Origin: Rhodanobacter sp.
GTDB taxonomy: Bacteria > Pseudomonadota > Gammaproteobacteria > Xanthomonadales > Rhodanobacteraceae
Direction: 5' to 3'
Assembly (NCBI GenBank): GCA_027307195.1
Contig: DAHUXL010000099.1
Span: 1-64,000 of the forward strand
DNA: 64,000 bases
Of the stretch, positions 1 to 64,000 are shown piece by piece; the stretch's first letter is position 1; every line of letters starts with the position of its first letter. The notes under the pieces are model-generated. The model searched no databases and was not told the origin of the DNA. It saw nothing but the letters and a program-made list of their open reading frames with translations. The position numbers and the translations under genes were made by a program.

Positions 1-2
1 CT

Positions 3-470
3 ACCGGCGGCACCATCGACAAGATCTATTTCGACGACAAGTCGGACTACAAGATCGGCGCGCCGCAGATCGGCGAGATCCTCGGCCAGCTCGGCGTAGC
101 CTTCCAGTTCGACGTGATCCCGATCCTGCGCAAGGACAGCCTGCACATGGGCGCCGAGGATCGCGCGCTGGTGCGCTCCACGATCGAGGCACAACCGCAT
201 CGCCATGTGCTGGTCACCCACGGCACCGACACCATGGTGGAGACGGCGAAGGAACTGGCGACCATCAAGGGCAAAGTGATCGTGCTGACCGGTGCGTTGA
301 ACCCCGCACGCTTCCAGGGCTCCGATGCCGTGTTCAATATCGGCTGTGCGGTGGCCGCCGTGCAGACGTTGCCCGACGGCGTCTACATCACCATGAACGG
401 TCGCGTGTGGGACCCGGCGAAGGTACGCAAGAACCGTGATGCCAATCGTTTCGAGGAAGCGGCCGGCTAG
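3..470 (+). CDS. Asparaginase/glutaminase-family protein, C-terminal part (5' truncated by window edge)
   Basis: Open frame from position 3 (TGGTIDKIYFDD...) to stop at 470; contains TGGTID and VTHGTDTMVETA, the two conserved asparaginase active-site motifs. Confidence 0.85.
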   Translation, partial: TGGTIDKIYFDDKSDYKIGAPQIGEILGQLGVAFQFDVIPILRKDSLHMGAEDRALVRSTIEAQPHRHVLVTHGTDTMVETAKELATIKGKVIVLTGALNPARFQGSDAVFNIGCAVAAVQTLPDGVYITMNGRVWDPAKVRKNRDANRFEEAAG

Positions 471-500
471 TCACGCAAATCTGTCGGTTCTGTCAAAAGA

Positions 501-531
501 AGAAGGCCCGGTCACGGCGACCGGGCCTTCT
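501..531. terminator. Strong bidirectional hairpin terminator between asparaginase and convergent protease gene
   Basis: Perfect 13-bp stem AGAAGGCCCGGTC-ACGGC-GACCGGGCCTTCT preceded by A-rich and followed by TGCATT. Confidence 0.8.
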
Positions 532-586
532 GCATTACGACGGGCTGTATCTGAAAAAGCGGATCATCCCTGATCCGCTGCGGGGC

Positions 587-2746
587 TTACCAGGTGGCTT
601 TCAGCGACACGCCGGAGAACGCCGTGTAACCACGCAGTTTGATGTAGTACGTGGCAGCCGCCGGCGCATTGAATGTGCAGGTTTCCGTGTTGCCGCTCAC
701 GTACGGACGGCAGTCGTAGCTGGTGGTAGTCGGAGCCGAACCCTTCTTGACGTAGAGGTCCACGTCACCGGTGCCGCCCGAGCTGGCGATCGTCAGCGTG
801 GTGCGGCCGGCCGGAATGACGACGGTGTAGCTCAGCTCCTGACCCGCCGCACCGGCCTGGCCGGTTACCGGCACGCCATTCTGCAGGCCGCTGCCGCCAC
901 CGCCGCCACCTGCGGTGTAGGAAGCCTTGACCGTGACGCCGGAGTACGCGGCATAGGCGTGCGCCTTGATGTAGTACTTGCCGGCGCTCGGCGCGGCCAC
1001 GGTGCAGCTCTCGGCATTGCCGCTCTTGTACGGACGGCAGTCGTAGCTGCTGGTGGTCGGTGCCGCACCGAACTTGGTGTACAGGTCGGCATCGCCGGTG
1101 CCGCCGGAGATCGACATGACCAGGTTGGTGGCGCCGGCCGGGACCGTGATGAAGTAGTCGTTGTCGGCACCCGTGGCCGCTGCCACGCCGGTGACGCCGA
1201 CGTTGTTCTGCAGCTCGGTGGTGGTGCCACCGCCGCCACCGCCCGTGCCCGGACAGGTCACGCCGACGCCGGTGAATGCCGCGATCACGTCATTCGCGTT
1301 GTAGCCCAGATCGGTCGCCGCCGACTCCACGCCGCAGGCGCCGGAGTTGAAGGTCGAGGTCGCCGTCCAGTACGACTTGTTCGCCAGCGCGTAGACCTGG
1401 AACGCTTTCTTGACATCCCAGCCGGCGGTCTTGGCGAGCAGGCAGAACGACTTGTTGTAGACGCCGCTGGAATAATGCACGTCGAGGCTGGAGGTGTAGT
1501 TGGCCGCGTTGTCGATCGAGCCGCCATCCTGCGTCGGGTTGCACATGTAGCGCAGCGCGTCGCCGATGCCGGCGCTGGTCTTGACGATATCGCGCCCGAC
1601 CAGGAAGTCGGCTGCACCACGGTCGTAGAATTCGGCCGCTTCGCCGGCGATGTCCGAGTAGGCCTCGTTCATGCCGCCGGACTGGCCGGTGTAGGCGAGG
1701 TTGGAGTTCTGCTCGGTGTAGCCGTGGCTGATCTCGTGGCTGGTCACATCCAGCGACACCAGCGGATAGAACGTGCTGGCGCCGTCGCCGAAGTTCATCG
1801 CGGTGCCGTCCCAGAACGCATTCTCGTAATTGCTCTTGTAGTGCACGTTCATGCGCAGCTGCATGCTCAGCGGCGCCGCGCCGGTATAGGCCACATACAT
1901 GTCGTGCACGACGCCACCGAAGTGGTGCGCATCATTGACCGGCGAATAGGCTCCGTTGATCGCATCCGTGTCGCTGTTCGGGCAGGTGAAGCTGACCACC
2001 GAACCTCCGCTGGTGCCATGGTTGAGGTTGTAGGTCTTGACGTTGGTGTTGACCAGGGTGCAGGTGCTGCCCGACTGGGTCACGTCGAGCGCGGCATAGT
2101 TGGTGCCGTATATGTATTTGCCGGTCTTGGTGTTGCCGCCGGGGCCGGTGGCCGAGGCATCGGTCAGGCCGTCCCAGCTCATGATGACCGCACCGGTATT
2201 GGCATCGATGATCGCGGTCGGACGGGTCGGGTTCGCGCCATTGACGAAATAGGAAGTGCGATAGACCAGCCGGGCCGGGCCGTTGTCCTGCGGATACACG
2301 AACAGGTCGGCCTGCTGGTTGTTCATCGTTTCGCCACCGACCAGCATGGTATGTGCGTGTCCCTTGAGCGCGGCAATGGCGGCGGTCGGTGTCAGCTTCG
2401 GCGTGACTGAAGTCAGATCCAGTTGCACGTTCTGCAACAGCTCGCCGGTGGCGCGCAATGCATTGCCCTGCGCATCCTGCACCACCGCAATGCTGCGGCC
2501 GTAGACCGGCACACCGCGGAACATCTGTTGCTGGCGCACGACGTGGTGGCCACCGGCGATGGCCACCGAGCTGCGCGCTGCCAGCGTCATGTCCTGGCCC
2601 AGGTTCAAGTGTGCGGCCAGTGAACTGGCGGGTACCGCACCGAGATTCTGTGCGTGCAGGGTCTGCGTGGTGGCAGCGGTTGCTGCCGAAGCGGTAGCCA
2701 TGCCGATCGCGGCAACCAGCAGTTTCAGACGGAAATGGTTGGGCAT
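587..2746 (-). CDS. Secreted M4-family (vibriolysin/pseudolysin-like) zinc metalloprotease with two C-terminal PPC domains
   Basis: Signal peptide, FTP/PepSY-like propeptide, HEISH...GGMNEAYSDIAGE zinc-binding motifs, two tandem ~90-aa PPC-like repeats separated by Gly-rich linkers; TAGGAG RBS. Confidence 0.92.
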   Translation of the reverse strand: MPNHFRLKLLVAAIGMATASAATAATTQTLHAQNLGAVPASSLAAHLNLGQDMTLAARSSVAIAGGHHVVRQQQMFRGVPVYGRSIAVVQDAQGNALRATGELLQNVQLDLTSVTPKLTPTAAIAALKGHAHTMLVGGETMNNQQADLFVYPQDNGPARLVYRTSYFVNGANPTRPTAIIDANTGAVIMSWDGLTDASATGPGGNTKTGKYIYGTNYAALDVTQSGSTCTLVNTNVKTYNLNHGTSGGSVVSFTCPNSDTDAINGAYSPVNDAHHFGGVVHDMYVAYTGAAPLSMQLRMNVHYKSNYENAFWDGTAMNFGDGASTFYPLVSLDVTSHEISHGYTEQNSNLAYTGQSGGMNEAYSDIAGEAAEFYDRGAADFLVGRDIVKTSAGIGDALRYMCNPTQDGGSIDNAANYTSSLDVHYSSGVYNKSFCLLAKTAGWDVKKAFQVYALANKSYWTATSTFNSGACGVESAATDLGYNANDVIAAFTGVGVTCPGTGGGGGGTTTELQNNVGVTGVAAATGADNDYFITVPAGATNLVMSISGGTGDADLYTKFGAAPTTSSYDCRPYKSGNAESCTVAAPSAGKYYIKAHAYAAYSGVTVKASYTAGGGGGGSGLQNGVPVTGQAGAAGQELSYTVVIPAGRTTLTIASSGGTGDVDLYVKKGSAPTTTSYDCRPYVSGNTETCTFNAPAAATYYIKLRGYTAFSGVSLKATW

Positions 2747-3042
2747 TCAAAACTCCTAGACAAGATTTCGGGGACAAACAGGCCCGATGCGGCCATGTGG
2801 ACCCCATGCAAGAATTGCCGTGCAGGACACGGCCCCTTAGTTCTTTAGCTGTCTAGCGATCCCAAAATACGTCCGGGTCGGCTGCCTTTCCCCCTGGCAT
2901 TCCCTGCAAGGGCAGCGCGTGGACGCGTAGCTGCAAGACGGCGAGCACGCCGCCAAAGGATCATCCGTCAATCTCCCGATGACGAATTCGAATACGTTAT
3001 TCCTTGCGATTCGACGCAACCATCTGATTTTTTCCTACGCCA

Positions 3043-3058
3043 GGTGACGGCAGTCACA
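3043..3058. promoter_or_regulatory. Candidate CRP/Clp/Vfr-family binding site upstream of metalloprotease
   Basis: GGTGA-CGGCAG-TCACA, one mismatch from TGTGA-N6-TCACA. Confidence 0.4.
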
Positions 3059-3283
3059 GCACGAGACATCGGAATGAGCGCAATGCGCATGGCGTACGAT
3101 AGCTGCCGCATGCGGGAAAAATCCCGCGGAATCGGGCTTTCGCACGCTCGATCAATCATCAAAGTCGTCGTTTGCCACGAGACAAATCAAGCACATTTTC
3201 TTGCGCTTGCGAAACGCGCGACCGCGATTGCATCGCAGGGGATTACGTCATGCTGTCGCACTGGTTGCGCCCGCGCTGCGGGT

Positions 3284-3841
3284 TCAGAGCATGCCCGTCT
3301 CGAGCTTGGCGGCGTCGGACATCATCGAATGACTCCATGGCGGATCGAACACCAGGTCCACATCCGCCTCGGCGACGGTGGGAATCATTTCGAGCTTGGT
3401 GCGCGCGTCATCCACCAGGATGTCGCCCATGCCACAGCCCGGCGCGGTCAGGGTGAGCTTCACGTAGACCTTGCGCTCGCCGGATTCGGTCTGCTCCAGA
3501 CTGAGGTCGTAGACCAGCCCCAACTCGACCACATTGACCGGGATCTCCGGGTCGAACACGGTGCGCAACTGGTCCCACGCCAGTTTTTCCACATCGGCAT
3601 TGGTGGCATCGGCGGCCACCTCGATCGGTGCCGGTGGTTCCTTGCCCAGCGCATCGGCATCCTTTCCCGCGATGCGGAACAGATTGCCTTCCACATAGAC
3701 GGTGAAGCTGCCGCCCAACGCCTGGGTGATGTAACCGATCTGGCCGGCGGGGAGGCTCACCACGTCGCCTTGCGGCACCATGACGGCGCTGCAATCACGC
3801 ATCAGGGTGAAGGGTTCGCTGCTCAGACTGAAACCACTCAT
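3284..3841 (-). CDS. sufT: Putative Fe-S cluster assembly protein SufT
   Basis: N-terminal SufT-specific region followed by MIP18/DUF59 domain (DPEIPVNVVELGLVYDL...TAPGCGMGD); start at internal ATG 3841. Confidence 0.85.
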   Translation of the reverse strand: MSGFSLSSEPFTLMRDCSAVMVPQGDVVSLPAGQIGYITQALGGSFTVYVEGNLFRIAGKDADALGKEPPAPIEVAADATNADVEKLAWDQLRTVFDPEIPVNVVELGLVYDLSLEQTESGERKVYVKLTLTAPGCGMGDILVDDARTKLEMIPTVAEADVDLVFDPPWSHSMMSDAAKLETGML

Positions 3842-4082
3842 GCCACTCGCCAATCCTGTATTTGGGGGCTCGTACCTGCGGGTGCGACCACGCGTCGAAC
3901 CCGGGTTGTCCATTATGCCGTCCGCGACGCGGGCCCGCTTGTCCCAGATCAGGCCGGAATCATGGAACTCAAGGGAATGCCGCCCTGTGCTTGGCGCCGT
4001 CGTCAGCCGGCATCACGTTATGATGGCCGCTTTGCCTGATGGACAAACGCATGTTCCCAGCCGCCCTGCCGTGTTGTCGCCG

Positions 4083-4535
4083 ATGAGTGTGCGCAACGTC
4101 TTGCTGTTTGTGTTCGCGCTGTTCAGCGCCGCCATGCTGGGGCTGGCCGCCGGCGCGGTATGGATGGTCGTCACGCTGTACCTGCGCCATCCGCTGCCGT
4201 GGCTGGCGCTGCCGATCGGTGCGCTGCTGGCCTGGGCCATTCGCGGCTACGTCCGTTCGCCGGGTGTCGGGGCCGCGCTGCTCGCGGCATGGGCCACGGT
4301 GCTGGCGGCGATCTACGTCAACATCCTGATCGCCGCGGTGCTGATCGCCGGCAACATGGGCATGGGCCTGATCGACGCACTGCGCACGGCCGGTGTCGGC
4401 ATGCTGTGGCAACTGGCGCGGATGGCACTCTCGCGAGCGGACATCGGCTGCACCACGCTGGCCATGCTGCTGGCCGCATGGCTGGCCTGGCGTGCGCCGC
4501 GCAAACGTGCGCGCGCCATCGCAGCCGACAAATGA
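4083..4535 (+). CDS. Predicted small multi-pass membrane protein of unknown function
   Basis: 151-codon ORF MSVRNVLLFVFALFSAAMLGLAAGAVWMVV... with several hydrophobic segments. Confidence 0.65.
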   Translation: MSVRNVLLFVFALFSAAMLGLAAGAVWMVVTLYLRHPLPWLALPIGALLAWAIRGYVRSPGVGAALLAAWATVLAAIYVNILIAAVLIAGNMGMGLIDALRTAGVGMLWQLARMALSRADIGCTTLAMLLAAWLAWRAPRKRARAIAADK

Positions 4536-4536
4536 C

Positions 4537-6015
4537 TCAGGCGTCGATCGCCTTAAGCTCCGTCACCAGTTCGCCCACCGCCGCCTGACCGTCGCCGTAC
4601 AGCATGCGCGTGTTGTCGGCATAGAACAGCGCGTTCTCGATGCCGGCAAAACCGGTGCCCTTGCCGCGCTTGATCACGATCACGTGTTTCGCCGCGCTCA
4701 CGTCGAGGATCGGCATGCCGTAGATCGGCGAGGCCGGATCGGTCTTGGCCAGCGGATTGACCACGTCGTTCGCGCCGATCACCAGCGCCACATCGGTGGA
4801 CGGAAACTCCGGGTTGATGTCATCCATGTCGGCGATCAGGTCGTACGGCACGCCAGCCTCGGCCAGCAGCACGTTCATGTGGCCGGGCATGCGGCCGGCC
4901 ACCGGGTGGATCGCGAACTTCACCTTCACCCCGCGCTTGATCAGCAGCTGGGCGAACTCCCACACCTTGTGCTGCGCCTGCGCCACCGCCAGGCCGTAAC
5001 CCGGCACGATCACCACACGCTCGGCGTAGGCCATCATCACCGCCGCGTCGGCCGCGTCGACCGGCTTCTGTGCACCCTCGATCGCCTGCGCCTCGCCACC
5101 GGCCGCGCCGAAGCTGCCGAACAGCACGTTGCCGATCGAGCGGTTCATCGCCTTGGCCATCAACTGGGTCAGCAGCGTACCCGCCGCGCCGACCACCATG
5201 CCGGCGATGATCATCGCCTCGTTGCCCAGCACGAAACCCTCGAACGCCACTGCCAGCCCGGTGAACGCGTTGTACAGCGAGATCACCACCGGCATGTCGG
5301 CGCCACCGATCGGCAGCGTCATCATCAACCCGAACAGCAGGGCCAGCGCGAAGAACGCCACGATCAGCGGGAGGCTGGCATGACCGCTGGCCAGCGCGAT
5401 ACCGATCAGCACCGCCGCAGCCAGCAACAACATATTCACCACACGCTGGCCGGCAAACACGAAACGCTTGTCCAGCCAGCCCTGCAACTTGGCGAACGCG
5501 ATCAGCGAACCGGAGAAACTCACTGCGCCGATCAGCGCACCGAGCACGCCCAGCGCCAGCTCCGTCGTGGTCAGCGCCACCACGGCCGGTATCGGCTGCA
5601 ATGCATTGATTGCCCAGCTTTCCGGGCGCAACGGCGAAGTATCGGGAATACCCGCAGGATGCAGCAGCGCCCAGTTGCGCACGTAGCCGATCAGCTCGAC
5701 CGCGCCGATTGCCGCCGCCGCGCCGCCGCCCATGCCGTTGTACAGCGCGACCATCTGCGGCATCGCGGTCATCGCCACGCGTTTGCCACTCCACCAGGCG
5801 GCACCGACGCCGATCAGCACGGCGGCAATGATCAGGCCAAGGTTGCGCATGTCCGGCAGGAAGAACGTGGCCAGCACCGCCAGCAGCATGCCGTAGCCGG
5901 CCCACACGATGCCGCCACGCGCGGTGCGCGGCGAACTCATGCGTTTCAGACCCAGGATGAACAGCAGCGCGGCGAGGAAATAACAGGCCTTGATCAAGGT
6001 CGGCAGCAAGCTCAT
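4537..6015 (-). CDS. pntB: NAD(P) transhydrogenase beta subunit
   Basis: Membrane N-terminal region plus C-terminal NADP-binding domain (VPGYGLAVAQAQHKVWEF...GANDVVNPLAKTDPASPIYGMP). Confidence 0.95.
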   Translation of the reverse strand: MSLLPTLIKACYFLAALLFILGLKRMSSPRTARGGIVWAGYGMLLAVLATFFLPDMRNLGLIIAAVLIGVGAAWWSGKRVAMTAMPQMVALYNGMGGGAAAAIGAVELIGYVRNWALLHPAGIPDTSPLRPESWAINALQPIPAVVALTTTELALGVLGALIGAVSFSGSLIAFAKLQGWLDKRFVFAGQRVVNMLLLAAAVLIGIALASGHASLPLIVAFFALALLFGLMMTLPIGGADMPVVISLYNAFTGLAVAFEGFVLGNEAMIIAGMVVGAAGTLLTQLMAKAMNRSIGNVLFGSFGAAGGEAQAIEGAQKPVDAADAAVMMAYAERVVIVPGYGLAVAQAQHKVWEFAQLLIKRGVKVKFAIHPVAGRMPGHMNVLLAEAGVPYDLIADMDDINPEFPSTDVALVIGANDVVNPLAKTDPASPIYGMPILDVSAAKHVIVIKRGKGTGFAGIENALFYADNTRMLYGDGQAAVGELVTELKAIDA

Positions 6016-6320
6016 CAGTGGCTCCCCTTGCCGGCGTCCGGCTTGCTGGGCTTGAACATCTCCAGCATCCGCTCGGTCACCACGTAGCCACCGGCGGCAT
6101 TGCCGGCACCCAGCAGAACGCCGATGAAGCCGATCGTGATCTCGAATGGCGTCTGCGCGTGGCCTAGCGCAATCATCGCCCCAACCAGCACAATGCCGTG
6201 CACGAAATTGGAACCGGACATCAGCGGCGTGTGCAGGATCACCGGCACCCGCGCGATGATTTCATAGCCGGTAAACGCGGCCAGCATGAAGATATACAGC
6301 GCCAGGAAACCGTCGATCAT
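6015..6320 (-). CDS. pntAB: NAD(P) transhydrogenase alpha subunit, membrane part
   Basis: 101-aa membrane protein (TPLMSGSNFVHGIVLVGA...GAGNAAGGYVVTERML); overlaps pntB start. Confidence 0.92.
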   Translation of the reverse strand: MIDGFLALYIFMLAAFTGYEIIARVPVILHTPLMSGSNFVHGIVLVGAMIALGHAQTPFEITIGFIGVLLGAGNAAGGYVVTERMLEMFKPSKPDAGKGSH

Positions 6321-6373
6321 GACCCCACCCCTATGAGAGCCGCCCGCCAGGACGTTGTATTTGCATCATACGG

Positions 6374-7069
6374 GTGCCGGTCAACCCGCGCGAGCCTGCC
6401 GCGTTGATGACGGGGACCGAACCGATGGAGCCCGAGGATGCCTCACCCGACGATGCGGATGCGGTGGCCGTGAACAGCGTAGTCGGCACGCTCGATGTGG
6501 ACATGCTGGTCGAAGGCCGGCTGAGTGATACCCGCGAAACGCCCGCCACGCTGGACGCCTTCCTGGCGCAGGTGGAGCGCCGTGCGTTTCGCATGGCCGA
6601 GATGCAGCTGCGCCAGCGCGAGGACGCCATGGACGCCGTGCAGGACGCCATGCTGCGGCTGGTCAGGCATTATCGCGACAAACCCGCCGCGGAATGGTCC
6701 CCGCTGTTCTGGGGCATCTTGCGCCGACGCATCGTCGACCTGCAGCGCCGTCGCAAGGTGCGCTCGATCGTGGTGGGCTGGCTCGGTGGCGGCCGCGGCG
6801 ACGATGGCGACGAACTGCCCACCTGGGAGCCCGCCGACCCCGGCCCCGACCCGCTCGCCCGGCTGCACGACGCGCAGTCGTACGCGGACATGGCGACCGC
6901 GGTGAGAGAGTTGCCGCAGCGCCAGCGCGAAGCCTTCATGCTGCGCATGCTGGAAGGGCTGGACGTGGCAGAAACAGCCCGTGCGATGGGCTGTTCGGAA
7001 GGCAGTGTAAAAACGCATCTGTCGCGCGCCATGCATCATTTGCGCGATCAACTGGAGGACTGGCGATGA
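6374..7069 (+). CDS. RNA polymerase ECF-type sigma factor
   Basis: Sigma-70 region 2 (DAMDAVQDAMLRLVRHY) and region 4 (LPQRQREAFMLRMLEGLDVAETARAMGCSEGSVKTHLSRAMHHLRDQLE). Confidence 0.88.
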   Translation: MPVNPREPAALMTGTEPMEPEDASPDDADAVAVNSVVGTLDVDMLVEGRLSDTRETPATLDAFLAQVERRAFRMAEMQLRQREDAMDAVQDAMLRLVRHYRDKPAAEWSPLFWGILRRRIVDLQRRRKVRSIVVGWLGGGRGDDGDELPTWEPADPGPDPLARLHDAQSYADMATAVRELPQRQREAFMLRMLEGLDVAETARAMGCSEGSVKTHLSRAMHHLRDQLEDWR

Positions 7070-7482
7070 CCTCGTCCGATAAGAATCGACCCGACAAACA
7101 TTTCGAACAGCGTGCCCGCGAGCTCTGGCACGAGGCTGCCCAACACATCGATCCGGCTACCGCCGGACGCTTGCGGGCAGCGCGACGGAAAGCGCTTGAA
7201 GCAACGCAGGTGCGGACCCATCACACCGTACGTTGGCTGATCCCGACGGGCGCTTTCGCCGCGATCGCGCTGGCCGCGATGATGGTGTGGCAACCGATGC
7301 AGCAACGTCACGCAGCCACGTCGATGCAGGTCAGCCGCGTGGCCGATCCCGCAGCGGACCAGGACAACGATTTGCCGCCGGACGCCGACAAGACCGATCC
7401 GAACCTCTACCAGAACCTCGACTTCTACGGCTGGCTGGCCTCCAGCAATACCGATGCCAGCAGCCAACGGACCAACCAGTGA
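7066..7482 (+). CDS. DUF3619-type protein; candidate single-TM anti-sigma partner
   Basis: ATGA overlap with sigma gene; FEQRARELWHEAAQHIDPATAGRLRAARRKALEA then one TM segment (WLIPTGAFAAIALAAMMVW). Confidence 0.7.
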   Translation: MTSSDKNRPDKHFEQRARELWHEAAQHIDPATAGRLRAARRKALEATQVRTHHTVRWLIPTGAFAAIALAAMMVWQPMQQRHAATSMQVSRVADPAADQDNDLPPDADKTDPNLYQNLDFYGWLASSNTDASSQRTNQ

Positions 7483-8015
7483 TGAACCGATCGTTCCGCA
7501 TGCTGTCTTTGCTGTTTGCCGCACTGCTTGGCAGCGTCATCGCGGCCGTACCGTTGCATGCGCAGGAAATGTCCCCCGCCGAACGTGATATGCCTGCACC
7601 GCCGGCACGTCCATGGAGCAGCCTCAGTCCGGCACAGCGCGACATGCTCTCGCCGCTGGCGCAGAAATGGGACGAGCTGCCGCCACGCCGACAGGCGAAC
7701 ATGCTGAAAAAGGCCGAGCACTGGAGCACGCTTTCGCCGGAGAGGCGCGAGGAAGTCCGCCAGCGCATTGCACGCTGGCAGCAAATGACGCCCGAGCAGC
7801 GCCAGCAGACGCGCGCAAATGTTCAGGAGTTCCGCCAGCTGCCACCGGAACAGCGCGCGAAATTGCACGCGGCCTTTGAACATTTCCAGCAACTGCCGCC
7901 GAAGCAACGTGAGCAGCTGATCAACCAATGGCATGCCATTCCTCCGGGCCAGCGCATGCGCTGGCTCAGGCAGAACGGTCACGCGGATTTGCATCCTGGT
8001 TCCGGCAAACCCTGA
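7482..8015 (+). CDS. DUF3106 secreted repeat protein
   Basis: Signal peptide followed by tandem 18-residue [LM][SPT]P-x-x-R repeats; overlaps upstream stop codon (TGATG). Confidence 0.75.
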   Translation: MNRSFRMLSLLFAALLGSVIAAVPLHAQEMSPAERDMPAPPARPWSSLSPAQRDMLSPLAQKWDELPPRRQANMLKKAEHWSTLSPERREEVRQRIARWQQMTPEQRQQTRANVQEFRQLPPEQRAKLHAAFEHFQQLPPKQREQLINQWHAIPPGQRMRWLRQNGHADLHPGSGKP

Positions 8016-8023
8016 CTTCTTCC

Positions 8024-8046
8024 ATGCCCCGCCTTGTGCGGGGCAT
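8024..8046. terminator. Bidirectional hairpin terminator between convergent DUF3106 gene and pntAA
   Basis: ATGCCCCGC-CTTGT-GCGGGGCAT perfect 9-bp stem. Confidence 0.75.
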
Positions 8047-8060
8047 TCTGTTTCAGCCGG

Positions 8061-9161
8061 TCAGGCGGTAAATCGAATCTCGCCAGCGTGGCTCAGACAG
8101 CTCCTGGCGACCAGCTCGTCATTGAAATCCGGCTTCAACGCATCGTCGTGCACCAGCAGTTCGACGAAATTGAAGACGTTGCGTGCGTACATCTCCGACG
8201 CGTGCAGCGGCGTGCCAGCCGGCAGGTTCAGCGGCCCCAGGATCACCACGCCGCCATGCTCGACGCGCTCGCCCGGCCTGGTCAGCTCGCAGTTGCCGCC
8301 GCCTTCGGCGGCCAGATCGACAATCAGTGCACCCTGCTTCATGCCATCGACCATCGCTGCCGTGAGGATCTTCGGTGCCGGCCGTCCCGGCACGGCTGCC
8401 GTGGTGACGATCACGTCGATCGATTTCAGATGTTCGGCCAGCGCCTGCTGCTGCGCGGCGCGTTCCTCCGCCGACAGCTCGCGCGCATAACCGCCGCTGC
8501 CGGCCGCACTGACGCCGAGTTCGAGAAACTTCGCGCCCAATGATTCCACCTGCTCGCGGGTTTCCGGGCGCACGTCGTAACCCTCGATCTGCGCACCGAG
8601 CCGGCGCGCCGTGGCGATCGCCTGCAACCCGGCTACACCGGCGCCGATCACCAGCACCTTGGAGGGGCGGATCGTACCCGCGGCGGTAGTCAGCATCGGG
8701 AAGAATTTCGGCGATGCCTCGGCGGCGATCAACATGGCACGGTAACCCGCCACCGCCGCCTGCGAGCTCAGCACGTCCATCGCCTGTGCGCGAGTGGTGC
8801 GCGGCAGCAGCTCCAGTGAAAACGCGGTCAGCTTGCGCGCAGTGAGCGCAGCGACCCGCTCGGCCGCACCATATGGCCGCAGCTGGCCGACCACCATGCT
8901 GCCCTCGCGCAAACCGGCATACACCGCATCGTCTGGCGGCAACACGCAGGCCAGCAGATCAGCCTGCGCCAGTACACCGGCCGCATCGGCAAACTCGGCT
9001 TCGGCATAGGAGCTGTCGGGAAAACCGGCAGCGCGCCCCGCATCGTGTTCGAGCAGAACACGCAGGCCCTTGCCGCGCAGCTTCTTCGCCATCTCGGGCG
9101 TGATCGCCACGCGGCGTTCCCCGGCGGCAGTCTCACGCAAAGCGGCTACGGTGATCGGCAT
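8061..9161 (-). CDS. pntAA: NAD(P) transhydrogenase alpha subunit, soluble part
   Basis: AlaDH/PNT N-terminal and NAD-binding domains (VLVIGAGVAGLQAIATARRLGAQIEGYDVRPETREQVESLGAKF). Confidence 0.95.
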   Translation of the reverse strand: MPITVAALRETAAGERRVAITPEMAKKLRGKGLRVLLEHDAGRAAGFPDSSYAEAEFADAAGVLAQADLLACVLPPDDAVYAGLREGSMVVGQLRPYGAAERVAALTARKLTAFSLELLPRTTRAQAMDVLSSQAAVAGYRAMLIAAEASPKFFPMLTTAAGTIRPSKVLVIGAGVAGLQAIATARRLGAQIEGYDVRPETREQVESLGAKFLELGVSAAGSGGYARELSAEERAAQQQALAEHLKSIDVIVTTAAVPGRPAPKILTAAMVDGMKQGALIVDLAAEGGGNCELTRPGERVEHGGVVILGPLNLPAGTPLHASEMYARNVFNFVELLVHDDALKPDFNDELVARSCLSHAGEIRFTA

Positions 9162-9196
9162 GGTGCAGTCCCCTTTGGATGGTTCGGACATCTTAG

Positions 9197-9733
<537 letters not shown>

Positions 9734-9744
9734 GGATGCGTATA

Positions 9745-9764
9745 GAACTGCGGATTCGCAGTTC
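9745..9764. terminator. Hairpin between convergent cdd and SnoaL-like gene
   Basis: GAACTGCG-GATT-CGCAGTTC perfect 8-bp stem, no clear T-run. Confidence 0.45.
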
Positions 9765-9776
9765 CTGATCGGCAGA

Positions 9777-10283
9777 TCAAGAGTGTCGAGCCGCCGTCGT
9801 CGTGACTGGCAACGCCTGATTCCACATCTCCGTCTTGAGGCGCCACTTGCCATCGCTGCCGCGATGCAAGACCAGCAGCATCTTGCCCCAGCCCTCGAAC
9901 GGCGGCTTGCCGTTGGCGAACTGGACCAGCTGATGCTCGGTACACCATTCCGTAGCCCAATCGCCGGAAACATTGATGTCAAAGCATGCGCTCTCGAACT
10001 TCAGCATGTGGCCGCCGGGAATGCTGGCCATCACGTCGTCCATGAACTTCGCAAGCGCCGGCTTGCCGACGATCGGCGGGGTCGATGGAAGCAGGCTCAC
10101 ACCGTCGTCTTGCCACAATGCCAGCGTGGCCGCGTTGTCCATGTGTCGGGTCGCCGTATCAAATGCCCGGTTGAAAGCCTCGACACCGGCACGTCCATCG
10201 ATCGCCGTGGTTGCCGTTTGAGCCATGCCCAACCCGGGAGCGATGGAGTACATCAGCGCAAGTGCGACATGGAATTTTCGCAT
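9777..10283 (-). CDS. Secreted SnoaL-like/DUF4440 protein
   Basis: Signal peptide MRKFHVALALMYSIAPGLGMAQ and SnoaL-like fold signature (FNRAFDTATRHMDNAATLALWQDDGVSLLPS...WRLKTEMWN). Confidence 0.75.
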   Translation of the reverse strand: MRKFHVALALMYSIAPGLGMAQTATTAIDGRAGVEAFNRAFDTATRHMDNAATLALWQDDGVSLLPSTPPIVGKPALAKFMDDVMASIPGGHMLKFESACFDINVSGDWATEWCTEHQLVQFANGKPPFEGWGKMLLVLHRGSDGKWRLKTEMWNQALPVTTTAARHS

Positions 10284-10394
10284 GTCAAAAACTCCGGATG
10301 AATGTGATGCGAGGAGCGACTTGCGACGGGCGCAGCCTGCAAGGTGCTTCGCGCGTAAGCTAGCATGGGCCTTTGTCCTGCGCAGAATTCGCCG

Positions 10395-10964
10395 ATGACT
10401 GACGCTCTTTCCCTGCTCCAGCAACGTCATTCCGTTCCCTCGCGCCAGCTCGGCGAGCCGGCGCCGGACGAGACGACGCTGCAGGCGCTGCTCGAAGCGG
10501 CGATCCGCGTTCCCGACCATGGCAAGCTGGTGCCGTTCCGGCTGATCCGCCTGCAGGACAAAGCAAAGCTGCGTTTCGGCGAGCAATTGGCCGCACTCGC
10601 GATCCGCAATCACCCCGACATGTCCGAGGCCAAGCTGGAGAAGGAACGCCTGCGCTATACCTTCGCACCGCTGGTGATGGTGGTCGTCGCCAGCCTGCAC
10701 GCCGACAGCAAGGTGCCGGAGATCGAGCAGAAGCTGTGCGCCGGCAACGTCGCCTACAACATCCTGCTCGGCGCCTATGCGCTGGGCTTCGGCGCGCAGT
10801 GGCTGACCGGCTGGGCCGCGTATGACCGCGAAGTGGCGGCGATTCTCGGACTGGCGGAACACGAACACGTGGTCGGTTTCGTGCACCTGGGCACGCCGCA
10901 GATCGAGGTGCCCGATCGCGACCGCCCGGCGCTGGCCGATCTGCTCGGCACATGGGCACCGTGA
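10395..10964 (+). CDS. Nitroreductase family protein
   Basis: LLQQRHSVPSRQLGEPAPDETTLQALLEAAIRVPDHGKLVPFRLI; YdjA-like nitroreductase pattern. Confidence 0.88.
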   Translation: MTDALSLLQQRHSVPSRQLGEPAPDETTLQALLEAAIRVPDHGKLVPFRLIRLQDKAKLRFGEQLAALAIRNHPDMSEAKLEKERLRYTFAPLVMVVVASLHADSKVPEIEQKLCAGNVAYNILLGAYALGFGAQWLTGWAAYDREVAAILGLAEHEHVVGFVHLGTPQIEVPDRDRPALADLLGTWAP

Positions 10965-11866
10965 ACGCGACGGCAAACGGACTCCCAGCCGTCCATCTGG
11001 TCGACGGCAGCCTGTATGTGTTTCGCGCCTGGCATTCGATGCCGGACGAGTTCTTCGACGCGGACGGCCACCCGGTCAACGCGGTGCACGGCTATACCCG
11101 TTTCCTGTGCGAATTGCTGGAACGCGTGCAGCCCGAGCACATCGCGGTGGCGTTCGACGCCTCGCTGACCAGCTCGTTCCGCAATGCGATCTATCCGCCC
11201 TACAAGGCCAACCGCGAACTGCCACCGCCGGATCTGGAACGGCAGTTCGTGCAGTGCCGCGCAGTCACCGAAGCGCTTGGCATCCACCTGATGATCGACC
11301 ACAGCTTCGAGGCCGACGACCTGATCGGCAGCACCGTATGGAACCTGCGCGCACTCGGCCGGCGCAGCGTGATCGTCTCCGCCGACAAGGACTTCGGCCA
11401 GCTGCTGGGCGAACACGACGAGCAATGGGACTATGCCCGCAGCCAGCGCTGGGGACCGGCCGGTGTGCACGAGAAGCTCGGCGTGCATCCGCATCAGGTG
11501 GCCGACTATCTCGCCCTGTGCGGCGACGCGGTGGACAACATCCCCGGCGTACCCGGGGTCGGTGCGAAGACCGCCGCCGCCTTGCTCAGCCACTTCGGCA
11601 GCCTCGATACCCTGCTCGACCGCATCGACGAAGTGGCGTTCCTGCGCCTGCGCGGTGCCGCGACCTGCGCCGCGAAATTGCGCGAACACGCCGAGCAGGC
11701 GAGGATGTTCCGTCGGCTCACCCGCATCGCGCTTGATGCCCCCGGTGCCAGCACGATCGAAGTGTTGCTGCGCCGGCGCCAGCCGCCCGATCAACTCGAC
11801 AGCCTGTGCGAGCAGTTGCGTTTCGGCGTCTTCACCCGCAGTCGCCTGCGCGCGCTGCTGCGCTGA
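10952..11866 (+). CDS. 5'-3' exonuclease (PIN/flap-endonuclease family)
   Basis: AVAFDASLTSSFRNAIYPPYKANR, HSFEADDLIGS, VSADKDFGQLL, GDAVDNIPGVPGVGAKTAAALL. Confidence 0.9.
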   Translation: MGTVNATANGLPAVHLVDGSLYVFRAWHSMPDEFFDADGHPVNAVHGYTRFLCELLERVQPEHIAVAFDASLTSSFRNAIYPPYKANRELPPPDLERQFVQCRAVTEALGIHLMIDHSFEADDLIGSTVWNLRALGRRSVIVSADKDFGQLLGEHDEQWDYARSQRWGPAGVHEKLGVHPHQVADYLALCGDAVDNIPGVPGVGAKTAAALLSHFGSLDTLLDRIDEVAFLRLRGAATCAAKLREHAEQARMFRRLTRIALDAPGASTIEVLLRRRQPPDQLDSLCEQLRFGVFTRSRLRALLR

Positions 11867-11959
11867 ACCTCGCATGTCAGGTCGTTCCACCCACCCGGTT
11901 GTCGCTGTCGGTCGGACAGTTCAACATGGCCGCTGGTTTTCCCCAGCACGCGATCACCA

Positions 11960-12562
11960 ATGAACGATGCCACCCACCGCATTCCCGCCGACGCCAGCGC
12001 CCCGGTGGAAACCCTCTACGAAGGCCGCTGGCTGAGCCTGCGCAAGCGCGGCCGCTGGGAGTACGCCGAGCGCAACAATCCCGGCGGTGCGGTGATCATC
12101 CTGGCGGTAACGCCGGACGACCACGTGCTGTTCGTCGAGCAGTACCGCGTATCGATCCTGCAGAACACCATCGAGATGCCGGCCGGGCTGGTCGGCGACG
12201 AGATCGACCAGGCCGACGAGAGCGCGCTGCTCGCCGCGCAGCGCGAACTGGAGGAAGAAACCGGCTATCGCTGCCAGCGGGTGGAATTCGTCCATTGCGG
12301 CCCGTCGTCGTCCGGCATGAGCACCGAGATGATCACCTTCGTGCGCGCGTGGGAACTGGAAAAAGTGGGGCCGGGCGGCGGCGACGAAACCGAGAACATC
12401 GTGGTGCATGAAGTACCTCGCCGCGAAGCCGGCACGTGGCTGTTCGCACGCGCGGCCGAAGGTTATTCGATCGACCCGAAACTGTTCGCCGGCCTGTGGT
12501 TCATCGAACATACCAACCTGCACGCCGCATCGACGACACGCAGCCCGGAACGTCCAGCCTGA
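11960..12562 (+). CDS. NUDIX hydrolase (ADP-ribose pyrophosphatase-like)
   Basis: Nudix box region MPAGLVGDEIDQADESALLAAQRELEEETGY. Confidence 0.88.
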   Translation: MNDATHRIPADASAPVETLYEGRWLSLRKRGRWEYAERNNPGGAVIILAVTPDDHVLFVEQYRVSILQNTIEMPAGLVGDEIDQADESALLAAQRELEEETGYRCQRVEFVHCGPSSSGMSTEMITFVRAWELEKVGPGGGDETENIVVHEVPRREAGTWLFARAAEGYSIDPKLFAGLWFIEHTNLHAASTTRSPERPA

Positions 12563-12817
12563 CCCCGGCGGGACCGCGGCACGCCGCGACACCCGCCGCC
12601 CGATCAGCCGGACGCGTCGCCCGCATCACGTTGATCTTTCACCACCACACAGCGGGCAACCCGCGGTGCACATGTGCGAGCACGAGTGGAACCTGCTCAG
12701 GGCCTGCCAGGCAGCTCTAAAGATTTTGCTGATCTTGCCGATTTTGTGGGTGTCGGCCGTTGTGATCCCCCTGGCCGGTTCCCCGCCTGACTTCCCCGTA
12801 CTTATGGATTCGTGCCC

Positions 12818-13180
12818 ATGAAAACTCTATTTGTTTCCGCCTTGCTGGCGTTCCTCCCGGTGGCAGCCCAGGCCGCCTGCGCACCCACCGATTTCGCCAT
12901 CAAGGAATTCAAACCCAGTGCCAATGGCTCGGGCGCGGCGGTCCGGCTCATGCTCAGTGGCGAACTGGTCAACAACTGTGCCGAGCCTTCCGCCGCGCAG
13001 ATCCGCATCGAAGCGAAGGATGCCAGCGGCAGCGTATTGCAGTCCAAGCAGGGCTGGCCGGCCGGCACCACCAACATCGCGCCTGGCGCATCGGCCAAGT
13101 TCGATCTCGGGCGGCAGTTCCGCTTTCAGTCGGAGATGGCCAGCTATACCGTCAGCGTAGTTGCCGTACGCGCCTGGTAA
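12818..13180 (+). CDS. Small secreted protein of unknown function
   Basis: Signal peptide MKTLFVSALLAFLPVAAQA plus ~100-aa beta-rich domain; followed by a strong terminator. Confidence 0.65.
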   Translation: MKTLFVSALLAFLPVAAQAACAPTDFAIKEFKPSANGSGAAVRLMLSGELVNNCAEPSAAQIRIEAKDASGSVLQSKQGWPAGTTNIAPGASAKFDLGRQFRFQSEMASYTVSVVAVRAW

Positions 13181-13201
13181 TCGCGCTATCGCACTGCACC
13201 T

Positions 13202-13222
13202 GGCCCCGCAAGGGGCCTTTTT
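13202..13222 (+). terminator. Rho-independent terminator
   Basis: GGCCCC-GCAA-GGGGCC-TTTTT. Confidence 0.9.
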
Positions 13223-13362
13223 GCTGTCTGGTCAAACCATACGCAGCGGCGTCCGTGGATACGCTGACCGGCCGCCCTGGTCTCCGGCCGGATGCACAGC
13301 TACTGCGGCGCACCTGTCGACGCCAACCTGGAACGCGTCCAGCGGGACGCCTGGCGGCATCT

Positions 13363-13662
13363 TCAGTGCAACACAAACAACTTGTCGAAGCCAGCCACGC
13401 GCAGCGTACTGCGCAGTTCGCTATCGGCATTGACGATGCGGATCTCGGCGCGATCGGCACCGGCATGTTCACGCAGCAACAGCAGCATGCCCAGCGCCGA
13501 GCTGTCCATGCTGGTCACCTCGCCCAGATCGATGACATAGCTGCGCGCAGCGGCACCGCCGCGCAGGCAGGCTTCGTGGAAATCCCGATGGATGCTGAAG
13601 TCGAAGCGATTACCCAGCTGCAGGGTAAGGCAATCGTGTTCGCTGTCGTGATGGACGATCAT
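13363..13662 (-). CDS. STAS-domain protein (anti-sigma-factor-antagonist-like)
   Basis: FDFSIHRDFHEACL...YVIDLGEVTSMDSSALGMLLLLREH. Confidence 0.85.
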   Translation of the reverse strand: MIVHHDSEHDCLTLQLGNRFDFSIHRDFHEACLRGGAAARSYVIDLGEVTSMDSSALGMLLLLREHAGADRAEIRIVNADSELRSTLRVAGFDKLFVLH

Positions 13663-13672
13663 GGCGTGCTCC

Positions 13673-14860
13673 TCAAAACAATTCGATCTCGCCCGCATCC
13701 ATCGAGCTCTGCAATGCAGGGCCGCGTGAACGCAGGCGTGCCTTTTCCCGCTGGATCGCCAACCGGCTGCGCACCCGCTGTGCATGCTCGACCAAGCTAT
13801 CGGCATCGACCGGCGCGCAGGCCAGCTCGCCGATATCGTGGGTACATTCGGCCACCACTTCCTGCAGCTCGACCAGCCGGGTACGGGTCTGCCGCAGCAG
13901 CTGGCTCAGGATGTCCTCGAACTGCAGCGAGCGAATCGTGGTGGATACATCGCTGCCGAGACCGCGGTTGATCTCGACTACCTGGTCGGCGACGGCGCTC
14001 GTGCGGGCATCGCTCTCGGTGACATGGGCCAGCATCGCGTCAATGCCGCCTTTGGCCGACAGCGCCACGTTCAGGTCCTGCGAGGCCATCGTGCCGACCA
14101 GCCCGCGCAACTGTTCCATCGAGACGCGCGCACGCTCGACGTGGCTGCCGATCTGTTCATTGAACTGGTTGGAGTTGCTGGCAAGGTTGCGGATTTCACC
14201 GGCCACCACCGCGAAGCCCCGGCCCGATTCACCCGCACGCGCCGCTTCGATCGCCGCGTTGAGCGCCAGCAGATTGGTTTCCTCGGCGATCGTGTTGACG
14301 TTCTTCAGCAGGCCGAACACCGCGTCCATCTCCTTCGCCATGCCGTCGATGCGGTAGACGATGCGCAGGCTCTCGCGCGACATCTGCACGATCATGCCGA
14401 CGAAGTGCTGCAGGAGGTCGCCGGTACGCGCCGCGAAATCCTGTACCGAGACACCGCCGTTCTGCACATCGATGATCTGCTTGAGCAGCGACTGCTGCAG
14501 GCCGGTCTTCTGTGACAGGCCATCGAAGCCGCCACCGAGTTCGGACACCGCATCGCGCAGCAGGTCCAGCCCCTGATGCAACTCGCGACTGGCGTGACCG
14601 AGTTCATCGACCAACGCGCTGCGCACGTCCTCGAGGGCCTCGCGCACCGGCACGCTGTTGTCGGCCACTGCAGCCGGCGCCAGCGGCTCGCGGCGGCGCC
14701 GACTCTCGACCATCCATACCGCGCTGAGCGCGATCACCAGCACCGGCGTCAGCCATCCCGGATGCCACAGCAGCGCGAGCAGCAGCGCCACCGTAGTGGC
14801 AAGCCAACCGTACAGCGGGCGTGTCGCGGCAAAGCGGGCAAGTTGTGCAATGACAGCCAT
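13673..14860 (-). CDS. Methyl-accepting chemotaxis protein without an extended periplasmic sensor domain
   Basis: Two N-terminal TM segments; signalling tip [40 protein letters not shown]-terminal tail GEIELF. Confidence 0.92.
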
Positions 14861-14877
14861 GAGCCAGTATCCGTCGG

Positions 14878-15969
14878 TCAGGCGCGCAAGGCGCCGTCGT
14901 GGGGTTGAAGCGCCAGCTTGAGCAGGCGCGCGGCAATGTGATCCAGCGGCAGCTTTTCGCGCGCTGCGTCCAGCTTCCAGGCGGCGCCGGGCATACCCCA
15001 GACCACCGAGCTGTCCTCGTCCTGCACCAGCGTGGCCGCGCCGCCCTGACGCAGTTCAAGCAGTCCGCGTGCACCGTCGTCGCCCATGCCCGTCAGCAAT
15101 ACCGCAATCGCAGCGGAACCGGCACTGGCTGCGATCGAACGAAACAGCACGTCGACGCTTGGCTTGTGCCGATTTACCGGTGGTCCGTTGTGCAGCCGAC
15201 ACACATATTTGGCACCGTCCCACATCATCAGCAGATGCTGGCTGCCCGGCGCGATGTAGGCATGCCCCACCTGGATCGGCTGGCCGTCCTGCGCTTCGCA
15301 TACACGCATCGCCGAACAGCGATCCATGCGCTCCGCAAACGGGCCGCTGAAGGCAGCGGGAATATGCTGGGTAATCAGGATCGGTGGCGCATCCGGCGGC
15401 ATCGATTCGAGTACCACGCGGACCGCCTCGGTACCGCCCGTCGACGCACCGATGGCGATGATCGGACTGCCGCCACGCGTGCCTGCCGCCTGCACACGCG
15501 GCAATACCGCATCGGCCGTCAGGCGCGGTGCCACGTCCAGCTTGCGCACCACTGCGCGCGCACGCGGCCGGGCCTTGGCGGCGAGTTTCACCTTCGCGCA
15601 AATCTCCTGCGCGCCATCGCCAAAGCTGTTGGCGAGGTCGCTGCTGGGCTTCGCGAAGAAATCCACCGCACCGAGCTCCAGCGCGCGCAAGGTCACCTCG
15701 GCACCCTGCACGGTCAACGACGACACCATCACCACCGGCATCGGGCGCAGCCGCATCAGGTTTTCCAGGAAGGTCAGGCCGTCCATGCGCGGCATCTCGA
15801 CATCCAGCGTAAGCACATCCGGATTGAGCTGCTTGATCTTGTCGCGCGCGATCAGCGGATCAGCCGCGGTACCGACCACCTCGATCTCCGGATCGCAGGC
15901 AAGCATCGCCGACAGCAGCTTGCGCACCAAGGCCGAATCGTCGATCACCAGAACACGCACTCTTTCCAT
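14878..15969 (-). CDS. cheB: Chemotaxis protein-glutamate methylesterase
   Basis: Receiver domain [18 protein letters not shown] plus methylesterase domain ([13 protein letters not shown]...TQHIP...[13 protein letters not shown]). Confidence 0.97.
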
Positions 15970-16050
15970 CACTGTCCATCTCGCCTTGCATGAAGCTTCC
16001 AAGTCATCTCGACGGCGGCCTCGCCGTAACCTGCGGTACCGTCGCGGTCG

Positions 16051-16704
16051 CTAGAAAAGCTCGACCTCACCCTTTATCGGGTCATTTGCCAAACGCTTGA
16101 GGTAAATGCGCTCGCCAGCCACCAGCGCCACATCGTCGTGACGGCGAAGCAGGCGCACACGCGCCCGTCCGCTGTGCGGAAAGAACTGCACCTGGCGTGG
16201 ATACACGTCACCCAGATCCGCCGCGCATAGCGTCAGCCTTTCGGTGGCGATGTAACGCTGCACGAAATCGATGTTGCGCTGGCCGATGTCAGTGAGCTGG
16301 GCCAGCACACGGCCACCGCCAAACACCTTGAGCTGCAGATCGCCCCGCTGGCCGCCCGCGTTCAAGATCGCATTGATCAGCTGTTCCATCGCGTCGCTGC
16401 CGTAGCGGGCCGCACGACCCACGGTGGAAGACCAGCTGTCGCGCTCGCCCAGCGGCTCGGGCAGCATGAAGTGATTCATGCCACCGATATGGCGGCGCGT
16501 ATCGTGGATGCAGACTGCGATGCAGGAGCCGAGTACGGTGGTGATCAACTCTTCCTGCGTGCTGACGTAGAACTCGCCGGGCAGCACTTTTGCCGTCATG
16601 CACGACTGCGTCGGATCCCAGTATCGGCGCACGTGCTCGAAGCCCGGCAGCGCCGGGGGAGCATCCGGCGTTGACGTCCTGACGACTTTCAGCAGGCTCA
16701 TCAA
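16051..16704 (-). CDS. cheD: Chemoreceptor glutamine deamidase
   Basis: LGSCIAVCIHDTRRHIGGMNHFMLP...VFGGGRVL. Confidence 0.95.
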   Translation of the reverse strand: MMSLLKVVRTSTPDAPPALPGFEHVRRYWDPTQSCMTAKVLPGEFYVSTQEELITTVLGSCIAVCIHDTRRHIGGMNHFMLPEPLGERDSWSSTVGRAARYGSDAMEQLINAILNAGGQRGDLQLKVFGGGRVLAQLTDIGQRNIDFVQRYIATERLTLCAADLGDVYPRQVQFFPHSGRARVRLLRRHDDVALVAGERIYLKRLANDPIKGEVELF

Positions 16705-17582
16705 ACCTGCTTCCGGTAGACCGTGCGGCCGATCAGCTCGAAGTCATCGTTGACGCCATGCAGCGATTCGGAGTGGCCGAGAAACAGATGCCCGCCCTTC
16801 GGCAACAGCTCGGCATAGCGGCGAAACAGGCGCTGCTTGGTCGGCTGGTCGAAATAGATCACCACGTTGCGGCAGAAGATCGCGTCAAACGGCCCGCGCA
16901 TCGGCCATTCGTGCATCAGGTTCAATGGCTGGATCGCCACCAGCTCGCGCAAGCGCGGGTGCACACAGGCGTAGCCTTCGTATTCACCGGCGCCTCGCAG
17001 CATCCAGCGGCGACAGCGCTCCGCGCTGATGCCGGCTATACGCTCCAGCGAATACACGCCTTTGCGCGCGGTATCCAGCGCCTGCGGGGACAGGTCGGTC
17101 GCCAGGATTTTGGCATCCAGCTTGCTGTCGTGCTGCTCCAGCGCCTCGGCCAATACCATCGCCAGTGCGTAGGGTTCCTCGCCGGTGGAACAACCCGCCG
17201 ACCAGATCCGCAGGCGATCACCGTCGCGGCGCTTTTCCTGCAGCCAGCGCGGCAGCAGTTCGTTGACCAGCAGATCGTAATGGTGTGCCTCACGGAAGAA
17301 CGCCGTGACATTGGTGCTGATCGCACTGGCCAGCTCCCCCAGCTCGTCGGACGGGTCCAGCCGCAGCAACTCGCAATAGCTCGAAAAATTCTTCATGCCC
17401 AAGGCACGCAACCGCCGCTGCAGGCGCCCCTGTACCAGCTGATGCTTGTGCTCGCCCAGCGAGATGCCGCAATGCTCCAGCACGAATTTGCGCAGGAACT
17501 GGAACTCGGCATTACCCAGCACGGGTCCGCTGCCGGCAGTCGCCGCGGTGCTGTCGCCAAGCATGCCGGGTACAGCGTTCAC
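16701..17582 (-). CDS. cheR: Chemotaxis protein methyltransferase
   Basis: TAFFREAHHYDLL, IWSAGCSTGEEPYALAM, FDAIFCRNVVIYFDQPTKQRLF. Confidence 0.97.
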   Translation of the reverse strand: MNAVPGMLGDSTAATAGSGPVLGNAEFQFLRKFVLEHCGISLGEHKHQLVQGRLQRRLRALGMKNFSSYCELLRLDPSDELGELASAISTNVTAFFREAHHYDLLVNELLPRWLQEKRRDGDRLRIWSAGCSTGEEPYALAMVLAEALEQHDSKLDAKILATDLSPQALDTARKGVYSLERIAGISAERCRRWMLRGAGEYEGYACVHPRLRELVAIQPLNLMHEWPMRGPFDAIFCRNVVIYFDQPTKQRLFRRYAELLPKGGHLFLGHSESLHGVNDDFELIGRTVYRKQV

Positions 17583-19325
17583 TCAGAATTCCTTCCACAC
17601 ACCGGCGGTGGTGGTGTCGGCATCCACCTTCGCCCGTACCGCGCGGGTCGGCGCCGGCGCATTGCGCACGGCGGCGAATACCGCTTCGGCCTCGGCCACC
17701 ACGGCACGTGCACGCGTCGGCGCAGGTCCGGAAGCGGCCACAACCTCATCCTGATTCAACTGGAAGAAACCGACTTGGCTGGTCAGCTCGCCGGCCTGCT
17801 CCTGCATGGCGCGAGCAGCGGCAGCGGCCTCCTCGACCAGCGCGGCATTCTGCTGGGTCATCTCGTCCATCTGCATCACGGCATTGTTGACCTGGTCGAT
17901 GCCAGCCGATTGCTCCTGGCTGGCCGCAGCGATCTCGGCCACGATGTCGGTGACCTTCTTCACGCTGTCGACGATTTCGGCCAGCGCCTTGCCGGACTGG
18001 TTCACCAGCTCCGAACCACTGCGCACCTTTTCCGCGCTGTCGTTGATGAGTCCCTTGATCTCCTTCGCGGCGCCGGCGCTGCGCTGTGCCAGGCTGCGCA
18101 CCTCGGTGGCCACCACCGCGAAACCGCGGCCTTGTTCGCCCGCTCGCGCCGCTTCCACCGCGGCGTTCAGCGCCAGCAGGTTGGTCTGGAAGGCGATCTC
18201 CTGGATCAGCCCGACGATGTCGGCGATCTTGCCGCTGGACGCATTGATCTCGCTCATCGCGATGATCGCCCTGCCGGCCACCTCGCCACCACGCTCGGCC
18301 TGTTCCCGGGCGCCGCGGGCAAGCTGGTTGGCGTGGCTGGCGTTCTCGGCATTCTGCTTGACGGTCGAGGTCATCTGCTCCATCGACGAGGCGGTTTCCT
18401 CCAGGCTCGAAGCCTGCTCCTGCGTGCGCTGGCTGAGGTCGTCGTTGCCGTGGGCAATCTGCTGCGCCGCCGTGCTGACCGCGTCGGAACCACGGCGCAC
18501 TTCACCGACGGTGAGGGTGAGCCGGTCGTCCATCATCCGGAACGCCTCGAGCAGGCGGCCCAGCTCGTCCTTGCGATGGGTGACGATGTTGTGTCCCAGC
18601 TGTCCCTGCGAAATCGCGTTGGCCACCCGCACCGCCCGGTTGAGCGTGCCGACGATCGAGCGGATCAGGAAGAACGCCATCAGCACGGCCAGCAGCAGTC
18701 CGGCGCCGAGCGCAGCGAACGTCATCAGGCGGATGCGCTGGTAGCTGGTCACGGCCGATTCGTACCGCTGCCGGCCTTCCTCGATCTGCATGGCGATCAG
18801 CTTGTCCATCTCCGAGCCCATGATCGACACGTTCGGCAGCACGTCGGAGTAGAGCAGGCTGCTGGTGCCGTCGTCGGCGTGGTTCAGCGCATCGGTGATC
18901 TCGGTCATCGACGAGGCGACGTCGCCGCGGGCGCTTTCGAACGCGCTCCACTGCTTCCTGACCTCCGGCGACATCGCCGTCGCAGCCAGTTTCTTCAGCA
19001 GCGCTGCATCTGCCAGCTGAGTCTTGGCGACTTCGTCGAGCTTCTGCTTGATGATCGCCTTGTCGTCCTTGTGGAAGGCCGCCTCGCTCAGCGAGACGAA
19101 GCTGTTCAGCGAGCCGCGCGCCACCTCGTTGATGCTGGTCAGCGGAATGAGTTCTTCCTGGTAGATCTGGCGCGCACTTTCGTTCGCCCTGGCCATGCCG
19201 CCGAGGCCGATCCAGGCGCCCACCAGCAACATCGCGCACAACAGGCCGAGCACGCCGATCAGGCGCGCCTTGACGGTCAACGTGGTCAGGCGGGACAGGC
19301 GTGCCATCAAATTCTTCATCTTCAT
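17583..19325 (-). CDS. Methyl-accepting chemotaxis protein with C-terminal WxxF pentapeptide
   Basis: 4HB-type periplasmic domain, HAMP, signalling tip [42 protein letters not shown]; ends VWKEF. Confidence 0.95.
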   Translation of the reverse strand: MKMKNLMARLSRLTTLTVKARLIGVLGLLCAMLLVGAWIGLGGMARANESARQIYQEELIPLTSINEVARGSLNSFVSLSEAAFHKDDKAIIKQKLDEVAKTQLADAALLKKLAATAMSPEVRKQWSAFESARGDVASSMTEITDALNHADDGTSSLLYSDVLPNVSIMGSEMDKLIAMQIEEGRQRYESAVTSYQRIRLMTFAALGAGLLLAVLMAFFLIRSIVGTLNRAVRVANAISQGQLGHNIVTHRKDELGRLLEAFRMMDDRLTLTVGEVRRGSDAVSTAAQQIAHGNDDLSQRTQEQASSLEETASSMEQMTSTVKQNAENASHANQLARGAREQAERGGEVAGRAIIAMSEINASSGKIADIVGLIQEIAFQTNLLALNAAVEAARAGEQGRGFAVVATEVRSLAQRSAGAAKEIKGLINDSAEKVRSGSELVNQSGKALAEIVDSVKKVTDIVAEIAAASQEQSAGIDQVNNAVMQMDEMTQQNAALVEEAAAAARAMQEQAGELTSQVGFFQLNQDEVVAASGPAPTRARAVVAEAEAVFAAVRNAPAPTRAVRAKVDADTTTAGVWKEF

Positions 19326-19338
19326 CTCGATTCCCGGG

Positions 19339-19845
19339 TCAGGCGGCAACTTCAACTTCCTGGACGGCCGGCAGAGCCGCCTCCAGCGTTTCCACGTCCT
19401 CTGGACGCATCAGCTTTTCCACGTCCAGCAGCATCACCATCCGCTCGGCACAGGTGGCAAGCCCCTTCAGATAACGCGTATCCACCACCGCACCCATGTC
19501 GGGCACCGGCTTGATCGCTGCCGGATCGATGTCGACCACATCGGAAACCGCGTCCACCACGATGCCGAACAGACGCTCGCCGATCGCAACGATGATCATC
19601 ACCGTGTCGTCGCCGTAGCTCTCGCGTTGCAGCCCGAAGCGCAGGCGCAGGTCCATGATCGGCACGATCGCGCCGCGCAGGTTCAGCACGCCCAGCACGT
19701 AATCCGGTGTCTGCGGAATGCGGGTGACGCGCGACCAGCTGCGGATCTCGCGCACGGCGAGGATGTCCACGCCATACTCTTCGCCGGCCAGGCTGAAGGT
19801 AAGTTGCTGCAACGGCGATGCCGTGGCCTGTTTGTCTTCGTACAT
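19339..19845 (-). CDS. cheW: Chemotaxis coupling protein CheW
   Basis: LTFSLAGEEYGVDILAVREI...YVLGVLNLRGAIVPIMDLR. Confidence 0.95.
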   Translation of the reverse strand: MYEDKQATASPLQQLTFSLAGEEYGVDILAVREIRSWSRVTRIPQTPDYVLGVLNLRGAIVPIMDLRLRFGLQRESYGDDTVMIIVAIGERLFGIVVDAVSDVVDIDPAAIKPVPDMGAVVDTRYLKGLATCAERMVMLLDVEKLMRPEDVETLEAALPAVQEVEVAA

Positions 19846-19940
19846 GGGTCTGCTACCTCGTGACGGGCGTCTGCGAACGTCCTGCTGCCTGATCTGTGTC
19901 GGCGTGGACGGCGGGAACTTGAGCACCCGCATGCCCTCGA

Positions 19941-21926
19941 TCAGGCGGCCTTGCTGCGACCCAGACGCACCACGCCACCCACGTCGACGATCAGTGCGAC
20001 CGAGCCATCGCTGAGAATGGTGGCGCCGGAGATGCCTTGCACTCGCCGGTAATGCGCTTCCAGCGATTTGACGACCGCCTGTTGCTGGCCGAGCAGGTCG
20101 TCGACCAGCAGGCCCATGCGCCGGCCGCCCTCCTCGACCACCACCACGATGCCGCTCTCGATGTCGGTGATCGCGTCGACGCAGCCGAAGGCGTGATGCA
20201 GCCGCATGATCGGCAGGTATTCATCGCGAAAATGAAACACCTCGCCACCACCGGCGATCTTGCGGACGGCCTCGGCGCGCAGACGCAGTGACTCGACGAT
20301 CGACGTCAACGGCACGATGTAGCGCTCGCTGCCGACCGCCGTGACCAGGCCATCGATGATCGCCAGGGTCAGCGGCAACGTAATCGTGAAGATGCTCCCT
20401 TTGCCGCTCACGCTGCGCACGCCGACGCCGCCGCCGAGATCACGCACGTTGCGCCGGACAACGTCCATGCCGACGCCGCGCCCGGAGAGATCGGTGGCCT
20501 TGGCCGCGGTGGAGAAGCCCGGCTGGAAGATCAATTCGGCCACCTCGGCGTCACTGAGTTCCTGACCGACGCTGATCAGGCCGCGCTGCTGTGCCTTGGC
20601 CACGATCGCGGCATGGTTGAGGCCTGCGCCATCGTCGCTGATCTGCACCACGATGTTGCCACCCTCGTGATATGCGTTGAGCTTGAGCGTGCCGGTCTCG
20701 GATTTGCCGGCGGCCTTCCGCTGCGCCGGCGATTCCAGTCCATGGTCGATCGCATTGCGTACCAGATGCACCAGCGGATCGCCGATCTTTTCCAGGACCG
20801 TCTTGTCCAGCTCGGTGCCTTCGCCGTGCAATTCCAGCTTGACGCGCTTGTCGAGCTTGCGCTCCAGGTCGTGCACCAGGCGCGGAAAGCGATTGAATAC
20901 CGAACCGATCGGCAACATGCGGATGCGCATGACGCTTTCCTGCAACTCACGCGTGGTGCGCTCAAGGTGCGCCAGACCGTCGCGCAACCGTTCCAACTGG
21001 GATATCTCGAATTTCTCGCCGATCTCGCTGAGCATCGACTGGGTGATTACCAGCTCGCCCATCATGTTGATCAGCGCATCGACCTTGTCGATGCCCACGC
21101 GGATCGAACTGGTCTCGCTGGAGGCGATCGCCTGCTGGGCTTGCGGCGCGACGGGAGCGGCTGGCTTTGGCTCATTCGCCACGGCAGCAACGGCGGCACT
21201 GGCCGCTGGCGCTTCGGCCAGTGGCTTGATCGCCAGCTCGCAATCGCCGTCGAGCCAGTCGAACACCGCATCGATATCGGCTCGCGTGGTGGCCCCGTGC
21301 AGGCGCAGATCCCAGCCCAGATAGCACTGCGTCGGATCCAGTGCGGACAGCTGCGACGGCGCGCCGTCGACGATGAACGCGCGCACCACCTCCAGCCGCC
21401 CCAGTTGCTGCAGTTCGCGAAACACGCGCAGCGGATCGTTGCCGGTCTGCAGCAGGTGCGGCAACGCAACGAAACCGATGTCCCAGCCGCTGACGGCTGC
21501 CGCCTTCGGCGCGACGACCACGGCTACCGCAGCCTCACCGCTGACCAGACGCACCAGTTCGGCGCGCAGCGCCTCACTCTCGGCATCGGCTACCGGTTGC
21601 CCCCTGCCGGAACGATCAAGCATGGCGCGCAGAGCATCGACCGAGCGCAGCAGCAGCTCGACCAGTTCGGCATCCACGGCACGCCGTTCACTGCGCACTT
21701 CTTCCAGCAGCGACTCGGCCACATGGGTGAATGCAGCTACGTCGGTAAAGCCGAAAGTCGCCGCACCACCCTTGATGGAGTGCGCGGCACGGAAAATCGT
21801 ATGCACCAGCTCGCTATCGGTCGAGCCCGCGCCGAGCGCAAGCAGAGCTGCCTCCATCGCATCGAGGCCTTCCAGACTTTCCTCGAAGAAGGTCTTGTGG
21901 AATTGAGTCAGATCGACCGCGCTCAT
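19941..21926 (-). CDS. cheA: Chemotaxis histidine kinase CheA (cluster 1)
   Basis: HPT (IFRAAHSIKGGAATFGF), P2-like region (WDIGFVALPHLLQTGNDPLRVFRELQQLG), P3-P5 (HLVRNAIDHGLESP, DDGAGLNHAAI, GRGVGMDVV). Confidence 0.95.
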   Translation of the reverse strand: MSAVDLTQFHKTFFEESLEGLDAMEAALLALGAGSTDSELVHTIFRAAHSIKGGAATFGFTDVAAFTHVAESLLEEVRSERRAVDAELVELLLRSVDALRAMLDRSGRGQPVADAESEALRAELVRLVSGEAAVAVVVAPKAAAVSGWDIGFVALPHLLQTGNDPLRVFRELQQLGRLEVVRAFIVDGAPSQLSALDPTQCYLGWDLRLHGATTRADIDAVFDWLDGDCELAIKPLAEAPAASAAVAAVANEPKPAAPVAPQAQQAIASSETSSIRVGIDKVDALINMMGELVITQSMLSEIGEKFEISQLERLRDGLAHLERTTRELQESVMRIRMLPIGSVFNRFPRLVHDLERKLDKRVKLELHGEGTELDKTVLEKIGDPLVHLVRNAIDHGLESPAQRKAAGKSETGTLKLNAYHEGGNIVVQISDDGAGLNHAAIVAKAQQRGLISVGQELSDAEVAELIFQPGFSTAAKATDLSGRGVGMDVVRRNVRDLGGGVGVRSVSGKGSIFTITLPLTLAIIDGLVTAVGSERYIVPLTSIVESLRLRAEAVRKIAGGGEVFHFRDEYLPIMRLHHAFGCVDAITDIESGIVVVVEEGGRRMGLLVDDLLGQQQAVVKSLEAHYRRVQGISGATILSDGSVALIVDVGGVVRLGRSKAA

Positions 21927-21935
21927 GCCTGTCCC

Positions 21936-22298
21936 TCAACCCAGCACGCGCTTGACCGTAGCCAGCAACTGCTCCGGGTCGAACGGCTTGACCAGCCAGC
22001 CGGTGGCGCCAGCCGCCTTGCCTTCCATTTTCCGCTCGGTATGCGATTCGGTGGTCAACATCAGGATCGGCACGCCCTTGTAGGCATCCAGCGCGCGCAG
22101 TTCGCGCACCATCGCAATGCCATCCATCACCGGCATGTTGACATCGGCCAGCACCAGGTCGTGGCGCGAGGCGCGTGCCGCGTCCAGCGCCAGCTGGCCG
22201 TTCTCGGCCTCGGTCACTTCGTGCCCGGCACCCCGCAGGGTGAATGCCACCATGCCGCGCATCGAGGCCGAATCGTCTACTGCAAGAATCTTTGCCAT
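21936..22298 (-). CDS. cheY: CheY-like response regulator
   Basis: ILAVDDSASMRGMVAFTL...LVLADVNMPVMDGIAM...MLTTES...GWLVKPF. Confidence 0.93.
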   Translation of the reverse strand: MAKILAVDDSASMRGMVAFTLRGAGHEVTEAENGQLALDAARASRHDLVLADVNMPVMDGIAMVRELRALDAYKGVPILMLTTESHTERKMEGKAAGATGWLVKPFDPEQLLATVKRVLG

Positions 22299-22313
22299 GT
22301 TGCTACCTCGTCA

Positions 22314-22694
22314 TCAGGCCAGCGCGGCGGCCGGCAATTCCAGTGTCTGCGACAGACCCAGCAGGCCGGCCGCGTCGTTCAGTGCATCGCTTGCGCCGCG
22401 CCAGCTCGATGTGCCGCCGCGCGACTTCAACTCGCGTTGAAACAGCATCAACAGTTGCAGGCCGGCGGTGTCGGCGTGCTCCACCACGCGGCCGTCCAGC
22501 ATGACCTTGCCGGCGACCAGCGCATCGATCAGAACAGTCTTCAACGCGACCTGTGCCGCGATACGGCAATCCGCCGGCAACGTCACCACAACCGCTTCCG
22601 CGGGCACGGCAGAATCTGCTGGCGACGCGCCATCCAGGGCTGGCGCAGCTGCCGCCTGCCGCTTGCCGTCCGCGGTCTTCTGTTTGCCGGTCAT
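22314..22694 (-). CDS. STAS-domain protein, first gene of chemotaxis operon 1
   Basis: LPADCRIAAQVALKTVLIDALVAGKVMLDGRVVEHADTAGLQLLMLFQREL. Confidence 0.75.
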   Translation of the reverse strand: MTGKQKTADGKRQAAAAPALDGASPADSAVPAEAVVVTLPADCRIAAQVALKTVLIDALVAGKVMLDGRVVEHADTAGLQLLMLFQRELKSRGGTSSWRGASDALNDAAGLLGLSQTLELPAAALA

Positions 22695-22734
22695 GTCATG
22701 ATTCCGCTTCGCGCTGTCTGTCTTCACGAGAGGC

Positions 22735-22761
22735 TTATCGGCCGCAGCGCCGATCGCTTTA
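22735..22761 (-). promoter_or_regulatory. Sigma-28 (FliA) promoter for chemotaxis operon 1
   Basis: On the minus strand: TAAA-(15 nt GCGATCGGCGCTGCG)-GCCGATAA, exact match to the TAAA-N15-GCCGATAA consensus; 41 bp upstream of STAS start codon. Confidence 0.88.
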
Positions 22762-22837
22762 GGGTGGCTGCAAGCAGTTCTGCGCGCCGTCTGCGGCGGA
22801 CTTTCGATACGGTTGACGACCGCACAATGGAGCGCGC

Positions 22838-22864
22838 TCAAGTTTGCCCGTACAGCGCCGATGT
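22838..22864 (+). promoter_or_regulatory. Candidate sigma-28 promoter for fliK2-fhlB
   Basis: TCAAGTTT-N11-GCCGATGT; -10 lies only 4 bp before the predicted ATG. Confidence 0.55.
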
Positions 22865-22867
22865 CCT

Positions 22868-24061
22868 ATGCAGGACCAACTCATCCGAACGGTGCACGGC
22901 GACCCCGCGCAGGAACTCCTCTTGATCATTCAACCCACCAGCCTTGCCGCGCTCACCTGGGCCGGCGCTGCCGCCGGTACCAGTGCGCCAAGCTGGCGCA
23001 TCGGCGCCGTGCTGTCGGCGCGACCGCTGGGCGTCAATCCCCAGGGCATGCTGGTGTTGCAGATCGGCACCCTGAGCGTGGAGACCGAGATACCCGGCAG
23101 TCAGCTGCCGGCGCAATTCCAGGTGCGCGTGCTGAGTCTCGGGGCCCAGCCACAGCTGGAGGTGTTGCTGCCCCATCCGGCCGATCCAACCTTTCAGCGC
23201 ATCCTGCGCGAACGACTGCCGCAACAGAATGGTTATGCACCGCTGCTGGCCACGCTTGGCGCGCTGGCCCAGCGGCCGATGCTGCGTCAGCTGCCACCAT
23301 ACCTGCGCACCGCACTGGCCCTGCTCGAACATGTCGTGCGCACGCCTGCCGATATCACCACCGGCGAAGGCCTGCGCCTGGCGATCAGCCGCAGCGGTCT
23401 GTTTCTCGAATCACAACTGGCCCATCCGCAAGGCAATTTGACGACGCTGGTCGAGGAGGACTGGAAAGGCGCCCTGCTGCGACTGGTCGGGCTGCTCCAG
23501 CGACAGCCAACCGCTGGGCCAGCAGCGAACCGCAGCGACACGGCGCCGCCGCTGTTGCAGCGCGGCCTGCAGGCGCAAGCGCGATTGCCGCTGCCGATGG
23601 CCGCCGATGCCGATGACGTGAACCCTCTGCTCGATCGACTGTACGGTGACGTGAAAGCTGCCCTGGCACGGGTGGAAGTGGCTCAACTGGAAGCCAGCAC
23701 GTTGCCGGCCTGGATGATCGAAATTCCCCTGCAGGGACAAGGCGGTCGCGACGTGCTGCAGTTGCAGCTGGAATTCGTCACCGATGCCGCCGATGGCAGC
23801 CATGGCTGGACACTGGGCTTTGCACTGGACCTGCCGGCGTTGGGCCCGGTGCATGGGGAACTGCAATTGCGCGAACCGCGGCTATCGGTACGCCTGTGGG
23901 CCGAATATGCCGAGACCGCGCAACGACTGGAGCGCCAGTTCACTCCGCTGCGCCAGCGGCTGGCCGCCTGCGGCGTACTGCTCGATCAGCTGAGTTGCCA
24001 GGTCGGCCTGCCGCAACCGCAGAACCGGCACAGCGCCGTGCTGCTGAAGGCCACCGCGTGA
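22868..24061 (+). CDS. Second FliK-like (hook-length control C-terminal domain) protein
   Basis: C-terminal Flg_hook-like pattern (WTLGFALDLPALGPVHGELQLREPRLSVRLWAEYAETAQRLERQFTPLRQRLAACGVLLDQLSCQVG). Confidence 0.8.
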   Translation: MQDQLIRTVHGDPAQELLLIIQPTSLAALTWAGAAAGTSAPSWRIGAVLSARPLGVNPQGMLVLQIGTLSVETEIPGSQLPAQFQVRVLSLGAQPQLEVLLPHPADPTFQRILRERLPQQNGYAPLLATLGALAQRPMLRQLPPYLRTALALLEHVVRTPADITTGEGLRLAISRSGLFLESQLAHPQGNLTTLVEEDWKGALLRLVGLLQRQPTAGPAANRSDTAPPLLQRGLQAQARLPLPMAADADDVNPLLDRLYGDVKAALARVEVAQLEASTLPAWMIEIPLQGQGGRDVLQLQLEFVTDAADGSHGWTLGFALDLPALGPVHGELQLREPRLSVRLWAEYAETAQRLERQFTPLRQRLAACGVLLDQLSCQVGLPQPQNRHSAVLLKATA

Positions 24062-24312
24062 ACCCGCCCGCACCTGCCCAACGCCGGGTCAGCCTGAAAC
24101 TGGCCAGCGGCGCGAACGAACTCAAGGCGATGCCGGCCGAATCGCTGGACACCCTGCTTGCCCGCGCTCAGGCGCTGGGCCTGCCGCTGCATCACGACCC
24201 GCAGATCGCCGCGATGCTGGCCGCGCTGCGCCTGCGTGATGACGTTCCTGCCCTGCTCTATGCCGCGGCCGCATCGGTCCTGGCCGCGGTCTACGACGCG
24301 GCGGAAGAATAG
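24058..24312 (+). CDS. FhlB/FlhB C-terminal-domain-like protein (EscU/YscU/HrcU cytoplasmic domain family)
   Basis: GTGA start/stop overlap; VSLKLASGANELKAMPAESLDTLLARAQALGLPLHHDPQIAAMLAALRLRDDVPALLYAAAASVLAAVYDAAEE aligns by eye with C-terminal part of FlhB in this window ([41 protein letters not shown]). Confidence 0.78.
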   Translation: MNPPAPAQRRVSLKLASGANELKAMPAESLDTLLARAQALGLPLHHDPQIAAMLAALRLRDDVPALLYAAAASVLAAVYDAAEE

Positions 24313-24365
24313 ACAGCACGTGATCCGCATCGGAAGCGCGTCGGCTCGAAAAACCAAACCCTGAA

Positions 24366-24394
24366 AGGCGTCGCGACTGAGGTCGCTCCCACCA
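24366..24394 (-). repeat. REP-like palindromic element in convergent intergenic region
   Basis: AGGCGTCGCGACTGAGGTCGCTCCCACCA; contains GCGAC-TGAG-GTCGC hairpin; resembles dispersed GTGGGAGCGAC...GTCGCGAC elements of pseudomonads/xanthomonads. Confidence 0.55.
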
Positions 24395-24406
24395 GATCGT
24401 GCGAGT

Positions 24407-24766
24407 TCAGTGCGTGACCGGATGCAGCTGCCGGATCAGTCGCGCCTCGTCGCGCGTCAGCCCGCAGCGCGCGACCATCTGTTCAATGTCGGCGCCCTCG
24501 CGCGCCAGCTGCTGGGCCAGCTCATACGAGGTCGGCTTGACCGGTGCAGGCTGCTGCTCGATCCGGGCGATGCGCTGCTCCATGCGGCCCAATGCCGTCA
24601 CCAGCATGGCGGTCGGCACATCGGTCTGGACGGACAGGGAGACGCTGCCATCGAGGCGGGCAACGTCCTGCTTCAGCTGACGTGACTGACGCCATAGCTG
24701 CAACATCAACGTGGACTGCAGCAGGGCCAACAGCAGCAATACGCCGACGGCGATCTCAAGTGCCAT
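24407..24766 (-). CDS. DUF2802 membrane-anchored protein of polar flagellar/chemotaxis clusters
   Basis: N-terminal TM (IAVGVLLLLALLQSTLMLQLW), coiled coil, C-terminal YELAQQLAREGADIEQMVARCGLTRDEARLIRQLH. Confidence 0.8.
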   Translation of the reverse strand: MALEIAVGVLLLLALLQSTLMLQLWRQSRQLKQDVARLDGSVSLSVQTDVPTAMLVTALGRMEQRIARIEQQPAPVKPTSYELAQQLAREGADIEQMVARCGLTRDEARLIRQLHPVTH

Positions 24767-25268
24767 CGCCGCTCTCCCGCTGCAACCGGCACAGTCGGCG
24801 CACATCGAGCAGCGCGACGAAACCGCCTTGCCAGGCCAGCACGCCGCTCACCGGATCGTCGGTGCGGCTGGCGCGCCCGGGCGGTGGCGGAGCGATCTCG
24901 TGACCCTCGGTATGCAGCAGCTCGCCGATGTCGTCCACCCGCAGGCCGACCAGATGGTTGCCGTGCGACAGCATCACCACGCGGACCCGCTCCGGATCGG
25001 CCACCGGCAACAGCGGCAGACCCAGTCGCAAGTGACCGTCCAGCACCGGCACGATGCGCCCGCGCAGAAGACGGATGCCGAGCAGATCCGCGGCCGCGCC
25101 CGGCACCGGCGTGAGTTCGCCGATGCGGATGACTTCACTGACCTCGTTCAGCGGTGCCGCATACAGCTGTGCGCCGATCAGGAATGACAGCCAGTGCCGT
25201 TCCTGAGACTCGGCTACAGCAGCGACAGCACTCAATTCACTCACTCCCTTTTCGTTCGGCATCGTCAT
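24756..25268 (-). CDS. CheW-like coupling protein (cluster 2)
   Basis: WLSFLIGAQLYAAPLNEVSEVIRIGELTPVPGAAADLLGIRLLRGRIVPVLD. Confidence 0.88.
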   Translation of the reverse strand: MTMPNEKGVSELSAVAAVAESQERHWLSFLIGAQLYAAPLNEVSEVIRIGELTPVPGAAADLLGIRLLRGRIVPVLDGHLRLGLPLLPVADPERVRVVMLSHGNHLVGLRVDDIGELLHTEGHEIAPPPPGRASRTDDPVSGVLAWQGGFVALLDVRRLCRLQRESGDGT

Positions 25269-26368
25269 CGTATCCGCGAGGCCGGCGCGCTGCGTCGGGC
25301 CATGCTGCTTTCGTCCACGCTCGGCGTACCGGACCCAGCCGCGGTGGCCGACTCCACGGTGGGTGCCGGGACCGACGGCGCGACCGCCGTAATCACCGGA
25401 ATGCGCGGAAGACCTGCCGGCGCCTCCGCACTGGCGGCATGCGACGTGCCCGTGGCGTAGACACGCGCCGTCGGCATCTGCGTCGGAGCCTTGGCGGGGT
25501 CGCTGACGATTTCCGCGGTCTCATCGACGTGGTCGGCATCCGTATAGAACCGGCTCGGTGCGTTGCGATCGCTCAGCACCACCACCAGCACCCGCCGATT
25601 GCGGTTGCGGCCTTCCACGCTGGCGTTGTCGGCGACCGGGCGCATTTCGCCCCAACCGATGATGCCGAGACGATCGGCATTCACCCCGTGCTCGGAAAAA
25701 AGTCGCGCCACGGACGCCGCGCGCGCCGCCGACAGCTCCCAGTTGGACGGGTAGATCAAGGTGTTGATCGGCACATCGTCGGTATAGCCCTCCACCCGCA
25801 GCGGGTTCGCGAACGGTGCGAGGATCGACGCGAGATTGCGCAGCACCACGTTGGCCGGTGCCGCCAGTTGGGCCACGCCACTGGGAAACAGGATGTCGGT
25901 ACGGATCTCGATTTCCAGCCAGTCCGTGGTGCGCCGCACGACTACCTGCTGCTTGTCGATCAACGGCTGCAAGGCCTTGCGTACCTGGCTTTCGATGTTT
26001 TTCAGATTCTCCTGCTGGGTCGACCGGTGGCCTGCCTCGCGCCCGTCGCCCCCACGCATCGGCACCGGATGCGGCGGGATCGGCACGGCGATCGGCACGA
26101 TCGACGAACCGGGCTGACCGGCCGGCGCGGCAATCGCCGGGGTAATGTTGTGCGGCCGCACCTTGGTCGGCGGCATTGGCGCAATCACGTGGCTGGAGCC
26201 GTTGAACGCCTCGACGATCGATTCGGACATCACCCGGAACTTGCCTTCGTTGACCACCGATACGGCGTACATCACCACGAAGAACGCCAGCAGCAGCGTC
26301 ATCAGATCGGCATACGGAATCGCCCATGCCTCGTGGTTGACGTGTTCCTCGTGGTGCTTTCTCCTCAT
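25265..26368 (-). CDS. motD: Flagellar motor protein MotD (MotB family)
   Basis: WAIPYADLMTLLLAFFVVMYAVSVVNEGKFRVMSESI plus OmpA/MotB peptidoglycan-binding domain. Confidence 0.93.
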   Translation of the reverse strand: MRRKHHEEHVNHEAWAIPYADLMTLLLAFFVVMYAVSVVNEGKFRVMSESIVEAFNGSSHVIAPMPPTKVRPHNITPAIAAPAGQPGSSIVPIAVPIPPHPVPMRGGDGREAGHRSTQQENLKNIESQVRKALQPLIDKQQVVVRRTTDWLEIEIRTDILFPSGVAQLAAPANVVLRNLASILAPFANPLRVEGYTDDVPINTLIYPSNWELSAARAASVARLFSEHGVNADRLGIIGWGEMRPVADNASVEGRNRNRRVLVVVLSDRNAPSRFYTDADHVDETAEIVSDPAKAPTQMPTARVYATGTSHAASAEAPAGLPRIPVITAVAPSVPAPTVESATAAGSGTPSVDESSMARRSAPASRIR

Positions 26369-27105
26369 GGCAGGTAACCCTGCAACCGCGCCTCGATCTG
26401 CCGCGGGTTGTCGCCCTGGGCAATCGACACCAGTCCTTCGATCAGGATTTCGCGCATCTGCGACTGCTTGCTGATCAGCCCCTTCAGGCGCGCCGCCATC
26501 GGCAACATGAACATGTTGGCCAGCGCCACACCGTAGATGGTCGCCACGAAGGCCGCCGCGATGCCATGACCGAGCTTGCTCGGATCGGCCAGGTTCTGCA
26601 TCACCGCCATCAGCCCCATCACCGCGCCGATGATGCCCAGCGTGGGGGAATAGATGCCGGCGTTCTCGTACACCTTGGCACCGGCCAGGTCGATCGCCTC
26701 GCGGGTGTCGAGATCGACTTCCAGCACACTGCGGATCGCATCTGGCTCGCTGCCGTCGACCAGCAGTTGCAGCCCCTTGCTGATGAACGCATCGGACTCG
26801 GCCTCGATGTGCGGCTCCAGTCCGAGCAGGCCCTGGCGTCGCGAGATTTCGCTCCAGCCCACGATACGGCTGATCAGGTCGGCGGGCTGGTGCCGGGGTG
26901 GCTTGTAGATCATCCCCAGCATCTTCAGCGCATGCTTGAGCACCTTGCCCTGGTTCTGCACCAGCAGGGCGGCAATCGTGCCGAAAAAGACGATCACGAA
27001 CGCCGCCGGATTCCACAACGCGCCCACCGTGGAACCCTTGAGCACGGTGCCCGCGATGATGACCACGAAGGCCAGAATCGTACCGATGATGCTTACCGGA
27101 TCCAT
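26365..27105 (-). CDS. motC: Flagellar motor protein MotC (MotA family)
   Basis: MDPVSIIGTILAFVVIIAGTVLKG...YSPTLGIIGAVMGLMAVMQNLADPSKLGHGIAAAFVATIYGVALANMFMLPMAARLK. Confidence 0.95.
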   Translation of the reverse strand: MDPVSIIGTILAFVVIIAGTVLKGSTVGALWNPAAFVIVFFGTIAALLVQNQGKVLKHALKMLGMIYKPPRHQPADLISRIVGWSEISRRQGLLGLEPHIEAESDAFISKGLQLLVDGSEPDAIRSVLEVDLDTREAIDLAGAKVYENAGIYSPTLGIIGAVMGLMAVMQNLADPSKLGHGIAAAFVATIYGVALANMFMLPMAARLKGLISKQSQMREILIEGLVSIAQGDNPRQIEARLQGYLP

Positions 27106-27109
27106 ACGT

Positions 27110-28984
27110 TCAGCCGATGACCTGCAGGGAAGGGAGAAGTTGACCCGCGGCATCGGCCAGCCCGGCCAGATCCAGCACCAGCGCCAGTCGGCCATCGCCG
27201 GTCACGGTGGCGCCGGCGATGCCGGCGGCGCCCTCGAACAGCGGGCCGAGCGGCTTGACGATGACGTCCTCGCGACCGAGCACGGCATGCACCAGGCAGC
27301 CCAGCCGCAGATGGCCGATATGCAGCACCACCACGTGCCGGCCAGCTGCCGTCGCCGCACCCGCCCAGCTGGCCAGATTGGCCAACGGCAGTGCACGGCC
27401 GCGATGGCTGGCGACCAGCCGGCCATCGAGCAGGCGATCCTGGCCGTCGACGAGTTCGAAGACCTCCTCGACGTTGCTCAACGGCAGCGCGAACAAGCGC
27501 GTCCCGACGCGCACCATCAGCACGCGCAGAATCGCCAGCGTCAACGGCACGGTCAGTTCCAGCACACTGCCGTGACCGAGCTTGGAGCGCACCTGCAAAA
27601 TGCCGCCGAGTTCCGCCACGCGGGTCTTCACCACATCCATGCCGACGCCGCGGCCGGAGATGTCGGAGATCGCCGCGGCGGTGCTGAAGCCGGGGCGGAA
27701 AATCAGCTCGTAGCACTCGGTTTCGGTCAGATGTGCAGCCTGCGCCGAGTCGATCACACCCTTCTCCAGCGCCTTGCGGCGCAGGAGCTCCGGATCCATG
27801 CCGCGACCGTCGTCACTCACCGAGATCACGATGCGCTCGCCACGCTGGCTGGCCGACAGGCAGACCCGGCCCTTGCGCGGCTTGTCGCTGCGTTCGCGCT
27901 CATCCGGCATTTCCACGCCATGATCGAGCGCGTTGCGCAATAGATGGATCAGCGGATCGGCCAGCGCCTCGACCAGGCTGCGATCGAGATCGGTCCCTTC
28001 GCCTTCCAGCACCAGCTCCACGTCCTTGCCGAGCTGACGGGCCAGGTCGCGCACGATCCGCGGAAACCGCTGGAACAGTCGCCCGACCGGCTGCATGCGC
28101 ATGCCCAGCGCCGCAGCCTGCAGTTCGTCGGCAACCCGATCCAGCTCGGCGGCGGCCGTGGTCAGCGCCTCGTCTCCGCCATGCGCGGCCAGACTGAGCA
28201 GGCGGTTGCGCACCAGCACCAGCTCACCGGCACGGTTGACCAGCACGTCGAGCTTCGAAGTATCCACTCGCACGGTGGTCTCGGCCGGTGCGGGCGCCGC
28301 AGGGCGTGCGGGTGTCGGTGCAACGGACGCGGCGACCGGTGCCGGTGCCGGAGCGACAGCGACTGCCGCCACCGCGCCGGGCTGACCGCCCTTGCCGTGC
28401 AACGAGTCCAGCAGTGCCTCGAATTCATCATCACCGATCGCACTCGCCGTAGGCGCGGCGGCCGGCGCGGCCGCCTCGACGAGGCCTGGTGCGCCGGTCC
28501 CGTACAGATTGTCGAGCAAGGCCTCGAATTCGCTGTCGTCGATCGCCGCGCCATCGGCCATCGGCGCCAACACCGCCGATGTCGCGCTGACGGCAACCTT
28601 GGCCGTGACCGGCAACAGGCGCTGTAGCAACGCAGCGGGCGGCATTGCCAACGGCGCCTCATCGGCCAGCGCGGCCATCATCGCGGTTAGCAGGTCGAGC
28701 GCCTCGAGCAGCGCATCCATCTGCGCCGCGCCCAGCACCAGCTTGCCGTTGCGGGCCTCGTTGAGCAGATCCTCGGCGTGATGGCACAGCAGCACCATCG
28801 GCTCGACCGCCAGAAATCCGGCGCCGCCCTTGACGGTATGGAAGGCACGAAACACCGCGTTCAACAACTCGGCGTCGCCGGGCGCGGTTTCGAGCCCGAC
28901 CAGTTGCTCGCCGAGGCGCTGCACCAGCTCGCCAGCCTCGACCAGGAAATCCTGGCGCAGCTCGATGTCGAACTCCGCGTTCAC
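27110..28984 (-). CDS. cheA: Chemotaxis histidine kinase CheA (cluster 2), with FliM-like linear motifs instead of an obvious P2 domain
   Basis: HPT FHTVKGGAGFLAVEPM, HATPase HLLRNALDHGVEMPDE, GRGVGMDVVKTRVAELGG, CheW-like P5; GTG start. Confidence 0.95.
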   Translation of the reverse strand: MNAEFDIELRQDFLVEAGELVQRLGEQLVGLETAPGDAELLNAVFRAFHTVKGGAGFLAVEPMVLLCHHAEDLLNEARNGKLVLGAAQMDALLEALDLLTAMMAALADEAPLAMPPAALLQRLLPVTAKVAVSATSAVLAPMADGAAIDDSEFEALLDNLYGTGAPGLVEAAAPAAAPTASAIGDDEFEALLDSLHGKGGQPGAVAAVAVAPAPAPVAASVAPTPARPAAPAPAETTVRVDTSKLDVLVNRAGELVLVRNRLLSLAAHGGDEALTTAAAELDRVADELQAAALGMRMQPVGRLFQRFPRIVRDLARQLGKDVELVLEGEGTDLDRSLVEALADPLIHLLRNALDHGVEMPDERERSDKPRKGRVCLSASQRGERIVISVSDDGRGMDPELLRRKALEKGVIDSAQAAHLTETECYELIFRPGFSTAAAISDISGRGVGMDVVKTRVAELGGILQVRSKLGHGSVLELTVPLTLAILRVLMVRVGTRLFALPLSNVEEVFELVDGQDRLLDGRLVASHRGRALPLANLASWAGAATAAGRHVVVLHIGHLRLGCLVHAVLGREDVIVKPLGPLFEGAAGIAGATVTGDGRLALVLDLAGLADAAGQLLPSLQVIG

Positions 28985-28994
28985 GGCGAGGTCC

Positions 28995-29639
28995 TCAGAA
29001 CCCGAATTCGCTGAGCAGGCGATCGGCATCATCCTGGCTGGACACCTTGACCGCACTGGCCGGTGCCTCGCTGCCGGCCAGTGCGCCGGTCAGCCGCACC
29101 AGTTCCAGCAACGACGATTCGACGCTTTCGATGAAGTTGACCACCTTCTTGATGCGCTGGCCGGACAGGTCCTGCCACGACTGCGCCATCACCATGTCGG
29201 CCAGGCCGTCGCGGCAACTGATCGCGAAATCGCTGGCCTGATGTGCCAGCACCGCGGCGGGATCGCTCTTGCTGTCGGTGAACGCCAGCACTTCGCCGGC
29301 GTTGTGTGCCAGCAGCTCGGCGGCCGGTCGCATGCGCTCGGCGAAATCGATGCTGCGATGGGCCGCCAGCGCGCTCATTTCGAGTACGTCGTTGAGATGC
29401 TGGCGAGCGTCGGCCACGCTGTCCGGCAAACCCTCACTCGCCAGTTCGCCACCCAGCCGGCGCATCGCGCCATGCAGGTCGCGCGCCAGCTGGCCGAGCG
29501 CGCGGAACAGGCGTTGTTCGCGATCGCGCACCATCACGTCCAGCGCCTGCTCGAAGGCCGGGCCGTCGGGACTGTTCAGCAGGTCGCGCAATTCCGTCGG
29601 CAGATGTTCCTGGTTCACCAGTGGCAGGATGGCGCTCAT
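28995..29639 (-). CDS. cheZ: Protein phosphatase CheZ
   Basis: [28 protein letters not shown] and C-terminal [12 protein letters not shown] CheY-binding helix. Confidence 0.95.
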
Positions 29640-30031
29640 GCGCTGGCTCCCGCGGCGGCGATCCGTTCGAAGATCTTGCCCAGTTTCTCCTTCAGGGTGA
29701 TCGCGGTGAACGGCTTGACGATATAGCCGTTCACGCCCGCCTGGGCGGCCGCGATGATCTGCTCGCGATTGTTCTCGGCAGTCACCATCAATACGGGCAG
29801 GCCTTTCAATGCCGCCTCGGCGCGAATCGCGCGCAGCAGGTCGATGCCGGTCATGTTCGGCATGTTCCAGTCGGTCACGACCAGGTCGAACGGGATACTG
29901 CGCAACATCGCGATCGCGCTCTCGCCATCCTCGGCCTCCTGGATCAGCGGATTGCTGAAGCCCAGTTCGACCAGCAGGTTGCGCACGATGCGCCGCATGG
30001 TGGAGAAGTCGTCCACCACCAGGATTTTCAT
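29636..30031 (-). CDS. cheY: Chemotaxis response regulator CheY (cluster 2)
   Basis: [27 protein letters not shown]...[21 protein letters not shown]...VMVTAEN...GYIVKPFT. Confidence 0.97.
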
Positions 30032-30110
30032 GTTCTTGTCCAAACACCTTCTCCACTTGCACCGTTTTTAGCCAGTGCGCCAAGCCTCGGGAATTCGAGT
30101 TACCGTTTCG

Positions 30111-30839
30111 TCAACCGCGCCAGTCGGTCAGCCGCGCGCGCAGCCGGATGACCGCCTGCCCATGGATCTGGCAAATGCGTGACTCGCTCACCCCGAGCAC
30201 GGCGCCGATCTCCTTCAAGTTCAACTCCTGCTCGTAGTACAGCGACATCACCAGTTGTTCGCGTTCGGGCAAACCGCCGATTGCCTCGGCCAGCGCATCG
30301 CGCATGCCGTTGCGCTCAATGCTGTCGTGCGGATTCAGCGTGGCTTCGTCGATGACGTCCAGTACCGCACCGTCCTCGTTGTCGTCCGACGCGGTCAGGC
30401 TGAGCAGGCGTACGCAGGCGGCATCGGCGAGGATCTGGTGATACTCCTCCGCACTGATGCCGAGCCGCCGGATAACTTCGGCATCGTCCGCCTCGGCACC
30501 GGTTTCGGTCTCGACCTGGCGGATCACCTCGGCCACTTCGCGGGTCTTGCGATGCACCGAACGCGGCGTCCAGTCGGTACGCCGCAATTCGTCCAGCATC
30601 GCGCCACGAATGCGGATGCCCGCATAGGTTTCGAAACTGGCCCCGCGATCGAGGGTGTAATGGCGCGACGCTTCCAGCAAACCGATCATCCCAGCCTGTA
30701 CCAGATCACCCACGTCGACGCTGGCCGGCAGCCGCCCCATCAGGTGATAGGCGATCCGTCGTACCAGCGGTGCATGCCGACGTACCAGTTCGTCGGCGCT
30801 TTCGCGGGAATGTTGTAAATATTCCGAAGCCGCATTCAT
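30111..30839 (-). CDS. fliA: Flagellar sigma factor 28
   Basis: LVRRHAPLVRRIAYHLMGRLPASVDVGDLVQAGMIGLLEASRHYT...MSLYYEQELNLKEIGAVLGVSESRICQIHGQA. Confidence 0.97.
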   Translation of the reverse strand: MNAASEYLQHSRESADELVRRHAPLVRRIAYHLMGRLPASVDVGDLVQAGMIGLLEASRHYTLDRGASFETYAGIRIRGAMLDELRRTDWTPRSVHRKTREVAEVIRQVETETGAEADDAEVIRRLGISAEEYHQILADAACVRLLSLTASDDNEDGAVLDVIDEATLNPHDSIERNGMRDALAEAIGGLPEREQLVMSLYYEQELNLKEIGAVLGVSESRICQIHGQAVIRLRARLTDWRG

Positions 30840-30840
30840 C

Positions 30841-31791
30841 TCAGCACCCTGTCGCCGGTGTCGCCCGGCCACCAAAGAAGGCGATCCGGTCGCGGCCCGC
30901 GCGTTCGGGTTCTGCCCATGTATCGACCACACTGGCCAATTTCTTGAATGCCAGCGCCGAACGGCTGGAAGGCCACACATCGACCACCGCGCTCTGCCGC
31001 CGGATCGCTTGCCGCAGCCGCTCGTCATGCGGTATCCAGCCGGCAAAATCGATCACCACGTCGAGGAAGCGGTCGCTGACCCGCGACAATTTGCGATGCA
31101 GCTGGCGGGCCTCGCCTTCGTTCTGTGTCATGTTCGCGACCATGCGGAAACGGCGCACACCGAAGTCGCGGCTGAGCACCTTGGTCAGCGCATAGGCATC
31201 GGTCAGTGACGCTGGCTCGTCGCACACCACCAGCACCACGTCGTCGGCGGCGGCGGCAAGCATCGACACGTTGTCGGACAGGCCCGCGGCGGTGTCCACC
31301 AGCAGGTATTGCGGCGGCTGCGCCAGCTCGTCGAACGCGCGGATGATCGCAGCGTGCTCACCGTTGTCCAGTTGCGCCAGCCGGCGCGCACCGGAGCCGG
31401 CCGGAATCACCCGCAGCCCGTGCGCGGCGGTCAGCAGCAGATCCTCCAGCGTGCAGTTGCCATCGAGCAGGTGACCGATATGCCGCGACGGCGTAAGCCC
31501 GAGCAGCACATCGACATTGGCCATGCCCAGGTCGGCATCCAGCAGGATCACATCGCGGCCGGCCATCGACAGCGCCATGCCAAGATTCACCGCGACCGTG
31601 CTCTTGCCGACACCGCCCTTGCCACCAGCCACGGCGATCGTGCGGCAGTGATGCCGTGGCAACACCGAGCCCCTCAGCAGGGTACTGGCCTGATGACCCA
31701 TCGACATGGCCTCCGGCGCGCCCCGTCCGACCATCGCCGAAAACATGTGCGTCAGTCCCCACGCCTGATCCATTGCGAGTGCTTCGCTCAT
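30841..31791 (-). CDS. fleN: Flagellar number regulator, MinD/ParA-like ATPase
   Basis: AVAGGKGGVGKSTVAVNLGMALSMAGRDVILLDADLGMANVDVLLGL. Confidence 0.95.
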   Translation of the reverse strand: MSEALAMDQAWGLTHMFSAMVGRGAPEAMSMGHQASTLLRGSVLPRHHCRTIAVAGGKGGVGKSTVAVNLGMALSMAGRDVILLDADLGMANVDVLLGLTPSRHIGHLLDGNCTLEDLLLTAAHGLRVIPAGSGARRLAQLDNGEHAAIIRAFDELAQPPQYLLVDTAAGLSDNVSMLAAAADDVVLVVCDEPASLTDAYALTKVLSRDFGVRRFRMVANMTQNEGEARQLHRKLSRVSDRFLDVVIDFAGWIPHDERLRQAIRRQSAVVDVWPSSRSALAFKKLASVVDTWAEPERAGRDRIAFFGGRATPATGC

Positions 31792-33059
31792 GCGTTGGCC
31801 ACCGCAAGGCCGAAGCGTTCGGCCATCACGCTGTCGTCCGGCACGTGTCCTTTCAGCGACTGCGCAGCACGGCACACCAGCACCCGCGCATCGGCCGCGG
31901 CAATATCCTCGGGCACACGCTGGCCATCGGTGGTGTAGTCCAGCGGCAGCCGGTGGCGGATCAGCACCGACAGTGCGCCACCCAGATTCGGCGCCTCGTC
32001 CAGCTTGGTCAGGATGCATGCATTCGGCTTGAGCGGCAGATAGGCACGCACTGCTTCATCAAGTGACTGCGACTGCGCATTTGCTGCCAGCACCAGACAG
32101 GCGCGCAACTCGCCGGCGTCGGACAGGATGTCCATCTGCTGGGCGAGCCGCGGATCGCTGCCGGCCACGCCGGCGGTATCGATCAGCACGGTATGCCGGC
32201 CGCGCAACAGCTCCAGTACCTTGCGCAGGCTTTCCGCGTCATACGCCGGATACACGCGCACACCGAGCAGGCGGCCATAATGTTCGAGCTGCGCGGCGGC
32301 GCCAATGCGGTAATGATCCGTACTGATCAGCGCCACCTGCTCCGCACCGTGGCGCAATACTGCCCGAGCGGCGAGCTTGGCGATGGTGGTGGTCTTGCCC
32401 ACGCCGGTGGGACCGACCAGGGCGGTGATGCCCTGGCCATCGGACAGGCCGCGCCCGCTCACAGCCAGGCTGCGACTGAGCATGCCCAGCGGCAGGTAGC
32501 GCGCCTGTTCGGCATTGATCTGTTCGGGCAGTTCGACCAGCAGTTGACGTGCCACATCGGCCTCGATGCCCAGCCGGGTCATCTCGCGCAGCACGCGGGC
32601 ACGCAGCGGCTGGCGCCGATCCATGTCGTTCCAGGCAAGGCTCGACAGCTGCACCTCCAGCATCTCGCGCAGGCTGCCCAGCTCGCTGCGCATGCGCGCC
32701 GTATCCTGTACGGCACGTTCCATCAGCGGATGCATGGTCGGCGGCTCGTTCGCCGCCACTGCCGGCGTCGGTATCGTGGCGAGCGGCGGTGGCAGCAGCG
32801 AAGTCCGCGGCGGCCGTACTGGCGACGGTAGTGGGGCGATCGGGGCGGCCGCCACTGGCGATGCGTCGGCGCCTGCCAATGGAACGCCATGCCGCGCGGC
32901 TTCGCGCACCAGCGCTTCGTCGTAATCGATCGCGGCGATGACCTCGATCCCTTCGGGCAGTCGGCGCGTGGACAGGATCACCGCTTCCGGCCCCTGCTCC
33001 TCGCGCACTTCTCGCATGGCCTGGCGCATGTCCGCCGCCACGAATCGCTTGATCTTCAT
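31788..33059 (-). CDS. flhF: Flagellar biosynthesis SRP-like GTPase FlhF
   Basis: MKIKRFVAADMRQAMREVREEQGPEAVILSTRRLPEG; GPTGVGKTTTIAKLAARAVLRHG. Confidence 0.96.
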   Translation of the reverse strand: MKIKRFVAADMRQAMREVREEQGPEAVILSTRRLPEGIEVIAAIDYDEALVREAARHGVPLAGADASPVAAAPIAPLPSPVRPPRTSLLPPPLATIPTPAVAANEPPTMHPLMERAVQDTARMRSELGSLREMLEVQLSSLAWNDMDRRQPLRARVLREMTRLGIEADVARQLLVELPEQINAEQARYLPLGMLSRSLAVSGRGLSDGQGITALVGPTGVGKTTTIAKLAARAVLRHGAEQVALISTDHYRIGAAAQLEHYGRLLGVRVYPAYDAESLRKVLELLRGRHTVLIDTAGVAGSDPRLAQQMDILSDAGELRACLVLAANAQSQSLDEAVRAYLPLKPNACILTKLDEAPNLGGALSVLIRHRLPLDYTTDGQRVPEDIAAADARVLVCRAAQSLKGHVPDDSVMAERFGLAVANA

Positions 33060-33207
33060 GCCTGTCCGCTCCGGCAGGAAACGGGAATCCGGACGGCGCT
33101 TTCGAACATGCTGCGGATCACTGGGATACACGGCCTCGCCAACTGACTACGCCGCTCCGCTTTCCCGTGTCCCATTTTCGATTTCCTGTCCACCAGACCC
33201 ACCTCGC

Positions 33208-35304
33208 TCATCGTCCCAGTGCCTGCACCAGACGTACCCGACGGTTGTCGGGAACCTCGTTGTAAGCGAGTACGTGCAGGTTCTGTGCCACATGGCGAGT
33301 GAAGCGTGCGAGCCACGGCCGCAACTGCGGCGCGACCAGCAGGACCGCCGGTTCGCCGCTGACTTCCTGGCGCCGCGCGGCATCGGCCACACTCTGCTGC
33401 AGGCGCTCGGCCAGGCCCGGTTCCACCGCGGCGCCGGCCACGCCCCCCCCGGCCAGCGAGTTCATCAGAATCTGCTCAAGCTCCGGCGCCAGCGTGATCA
33501 CCGGCACCTCGGTACCGAGTCCGGTGATCTCCTGCACGATCTGGCGACCCAGCGCAACGCGCACGGCGGCGGTCAAAACGCCGGGATCCTGACTCTGCCC
33601 CGCATGCTCCGCCAAGGATTCGACGATGCTGCAGGTATTGCGGATCGGCACCCGCTCGGCCAGCAGGTTCTGCAGCACCTTCACCACCACGCCCAAGGGC
33701 AGGCGCTTGGGCACCAGATCCTCGACCAGCTTCGGGGCGCTGGCAGCGAGCCGGTCGAGCAGTTGCTGCACATCCTGATGACTGAGCAGTTCGTGTGCGT
33801 GGTTCTGCAGGATGTGCGACAGATGGGTAGCGATCACGGTGGCCGGATCGACCACGGTGTAGCCGTAGCTCTGCGCCAGTTCCCGCTGACCGCTCTCGAT
33901 CCACACCGCTTCCAGACCGAACGCCGGATCCTGCGTGGCGATGCCCTGCAGGCTGCCGTGCACCTGGCCGGGATTGATCGCCATCAGCCGTTCGTTGTGC
34001 ACCTCGGCCTCGCCCATCGGCACACCCATCAAGGTGATTCGATAAGTGTTGGGGGAAAGGTCCAGGTTGTCGCGGATATGCACCGCCGGCACCAGGAAAC
34101 CCAGCTCCTGCGACAGCTTGCGGCGCACCGACTTGATCCGCCCCATCAGTTCGCCACCCTGATGGACGTCCACCAGCGGGATCAGCCGGTAGCCCACTTC
34201 CAGCCCCAGCGGGTCGACACTGGCAACATCTTCCCAGCCCAGCTCCAGCCGCTCGGTCGGTGCCGTGGCAGCGGGTGCCTCGGTCGCCGCCTCGGTGAGT
34301 CTTTCGCGGGTCTCGCGGCTGCGCTTGTGCATCAGCCATGCGGCGCCGCCGCACATGCTGCCCAGCAGGAGGAATGCGATATTCGGCATGCCGGGAATCA
34401 GTCCCATCACGCCGAGCACCACGCCGGCCACCGCCAGCGCCTTGGGCTGTCCGAACACCTGGGCGATCAGCTGCTGGCCCATGTCCTGCCGGCGCGTGGC
34501 GCGGGTGACGATCACCGCGGCGGCAATCGACAGCATCAGTGCCGGCACCTGCGCCACCAGGCCGTCGCCGATGGTCAGCAAGGTATAGGTGCGCGCCGCC
34601 TCGCTGGCCGACAGGCCGTGCTGCATCACGCCGACGAAGAAGCCGCCGACGATGTTGATGATCAGGATCAGGATGCCGGCGGTGGCGTCGCCGCGCACGA
34701 ATTTTGACGCGCCGTCCATCGAGCCGTAGAAATCCGCTTCCTCGCGTACTTCCTGGCGTCGATCTCGCGCCTGTTCCTGCGTCAGCAAGCCGGCGTTGAG
34801 ATCGGCGTCGATCGCCATCTGCTTGCCGGGCATCGCGTCCAGCGTGAAGCGTGCCGTCACTTCCGAAACGCGGGTGGCACCCTTGGTGATCACCACGAAA
34901 TTGATGATGGTGAGGATCGCGAACACCACCAGGCCGACCGCGAAGTTGCCGCCGATGACGAACTCGCCGAACGCCTCGATCACCTTGCCGGCCGCACCGG
35001 GACCGTCGTGTCCGTGCAGCAGTACCACGCGGGTGGAGGCGATATTCAGCGCGAGGCGCAACAGTGTCGCCATCAGCACCACGGTGGGAAACGCGGCGAA
35101 TTCCAACGGCCGCATCACGTACACCACGGCCAGCAGGATCACCAGCGACAACGCGATGTTGAAACTGAAAAGCATGTCGAGCAGGAACGGAGGCAGCGGC
35201 AGCATCAGCATCGCCAGCATCACCAGCATGATCACCGGTGCACCCACGCCACGCCGGGCCATCTGGCCGAGATTGCCGAATACGCTGGTAGCTGTCATTT
35301 GCAT
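33208..35304 (-). CDS. flhA: Flagellar type III export protein FlhA
   Basis: PPFLLDMLFSFNIALSLVILLAVVYVMRPLEFAAFPTVVLMATLLRLALNIASTRVVL. Confidence 0.98.
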   Translation of the reverse strand: MQMTATSVFGNLGQMARRGVGAPVIMLVMLAMLMLPLPPFLLDMLFSFNIALSLVILLAVVYVMRPLEFAAFPTVVLMATLLRLALNIASTRVVLLHGHDGPGAAGKVIEAFGEFVIGGNFAVGLVVFAILTIINFVVITKGATRVSEVTARFTLDAMPGKQMAIDADLNAGLLTQEQARDRRQEVREEADFYGSMDGASKFVRGDATAGILILIINIVGGFFVGVMQHGLSASEAARTYTLLTIGDGLVAQVPALMLSIAAAVIVTRATRRQDMGQQLIAQVFGQPKALAVAGVVLGVMGLIPGMPNIAFLLLGSMCGGAAWLMHKRSRETRERLTEAATEAPAATAPTERLELGWEDVASVDPLGLEVGYRLIPLVDVHQGGELMGRIKSVRRKLSQELGFLVPAVHIRDNLDLSPNTYRITLMGVPMGEAEVHNERLMAINPGQVHGSLQGIATQDPAFGLEAVWIESGQRELAQSYGYTVVDPATVIATHLSHILQNHAHELLSHQDVQQLLDRLAASAPKLVEDLVPKRLPLGVVVKVLQNLLAERVPIRNTCSIVESLAEHAGQSQDPGVLTAAVRVALGRQIVQEITGLGTEVPVITLAPELEQILMNSLAGGGVAGAAVEPGLAERLQQSVADAARRQEVSGEPAVLLVAPQLRPWLARFTRHVAQNLHVLAYNEVPDNRRVRLVQALGR

Positions 35305-35311
35305 GGATCCG

Positions 35312-36451
35312 TCATGGCTCGCGGTAAGGCCCCATCAGGTCGGGATCGACCTCGGGGGTGGGCGCCGCCGGCGGTGTCTCGCCGTGCGCCGTCGCCTGTT
35401 TCAACTGGTACACGTAGGCCAGTACCTGGGCCACGGCGACATACAGCGCCGCGGGAATTTCCCGGCCGATTTCGGTGGTGGCATACAAGGCGCGTGCCAA
35501 CGGTGGCGCCTCCACCAGCGGGATGCGATGACTGCTGGCGACCATGCGGATCTGCTGCGCCAGCAGATCGACACCCTTGGCAATCACTCGCGGTGCGCCC
35601 ATGCGGCCGTCGTCGTACCGCAGCGCCACGGCGAAATGGGAGGGGTTGACCACCACCACGTCGGCCTTGGGCAGCTCCTCCATCATGCGGCGACGCGATT
35701 GCTGCTGCTGGACCTGGCGAATGCGCCCCTTCATTTCAGGATTGCCCTCGCCCTCCTTCATCTCGTCGCGCACTTCCTGCTTGGTCATGCGCAGGCGTTT
35801 GGCGTGATCGAATTTCTGGTATAGCGCATCGATGCCGCCGATCAACGCCAGCATCGTGCCGAACCACAACGCCGCGCGGCCGAGCAAGCCGATCGATTGC
35901 GCGATCCCCTCCATCACCGCGCCGCGGCCGGTAGCCTGCAACTCGGCCTGCCAGTGCCGCAGCAACAACCCCAGCACGGCTCCGATGAACAACAACTTGA
36001 GCAGTGCCTTGCCCAGCTCGACCAGTCCGCGCATGGCGAAAATCCGGCCCAGTCCCGTGAGCGGATCGATCCGCTCGAATTTCGGCTGCAACGCCTGCGC
36101 GCTGAAGTTCAGGCCACCCAGCAATAACGGCGCCGCCACCGTGGCGAGCATCGTCGCCACGGCCACCGGCCAGAACAGACCGAGTGCTTCGTGCACCGCC
36201 GCATGCAATGCCCGCCCTGGCAACGCATCGGAAAACAAGGCTTCGCGGGAATATCCAAGGCCCATCGAAAAGATGCGTCGCGTATGCAGGAACGCCGCTT
36301 CGCCGCTATTCATCAACGCTGCCACGCCGGCAAGCACCACCATCGCACCGGACAGGTCACGCGAACGCGGAACCTCGCCCTTCTCGCGTGATTCGCGCAA
36401 GCGCTTTTCGGAGGGTTGTTCGGTTTTTTCCTGGTCGCTTTCTTCCGACAC
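35312..36451 (-). CDS. flhB: Flagellar type III export switch protein FlhB (NPSH variant)
   Basis: EKTEQPSEKRLRESREKGEVPRSRDLSGA; VVVNPSHFAVALRYDDGRMGAPRVIAKG. Confidence 0.97.
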   Translation of the reverse strand: MSEESDQEKTEQPSEKRLRESREKGEVPRSRDLSGAMVVLAGVAALMNSGEAAFLHTRRIFSMGLGYSREALFSDALPGRALHAAVHEALGLFWPVAVATMLATVAAPLLLGGLNFSAQALQPKFERIDPLTGLGRIFAMRGLVELGKALLKLLFIGAVLGLLLRHWQAELQATGRGAVMEGIAQSIGLLGRAALWFGTMLALIGGIDALYQKFDHAKRLRMTKQEVRDEMKEGEGNPEMKGRIRQVQQQQSRRRMMEELPKADVVVVNPSHFAVALRYDDGRMGAPRVIAKGVDLLAQQIRMVASSHRIPLVEAPPLARALYATTEIGREIPAALYVAVAQVLAYVYQLKQATAHGETPPAAPTPEVDPDLMGPYREP

Positions 36452-36455
36452 GGCG

Positions 36456-37226
36456 TCAGCTCCCGGTCAAGTCGCGCATCAACGTCCAGGCCTGGTTCTG
36501 CAGCGCGTCGAATGCACCGGGCAGACTGCGAAGCGCAAGCCACAACGCGATGAAACCCAGCGAAACGGTGATCGGAAAACCTACCGCGAACAGATTCATC
36601 GACGGCGCCGCGCGGCTGATCGCGGCGAACCCGATATTCACCACCAGCAGCGATGTCATCGCCGGCAGTGCCACGCGCACCGCACCGGCGAACAACTGCG
36701 CGCCGAATCCGACCACCGCTTGCAGACCATTGAGATTGATCGCCGAGGTACCCGGCGGGAGGCTGCGGAAACTGTCGGCGAGCAATGCGATCAGACGCAG
36801 ATGGCCGTCCATCGCCAGGAACAGCAAGGTCACCAGGGCCAGATAGAACTGACTCAGCACCGTCGAACTGCCGCCGCCGTGCGGATTGATCGACTCGGCA
36901 AAACCCAGGCTCATGCTCTGCGCCACCAGTTGCCCGCCGAACGACACCGCCTCGAATACCAGCCGCAACACAAACCCCACCGCCGCACCGATCAATATCT
37001 GACCGGCCATCGTCGCCACGCCGTCCGCGCTGAGCGGATCGATCGTCGCCGGTGCCAGCGGCGCCAGCACCATGGTCAATACCATCACCACGGCGGCGCG
37101 TACCCGCAGCGGAATCACCATGGAACTGAACACCGGCGCCACCAGGCACAGGCCGCCGATCCGGCCCATCGCCCAGAGCAGGCTGCCAAGCCATACCGGC
37201 AGCTGCGCCAGGTCCAGCGCCGTCAC
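36456..37226 (-). CDS. fliR: Flagellar biosynthesis protein FliR
   Basis: Multi-pass membrane protein with FliR pattern; GTG start overlapping fliQ stop region. Confidence 0.93.
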   Translation of the reverse strand: MTALDLAQLPVWLGSLLWAMGRIGGLCLVAPVFSSMVIPLRVRAAVVMVLTMVLAPLAPATIDPLSADGVATMAGQILIGAAVGFVLRLVFEAVSFGGQLVAQSMSLGFAESINPHGGGSSTVLSQFYLALVTLLFLAMDGHLRLIALLADSFRSLPPGTSAINLNGLQAVVGFGAQLFAGAVRVALPAMTSLLVVNIGFAAISRAAPSMNLFAVGFPITVSLGFIALWLALRSLPGAFDALQNQAWTLMRDLTGS

Positions 37227-37492
37227 TTGATCGCCCCCGGCAGACTCTCGATCAACTGGCGGGTGAACTGCACCAGCACGCGCAACATCCACGGCCCCGT
37301 CACCAGCGCCACCAACGCCATCGAAATCAGCTTCGGGATGAAGCTGAGCGTCATCTCGTTGATCTGCGTGGCCGCCTGGATCACACCCACCAGCAGGCCG
37401 ACCGCCAGCGCGGTCAACAGCAACGGCGCCGCCACCAGCATCGCCACATACAGCGCATGCTGGCCGAACTCCATGATGGATTCAGGCGTCAT
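37223..37492 (-). CDS. fliQ: Flagellar biosynthesis protein FliQ
   Basis: MTPESIMEFGQHALYVAMLVAAPLLLTALAVGLLVGVIQAATQINEMTLSFIPK. Confidence 0.97.
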   Translation of the reverse strand: MTPESIMEFGQHALYVAMLVAAPLLLTALAVGLLVGVIQAATQINEMTLSFIPKLISMALVALVTGPWMLRVLVQFTRQLIESLPGAIK

Positions 37493-37522
37493 GCGCAGGC
37501 CTCCGGGATCTGACCGACGCAT

Positions 37523-38269
37523 TCATGTGTAAAAACTCCCCGCCAACGTGCCAAGCAGCAACGTCCACCCATCCACCAGCACGAACAACATGATCTTGAA
37601 CGGTAGCGAGATGATCATCGGAGAGACCATCATCATGCCCATCGACATCAATACGCTGGCGACGACGAGGTCGATGATCAGGAACGGAATGAACAGCAGA
37701 AAACCCATCTGGAACGCAGTCTTCAGCTCGCTGGTAAGAAACGCCGGCATCGCCACCTGGAACGGCACGTCGGCCTTGCTGGCATAGGGCTTCTCTTTCG
37801 CCAGCCGGGTGAACAGCTGCAGATCGGCATCGCGGGTCTGATCCAGCATGAAGTGCTTGAACGGTGCGGCGGCTGCCGGCAACGCCAGCTCGGCACTGAG
37901 CTGGCCGTCCATGTAGGGTTTCACGCCGTCGGCGTAGGCACGATTGAGCACCGGCGACATCACGAACAGGGTGAGAAACAACGCCAGCCCCAGCAGCACC
38001 TGGTTCGGCGGCGTCGACTGCGTGCCCAGCGCCTGGCGCAGAAAGCCAAGCACGATGATGATGCGGGTGAACGAGGTCATCATCAGCACGATCGCCGGCA
38101 GCAGCGTCAGCGCCGTCATCAGCGCCAGCACCTGCAGCGACAGCGTCCAGCTCTGGCCGCCGCCTGGTACGTTCTGTACGTTCACCAGCGGAATGCCCGG
38201 CGGCGCCGCCAGCGTCGCCAGTGGCAATACCAGCAGCAGCACCGCAAATATCCAGCGCCAGGTCTTCAT
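37523..38269 (-). CDS. fliP: Flagellar biosynthesis protein FliP
   Basis: [44 protein letters not shown]. Confidence 0.98.
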
Positions 38270-38655
38270 GCGTTGCGCTTCCAGCGCGCCAGCAAGTCGC
38301 CGAACGCAGGTGGCGCTGACCCGACCGGCTCTACTGCGGCGTCCGCTTCCGCCGGCGCATCGTCATACACATGCAAGGTGCGCATCCCGCCCGCGCCGAT
38401 GCCGATCAGCAATCGCTTGCCGTCGGCATCGAGCAACAGCAGACGCTCGCGCGTACCCAGCGCAAACGTCTCCACACAACGGATCCGGCGACCGGCACCG
38501 CCGGAGCGATGCTGCAGCCGGCGGCTGAGCCAGCCTGCAACCAGGATCAGCGCGATGATGCCGAGCAGGCTCAGCACCACCCGCACCAGTTCGCCGCCGA
38601 CGTTGATGTCGGGTGCAGCGATTGGCGCCGCCAGCATGTGGGCCAGTGTGCTCAT
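38266..38655 (-). CDS. fliO: Flagellar biosynthesis protein FliO
   Basis: Single TM plus SHI-type [30 protein letters not shown]; position between fliP and fliN. Confidence 0.92.
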
Positions 38656-39002
38656 CAGCGCAGTTTGCGCACGCGTTCGGCCGGACTGATCACGTCGGTC
38701 AGGCGAATGCCGAACTTCTCGTTGATCACCACCACCTCGCCATGCGCCACCAGGGTGCCGTTGACGAAGACATCGAGCGGTTCGCCGGCGGCACGATCCA
38801 GCTCCACTACCGAGCCCTGGTTGAGCTGCAGCAGGTTGCGGATGCTGATGCGGGTACGTCCCACCTCCATCGCCAGGGTCACCGGCACATCCAGGATCAT
38901 GTCGAGGTTGACCTCGCTACCCTCCGCAGCGGCGTCCTGCAGGGAATCGAATTCGATGCGCTCGCCGGCATCGGCGAAAGCACCATTTGTGGACTGGTTC
39001 AT
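38655..39002 (-). CDS. fliN: Flagellar motor switch protein FliN
   Basis: ILDVPVTLAMEVGRTRISIRNLLQLNQGSVVELDRAAGEPLDVFVNGTLVAHGEVVVINEKFGIRLTDV. Confidence 0.98.
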   Translation of the reverse strand: MNQSTNGAFADAGERIEFDSLQDAAAEGSEVNLDMILDVPVTLAMEVGRTRISIRNLLQLNQGSVVELDRAAGEPLDVFVNGTLVAHGEVVVINEKFGIRLTDVISPAERVRKLR

Positions 39003-40015
39003 GCGGGATTCTTCTCTATGGAATGACTACTGGTCGAACGCCGTTCACGCCGACCGGCCTGGGAGTGGAAGCGCACCGCGTTGCGGCCGTTGGACTGGCC
39101 ATAGCGACCGCGGAACACCGGCACATCCTCGGCATAGACGGTGGCCAGTCCGGGCAGCTGTACAGGGATCACGTCACCGGGACGCAGATGCAGGAACTCG
39201 CCGAGACTGAGCTGGGCTTCGAGCAGCAGCGAGCTGAGTCCGACCTCGGCGTCCAGCACTTCCTCGTGCAGGACCTCGGCCCAGCGATCGTCGCGATCGA
39301 CGCGGTCGCTTTGCACACCGGCATCGAGCAGCGTGCGGATAGGCTCGACCATCGCATACGGCATGGTCAGGTGGATTTCACCGCCACCACCGTCGAGTTC
39401 GACATGAAAGCGCGATACCACCACCGTCTCGGTGGGACTGACGATATTGGCGAACTGCGGATTGATCTCCGAGTTCATGTATTCGAACTGCATCGCCAGC
39501 ACCGGCGCCCATGCCTCGGACATCGCGGTGAACAGTTCGGCCAGCATGATCTGGATCACGCGATTCTCGGTGGCGGTGAAATCGCGCCCTTCGATGCGTG
39601 CGTGATAGCGGCCGTCGCCGCCGAAGAAATTGTCGATCACGGTGAATACCAGCCGCGGCTCGAACACCACCAGCGCGGTGCCGCGCAATGGCTTGATGCG
39701 CACCAGGTTCAAGTTGGTGGGAACCGCCAGGCCGTGCACGTACTCGGCGAACTTGACCATCTTCACGCCCAGTACCGAGACCTCGCAGGTCTTGCGCAGC
39801 ACGCTGAAGATGCCGGTGCGAAAGAATCGCGCGAAACGGTCGTTGACCATTTCCAGCGTCGGCAGGCGGCCACGCACGATGCGGTCCTGCTGGGTAAAGT
39901 CGTACGAGATCACCGCGCCAACCGGCAACGGCTCGTCATTGCCGGTGGCTACCGCGCCGCCTTCGACGCCGTCCAGCAGTGCATCGATTTCGTCCTGGGA
40001 AAGCAGATCGCTCAT
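38999..40015 (-). CDS. fliM: Flagellar motor switch protein FliM
   Basis: MSDLLSQDEIDALLDGVEGG CheY-binding N-terminus and FliM core. Confidence 0.98.
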   Translation of the reverse strand: MSDLLSQDEIDALLDGVEGGAVATGNDEPLPVGAVISYDFTQQDRIVRGRLPTLEMVNDRFARFFRTGIFSVLRKTCEVSVLGVKMVKFAEYVHGLAVPTNLNLVRIKPLRGTALVVFEPRLVFTVIDNFFGGDGRYHARIEGRDFTATENRVIQIMLAELFTAMSEAWAPVLAMQFEYMNSEINPQFANIVSPTETVVVSRFHVELDGGGGEIHLTMPYAMVEPIRTLLDAGVQSDRVDRDDRWAEVLHEEVLDAEVGLSSLLLEAQLSLGEFLHLRPGDVIPVQLPGLATVYAEDVPVFRGRYGQSNGRNAVRFHSQAGRRERRSTSSHSIEKNPA

Positions 40016-40031
40016 GTGCGCGCGTTCCTCA

Positions 40032-40532
40032 TCACTGCATCACGAAACTGGTGAAATACAGTGCGTCGATGCCGGGGCGGCCAAGCCGCGCCTGAACAAT
40101 CTTGCGCACCGCCGCCAGCGCCTGCTCCTGCAGCTTCTGGCGACCAGCCGTGTCGCTGATGATCGAGTAGTCCATGCTGCTGAACAGCGAGACCAGCGCG
40201 TCGCGAATCACGGGATCGGCGTTCTTGGCCACTGCAATCGCGTCGGGATCGTGCGACATCAAGGTGACTCCGACCTGCAGATAGCGCAGCGATTCGTTGT
40301 CGCGAAAATTCACCACGAAGGCTGGATCCAGCGGCAGATAGAGTTCCTCCTTGACCAGCTTGGGCTGCTCGGCCTTGGCGGCATCGGCAGTGTGGCTGCG
40401 CAACTTCAGCAACGCGTAACCACCCACGCCCGACGCCATCAGCAGCGCCACCACCAGACCGATCAGCAACCGCGAACGGCCATGGCGACCTGCGGGGATC
40501 CCAGCCACTTCAACTTGCCCGGCCTCAGCCAT
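40032..40532 (-). CDS. fliL: Flagellar basal body-associated protein FliL
   Basis: Single TM, YLPLDPAFVVNFRDNESLRYLQVGVTLMSHD; gene order. Confidence 0.93.
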   Translation of the reverse strand: MAEAGQVEVAGIPAGRHGRSRLLIGLVVALLMASGVGGYALLKLRSHTADAAKAEQPKLVKEELYLPLDPAFVVNFRDNESLRYLQVGVTLMSHDPDAIAVAKNADPVIRDALVSLFSSMDYSIISDTAGRQKLQEQALAAVRKIVQARLGRPGIDALYFTSFVMQ

Positions 40533-40586
40533 GAAAACCTCGCTATGCGTTCGACAGGAACCCCTCAAAGCGGGGCTTCAGCCGAA

Positions 40587-40605
40587 TAAAGCAAGTGGCA
40601 TGCCA
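40587..40605 (-). promoter_or_regulatory. Sigma-54 promoter for fliLMNOPQR-flhBA
   Basis: Minus strand TGGCATGCCACTTGCTTTA: GG-N10-GC with TTGCTTT at -12; 55 bp upstream of fliL ATG. Confidence 0.75.
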
Positions 40606-40734
40606 TCATCAGAAAGCACTGTCGCAGCGCGGTTTTCGGACGCACCTGTCGACTCGATGCCGCTTTCTTGACGCCTGTCGGCTTGATGTCGCGACGCGAT
40701 CACGGCGGTGCCTGATCACCGGCGGTCGGCGTTG

Positions 40735-40803
40735 ACGATTTGCGTGATAGACCACCTCGACCATGCCTGTGCGGCATACGGAGCAAATCGTGCGCACAGG
40801 TAT
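40735..40803. other. Interlocking inverted repeats in fliK-fliL intergenic region
   Basis: A=ACGATTTGC (40735-40743)/A'=GCAAATCGT (40783-40791); B=ATGCCTGTGCG (40763-40773)/B'=CGCACAGGTAT (40793-40803); local hairpin ATGCC-TGTGC-GGCAT (40763-40777). Confidence 0.6.
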
Positions 40804-40860
40804 TCCGAAGTGGTTCGCGAGGTTCAGCGACGCAGTGGCGAGGCACGCCAAACGCCGACT

Positions 40861-41994
40861 TCAGGCAAAGGCATCCAGCAGGCCGACCGCGCCGATCGAT
40901 GCGCGCAGGTCGACGCCATGGACTTCGTCGGTAGCGTCCATGGCGGCATCGTTCGGGGTAGCGCCGCCGCGCCCATGGTTCTTGCCGTGATCGTGCTGAC
41001 CGACTTCGGCATGCCCAAGTGACAGCCCCTGCTGGGTGAGCATCTGCCCAAGCTGGGACAGGCTCTGCTGGATTGCCGTGACCGCCGCCGGATGCTGGGC
41101 ACTGAACACTACGTCGACCCGGTCATGCGACACGTTGATCTTGACGTCGAGCTGGCCGAGCTCCTCCGGATGCAACCGGATGCGCGCCTGCTTGACATCC
41201 TGACCAGTCAGCCAGACCACCTGCTGGCCCAACTCGTGCGCAAACGCCTGGCTGCCAACCGACGACGGCAGCTGCAGTTGATGGGTCACTGCCGGCGCGG
41301 CCGTGACGACCGTTGCAGGCAAGCCGAGCACCGAGGCCAGATCAGCGGAGCGATCCGCTGCCTTGGCGACGGCTGGCAGCTCGACCTCATCGCCCGCCGG
41401 CTGCGTGCCAGCGCTCGCTAGAACCGTGCCGATCGCCGTGGCGGCGCTCCCGCTGTCCAGCGCATTCGCCTGCAGCCACGCAGCGGCGCCGGCATCGCTG
41501 GTCACGGTCTTGCCGGCGGTACCAGTGTTGGCAGGGCTTGCGGTATCGCCAGCCGACGTCGCGGCGGCAACCGCTGGGGCAACTCCGCTGGACAGCCCGA
41601 GCAGGGCCAGCATGCTGCCGGCCAATGCCGCGCCGGCCTGATCGCCCTCAACATCGGTATCACGGCCCGGATCGGCTTGATGACTGCTCGCCGCCGTCGC
41701 CACCGTCGTCGCCGTCGTCGCTGTTGCTGCACCGGTCAATGGCGTGGTTGCCGTACCACTGGCATCCGCGACCGTTGCCTGCGGTGAAGCGTCGGCCTGA
41801 GCGCCCTTCGATGCATGGATCGACCGGGGTGACGACGCATCGGCCGAATCCTGGGCTGGCTCGCGTTGCTGTCGTGCGGCATGCAGCTGGCGATCGAAAC
41901 GATCCGTGGACGCCGACGACTCGCGCGGACCGGCTGCAGCGGCACGCGGTGCCACCGGCGCAGCGGTTGGGGGTACAACAGCGGATGCGGTCAT
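40861..41994 (-). CDS. fliK: Flagellar hook-length control protein FliK
   Basis: Ala/Thr-rich N-terminus, C-terminal Flg_hook domain (VKQARIRLHPEELGQLDVKINVSHDRVDVVFSAQHPAAVTAIQQSLSQLGQML). Confidence 0.92.
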   Translation of the reverse strand: MTASAVVPPTAAPVAPRAAAAGPRESSASTDRFDRQLHAARQQREPAQDSADASSPRSIHASKGAQADASPQATVADASGTATTPLTGAATATTATTVATAASSHQADPGRDTDVEGDQAGAALAGSMLALLGLSSGVAPAVAAATSAGDTASPANTGTAGKTVTSDAGAAAWLQANALDSGSAATAIGTVLASAGTQPAGDEVELPAVAKAADRSADLASVLGLPATVVTAAPAVTHQLQLPSSVGSQAFAHELGQQVVWLTGQDVKQARIRLHPEELGQLDVKINVSHDRVDVVFSAQHPAAVTAIQQSLSQLGQMLTQQGLSLGHAEVGQHDHGKNHGRGGATPNDAAMDATDEVHGVDLRASIGAVGLLDAFA

Positions 41995-42097
41995 CGCAAA
42001 GAGGCTCCGTCAGAGTGTCGCGTGCATGTGCGCGACGACGTCAAGCAGGCAAGGTGGCACGGCAGTATTCGTTCATTCATTCGCAGCAGGCGCCGGC

Positions 42098-42526
42098 TCA
42101 TCGTCGCGGACGCCGGTATTGCGCGCGCTCGTCGCTGTCCGACTGTTCGCGGCGATCCTCGGCCAGACGCTCCTGCTCGCGATAGCGCTCGATCACGCTG
42201 TCCAGCGCGCCTTCACGGGCATGTGCCTGATGCCAGCGACTGCGCACGTGCTCGAACTGACGCTGCACGCGCGCGATCTCGACGGTCTGTTGCGCGATCG
42301 CCTGATCGATGCGTTCGACAAATTTCTGCCGGTTGAGCAGAGCGCCCACCGTCGAGGCACCCTCGCCGGCCGCGGCATATTCCTGCCGGTAGCGCCGCAA
42401 TTCTTCCAGCTGCTGCTCGGCCTTGGCCAGTTGCTGCTGCTGCGCGGCCAGTTGCGCCAGCGCCTCCTCGCTGTGCTGGCGGGCCTGCTCGACGGCCGGC
42501 TGCAACTGCTTCGCCCGCGCGTTCAT
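42098..42526 (-). CDS. fliJ: Flagellar export chaperone FliJ
   Basis: Coiled-coil protein directly after fliI. Confidence 0.85.
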
Positions 42527-43893
42527 CCGGTCACCTGTTCAGCGAGACTGCCTAGCCGACTGATCGCCTCATCCAGCGGCATCGGCTCGTCGACCTCCTG
42601 CTGCAGGAAGCCGCGCAATTGCGGCCACAGCTGGATCGCCTGGTCGACCTGCGGATCGGAGCCTTTCTGATACGCACCTACCGCAATCAGGTCGCGCTGC
42701 TGACGGTATGCCGAATAGACCTGGCGGAAACGCTGCGCCGCGCGCAGATGTTCGCGCGTCACCACCGCCGGCATCACGCGGCTGATCGAGGCCTCGATGT
42801 CGATCGCCGGATAGTGGCCCGCCTCGGCAAGGTCGCGCGACAGCACGATATGGCCGTCCAGGATCGCGCGCGCCGCGTCGGCGATCGGATCATGGCGGTA
42901 ATCATCGCCTTCGGTCAGCACGGTATAGAACGCGGTGATCGAACCGCGCCCGTCGGCATCGTTGCCGGCGCGCTCGACCAGCGCCGGCAACATCGCGAAC
43001 ACCGACGGCGGATAGCCCTTGGTCGCCGGCGGCTCGCCGATCGCCAGGGCGATCTCGCGCTGCGCCTGCGCATAGCGGGTGAGCGAATCCATCAGCAGCA
43101 GCACGCGCAGGCCGCGGTCGCGAAACCACTCGGCGATCGCGGTGGCGTACTGCGCGCCACGCAGCCGCTTGAGCGGCGGGGCGTCGGCCGGCGCCGCCAC
43201 GATCACCGCTCGGCGACGGCCTTCCTCGCCCAGCGTGTGCTCGACGAATTCCTTCACCTCGCGGCCTCGCTCACCGATCAGCCCGACCACGACCACATCG
43301 GCATTGGTGTATTTGGTCATCATGCCGAGCAGGGTCGACTTGCCGACACCGGAACCGGCGAACAGGCCCAGTCGCTGGCCGCGTCCGACCGTAAGCAGTG
43401 CATTGATGGCACGTACGCCGACGTCCAGCGGCGCGTCGATCGGCTTGCGCGCCATCGGATTGATCGGCTCGCGCTTGAGCGCGGCATGCTCGTCCACTTC
43501 CAGCGGCCCCAAGCCGTCCAGCGGCACCCCATCAGCGCCGATCACGCGGCCCAGCAAGGCATTGCCGACCGGCAGGCCGCCGTTGCGTGCGCACGGGCGC
43601 ACCCGTGCATTCGGCAACACGCCATGCATGTCGCCCACCGGCATCAGCAGCAGGCGTTCGTCGGCGAAGCCGACCACCTCGGTATCCAGTTGTGCGCCAT
43701 CGGCGGTGTCGACCAGACAGCGGGCGCCGAGTGCGGCTTCGCAGCCTTCGGCCTCCAGCGTCAATCCGACGACCCGCCGCAGACAGCCTTCCACCGTCAA
43801 CGTGTGCGCCGTTTCGGCGCGGGCGCTGCGGCGTGCCAGCTGTTGCTGCCAGAGCGTCTGACGCGAGGCGGCAGTGCCGGTTTCCGTGTTCAC
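42523..43893 (-). CDS. fliI: Flagellum-specific ATPase FliI
   Basis: [55 protein letters not shown]. Confidence 0.98.
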
Positions 43894-44522
43894 GCAATTG
43901 CCCCGTCGCCGTCGCCATCGTCGCCGATCACGGCGTCGATCACCGCGGCGAGACGGGTCTCCACCCGCGCATCCAGTCGCGAGCGCTCGCTGAGCAGTTG
44001 GCAGTCGCCGCGGGACAGCGCCGGATCGGCCTGCAATTGCCAGTGCGTTTCCGCGGCGCCCAATTCGCGCAGCAGGATCAGATCATCCGGGTTCAGCTGC
44101 ACGCGCAGCTCGCGGGTGGCCGACGGCAGCGCCGTCGCTGCCTGACGCACCGCCTGCACGATCAAGCCGGGCGACAAGCGCAGTTCGTGCGCGATCACCC
44201 GGCGCGCGATCACCGTCGCGAGCCGGGCCAGTTCCTGTTCGGTCTGCTCATCGAGCACCTGCAACGGCCGCGCGGCGGCGGCGTACAAGGCATCGAGCCG
44301 TGCCAGCTGCTCGTGCAGCTGCTGCTGCGCCGCGGCCAGTCCTTCGGCGCGACCGGCCGCGTAACCTTCCTCGCGCGCCTGCTGCTCAAGCGCCTCGAGT
44401 TCGCGCACGGTCGGTTGCGCAACCGCATTGGCGGCCTTTTCCGCCGACTGCCGGGCACCCACATTGGGCAGCTCCCAACGCTGGATATCCGATGCGGCAT
44501 GCTGGATCGCCGGCGTCATCAA
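43890..44522 (-). CDS. fliH: Flagellar assembly protein FliH
   Basis: ATPase-regulator pattern and gene order. Confidence 0.9.
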
Positions 44523-45529
44523 ACGAACTCTTCACCGCCGGCGGACAGATTGAGCTGGCCGGCATCGGCCAGCTTGCGCGCCGTCGCCAGCACCTCCTTC
44601 TGTGCCGCGTCGACTTCGCTCAGGCGCACCGGCCCCTTCACTTCAAGATCGTCGCGCAACATGTCGGCAGCCCGTTTGGACATGTTGGCGAAGATCTTTT
44701 CGCGTACCTCCGGCTCGGCACCCTTGAGTGCGGTGATCAGAGTGCCCGACGGTACTTCGCGCAACAGCGTCTGCATGCCGCGGTCGTCCAGTTCGACCAG
44801 GTCCTCGAACACGAACATCAGATCCTCGATGCGTCCGCCCAGGGCCTCGTCCTGACTGCGGATCGCCGTCATCAACTCGGTCTCGTGGCCACTGTCCATC
44901 GCGTTGAGAATGTCCGCCGCGGCCTTCAGACCACCGACGTTGGCGGATTTGAGTTTCTTGGTATTGCCGGAGAACTGGCGCTCCATGATCTCGTCCAGCT
45001 CGTTCAATGCATGCGGCTGCACGCCGTCGAGCGTGGCGATGCGCATCACCGCATCGCTGCGCACGCGCGGCGGCAGATAGCCGATGACTTCGGCGGCCTG
45101 GTCCGCGTCCAGATGCGCCAGCACCAGCGCGATGATCTGCGGATGCTCCTGGTTGATCATCTCGGCGATAGCGCGGCTCTCCATCCACTTCAGCGACTCC
45201 AGCCCCTTGCTGCTGCGGCCGAGCAGGATGCGGTCGATCAGGCCGCCAGCCTTGTTCTCGCCCAGCGCGTTGACCAGGATCTTGCGGATGTAATCCTCGG
45301 TACCCACGCCCAGCGGCGTCTGCCGGGACATGTCGTCATTGAGCCGGTCAAGCACGCTCTCGACCTGCCCGCGCGATACGCCGGACAGCGCGGCCATGGC
45401 CGTACCCACCGCCTGCACGTCGCGCGCGCTGAGATGTTTGAGCACCTCGGCGGCATCCTGCTCGCCCAGCGTCAGCAGCAGGATTGCCGCGCGCTGTGCT
45501 CCATTGATCTGCGTATGTTCAACCGCCAT
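44519..45529 (-). CDS. fliG: Flagellar motor switch protein FliG
   Basis: GAQRAAILLLTLGEQDAAEVLKHLSARDVQAVGTAMAAL...HPQIIALVLAHLDADQAAEVIGYLP. Confidence 0.98.
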   Translation of the reverse strand: MAVEHTQINGAQRAAILLLTLGEQDAAEVLKHLSARDVQAVGTAMAALSGVSRGQVESVLDRLNDDMSRQTPLGVGTEDYIRKILVNALGENKAGGLIDRILLGRSSKGLESLKWMESRAIAEMINQEHPQIIALVLAHLDADQAAEVIGYLPPRVRSDAVMRIATLDGVQPHALNELDEIMERQFSGNTKKLKSANVGGLKAAADILNAMDSGHETELMTAIRSQDEALGGRIEDLMFVFEDLVELDDRGMQTLLREVPSGTLITALKGAEPEVREKIFANMSKRAADMLRDDLEVKGPVRLSEVDAAQKEVLATARKLADAGQLNLSAGGEEFV

Positions 45530-47213
45530 CTTCGACCACCCAGTTCTTCACGACCTGCGCCACTTGCTTGGAGTTCTCGCCAACCATTCGTTTCGCCATG
45601 CCGATACGCTGCTCGTAGGCGAGGATCGGCGTGGCGACATTGAGCCGGGCCGGCTCGGCCAACTGCGGGTCGTCGTCGACGCGCACGGAAATCACCGGCA
45701 TCGGCGACGGCAGCGCACGCGCCGACGTGTCGCTGCGCAGCAGTCCCTTCAGCAGCGGCCGCAGCAGACCGAACGCCACCAGCAGCGCCAGCAAGGCGCC
45801 CAGGCTCTGCTTGATCAGGTCCATCGCGCCGGGCCGCTCCCACAGCGGCGTATCCGGAAGTGCCTCGATGCCGGGGCCACGCTGGAACGGCTGGTTGACC
45901 ACGCTGACACTGTCGCCACGAGCCACGTTGAAGCCCACCGCGTTCTTGGTCAGTTCGGTCAGATGCTCCAGCTCCTGTGCCGTGAACGGCACGCTCTTGT
46001 CCGGCGTTGCCGCAGCGGTTGCGCTGTTGGCCAGCTTGTTGTCCAGTACCACGGCCACGGTGAGTCGGACCAGCCGACCGGCCGGGTCGCTGACATGGCT
46101 GATCGTGCGATCCAGCTCGTAGTTGCGGGTGGCATTGCTTGAGTTGTCGGTCGGACCGGCCACTGTCGCGGCGGCACTGCCGGCGGCGGCAGCAGCGGGT
46201 CGACCGGCGTCGGGTTTGGCTGCCGTGGGCTGCGCCACCAGCGCCGGCGGCTGGTTGCTGAGCGCACCGGGCACACCGCCGGAGGCCGCGGCGCTGCCGT
46301 GCTGTTCGCTGCTGGTCTGCTCGCTGCGCAACGCCGGATGCTCATGACCAAAGGTTTCGGTGGCCTTCTCGGTCTGGCTGAAATCCAGATCCGCATAAAC
46401 TTGTGCACGCACCCGACCTGCACCGACCAGTGGCGTCAGCAATTCCTCGATGCGCTGCGCATAGGTATTCTCGATCCGTGTGGCCAGGCGCAGACGGTTG
46501 TCGCCGACCGCGCCCGGACTGTCCGGATCGGTGGTCAACAGCTGGCCCTGCTGGTCGATCACCGAAACCTGACGCGGATCCAGATCCGGCACGCTGGCCG
46601 CGACCAGATGCACGATCGCCGCAACCTGGCCGGCATCCAGCTGGCGCCCCGGATAAAGCGTAAGCAGCACCGATGCACTGGCCGGCCGGCTGTCGCGAAT
46701 GAACGCCGATGGCTTCGGCAGCGCCAGATGCACGCGCGCCGCGCGTACCGATTGCAGGCCGCCGATGGTATTGCCCAGATCGGTCTCCAGCAGCTGCTGG
46801 TAACGCGTGCGTTCGGCCAGATCGCTCATGCCGAACGGCGAGTCGCCGGCAGCGGCTGCGCTGTTGGCAGCACTCCCCTGCGGCAATCCGCGCGCGGCCA
46901 GCTTCAGTCGCAACGCGGCCAGATCGGCGGCCGGCGCCATGATCGACGAGCCATCGCTGCTGAGCTGGTAAGGCGTCTGGGTCGACTGCAGTTCCTGGGT
47001 TATCGCCGCGGCATCCTTCTGCTCGAGTCCCGCATACAGCAGCCCGTAGTTCGGCCCGCGCGACCACAGCACGACCGCCACGCCCAACGCGACTGCCGCC
47101 GCCACCGCGACCAGCAGCAGCACCTGGCGAGTCGCCGGATTGCGGGCGAGCTGTTTGAGGGGATCCAGACGCGAACCGTTGTTCTCGGTATTCGCGATGG
47201 CGTTGTCGGCCAT
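45519..47213 (-). CDS. fliF: Flagellar MS-ring protein FliF
   Basis: NYGLLYAGLEQKDAAAITQELQSTQTPYQLSSDGSSIMAPA...ALPKPSAFIRDSRPASASVLL. Confidence 0.98.
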   Translation of the reverse strand: MADNAIANTENNGSRLDPLKQLARNPATRQVLLLVAVAAAVALGVAVVLWSRGPNYGLLYAGLEQKDAAAITQELQSTQTPYQLSSDGSSIMAPAADLAALRLKLAARGLPQGSAANSAAAAGDSPFGMSDLAERTRYQQLLETDLGNTIGGLQSVRAARVHLALPKPSAFIRDSRPASASVLLTLYPGRQLDAGQVAAIVHLVAASVPDLDPRQVSVIDQQGQLLTTDPDSPGAVGDNRLRLATRIENTYAQRIEELLTPLVGAGRVRAQVYADLDFSQTEKATETFGHEHPALRSEQTSSEQHGSAAASGGVPGALSNQPPALVAQPTAAKPDAGRPAAAAAGSAAATVAGPTDNSSNATRNYELDRTISHVSDPAGRLVRLTVAVVLDNKLANSATAAATPDKSVPFTAQELEHLTELTKNAVGFNVARGDSVSVVNQPFQRGPGIEALPDTPLWERPGAMDLIKQSLGALLALLVAFGLLRPLLKGLLRSDTSARALPSPMPVISVRVDDDPQLAEPARLNVATPILAYEQRIGMAKRMVGENSKQVAQVVKNWVVEDGG

Positions 47214-47262
47214 GCTGCTGCTCGTTATCTGAAGTAGAGGGTGAAGATCGGCGCGCGAGGCG

Positions 47263-47589
47263 TCAGACCGGCATGTTCATGATGTCCTTGTAGGCGTCTA
47301 CCAGCTTGCTCTGTACGGCGACCATCGTGCGCAGCGACAGATCGGCCTTCTGCACTGCGACCATCGTGCGGCCCAGATCTGCGCCGGCATCGCCGCGCTC
47401 GAAACTTGCCGCCATGCGGCCCGCTTCCAGCTGGCTCTGGCCGACTGCGGAAATCGACTGTTTGAGCAAGGCGGAGAACGTGCCTTGACCGCCAATCGGG
47501 GTGGCGGTGATCGCACCTTCCGGCGCACGCACCTGCGCCGTCATCTGGCGCATCTGGGAAAGCAGATTGTTGACGTCGATCTGACTCAT
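47263..47589 (-). CDS. fliE: Flagellar hook-basal body protein FliE
   Basis: TFSALLKQSISAVGQSQLEAGRMAASFERGDAGADLGRTMVAVQKADLSLRTMVAVQSKLVDAYKDIMNMPV. Confidence 0.96.
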   Translation of the reverse strand: MSQIDVNNLLSQMRQMTAQVRAPEGAITATPIGGQGTFSALLKQSISAVGQSQLEAGRMAASFERGDAGADLGRTMVAVQKADLSLRTMVAVQSKLVDAYKDIMNMPV

Positions 47590-47625
47590 GACGGTTTTCC
47601 AGCACATGACGGGTCTGAAGTGAGT

Positions 47626-47644
47626 AAAAGCACGAGCCGTGCCA
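47626..47644 (-). promoter_or_regulatory. Sigma-54 promoter for fliEFGHIJ
   Basis: Minus strand TGGCACGGCTCGTGCTTTT: TGGCAC at -24, GG-N10-GC spacing; 37 bp upstream of fliE ATG. Confidence 0.8.
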
Positions 47645-47711
47645 TGCCTGCGAAATGCCGGTATGAGCAGACTCGGTACGCGATGCATGATCCGCGCACA
47701 GGCTGTGCTCC

Positions 47712-49139
47712 CTACGCGGCCAGACTGTTTTGCAGCCCATACTTGCGCAGCTTCTCCACCAGCGTGGTGCGCTGCATGCGCAGCAGCTTGGCGGCATGCG
47801 CCACCACGCCACCGGTGGCATCGAGTGCCTGGCGGATCAAGCCCACTTCGATATCGGCCAGATGATCCTTCAGGTCCAGGCCGTCTTCGGGCAACAGACC
47901 CAGCATGTCAGCGGCAGTCGCGCACGTACCGCCTTCCGCCGCAGACACGTGATCCTCCATCAGCGCCAGCAACGCCGCGCCGCGCATTTCCTCGCCAGCC
48001 TGGTGGCCGCGGTATTTTTCCGGCAGGTCACTGGCACGTACTTCGCCATGCGGAAACAGAATGGCCATGCGTTCGACCAGGTTGGACAGCTCGCGTACGT
48101 TGCCCGGCCACGCATAGTCGCGCAGCGCATGCATCGCGCCGGCGCTGAAGCGCACCACACTCAGCCCCCGGCCCGCCAGCCGCTGGTTGAACTCGGTCAC
48201 CAGCACCGGCAGATCGTCCAGCCGCTCGCGCAGCGACGGCAGCTCCAGCGGGAATACGCTGAGACGGTAATAGAGATCCTCGCGGAACTGGTCGTGGGCG
48301 ATCGACTGTTCGAGGTTGCGATGCGTCGCGGCGATGATGCGCACGTCGCAGCGCTGGGTGCGGTTGCCGCCGACGCGTTCGTACACGCGTTCCTGCAGCA
48401 CGCGCAGCAACTTCACCTGCATCGGCAGACTCATGTCACCAATTTCGTCGAGGAACAGCGTGCCACCCTCGGCCATCTCGAAGCGGCCCTTGCGTGCGCT
48501 GATTGCGCCAGTAAACGCACCTTTTTCATGGCCGAACAGCTCGCTTTCGAGCAGCTCGGCGGGAATCGCGCCACAGTTGATCGCGACAAACGGCTTGTCG
48601 CGACGTGGCGAGCTGTCGTGGATCGCGCGCGCCACCATCTCCTTGCCGGTGCCTGATTCGCCAAGCACCAGTACGCTCGAATCGAATGGCGCGACCTGGC
48701 GGATCAGCGCGTTGACGCGGGTCATGGATGCCGAATTGCCGACAAAGCGCAGTTTGTTGCCCTGACTGCCGTGCAGACGTCCATAGACACTGCGCATGGC
48801 TTCGACCACCTGTCCATAACGCAGCGGAAATTTCACGGAAGCCATCCGCGTCGCAAATGACGATGAGGCGGCACTGAAGCGTTCGACCCAGGCCGAGTCG
48901 CTGGCCAGCAACATCGGAACATGTGCTGCCGCTGCACCGAGCAGGGCCAACTGGCATTCGGCTGCAGCAACATCACTGACACCGCCGACATACACCCCAC
49001 GCCAGGCATGGGTGGACTCATCGACCACGTCGCAGGCAGCACCGTGCTGCGGCCGGTATCCCAGGAAGTGGAGCGCCGAAAGAACCGAATCTGCCCGCAT
49101 CTGATCGGATTCGATAACCAGAAAATCGAACTTTTGCAT
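47712..49139 (-). CDS. fleQ: Sigma-54-dependent flagellar master regulator FleQ
   Basis: N-terminal FleQ/receiver-like domain, AAA+ [15 protein letters not shown] with GAFTGA loop, C-terminal Fis-type HTH. Confidence 0.93.
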
Positions 49140-49461
49140 CACTTGCCCCTGTTGCGTGCTGCACTGCATTTCGACCAACGCCCGTATCTGCGGCGGGCTT
49201 GTTCTCATCACGCCGACTTTCCGCCGCCGGCTCGATGAACAGTGAGCAATAACAGGGCCAATATTCGCGCTCGTGACGATAGAAAAACGTCACCTGCGGG
49301 CTTGCCAGGCCATCAAATGTGCATGATCACGGCAGCCTGCATACGCAGGAATCTGGTTTAACCGTATGACCCACATGGGGTTTGCCAAATAACCCGGCGG
49401 ATTCTTCCGGACCGTTGGCACGCGTGATCAGCGTCAAGAAATCCCCGCACGAGATTTCATC

Positions 49462-49480
49462 AATGTGACCCGCGTCACGC
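49462..49480. promoter_or_regulatory. Candidate CRP/Clp/Vfr-family site in the fleQ upstream region
   Basis: AATGTGA-CCCGCG-TCACGCAA, matches TGTGA-N6-TCAC. Confidence 0.5.
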
Positions 49481-49505
49481 AAGATGTGTCGACTCGTACG
49501 CGGGC

Positions 49506-50063
49506 TCAGGTCGTCAAGTGACGTGCTTCAGCCACTTTGCGTCGATGATGGCGAAATACGAGCCGCTCGATTGCGTCACCCACCACGTCACCTTGGGACG
49601 CAAACACCACAAAAACTCGACCATCGTCGAATTGACGCTCCACCCGCGCCGCCAGTTCCAGCGGCAGACTGCGACAAACATCGAAACGCAGGCGCAGCAG
49701 TAAGGACGTCTGATCTTCCGGCACCAGTGCCGCAGGCAAGACTGCACCAATCGCATTGAAACGCAGTGACTGCCGTGGCGGCAGGTCGCCGGACGGCACC
49801 AGCAGCTGATTGACGATGTCGACCAGCGCGGTGAGCTTGGCGTCCATCCGCAACAGTTCCTGCATCAACGGGCTGTCGTCTTCGCCGATATCGGCGCGGC
49901 GCTCTTCCAGCGCGGCGACCGCCGCCAGCGTATTGGCATTGCGCTCGACCAGCCGCAGCTGCTGTGTCGACGGCAGCGGCCAGGCAATCGCCACGCTGTC
50001 GACATGCAGGCTCTCTTCACTGCTCACACGCTGTTCGAAATCGTCCCAACTGCTGGTGTTCAT
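49506..50063 (-). CDS. PilZ-like protein with N-terminal coiled coil (non-canonical PilZ candidate)
   Basis: Coiled-coil segment (LVERNANTLAAVAALEERRADIGEDDSPLMQELLRMDAKLTALVDIVNQLLV) followed by PilZ-like beta region (PPRQSLRFNAIGAVLP); position between fleQ and fliT. Confidence 0.6.
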   Translation of the reverse strand: MNTSSWDDFEQRVSSEESLHVDSVAIAWPLPSTQQLRLVERNANTLAAVAALEERRADIGEDDSPLMQELLRMDAKLTALVDIVNQLLVPSGDLPPRQSLRFNAIGAVLPAALVPEDQTSLLLRLRFDVCRSLPLELAARVERQFDDGRVFVVFASQGDVVGDAIERLVFRHHRRKVAEARHLTT

Positions 50064-50100
50064 CGTGCGACTCCGCAGCAACGTGATGAAGGGCCGCAAG

Positions 50101-50391
50101 TCACGACTGCACGTACGCTGCAATCGCCCGAACCCGACCATTCTCGAGTTGCCACTGTTCGGCTATCGCATCGCGCGCATGGCCAGCCAGCGCCTGCAGT
50201 TCGCGATCGTACGCCAGAACCTCACCCAACTGCGCATGGGCCACTGCGTCCGTCGCATGCCGACGATGCAGCAACGGTGCACGTTCGGACTCCAGCGCAA
50301 TCAGTTCGTCCCACGCCTGAACACGCGCCGCGGCCAGCATGCGACGGGTCAGCAGCAGCGCCTGCTCAAGCACGTTGTTCACTGCGGTCAT
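50101..50391 (-). CDS. fliT: FliT-like flagellar chaperone
   Basis: Small helical protein, ATGA overlap with fliS. Confidence 0.65.
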   Translation of the reverse strand: MTAVNNVLEQALLLTRRMLAAARVQAWDELIALESERAPLLHRRHATDAVAHAQLGEVLAYDRELQALAGHARDAIAEQWQLENGRVRAIAAYVQS

Positions 50392-50795
50392 GCGCCGGCG
50401 GCACGCGGTACCGACGCGTGGGCAATCTGCACCCAGCTGTCGCGCAATTGCTGCAACAGCTTGCTCACTTCGTCGATGATCGTCGCATCGTCATGCAGAT
50501 TGGCCAGCAGCAGGCGCCGGCTCATGTATTCGTAGAGCGAATCGATCCGCTCAACCATAGCCGCATCGACCTTGGGGTCGAGGCTGTCGCGCAAGCCTCC
50601 GATGATATCGATGCAGCGGCTGATCGTTTCACCCTTGGCGGCGACCTCGCCGCGCAGCATGTGCGCGCGGGCCTTCACCAGGCGTTCAAGCGCGCCATCC
50701 ATCAGCAGGGTAATCAGACCATGCGGATCGGCCGACTCCACGCCACCGTGCGAACGAACCTGCTGATAGGCGCCTGCGCCGTAACCGAATCCCAT
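50388..50795 (-). CDS. fliS: Flagellin export chaperone FliS
   Basis: YQQVRSHGGVESADPHGLITLLMDGALERLVKARAHMLRGEVAAKGETISRCIDIIGGLRDSLD. Confidence 0.96.
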   Translation of the reverse strand: MGFGYGAGAYQQVRSHGGVESADPHGLITLLMDGALERLVKARAHMLRGEVAAKGETISRCIDIIGGLRDSLDPKVDAAMVERIDSLYEYMSRRLLLANLHDDATIIDEVSKLLQQLRDSWVQIAHASVPRAAGA

Positions 50796-50827
50796 GACCG
50801 TGATCTCCTGCCTCGAGGTTTTGCGGA

Positions 50828-52225
50828 TTACTTGTTGTTATTGGTGTTGTTGAGCGCGTTGAACTGTTGCGTGAGATAGCTGCTGGTGCTGTTGAGCTTG
50901 CTCATCAACGTATCGAGCGCGGTGAACTGCGCCTGGTAACGCGCGGTGAGATCATCCATGCGGCTGTTTAGCAAGGTCTGCTGGTTCGACAGGTCCGTCA
51001 ACTGCTGGCTGAGGCTGGTGGTACGCCCTGCCAGCAGACCGGAATCACCGACCCACGTACTCAGTGGTGTATTCAGTTTGGCGGCGAAGCCACCGGTGCC
51101 GGCGAACAGGTTGCCGACGGTCTTGCCACCATCGGATAGCGCCGTGGTCAGCGTGCCGCTGTCCAGCTTCAAGGTGCCATCCACCTGCAGCGAGATGCCG
51201 ATGGACGACAGCGTCGCGCCGTTCGCGGTGCCGCCGACGATGCTCGACAGGGTGCTGTTGATGCTGTTCAGCGTGGCGTCGCCGATCATCGCGCCGGCGG
51301 TTCCGCTGGTGGCGTCGTACTTGGTCAGGTTCTGGTAGATGCCCACGAAGCTGTTGTAGGTGCTGACCAGATTGGTCAGCGCATTGGTGGCCTTGGAGGA
51401 ATCGTTTGACACGCTGAGCGTACTGCTGCCGACCTTGATCAGATTGAGCGTAAGACCGTTGATCGCCGTGCTGACGGTATTGCTCGCGCTGTTGGCGGGC
51501 AGTCCGTCGATGGTGTAGTTCGCATCGCTGGCCGCGTTGATCACGCTCAGCGCATTGCCGCTAGACGCGGCCACGTCGTAATTCAACGCTGCCAGACCGC
51601 CGTCGCCGCCGCTGCTGCTCACCTTGAAACCATTGGCCGCGCCGGTTTGCGTGCTGCTCAAGACCAGATGCGCGCCGTCGCTGCCGGTGACGATGGTCGC
51701 CGACACGCCAGGGTTGTTGCTGGCCTTGTTGATTGCATCGCGCACGGCGGCCAGCGAGTTGTTGGTGCTGTCCAGCGTAAGACTCATCGACTTGCCCGCC
51801 ACCGCGAGGGTGAGCGTGCCGGTCCCCACAGCGGTGCTGGAGCTGGCGAATGCACCGGAAGAGGCCTTCAACGAACTGGCCAGCTTGCTGATGACGATGT
51901 TGTAGTTGCCGTTGACTGCGGTGCCGTCGCTGCCTGCGCCGAGCACGGTGGTGTCACCGCTGGTCACGGTGCGGCTGGCAAACGCGCTGCCGTCGGTAAG
52001 CGGTGCCATCGCCGACTGCAGTGCGGAAAGCGCGGCGCTGATCTGGCCCAGCGCGGAAAGCTGAGTATTGGCGGCACCTGCCTGGTTGGTGATCTGATCC
52101 TGCTGCGGCGCCTTCTTGGCGGCCACCAGCTTGTCGACCAGCGAGGCTACATCGAGCCCGGAACCCACGCCCAGTGAAGTCAACAAACCCGTGGTTGGTG
52201 TAGTGGAGCCTACGGTGATCGACAT
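50828..52225 (-). CDS. fliD: Flagellar filament cap FliD
   Basis: GLLTSLGVGSGLDVASLVDKLVAAKKAPQQDQITNQAGAANTQLSALGQISAALSALQSAM. Confidence 0.97.
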   Translation of the reverse strand: MSITVGSTTPTTGLLTSLGVGSGLDVASLVDKLVAAKKAPQQDQITNQAGAANTQLSALGQISAALSALQSAMAPLTDGSAFASRTVTSGDTTVLGAGSDGTAVNGNYNIVISKLASSLKASSGAFASSSTAVGTGTLTLAVAGKSMSLTLDSTNNSLAAVRDAINKASNNPGVSATIVTGSDGAHLVLSSTQTGAANGFKVSSSGGDGGLAALNYDVAASSGNALSVINAASDANYTIDGLPANSASNTVSTAINGLTLNLIKVGSSTLSVSNDSSKATNALTNLVSTYNSFVGIYQNLTKYDATSGTAGAMIGDATLNSINSTLSSIVGGTANGATLSSIGISLQVDGTLKLDSGTLTTALSDGGKTVGNLFAGTGGFAAKLNTPLSTWVGDSGLLAGRTTSLSQQLTDLSNQQTLLNSRMDDLTARYQAQFTALDTLMSKLNSTSSYLTQQFNALNNTNNNK

Positions 52226-52249
52226 GAGCCTGGGTTCCCTTGAATGAGT

Positions 52250-52279
52250 GGAACGGCCGCGCTAGTGCACGGCCGTTCC
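52250..52279 (-). terminator. Hairpin terminator downstream of flagellin gene
   Basis: GGAACGGCCG-CGCTAGTGCA-CGGCCGTTCC perfect 10-bp stem between fliC stop and fliD start. Confidence 0.75.
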
Positions 52280-52289
52280 GGGTTGCACG

Positions 52290-53717
52290 TTACTGCAGCA
52301 GCTTGAGCACGCTCTGGGTGGACGAGTTGGCCTGTGCGAGCACCGACACGCCAGCCTGTTGCAGGATGTTCGCGCTGGACATGTTCGCGGTTTCCGCGGC
52401 GAAGTCGGCATCCTGGATCTGGCTGCGCGACGAGCTGAGGTTCTGCGAAATGGTCTGCAGGTTGGCGATGGTGGAGCTGAAGCGGTTCTGCACCGCGCCG
52501 AGGTTGCTGCGCATGCCGCTGACCGTGGACAGCGCGGCGTCGATGCGGTTGATCGTGGCGTTGGCGCCACTTACGGTCAGCACGTTCGCCGAGGCCAGGG
52601 TCTTGGTGGTGTCGAGGGCGATATTCGCCGAGAAGCCGATGTCGGCCGACTGTGAACCGGAGAACGTGATGGCGGATGCGGCACTCAGCGAGAGTGTGCC
52701 ATGAGTATTCGCAACCATGCCTGCGGCGAGGCCGCCCGTGGCGCCGCCGCCCAGCGTCTGGGTGACGTTGATATCACGGCCGTCGACAGTCGACAGGGTC
52801 ATGTTGCCGCCCGCGTCCACAGCCGCGGTCACGCCGGTCTGGGTGGAGTAGGCATTGATCTGCGCAACCACCATGCTACCTGTCAACGCGCCACCCGAGG
52901 TATCGGTACCCGCGGCGTAGATATCCTGGCCGTTGATGTTCAACGCAAAGGTGTTGCCGGCGGCACCGCCGGTGCTGGTGAATGCGCCACTGACCGAGCT
53001 GCTGGCCGTGGCGGTCAAACCGGAAACATTGGACGCGTTGATCGCTGCAGCTTTCGCGTACGCGCTGCCGGCGCCCTGGCCGGCCGAGGGACCGGCCACC
53101 GAGGCAGCGATATTGGTGACTGCACCAGTACCCACCTGGATTTTCAGATTGCTGGCCACCAGCGCGTTGGTCGTTACGGCGGTGCCGGTGCCGGCGGCAA
53201 GCGAACCCATCTGGTCGGCACGTGCACCCTGGCTGAGGTTCACCGAAATCGTTTCGCCGACGTTGGCGCCGACCTGGAACGCGGCGTTGCCGAAGCTGCC
53301 GTCGAGCACATGGCGGCCGTTGAAGCTGGTCTGGGTCGAAATACGGGTGATTTCCGCCAGACGCTGCTGCACTTCGGCGTCGAGCGCGGCGCGGTCGCTG
53401 TCGGAGTTGGTGGCGTTGGCCGACTGTACCGCCAGCGTACGAATGCGCTGCATGTTGTTGGTCACCTCGTTCAGCGCCGACTCGGTGGTCTGCGCCAGCG
53501 AGATGCCGTCGTTGGCATTGCTGACTGCCTGGTTCAGGCCGTTGATCTGGGTGGTGAAGCGGGTCGAGATGGCGAGGCCGGCAGCATCGTCCTTCGCGCT
53601 GTTGATGCGCATGCCCGAGGACAGGCGCTCGATGGCGGTTGCGAGTTTGCTCTGCGAGGTGGCCAGGTTCTTCTGGGCATTCAGCGAGCTGATGTTGGTG
53701 ATGACACTCATGACCAT
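52290..53717 (-). CDS. fliC: Flagellin
   Basis: SVITNISSLNAQKNLATSQSKLATAIERLSSGMRINSAKDDAAGLAISTRF and C-terminal D0/D1 helices; GGAG is 7 nt from ATG at 53717 (alternative ATG at 53711). Confidence 0.98.
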   Translation of the reverse strand: MVMSVITNISSLNAQKNLATSQSKLATAIERLSSGMRINSAKDDAAGLAISTRFTTQINGLNQAVSNANDGISLAQTTESALNEVTNNMQRIRTLAVQSANATNSDSDRAALDAEVQQRLAEITRISTQTSFNGRHVLDGSFGNAAFQVGANVGETISVNLSQGARADQMGSLAAGTGTAVTTNALVASNLKIQVGTGAVTNIAASVAGPSAGQGAGSAYAKAAAINASNVSGLTATASSSVSGAFTSTGGAAGNTFALNINGQDIYAAGTDTSGGALTGSMVVAQINAYSTQTGVTAAVDAGGNMTLSTVDGRDINVTQTLGGGATGGLAAGMVANTHGTLSLSAASAITFSGSQSADIGFSANIALDTTKTLASANVLTVSGANATINRIDAALSTVSGMRSNLGAVQNRFSSTIANLQTISQNLSSSRSQIQDADFAAETANMSSANILQQAGVSVLAQANSSTQSVLKLLQ

Positions 53718-53743
53718 GGGAATTCTCCGAATCGGGGTGGTGT

Positions 53744-53800
53744 GCCGACGATGGTCGGCTCAGACAATCCGGCGGGGATTCACCGTTGAATGCATCCGCC
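53744..53800 (-). promoter_or_regulatory. Structured 5' leader of flagellin mRNA (two stem-loops)
   Basis: GCCGAC-GATG-GTCGGC (53744-53759) and GGCGG...ATTCA-CCGT-TGAAT...CCGCC (53771-53800). Confidence 0.5.
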
Positions 53801-53809
53801 TTGTGAACT

Positions 53810-53836
53810 GTTTCGACGCCCACCACCGAAACTTGA
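53810..53836 (-). promoter_or_regulatory. Sigma-28 promoter of fliC
   Basis: Minus strand TCAAGTTT-N11-GTCGAAAC. Confidence 0.72.
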
Positions 53837-53842
53837 GCCTTG

Positions 53843-55045
53843 TCAACGCAAATAATCGAACAATTTCGAGCCCTGGATCTTGGTGAACGTCTGCTGCGCT
53901 GCCTGCAGCGCCGTGGTCTGTGCACCGAGCTGGCTGATCGCGTCGTAGTAGTTCACGTCCTGCACGTCCGACAGCGCGCTCTTGTATTGCAGGGTCAGAT
54001 CGTCATTGAGTCCGCTCTGCTGATCGAGCGCATTCATGCGCGCGCCCACCATGCCGCGCGTGCGCGTGATGTTGCCGATCGCCTGATCGAGGTTCGCGAA
54101 CTGGGTGTTGATGTTGTTCTGCATTGCCGCGCCGCCGCCGTTGGGCGCACGAAGCGTGTTGATGATGTTGTCCAGCGTGGTGAACACGTCCTGTTTGGTG
54201 GATGCTCCCAGCGCGAACTTGTCGCCCACGGCGGGCGCGCCGCTGAAGGCCACCTGGGCACCGCGAAAGGTGATGCTGCCGCCATTGGTCGCGTCGTAGC
54301 TGCCGCTGTCCAGCACCGCCCCGCCGGCGTCGCGCACTTCGTACGCATCGGCGGCGGTGAACACGATGCTGTAGCTGCCGCCATCCCACGCCGAGGGACT
54401 GGCATTGGGGTTGCTCACGCTGCTGGCGCCGGCCACGGCAGTGCCGCTGTTAGCTGCATTGGCGCTGATCGCAAACGTGCCGTTGCCGGTGGGGATATCG
54501 ACGAACACGGCGCTGCCCGGATCACCGGTGGCCACCTGCAGGCCAGAGCCAGCGGCGACCATGCGCTGGCCGTTGTCGCCCAGATAGCTCACACCATTCT
54601 GCGAAGCAAAGGGTTCGGTGCCCGTACGATTGCCGGCGAAGATGTAGTCACCCTGGCCGTCCTTGCCGTTGGCCTGACCGAGTAGCTGCTGGCGCAACTG
54701 CACCATCTCGGCAGCAATGTCGCCGCGGGTGTCGTCGCTCTGGCTGCCGTTGGCGGCCTGCAGCAGCAGCGTGCGCACACGGCCGAGCACATTGGTAGTG
54801 TTCGACAGGCTCTGGTCTTCCAGACCCAGCCGCGCGTTGGCCGAGGTGATGTTGCGCTGGTACTGCGCGGTGTCGGCGGTGAGATGCGAGAGGTCCAGCG
54901 CACGCGCCGCACCGACCGGATCGTCCGATGGCTGGTTGATGCGCTTGCCGGTACTCAACTGCGTGTTGATATCGGAAAGGTCGCTCTGCCGATCCATCAT
55001 GCTGCCGACGGACTGCTGCTGCACCCAGCTGGTGGAAACTCGCAT
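53843..55045 (-). CDS. flgL: Hook-filament junction protein FlgL
   Basis: MRVSTSWVQQQSVGSMMDRQSDLSDINTQLSTGKRINQPSDDPVGAARALDL. Confidence 0.97.
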   Translation of the reverse strand: MRVSTSWVQQQSVGSMMDRQSDLSDINTQLSTGKRINQPSDDPVGAARALDLSHLTADTAQYQRNITSANARLGLEDQSLSNTTNVLGRVRTLLLQAANGSQSDDTRGDIAAEMVQLRQQLLGQANGKDGQGDYIFAGNRTGTEPFASQNGVSYLGDNGQRMVAAGSGLQVATGDPGSAVFVDIPTGNGTFAISANAANSGTAVAGASSVSNPNASPSAWDGGSYSIVFTAADAYEVRDAGGAVLDSGSYDATNGGSITFRGAQVAFSGAPAVGDKFALGASTKQDVFTTLDNIINTLRAPNGGGAAMQNNINTQFANLDQAIGNITRTRGMVGARMNALDQQSGLNDDLTLQYKSALSDVQDVNYYDAISQLGAQTTALQAAQQTFTKIQGSKLFDYLR

Positions 55046-55048
55046 GAC

Positions 55049-56923
55049 TTATCCCCGCACGGCGCTGAGCAGCGCGCCGAATATGCTGTTGGCCGTGCTG
55101 ATGACCTGGGCCGAAGCCTGGTAGGCCTGCTGGAAACGCACCAGGTTGGCAGCCTCTTCGTCCAGATTCACGCCGGATACGCTTTGCTGCGAACTCATCG
55201 CCTGGCTGTACACCGCGGTCTGCGTGGTCAGGTCGTCCTTGGCCAGCGAGCCGGCGCTGCCGACCTGGGTGACCAGTTGGCTGTAGGCGCGGCCGGTGCT
55301 GGTGACGCCGCCGTCGAGCACACCCAGATTGGCGACCTTGCCCAGCATCAGCGCATTGCTGTTGTCACCCTGCGCATTGCTGTTGCCCTGCAGGCTGAAA
55401 CTGTCGCCGGCTCGCGGCGCGCCACTGAGCTGCATGCTCCAGCCGTTGTGCACGATCGGCTGGCCGGGCGTGAAGGTTTGTGCCGCGCCACCGTCGATGC
55501 TGTAGCTGGTGGGTGAGCTGAACACAATGGAGCTGGCGTTGAACAGATTGGGGTTGCTGCCGTCGCTGATGCTGACGCTGGAGGACGCCGTACCGGTGTT
55601 GGCGACAGCTGCGGTGACCGTGAACGGCGCGGCGGCAGCGACCTTGTCTGGGTCGGTGATCGCGACCGAAAAACTGTCCGCGGCGTTGCGGCTGGGCTGC
55701 ACGCGGAAACTGTCGCCGGCACCGGCACTGCCGCCCACCACCAGGCTCAGCCCGGCCGCCTTGAACGGATCGGCAACGGTGCCGGTGCCGCTGAGCGCGA
55801 CGCTGCTGCCATTGGTGTCGCGCATGCTCCAGTTGCTGCCGTCGTAGCTCAGCACGTAGTCCTTGCCAGTCAAGCCGCCGATGTCGCTGATGCTGGCATC
55901 CAGCGTGCCGCTGCCGCTGTTGGTGCTGGCCGCCTGCACGGTGGGGCCGGCGACGTTGAAGAACGTACCGCCGACCTTGCCTTGCAGGTCCACGCCCTGC
56001 GCATGCTGCGCATTGAATGCGCTGGCCATCGCCTGCGCGGTGCGGCCCAATTGGGCCTGTGCCGGGTCGAGCACGTTGCTGCGGAAATCCAGCAGCGCGC
56101 CCAGTGTGCCTCCGCCGATGCGGCCGCTGAGTACATTGCCCGACGCCGCACCCACCACTTCCTGGCGGGTGGCGTCGTAGATATTCGGCGCGGTGCCGAG
56201 TGCATGCGCCTCGGTACCGGTGACCAGGGCCTGGCCGTTGCCGACGAAGACGCTGATGGTGTTGTCGTTCTGCGGCACCACGCTCACGCCGACTTCGCCG
56301 GCCAGTTTCTTCACCAGCGCGTCGCGCTGGTCGAGCAGGTCGGCCGGCGGCGTGCCGTCAGTGGCCGCGGAGGAACGGATCAGTCCGTTCAACTTGGCGA
56401 TCGACTGGCTGTCGCTGTTGATCGAATCGACCGTATCGCTGACCTGCTGCTGCACCTGGCCGGACAGCGCACTGAACTGGCCGGACAGCGCGCGAAACGT
56501 CGTAGCCAATCCGCCCGCGCGGGCCAGCAGCACCTGGCGCGATGCGGTGTCCGATGGCGCGTTGGCCATGTCCTGCACGGCGCCATAGAAACTGTCCAGC
56601 GAGGTTTGCAGGTTGTTGCTGCCGGACAGCTGGTTGTTGAGCTGGCCGGTGAGACCGGCCATGGTGCTGGCACGCCCCTGTCCGGAACTGGCCGACCACA
56701 GCGAGCTGTTCAGGAACTGGCTGTAGGCACGCTGGACCGCCACCGTGTTGACGCCCGTGCCGATGTAGTAGCCACCCTGCCCTTCGGGCAACCTGGCACC
56801 GAACGACACCACCTGACGGCTGTACCCGTCGGTGTTCACGTTGGCCACGTTGTGGCTGACCGTACTGAGCCCGATCTGCGAGGCAAGCAGCCCGGACACA
56901 CCGGTCGAAAGCATGTCAGCCAT
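55049..56923 (-). CDS. flgK: Hook-filament junction protein FlgK
   Basis: MADMLSTGVSGLLASQIGLSTVSHNVANVNTDGYSRQVVSFGA...NLVRFQQAYQASAQVISTANSIF. Confidence 0.98.
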   Translation of the reverse strand: MADMLSTGVSGLLASQIGLSTVSHNVANVNTDGYSRQVVSFGARLPEGQGGYYIGTGVNTVAVQRAYSQFLNSSLWSASSGQGRASTMAGLTGQLNNQLSGSNNLQTSLDSFYGAVQDMANAPSDTASRQVLLARAGGLATTFRALSGQFSALSGQVQQQVSDTVDSINSDSQSIAKLNGLIRSSAATDGTPPADLLDQRDALVKKLAGEVGVSVVPQNDNTISVFVGNGQALVTGTEAHALGTAPNIYDATRQEVVGAASGNVLSGRIGGGTLGALLDFRSNVLDPAQAQLGRTAQAMASAFNAQHAQGVDLQGKVGGTFFNVAGPTVQAASTNSGSGTLDASISDIGGLTGKDYVLSYDGSNWSMRDTNGSSVALSGTGTVADPFKAAGLSLVVGGSAGAGDSFRVQPSRNAADSFSVAITDPDKVAAAAPFTVTAAVANTGTASSSVSISDGSNPNLFNASSIVFSSPTSYSIDGGAAQTFTPGQPIVHNGWSMQLSGAPRAGDSFSLQGNSNAQGDNSNALMLGKVANLGVLDGGVTSTGRAYSQLVTQVGSAGSLAKDDLTTQTAVYSQAMSSQQSVSGVNLDEEAANLVRFQQAYQASAQVISTANSIFGALLSAVRG

Positions 56924-56976
56924 GGAACATCCTCAACACCTGGGGCACCGCCGGCAACGCGCGGTACGTGGAAACG

Positions 56977-57003
56977 GTAACGGCTGCCGGGGCATTCTCT
57001 TGA
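56977..57003 (-). promoter_or_regulatory. Candidate sigma-28 promoter of flgKL
   Basis: Minus strand TCAAGAGA-N11-GCCGTTAC (consensus TNAAG..-N11-GCCGATAA); ~55 bp upstream of flgK start. Confidence 0.55.
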
Positions 57004-57124
57004 GTGCAGCGTCCGGCAACGCGTCGCTGGCGACGATTCGAAAGAGCGGCATTGGCGATGTGCGCAGCTCTCACCCCGCCCGGCATATGGCGGTTGAAGC
57101 CGGCGCTGCATGGCGCAACGACAT

Positions 57125-58207
57125 TCATTCGACGCCGCCATCCGCGTGCAGGCCGGCCAATGCCTCGCGCATCTGCGCGCTGTTGGCGATCGCGGTGATC
57201 TTGGCAACGTACGACGGGTCAGTCGCATAGCCGCCATGCACCAGCGCCCGCGCAAAGCCTGCGACGTTTTCGCCCTGGCCCAGCGCCTGCGCATAGCGCG
57301 GGCTGTCGGCCAGCAGGCGGGCGTAATCGGAGAACGATTCGGAGGGCGAGTCGTAGGCACGGAACTGATCGCGCTTGCGCACCGCCACGCCATTTTCGTA
57401 CTCAAGCGTGGGTACGCTGACCTTGTCGCCGCCCCAGCTGCTGCCGGCCTTGATGCCGAACAGATTGTTGCTGCTGCTGCCGTCGCCATGGCTGGGCAGG
57501 TGCTTGCCCCAGCCGGTTTCCAGTGCCGCTTGCGCCAGCAGTGCACGCACCGATACGCCAAGCTGCTTCGCCGCCACCGCCGCATGCGGTGCCAGCGCGC
57601 GAACGAAATTCACCGGGTCACCACCGGGCAGCAGCTTCGCCGCCGTGCCGGCCACGTCCAGCGCACCCTGCGCCATGCGATCGAGCGCTTGACGCCATGA
57701 TGAACCGACATCGGCCGTCGATGGCACGCCCGACATGCCGAAACCATCGGCTGCATCACCCGCGCCATCACCGTCGGCCGCTGTGCGGTCGGCACCCAGT
57801 TGCAGCAGTGCGCGGACATTGGCATTGAGAACGCCAGCCGTGGACAACGGCAGCCCCTGGCTGGCATCGGCAGCGGTGGCATCCGGTTTGCCGCCAAGCT
57901 GGCGTACCAGCATCTTCGCGATGCCGAGGCCGTTGTGGCCGTTTGCCAGGCTCAGCGACAGCTGCTGGTCGAACATGTCGCGATACGAATTGACCTGCTC
58001 GCTGCCGGCAATGTCGCTGCCCATGCTGGCGTTGGCGTCACGCATCGATTTCAACATCATCTGGGTGAAGATCGCCTCGAACTGCTTGGCCACCGCCGGC
58101 AGCGCACCCTTGCCGCCATCGCTGCGCGCCTGTGCGCGCAACTGATGGAAGCCGGACAGTTCAGTCCAGGTATCGAGTGCCGGCGAGGTGCTGTTGATCG
58201 GGGTCAT
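57125..58207 (-). CDS. flgJ: FlgJ rod cap with C-terminal glucosaminidase domain
   Basis: N-terminal rod domain (FEAIFTQMMLKSMRDAN) and peptidoglycan hydrolase (SVRALLAQAALETGWGKH...SNNLFGIKAG). Confidence 0.97.
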   Translation of the reverse strand: MTPINSTSPALDTWTELSGFHQLRAQARSDGGKGALPAVAKQFEAIFTQMMLKSMRDANASMGSDIAGSEQVNSYRDMFDQQLSLSLANGHNGLGIAKMLVRQLGGKPDATAADASQGLPLSTAGVLNANVRALLQLGADRTAADGDGAGDAADGFGMSGVPSTADVGSSWRQALDRMAQGALDVAGTAAKLLPGGDPVNFVRALAPHAAVAAKQLGVSVRALLAQAALETGWGKHLPSHGDGSSSNNLFGIKAGSSWGGDKVSVPTLEYENGVAVRKRDQFRAYDSPSESFSDYARLLADSPRYAQALGQGENVAGFARALVHGGYATDPSYVAKITAIANSAQMREALAGLHADGGVE

Positions 58208-58222
58208 GAGCTTTTCACCTGG

Positions 58223-59410
58223 TCAGATCACGACCAGATCCGCGTGCAGCGCGCCGGCCTGCTTCAGTGCCTGCAGGATCGAGATCAGGTCGGTAGGCGT
58301 GGCGCCGACCTGGTTCACCGCGCGGACGATGGTGTCCAGGCTTACGCCGGGGCCGAACTTGAACATGTGCGCGCCGTCTTCGCTGATCTGCACGCTGCTG
58401 CTCGGCACGATCGCGGTCTGCCCCTTGCTGAAGGGTGCCGGCTGGCTGACCAGCGCCTGCTCGCCGATGGCGACCTGGATCGCACCATGCGCCACCGCAG
58501 CCGCGGTAACCCGCACGTCCGAACCGATTACCACGGTGCCGGTGCGCGAGTTCACCACGATGCGGGCCGGCGCATCGCCCGGCTGCACGTCGAGGTTCTG
58601 GATCGCCCCCAGCCATGCCACTTTCTGCGCCGGATCCTGCGGCCCGCGCACCGAAACCGAACCGCCATCGAGCGGTTGCGCGGTGCCGGCACCGTAGGCC
58701 TGGTTGATCGCGGTGGCGATCCGCGCGGCAGTGGTGAAATCGGCGGTATTGAGGTTCAACGTCAAGTCGCCGCCGCCGGCAAACGACGAGGCCACGATGC
58801 GCTCCACCGAGGCACCATTGGGAATGCGCCCACTGGCGGAAATATTGATCTGCACGCTGGAGCCGCTCTTGCCCTGCGCACTGACGCCACCGACCACCAC
58901 GCTGCCCTGCGCCACCGCGTAGACGTTGCCGTCGGCGCCGCGCAACGGTGCCATCAACAACTGGCCGCCGCGGATGCTCTTGGCGTTGCCGATCGAGGCG
59001 ACGGTAACGTCGATCGCCTGACCGGGCTTGGCGAACGGCGGCAACTCGGCCGTGACCATCACCGCCGCGGCATTCTTCAATTGCGGCCGAGCGCTGGCCG
59101 GCACCGTGATGCCGAACTGCTGCAGCATGTTCTCCAGACTCTGGGTGGTGAACGGCGCCTGCGTGGTCTGGTCGCCCGAGCCATCCAGGCCCACCACCAG
59201 TCCGTAACCGATCAGCTGATTGCTGCGCACGCCGGCCACTTGCACCAGATCGCGGATCTTGTCGGCATGTGCCGGTGCGGTTGCGAACAGCCCGAGCAGA
59301 CACACCAGCACGCTCGCGCCGAAGGCGTGCCAGCGCGACGCGGCGGCGCGGATCGCCACGCGGCGGGATTCCGCCGCGTGGCGCGCGTACTGCGAATCGG
59401 ACGGGCGCAT
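58223..59410 (-). CDS. flgI: Flagellar P-ring protein FlgI
   Basis: [50 protein letters not shown]; start codon uncertain (alternatives at 59452, 59524). Confidence 0.96.
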
Positions 59411-59508
59411 CGGCGTCGACAGCCAGCTCACACTCCCGCCCGCTTCACGCATGGGGCTTCCATTGCACTGGGCGAACTGTGGTGGCGGCGTACTGCAAGG
59501 CGTCTTCA

Positions 59509-60192
59509 TCAGAACGGCATCCACTTGGAATTGAAGAAGCGCGACAGCCAGCCGCGCGTGTTCGCGTCAGCCAGGGTGCCGCGTCCGGTGTAGCTGATGC
59601 GCGCATCGGCAACGCGGGTGGATGGCACCACGTTGTCCTGGCCGATGTCCTGCGGACGCACGATGCCGGAGATGCGTACCAGCTCCTGGCCCTGGTTGAT
59701 GGTCAGCCATTTCTCGCCGCGCACCAGCAGGTTGCCGTTGGTCAGTCGCTGCGCCACGGTGACGGTGATCTGCCCGGTGAGCTGATTGCTCTGGCTGCTG
59801 GATCCGGCACCGTCGAAACTGCGCTCTCCATCCAGCCCGATGTCGGCCACCTTGCCGCCGATCGACAGGCCCTGCCCGAGAATTGTGGGCGAGGCGATCT
59901 TGGCCTTGTCAGTCTTGCTGGTGCTGGTGGTGGCCTTCTTGCTGGCCTGGGTGCTTTCCACCAGCGCCACTGTGAGGATGTCGCCCACACGGTGGGCGCG
60001 CGGATCGGCGAACAGCTCCATGTTCTGCGAGTCGTGATAGATCGAGCCGTCGGCCTGCGTCGGTGCCACCTGCTGTGCCGGCGGCGGCGTCGGCGCCCAT
60101 TCGGCATCGTCGTGCGAACGCGGCACACTGGCGCAGCCGGCCAGCAGGGCGAGCGTGCACAACAGCAGCGGAAAACGGCAACGGTTGAACAT
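59509..60192 (-). CDS. flgH: Flagellar L-ring protein FlgH
   Basis: Lipoprotein signal [34 protein letters not shown]...[29 protein letters not shown]. Confidence 0.97.
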
Positions 60193-60203
60193 TACGGCGT
60201 GCC

Positions 60204-60989
60204 TCAGGTCTTGTTGGTGAGGAACTGCAGCATCGAGTCGGCGGCGGATACCGCCTTGGAGTTCATCTCGTAGGTGCGCTGGGTTTCGATCATGTCGACC
60301 ATCTGCTCGACCACGTTGACATTGGAGCTTTCCAGCGCCCCCTGCGACAGCGTGCCCAGACCGTTGAGGCCCGGCTGACCGATCTGCGGCGAGCCGCTGG
60401 AGGCGGTCTCCAGGTAAAGGTTGTCGCCGTTCGGCTGCAGGCCGGCGGGGTTGATGAAATCGGCCAGTTGCACGGTGCCGATCTGCTGCGTCGCCGCCTG
60501 GCCCGGCAGGCTCACGCTGACGGTGCCGTCGCTGCCGATGGTGATGCTCTGCGCGTTGGCCGGAACGCTCACCGCCGGATCCACTGCATAGCCGTTGGCG
60601 GTGACGATCTGGCCGTTCTGATCAAGGTGCAACGAACCGTCACGGGTATAGGCGATGGTGCCGTCGGGCATCGTGACCTGCAGGAAGCCGCGGCCCTGTA
60701 CGGCCACGTCCAGCGAGTTGCCGGTCTGCTCGATGTTGCCCTGGGTAAACAGCTTCTCGCTGCCGACCACGCGCACACCGGTACCCAGCATCAGGCCCGA
60801 TGGCGACTGGGTCTGCTCGGTGGTCTGGCCACCGGGCTGGCGCAGGTTCTGGTAGACCAGATCCTGGAACGCCGCACGTGCGCTCTTGTAGCCGGTGGTG
60901 TTGGCATTGGCCAGGTTGTTCGAGATCACGTCCATGCGCGTTTGCTGCGCATCAAGGCCGGTCTTGGCTACCCACAGGGATGAAAACAT
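60204..60989 (-). CDS. flgG: Flagellar distal rod protein FlgG
   Basis: [50 protein letters not shown]. Confidence 0.98.
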
Positions 60990-61049
60990 GTCGATGGACT
61001 CCGTTTGGACGTCTGGATGTCTTTATGAAATTCGTACTTGTCGGGCTTG

Positions 61050-61790
61050 TCAGGTGACCTGCAGCAGCCGCGAGGCTGACTGCGCGTTCTCGTCGGCGCT
61101 GTGGATGGAGCGGATCTGCAATTCGTACTGACGCGACAGCTGGATCATCTGCACCAGCGTCTGCGATGGGTTGACGTTGCTGGACTCCAGCACGCCTGAT
61201 TTCAGCGTGACCGCCGGATCGGCATCCGCGGTGCCGCCATCGCTGAGGTGCATCAGCCCGTCGCTGCCCAGCGCAAGCCGGTCGGCGCCCGGATTGACCA
61301 GCTTGATGCGACCGACCGCGGCGATGGTGGCGGGGGCCTGCCCCATCGGCACCACCGAGACGGTACCGTCCGCACCGATGTTCATCTGGCTGCTCTGCGG
61401 CACGCTGATCGGGCCACCATCGCCCAGCACCAGATTGCCGCGCGAATCGGTGAGCAGGCCGTCCGGGGTAAGCCGCAATTCGCCGGCGCGGGTGTAACCC
61501 TCGCTGCCGTCGGCACCCTGTACCGCGATCCAGCCCTGCCCCTGCACCGCCACATCCAGCTCGCGACCGGTCTCGACCTGGCCACCCTCGCGCATGTCCA
61601 CACCCAGGCCCTGCGCCACGCCGTTGACCCGCGTGGGCATGCCCGGCCCCTGCACCGGCAGCGGCTGGAATGCCGAAAGCTGCGCCTTGAAGCCGACGGT
61701 GTCGGCGTTGGCCAGGTTGTGTGCCACCTCCGACTGCTCGCGCATCATCTGCGTGGCACCGGTCATGGCTACATAGAGCGAACGATCCAT
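61050..61790 (-). CDS. flgF: Flagellar proximal rod protein FlgF
   Basis: MDRSLYVAMTGATQMMREQSEVAHNLANADTVGFKAQLSAFQ. Confidence 0.97.
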   Translation of the reverse strand: MDRSLYVAMTGATQMMREQSEVAHNLANADTVGFKAQLSAFQPLPVQGPGMPTRVNGVAQGLGVDMREGGQVETGRELDVAVQGQGWIAVQGADGSEGYTRAGELRLTPDGLLTDSRGNLVLGDGGPISVPQSSQMNIGADGTVSVVPMGQAPATIAAVGRIKLVNPGADRLALGSDGLMHLSDGGTADADPAVTLKSGVLESSNVNPSQTLVQMIQLSRQYELQIRSIHSADENAQSASRLLQVT

Positions 61791-61814
61791 GGGGGAAACC
61801 TCAATGGCGATGAC

Positions 61815-61887
61815 CCCGGCACGCCGGGACGGCTCTTTCACTGGATCCCGGCCTGCGCCGGGATGACCTCACGCTGCGTGTGAGGTC
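61815..61887. repeat. Three-hairpin cluster (paired REP-like elements plus 8-bp hairpin) between flgE and flgF
   Basis: CCCGGC-AC-GCCGGG (61815-61828); ATCCCGGC-CTGC-GCCGGGAT (61845-61864); GACCTCAC-GCTGCGT-GTGAGGTC (61865-61887, overlapping flgE stop codon). Confidence 0.75.
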
Positions 61888-63109
61888 AGTTGCGGATGTT
61901 GATGATGGTCTGAGTCAGCTGGTTGTCGGTGGAGATCACCTGCGCGTTCGCCTGGTAGTTGCGCTGCGCCTTGATCATGTTGACCAGCTGGGCGGTGAGG
62001 TCGGCGGTGTTGGACGCCTCCAGCGCACCGGCCTGCACGCTGCCGAATGTGCCGTTGCCGGCAGCACCCATGATCGGCGTGCCGGAGTCGTAGGACGCTG
62101 CCCAGTTGGTGTTGTCCAGCTGGCGCAGGCCCTGCTCGTTGGAGAACTGCGCCATCGCCAGCTGACCCAGTGCAGTGGTCTGGCCGTTGGAATATTTGGC
62201 CTGCACGACGCCTTCGCCGGACACGTCAATGCTGGCCAGCACGCCGGTGGGAAAGCCATCGGGGTTGATCGCACTGGCTGCGTAGGTGTTGCCGAACTGC
62301 GTCGCCTTGCTCATGTCCAGGGTGAGCTGCATGGGATTCGCGCCGGGGCTGACCGACACCGCCGGAAAGGCCAGCTTGCCGTTCGCCGGGGCGATCAATG
62401 CGCCGCTGCTGTTGAACGTCAGTGCCTGCGACGCGCCGGTCGAGGCACCATCGATATACAGATGCGCATTCCACACGTTGGCGGCCGGGTCCTTGACGAA
62501 ATACACGGTGCCGCTGTGGGTGGCGCCGAGCGAGTCGTAGGCGGTGAACGGGGTCGACTGGTTGTAGCTGGCCGGGTCGTTGACCGGATCGAACGCGGTG
62601 GCGGGCGCCACTGCATTGGAGGGCAAGTTGAGTGACATCTGCACGCTGCCGGTGGCCTTGGCCGCGTTCTGCGAGGTGACCAGTTGCAGATCGGTCATCG
62701 TGCTGGTGTCGAAGGTGCCGTTGGACAGTGCCGGAAACACCTGCAGGCGCTGGTGATTGGCATTGGTCACGTAGCCGTTCTGGTCCTTCCCGAACGCGCC
62801 GGCGCGGGTGTACGAGTAGCCCTTGCCATCGCGCAGCGTGAAAAAGCCCTCGCCGCTGATGGCGAAATCCAGGCTGTTGTTGGTGGTCTCCACGCTGCCT
62901 GCGGTGAACTGCTGGGCCACATTGGTCAGGCGCACGCCGCTGCCGGTCTGGGTGGCGCTGAGGTTGGGACCGGCGGCGTTGAACAGCTCGGCGAATTGCG
63001 CGCGCGAGCCCTTGAAGCCGGTGGTGCCGGTGTTGGCGATGTTGTTGGCGGTGACCTCGAGATCCGAGGAGGCCGCGTTGAGACCGCTCAATGCAATGTT
63101 GAAAGGCAT
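61886..63109 (-). CDS. flgE: Flagellar hook protein FlgE
   Basis: MPFNIALSGLNAASSDLEVTANNIANTGTTGFKGSRAQFAELF...MIKAQRNYQANAQVISTDNQLTQTIINIRN. Confidence 0.98.
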   Translation of the reverse strand: MPFNIALSGLNAASSDLEVTANNIANTGTTGFKGSRAQFAELFNAAGPNLSATQTGSGVRLTNVAQQFTAGSVETTNNSLDFAISGEGFFTLRDGKGYSYTRAGAFGKDQNGYVTNANHQRLQVFPALSNGTFDTSTMTDLQLVTSQNAAKATGSVQMSLNLPSNAVAPATAFDPVNDPASYNQSTPFTAYDSLGATHSGTVYFVKDPAANVWNAHLYIDGASTGASQALTFNSSGALIAPANGKLAFPAVSVSPGANPMQLTLDMSKATQFGNTYAASAINPDGFPTGVLASIDVSGEGVVQAKYSNGQTTALGQLAMAQFSNEQGLRQLDNTNWAASYDSGTPIMGAAGNGTFGSVQAGALEASNTADLTAQLVNMIKAQRNYQANAQVISTDNQLTQTIINIRN

Positions 63110-63146
63110 CCGAGTAATTCCTCTGTATTGAAGCCCCGCGGGGCGA

Positions 63147-63794
63147 TCAGTTGATCTGCGCGACCTGGCTGAGCAGGACGCCACCAAAACCATCCACATC
63201 CAGATAGGCGCCGTCGCTGCCGGTCATGCCGACACCGCTGACCTTGCCGCTCACATAGGTCGCCACGGCATCGTTGCCGGCCTGCGCCTTGAGTCCGTAA
63301 GTGCCTTCGGCCAGCGCCGTACCCCCGTCGTCCTTGCCGTCCCAGTGGAATGCCGCCAGACCCGCCGCGGGAGTACCCAGGTTCAGCGTGCGCAGCACGT
63401 TGCCGTCCTTGTCGGTGACCTGTACCAGCACGGTGCCACCGCCGTCGGGCACGTTCACCGCGCCGTCCAGACCAGCGGCCTGCAACTGGCCCGCTGCCGA
63501 CGGCACGGTCACGCTGCGCCCGACCATGCTGCTTGCCTGCAACATCTGGTTGCCTTGCAGCGACTGGCTGAGGCTGTCGAACGAGGTCTGCAGCGATTGC
63601 GTCGCAGAAACCTGGCTGATCTGCGCCAGCTGGCTGACCATCTGCGATGAATCCATCGGCTTGGTCGGATCCTGGTTGCGCATCTGCTGCACCAGCAGGC
63701 TCAGGAAATCGGCCTGGCCGAGGGTTTTCTCCTTGGCCGCGCTGGCCGCCTTTGCGGTGTTCGAAGCGGGACCGCCAATCGCCATGTCACTCAT
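63147..63794 (-). CDS. flgD: Flagellar hook capping protein FlgD
   Basis: LGQADFLSLLVQQMRNQDPTKPMDSSQMVSQLAQISQVSATQSLQTSFDSL. Confidence 0.97.
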   Translation of the reverse strand: MSDMAIGGPASNTAKAASAAKEKTLGQADFLSLLVQQMRNQDPTKPMDSSQMVSQLAQISQVSATQSLQTSFDSLSQSLQGNQMLQASSMVGRSVTVPSAAGQLQAAGLDGAVNVPDGGGTVLVQVTDKDGNVLRTLNLGTPAAGLAAFHWDGKDDGGTALAEGTYGLKAQAGNDAVATYVSGKVSGVGMTGSDGAYLDVDGFGGVLLSQVAQIN

Positions 63795-63834
63795 GCCACT
63801 TTCCTCACCTGTGCGTGTTTCATCTGTGCGGACC

Positions 63835-64000
63835 TCATTTGCCGAGATCCAGCGTCTTCTGCATCAGCTGGCGGGTCGAGTTCATCACTTCGACGTTGTT
63901 CTGATATGAGCGCGAGGCCGAGATCATGTTGACCAGCTCGTCGACCGGATTGACGTTGCTGCTGTAGACGTAACCGTCGGCGTCAGCCAGTGGATTGCCC
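63835..64000 (-). CDS. flgC: Flagellar proximal rod protein FlgC, C-terminal part (truncated by window edge)
   Basis: [54 protein letters not shown]. Confidence 0.93.

What the first reader, a model, noticed from the sequence alone, without database searches (positions are those of the whole stretch)
22838..24312. Second FliK-like protein paired with a free FlhB-C-terminal-like protein (FhlB) on the opposite strand between two chemotaxis blocks
Seen: a 398-aa protein with a FliK-type C-terminal domain overlaps (GTGA) an 85-aa protein that aligns by eye with the C-terminal part of FlhB's cytoplasmic domain, including the A..LYA..A.VLA.VY end. This is the only plus-strand pair in the ~50 kb motility island, which also encodes canonical fliK (40861-41994) and flhB (35312-36451). 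Knowledge: FliK and FlhB together form the hook-length/export-specificity switch, and FhlB-type orphan domains are known but poorly characterised. Inference: this may be a second, separable switch module, for example a timing modulator, a decoy for FliK1/FlhB, or a late-substrate gate expressed only after FliA activation.
Basis: partly seen in the sequence, partly recalled or inferred. Interest (0 to 1): 0.65.

Follow-up and report, generated by a model that had tools for sequence, protein, structure and literature searches.

The report
Late-expressed second FliK with free FlhB tail
Next to the genes that steer and build its flagellum, this soil bacterium carries a conserved two-gene unit, probably switched on only after the flagellar hook is finished, that encodes a second copy of the hook-length switch protein FliK and a free-standing copy of the piece of FlhB that FliK acts on; most flagellated relatives have it, but the best-studied model (Salmonella) appears not to, so its function is untested.

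Summary
FliK2 has a significant Flg_hook domain (Pfam 8.9e-15). FhlB is homologous to the cleaved C-terminal part of FlhB. They overlap by GTGA. FliK2 starts at TTG 22922 (379 aa), not at ATG 22868, which lies just after a sigma28 (FliA) promoter at 22838-22864. That promoter occurs upstream of fliK2 in all 38 Rhodanobacteraceae sequences with enough upstream DNA.

The pair is not a decayed duplicate. Both genes are under purifying selection. In 187 gammaproteobacterial genomes, 68 of 73 with two FlhB-type hits also have a second Flg_hook hit, and all 48 second Flg_hook genes checked are followed by fhlB.

FliK2 is predicted to be folded, not a disordered ruler. Its penultimate residue is never aromatic (0/62), unlike FliK1 (21/21). 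Rhodanobacteraceae FhlB has lost the Ala-Pro half of FlhB's early-substrate pocket (0/26, against 39/39 elsewhere), and the FliK2 tail changed D/N to K/Q/R there.

Best explanation: a second FliK-FlhB(CC) module acting after hook completion, with FhlB as a spare CC domain and FliK2 as its dedicated partner. The module and its timing are well supported by sequence; the mechanism is inferred.

The parts
22838..22864 (+). sigma28 (FliA) promoter TCAAGTTT-N11-GCCGATGT of fliK2-fhlB
   Evidence: 13/16 match to TAAAGTTT-N11-GCCGATAA; present at 47-62 nt upstream of the fliK2 start in 38/38 scorable Rhodanobacteraceae sequences (the window and 37 other loci), elements conserved and spacer not. A weight matrix built without this site ranks it first in the window, with the flagellin upstream site 4th. 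The bare pattern count in the whole genome (4, against 3 for the reversed pattern) is not enriched, so the evidence is conservation and position.
22911..22915 (+). ribosome-binding site AGGAA, 6 nt before TTG 22922
   Evidence: read directly; AGGA(G) at this place in nearly all relatives
22922..24061 (+). fliK2, 379 aa, TTG start: predicted beta-barrel (about 30-82), helical domain (89-193), long helix plus FliK-type switch domain (234-361), flexible tail
   Evidence: start; AlphaFold2 mean pLDDT 81, pTM 0.71; conserved over its length in relatives
23801..24022 (+). Flg_hook (FliK C-terminal switch) domain of FliK2
   Evidence: PF02120 8.9e-15; profile match to FliK C-domain structure 2RRL 8.8e-6; Foldseek top hits 2RRL and the PscP switch domain 5CUK, probability 1.00 though E-values are only 0.04-0.06
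24041..24058 (+). FliK2 C-terminal tail LLKATA, in place of the canonical D/S-x-[FY]-[AV] end
   Evidence: FliK1 21/21 aromatic at -2; FliK2 0/62; position -4 D/N in 34/39 other families, K/Q/R in 23/23 Rhodanobacteraceae
24058..24312 (+). fhlB, 84 aa, GTG start overlapping the fliK2 stop (GTGA): free-standing FlhB-CC-like domain without transmembrane part and without NPTH
   Evidence: ATGA overlap at the same place in nearly all relatives
22735..22761 (-). divergent sigma28 promoter TAAAG-N14-GCCGATAA of the STAS-cheY-cheA block
   Evidence: 13/13 match; conserved (>=11/13) in 29 of 33 relatives
24407..24805 (-). fipA (DUF2802), polar-flagellum determinant, convergent neighbour
   Evidence: PF10975 4.9e-13; FipA carries this domain in PMC11620751
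24756..25268 (-). cheW
   Evidence: PF01584 6.3e-26
30111..31046 (-). fliA (sigma28) gene in the same island
   Evidence: Sigma70 regions 2, 3 and 4
35312..36451 (-). canonical flhB (cleavage site NPSH, keeps GAPRVIAKG)
   Evidence: Pfam 4e-120; sequence
40861..41994 (-). canonical fliK (FliK1): low-complexity N-terminal part, tail LLDAFA
   Evidence: Pfam 1.2e-21; composition; tail

Best explanation
fliK2-fhlB is a functional, translationally coupled accessory module of the flagellar export-specificity switch. FhlB is a pre-cut, soluble copy of the FlhB-CC domain. FliK2 is a folded, non-ruler FliK relative whose C-terminal switch domain and altered tail are most likely matched to FhlB rather than to FlhB-CC. 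In Rhodanobacteraceae a sigma28 promoter makes the pair a late product. In Salmonella, FliK ejects the native FlhB-CC when the hook is complete, as sigma28 genes come on. I infer that FhlB then occupies the vacated seat on the remaining FlhB and that FliK2 governs its loading or removal, so that the pair maintains or fine-tunes the gate in late (flagellin) mode instead of setting hook length. Shown here: domains, operon, promoter conservation, co-occurrence, tail and pocket changes. Inferred: FliK2-FhlB binding, docking on FlhB, and the effect on late export.
For: Domains. Conserved sigma28 promoter and start. Stop-start overlap in nearly all relatives. Purifying selection, median dN/dS about 0.28 (FhlB) and 0.30 (FliK2). 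Of 107 gammaproteobacterial genomes with any hit, 68 have two FlhB-type plus at least two Flg_hook hits, 5 the first only, 1 the second only (Fisher p 4e-21); 48/48 listed second Flg_hook genes are followed by fhlB on the same strand within 300 nt. Shared location beside chemotaxis/motor genes in many families. FliK2 predicted folded, unlike FliK1 by composition. FhlB lacks NPTH in 65/65 and so starts where FlhB-CC starts. Pocket residues: A341 equivalent 48/48 Ala, L344 equivalent Leu/Ile; the Ala-Pro half was lost only where the FliK2 tail changed D/N to K/Q/R. Literature: FlhB-CC loss accompanies hook completion and sigma28 activation, and the last FliK residues act on FlhB-CC (PMC13344023); FlhB pocket A286/P287/A341/L344 (PMC9307174); HP1575 can stand in for deleted FlhB-CC in H. 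pylori (Wand 2006, seen here only as a cited title).
Against: No expression, interaction or phenotype data. The FhlB model is poor (pLDDT 59) and no complex could be modelled. In 39 other families only 6 have a sigma28-like pair upstream (0.4 expected), so late timing is not shown to be general. The pocket/tail co-change is one evolutionary event and may be coincidence. FhlB in Rhodanobacteraceae lacks part of the substrate pocket, so full replacement of FlhB-CC is unlikely there. Outside Gammaproteobacteria FhlB had a detectable FliK neighbour in only 11 of 20 loci.
Confidence: 0.4

Rival explanations
1. Decoy/titration: FhlB, made late, binds FliK1 or other export proteins in the cytoplasm and stops new basal bodies from switching, limiting flagellar number; FliK2 modulates FhlB.
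For: FhlB is soluble and CC-like; late promoter; genomes with FhlB more often have FipA, a polar-flagellum determinant (64/73 against 22/33, p 0.016).
Against: FliK1 tails are canonical while FliK2 tails changed together with FhlB, which points to FliK2 as the partner. The FipA association is modest.
Confidence: 0.2
2. Chaperone pair: FhlB is a dedicated partner or inhibitor of FliK2 in the cytoplasm, and FliK2 is the active component, for example a checkpoint on late substrate export or a minor secreted factor.
For: Near-obligate adjacency and overlap; FliK2 has conserved folded N-terminal domains of its own.
Against: FhlB conserves FlhB-specific pocket features in 39 other families, more than a generic chaperone would need.
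Confidence: 0.2
3. Second ruler: FliK2 is an alternative hook-length protein.
For: Flg_hook domain.
Against: Folded N-terminal part rather than the low-complexity ruler seen in FliK1; tail differs from every canonical FliK examined; promoter is late.
Confidence: 0.05
4. Decayed duplication without function.
For: None found, except that one relative (L032) has an in-frame internal deletion in fhlB.
Against: Purifying selection on both genes; conserved promoter, start and overlap; co-occurrence across families.
Confidence: 0.03

Closest known systems
FhlB/FlhX, HP1575 of Helicobacter pylori ('spare part' for FlhB-CC; Wand et al. 2006, J Bacteriol 188:7531, seen here only as a cited title)
   Same: A free-standing homologue of the C-terminal part of FlhB, without transmembrane domain.
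   Different: Here it is coupled to a second FliK and has a sigma28 promoter, and it has lost the Ala-Pro...AKG segment that 39 of 39 other gammaproteobacterial FhlBs keep. Whether HP1575 has such a partner was not tested here.
Canonical FliK of Salmonella and FliK1 of this window
   Same: C-terminal Flg_hook switch domain.
   Different: N-terminal part folded, not a disordered ruler; tail lacks the aromatic penultimate residue.
[quoted passage not shown] structure 3B0Z)
   Same: Sequence homology over the CC domain, E 1.1e-16 for the family profile; A341 and L344 equivalents kept.
   Different: Separate gene, no NPTH, no linker or membrane part; the window protein lacks the A286-P287 equivalents.
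YlqG-YlqH of Bacillus subtilis (from memory, not tested)
   Same: Recalled as a FliK-like plus FlhB-CC-like neighbouring pair. TIGR00789 finds a match in B. subtilis, but the search does not say whether that match is FlhB or YlqH.
   Different: Distant; not compared here.
PscP/HpaC-type switch (T3S4) domains of injectisomes
   Same: Fold of the switch domain: 5CUK is the second Foldseek hit, probability 1.00.
   Different: Injectisome, not flagellar; I know of no free SctU-CC partner (general knowledge).

Membership tests
FliK (flagellar hook-length control) | Flg_hook C-terminal domain | tested here: met
   PF02120 54.7 bits, cut-off 29.8
FliK (flagellar hook-length control) | Long disordered N-terminal ruler | tested here: not met
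   Most of residues 23-361 predicted folded; composition differs from FliK1
FliK (flagellar hook-length control) | C-terminal tail D/S-x-[FY]-[AV], in the region needed for switching | tested here: not met
   LLKATA in the window; 0/62 FliK2 aromatic at -2, 21/21 FliK1
FliK (flagellar hook-length control) | Exported through the flagellum | not testable with these tools
   no secretion assay
FhlB / FlhB-like (TIGR00789) | Homology to the FlhB C-terminal domain as a stand-alone protein | tested here: met
   E 5.7e-5 for the window protein (23 bits, below the curated cut-off of 117; no genome of 187 reaches that cut-off either); profile of relatives 1e-17 to FlhB structures
FhlB / FlhB-like (TIGR00789) | AP-x-V-x-A-K-G segment (FlhB A286-P287 half of the pocket) | tested here: not met
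   0/26 Rhodanobacteraceae; present in 39/39 other families, one of them (L120) with AAG in place of AKG
FlhB proper (autocleaving switch protein) | Four transmembrane helices and NPTH cleavage site | tested here: not met
   84 aa, no NPTH-like motif in 65/65
sigma28 (FliA) regulon | Conserved sigma28 promoter | tested here: met
   38/38 scorable Rhodanobacteraceae sequences; weight matrix also finds the flagellin upstream site
sigma28 (FliA) regulon | Transcription lost in a fliA mutant | not testable with these tools
   no expression data

The most novel reading that the evidence does not exclude
A widespread, so far unstudied second FliK-FlhB(CC) switch acts after hook completion in most flagellated Gammaproteobacteria: FhlB replaces the ejected FlhB-CC and FliK2 removes or installs it, so the export gate has more than two states or can be reset. 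Rhodanobacteraceae carry a rewired version with a changed pocket and a compensating tail.
Probability: 0.25. Interest if true: 0.8.

Novelty: new variant of a known kind. Interest (0 to 1): 0.5.

Why it matters
The current model of the flagellar secretion switch rests on Salmonella, which from general knowledge is not known to carry this pair. About two thirds of the flagellated gammaproteobacterial genomes sampled have a second FliK and a free FlhB-CC in one operon. If FhlB refills the gate after the native domain is ejected, the switch is not a one-way event, and the free, separately encoded domain makes this testable by simple deletions. The tail signature also tells FliK2 from FliK in annotation, where both carry the same family name.

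Tried and rejected
Start at ATG 22868: rejected, as most relatives have no in-frame ATG there and it lies just after the promoter. FliK2 as a recent copy of FliK1: rejected, BLASTP finds no meaningful similarity and the pair is spread over many families. L032 as lacking fhlB: rejected, it has fhlB with an in-frame deletion. Sigma28 control as a general feature of the pair: not supported, 7 of 40 by one test, 6 of 39 by another. Plain genome-wide count of the promoter pattern: uninformative. Structure of FhlB alone: low confidence. Fold search for the N-terminal part of FliK2: no match. Searches for papers on the pair (FhlB, YlqH, FlhX, FliK-like, P. putida locus tags) found none that describes it in the open library. 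A sigma70 promoter or terminator around the pair: none found.

Full report
The finding. Both are there. The large protein has a Flg_hook domain well above the Pfam cut-off (8.9e-15). The small one matches TIGR00789 'FlhB-like flagellar biosynthesis protein' (5.7e-5) and the window's own FlhB (3e-5). On its own it falls below the curated cut-offs, but a profile of its relatives matches solved structures of the FlhB cytoplasmic domain at 1e-17 to 1e-15. FliK1 and FliK2 of the window are not detectably similar by BLASTP, so this is not a recent duplication.

Relatives. A genome scan gave 38 loci, all Rhodanobacteraceae by name or similarity (Rhodanobacter, Dyella, Frateuria and unnamed MAGs). fhlB follows fliK2 in every one: 37 were found by tblastn, and the 38th, L032, has fhlB with an in-frame internal deletion. 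The fliK2 stop overlaps the fhlB start (ATGA in relatives, GTGA in the window) in nearly all, which suggests translational coupling. Both genes evolve under purifying selection, median dN/dS about 0.28 for fhlB and 0.30 for fliK2.

Start and promoter. This is the sigma28 (FliA) promoter type. A weight matrix trained without the window site scores the window site highest of the whole window, and its fourth hit lies upstream of the flagellin gene, an expected sigma28 target. The bare pattern is not enriched genome-wide (4 against 3 for the reversed pattern), so the case rests on conservation and position. The gene therefore runs from TTG 22922 to 24061 (379 aa). A divergent sigma28 promoter for the neighbouring STAS-cheY-cheA block lies at 22735-22761 and is conserved in 29 of 33 relatives. 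The sigma28 gene itself is in the island (30111-31046).

Distribution. In 187 gammaproteobacterial genomes drawn evenly over the class, 106 have FlhB-type hits and 106 have Flg_hook hits. Two FlhB-type hits (FlhB plus FhlB) and at least two Flg_hook hits go together: 68 genomes have both, 5 only the first, 1 only the second, 33 neither (Fisher p 4e-21). This classification counts hits rather than inspecting each gene. All 48 second Flg_hook genes that could be paired from the listed rows are followed by fhlB on the same strand within 300 nt. Of 40 loci read in full, 39 have the pair adjacent; these loci were chosen from FliK2 or FhlB hits, so this figure describes arrangement, not frequency. 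In many of them cheW, motD, motC and cheB lie convergent to the pair, as in the window. FhlB also occurs in other classes of the phylum, where 11 of 20 loci have a FliK-type gene just upstream.

FliK2 as a protein. AlphaFold2 gives a confident fold (pLDDT 81, pTM 0.71): a small beta-barrel, a helical domain, and a long helix leading into a FliK-type switch domain, with flexible ends. Foldseek's two best hits are the FliK C-domain (2RRL) and the PscP switch domain (5CUK), both with probability 1.00 but E-values of only 0.04-0.06, and nothing matches the N-terminal part; the sequence profile supports 2RRL independently (8.8e-6). FliK1 has a low-complexity N-terminal part, as expected of a ruler. 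The last residues of FliK are required for the switch in Salmonella (PMC13344023). In 21 FliK1 proteins the penultimate residue is always Tyr or Phe; in 62 FliK2 proteins it never is.

FhlB as a protein. It begins about where cleaved FlhB-CC begins and has no NPTH-like site in 65 of 65. Salmonella FlhB docks early substrates in a pocket formed by A286, P287, A341 and L344 (PMC9307174). The A341 and L344 equivalents are kept in FhlB (48/48 Ala; Leu or Ile). The A286-P287 equivalents are kept in 39 of 39 other gammaproteobacterial families sampled (one with Thr-Pro, one with AAG after the AP) but lost in 26 of 26 Rhodanobacteraceae. In the same family FliK2's residue -4 changed from D/N (34/39 elsewhere) to K/Q/R (23/23). 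This hints that tail and pocket interact, but it is a single evolutionary event.

Mechanism. In Salmonella, FlhB-CC keeps the gate in early mode and is lost, dependent on FliK, when the hook is complete and sigma28 genes turn on (PMC13344023). HP1575, a free FlhB-CC homologue, can stand in for a deleted FlhB-CC in H. pylori (Wand 2006, seen here as a cited title). In Rhodanobacteraceae, FhlB would be made just when the native domain is lost. The most economical reading is that FhlB can take the vacant place and that FliK2, a folded FliK with a different tail, is its dedicated partner. Every step after 'made late' is inference. In other families a sigma28-like site is present upstream in only 6 of 39 (0.4 expected), so the timing may differ there.

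Literature. Ten searches of an open-access library found no paper on the pair; most subscription papers are not held, so this is weak evidence of novelty. FipA (DUF2802), the convergent neighbour, was characterised in 2024 as a polar-flagellum determinant (PMC11620751).

Verdict. A real, conserved and, as far as searched, unstudied accessory module of a known kind, with a derived version in this family.

Noticed in passing
window 22735-22761, minus strand: Perfect sigma28 promoter TAAAG-N14-GCCGATAA for the STAS-cheY-cheA block, head to head with the fliK2 promoter; conserved in 29 of 33 relatives.
   Followed up: yes
window 53810-53836, minus strand: Sigma28-like site upstream of the flagellin gene 52290-53717.
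   Followed up: partly
window 12718-12744, plus strand: Sigma28-like site TAAAGATT-N11-GCCGATTT with a high matrix score upstream of a 122-aa ORF (12812-13180) without Pfam match.
   Followed up: partly
window 19896-19922, minus strand: Second-best sigma28-like site, at the start of the cheW gene 19339-19932.
   Followed up: no
window 24366-24395: REP-like palindrome (GCGACTGAGGTCGC) just downstream of fhlB, single in the window.
   Followed up: no
window 35312-36451, minus strand: Canonical FlhB has NPSH instead of NPTH at the cleavage site.
   Followed up: no
L032:7161-7370: fhlB with an in-frame deletion of the central region, although fliK2 and its promoter are intact.
   Followed up: partly
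window 24407-24805, minus strand: fipA (DUF2802); among flagellated genomes FipA is somewhat more frequent where FhlB is present (64/73 against 22/33).
   Followed up: partly
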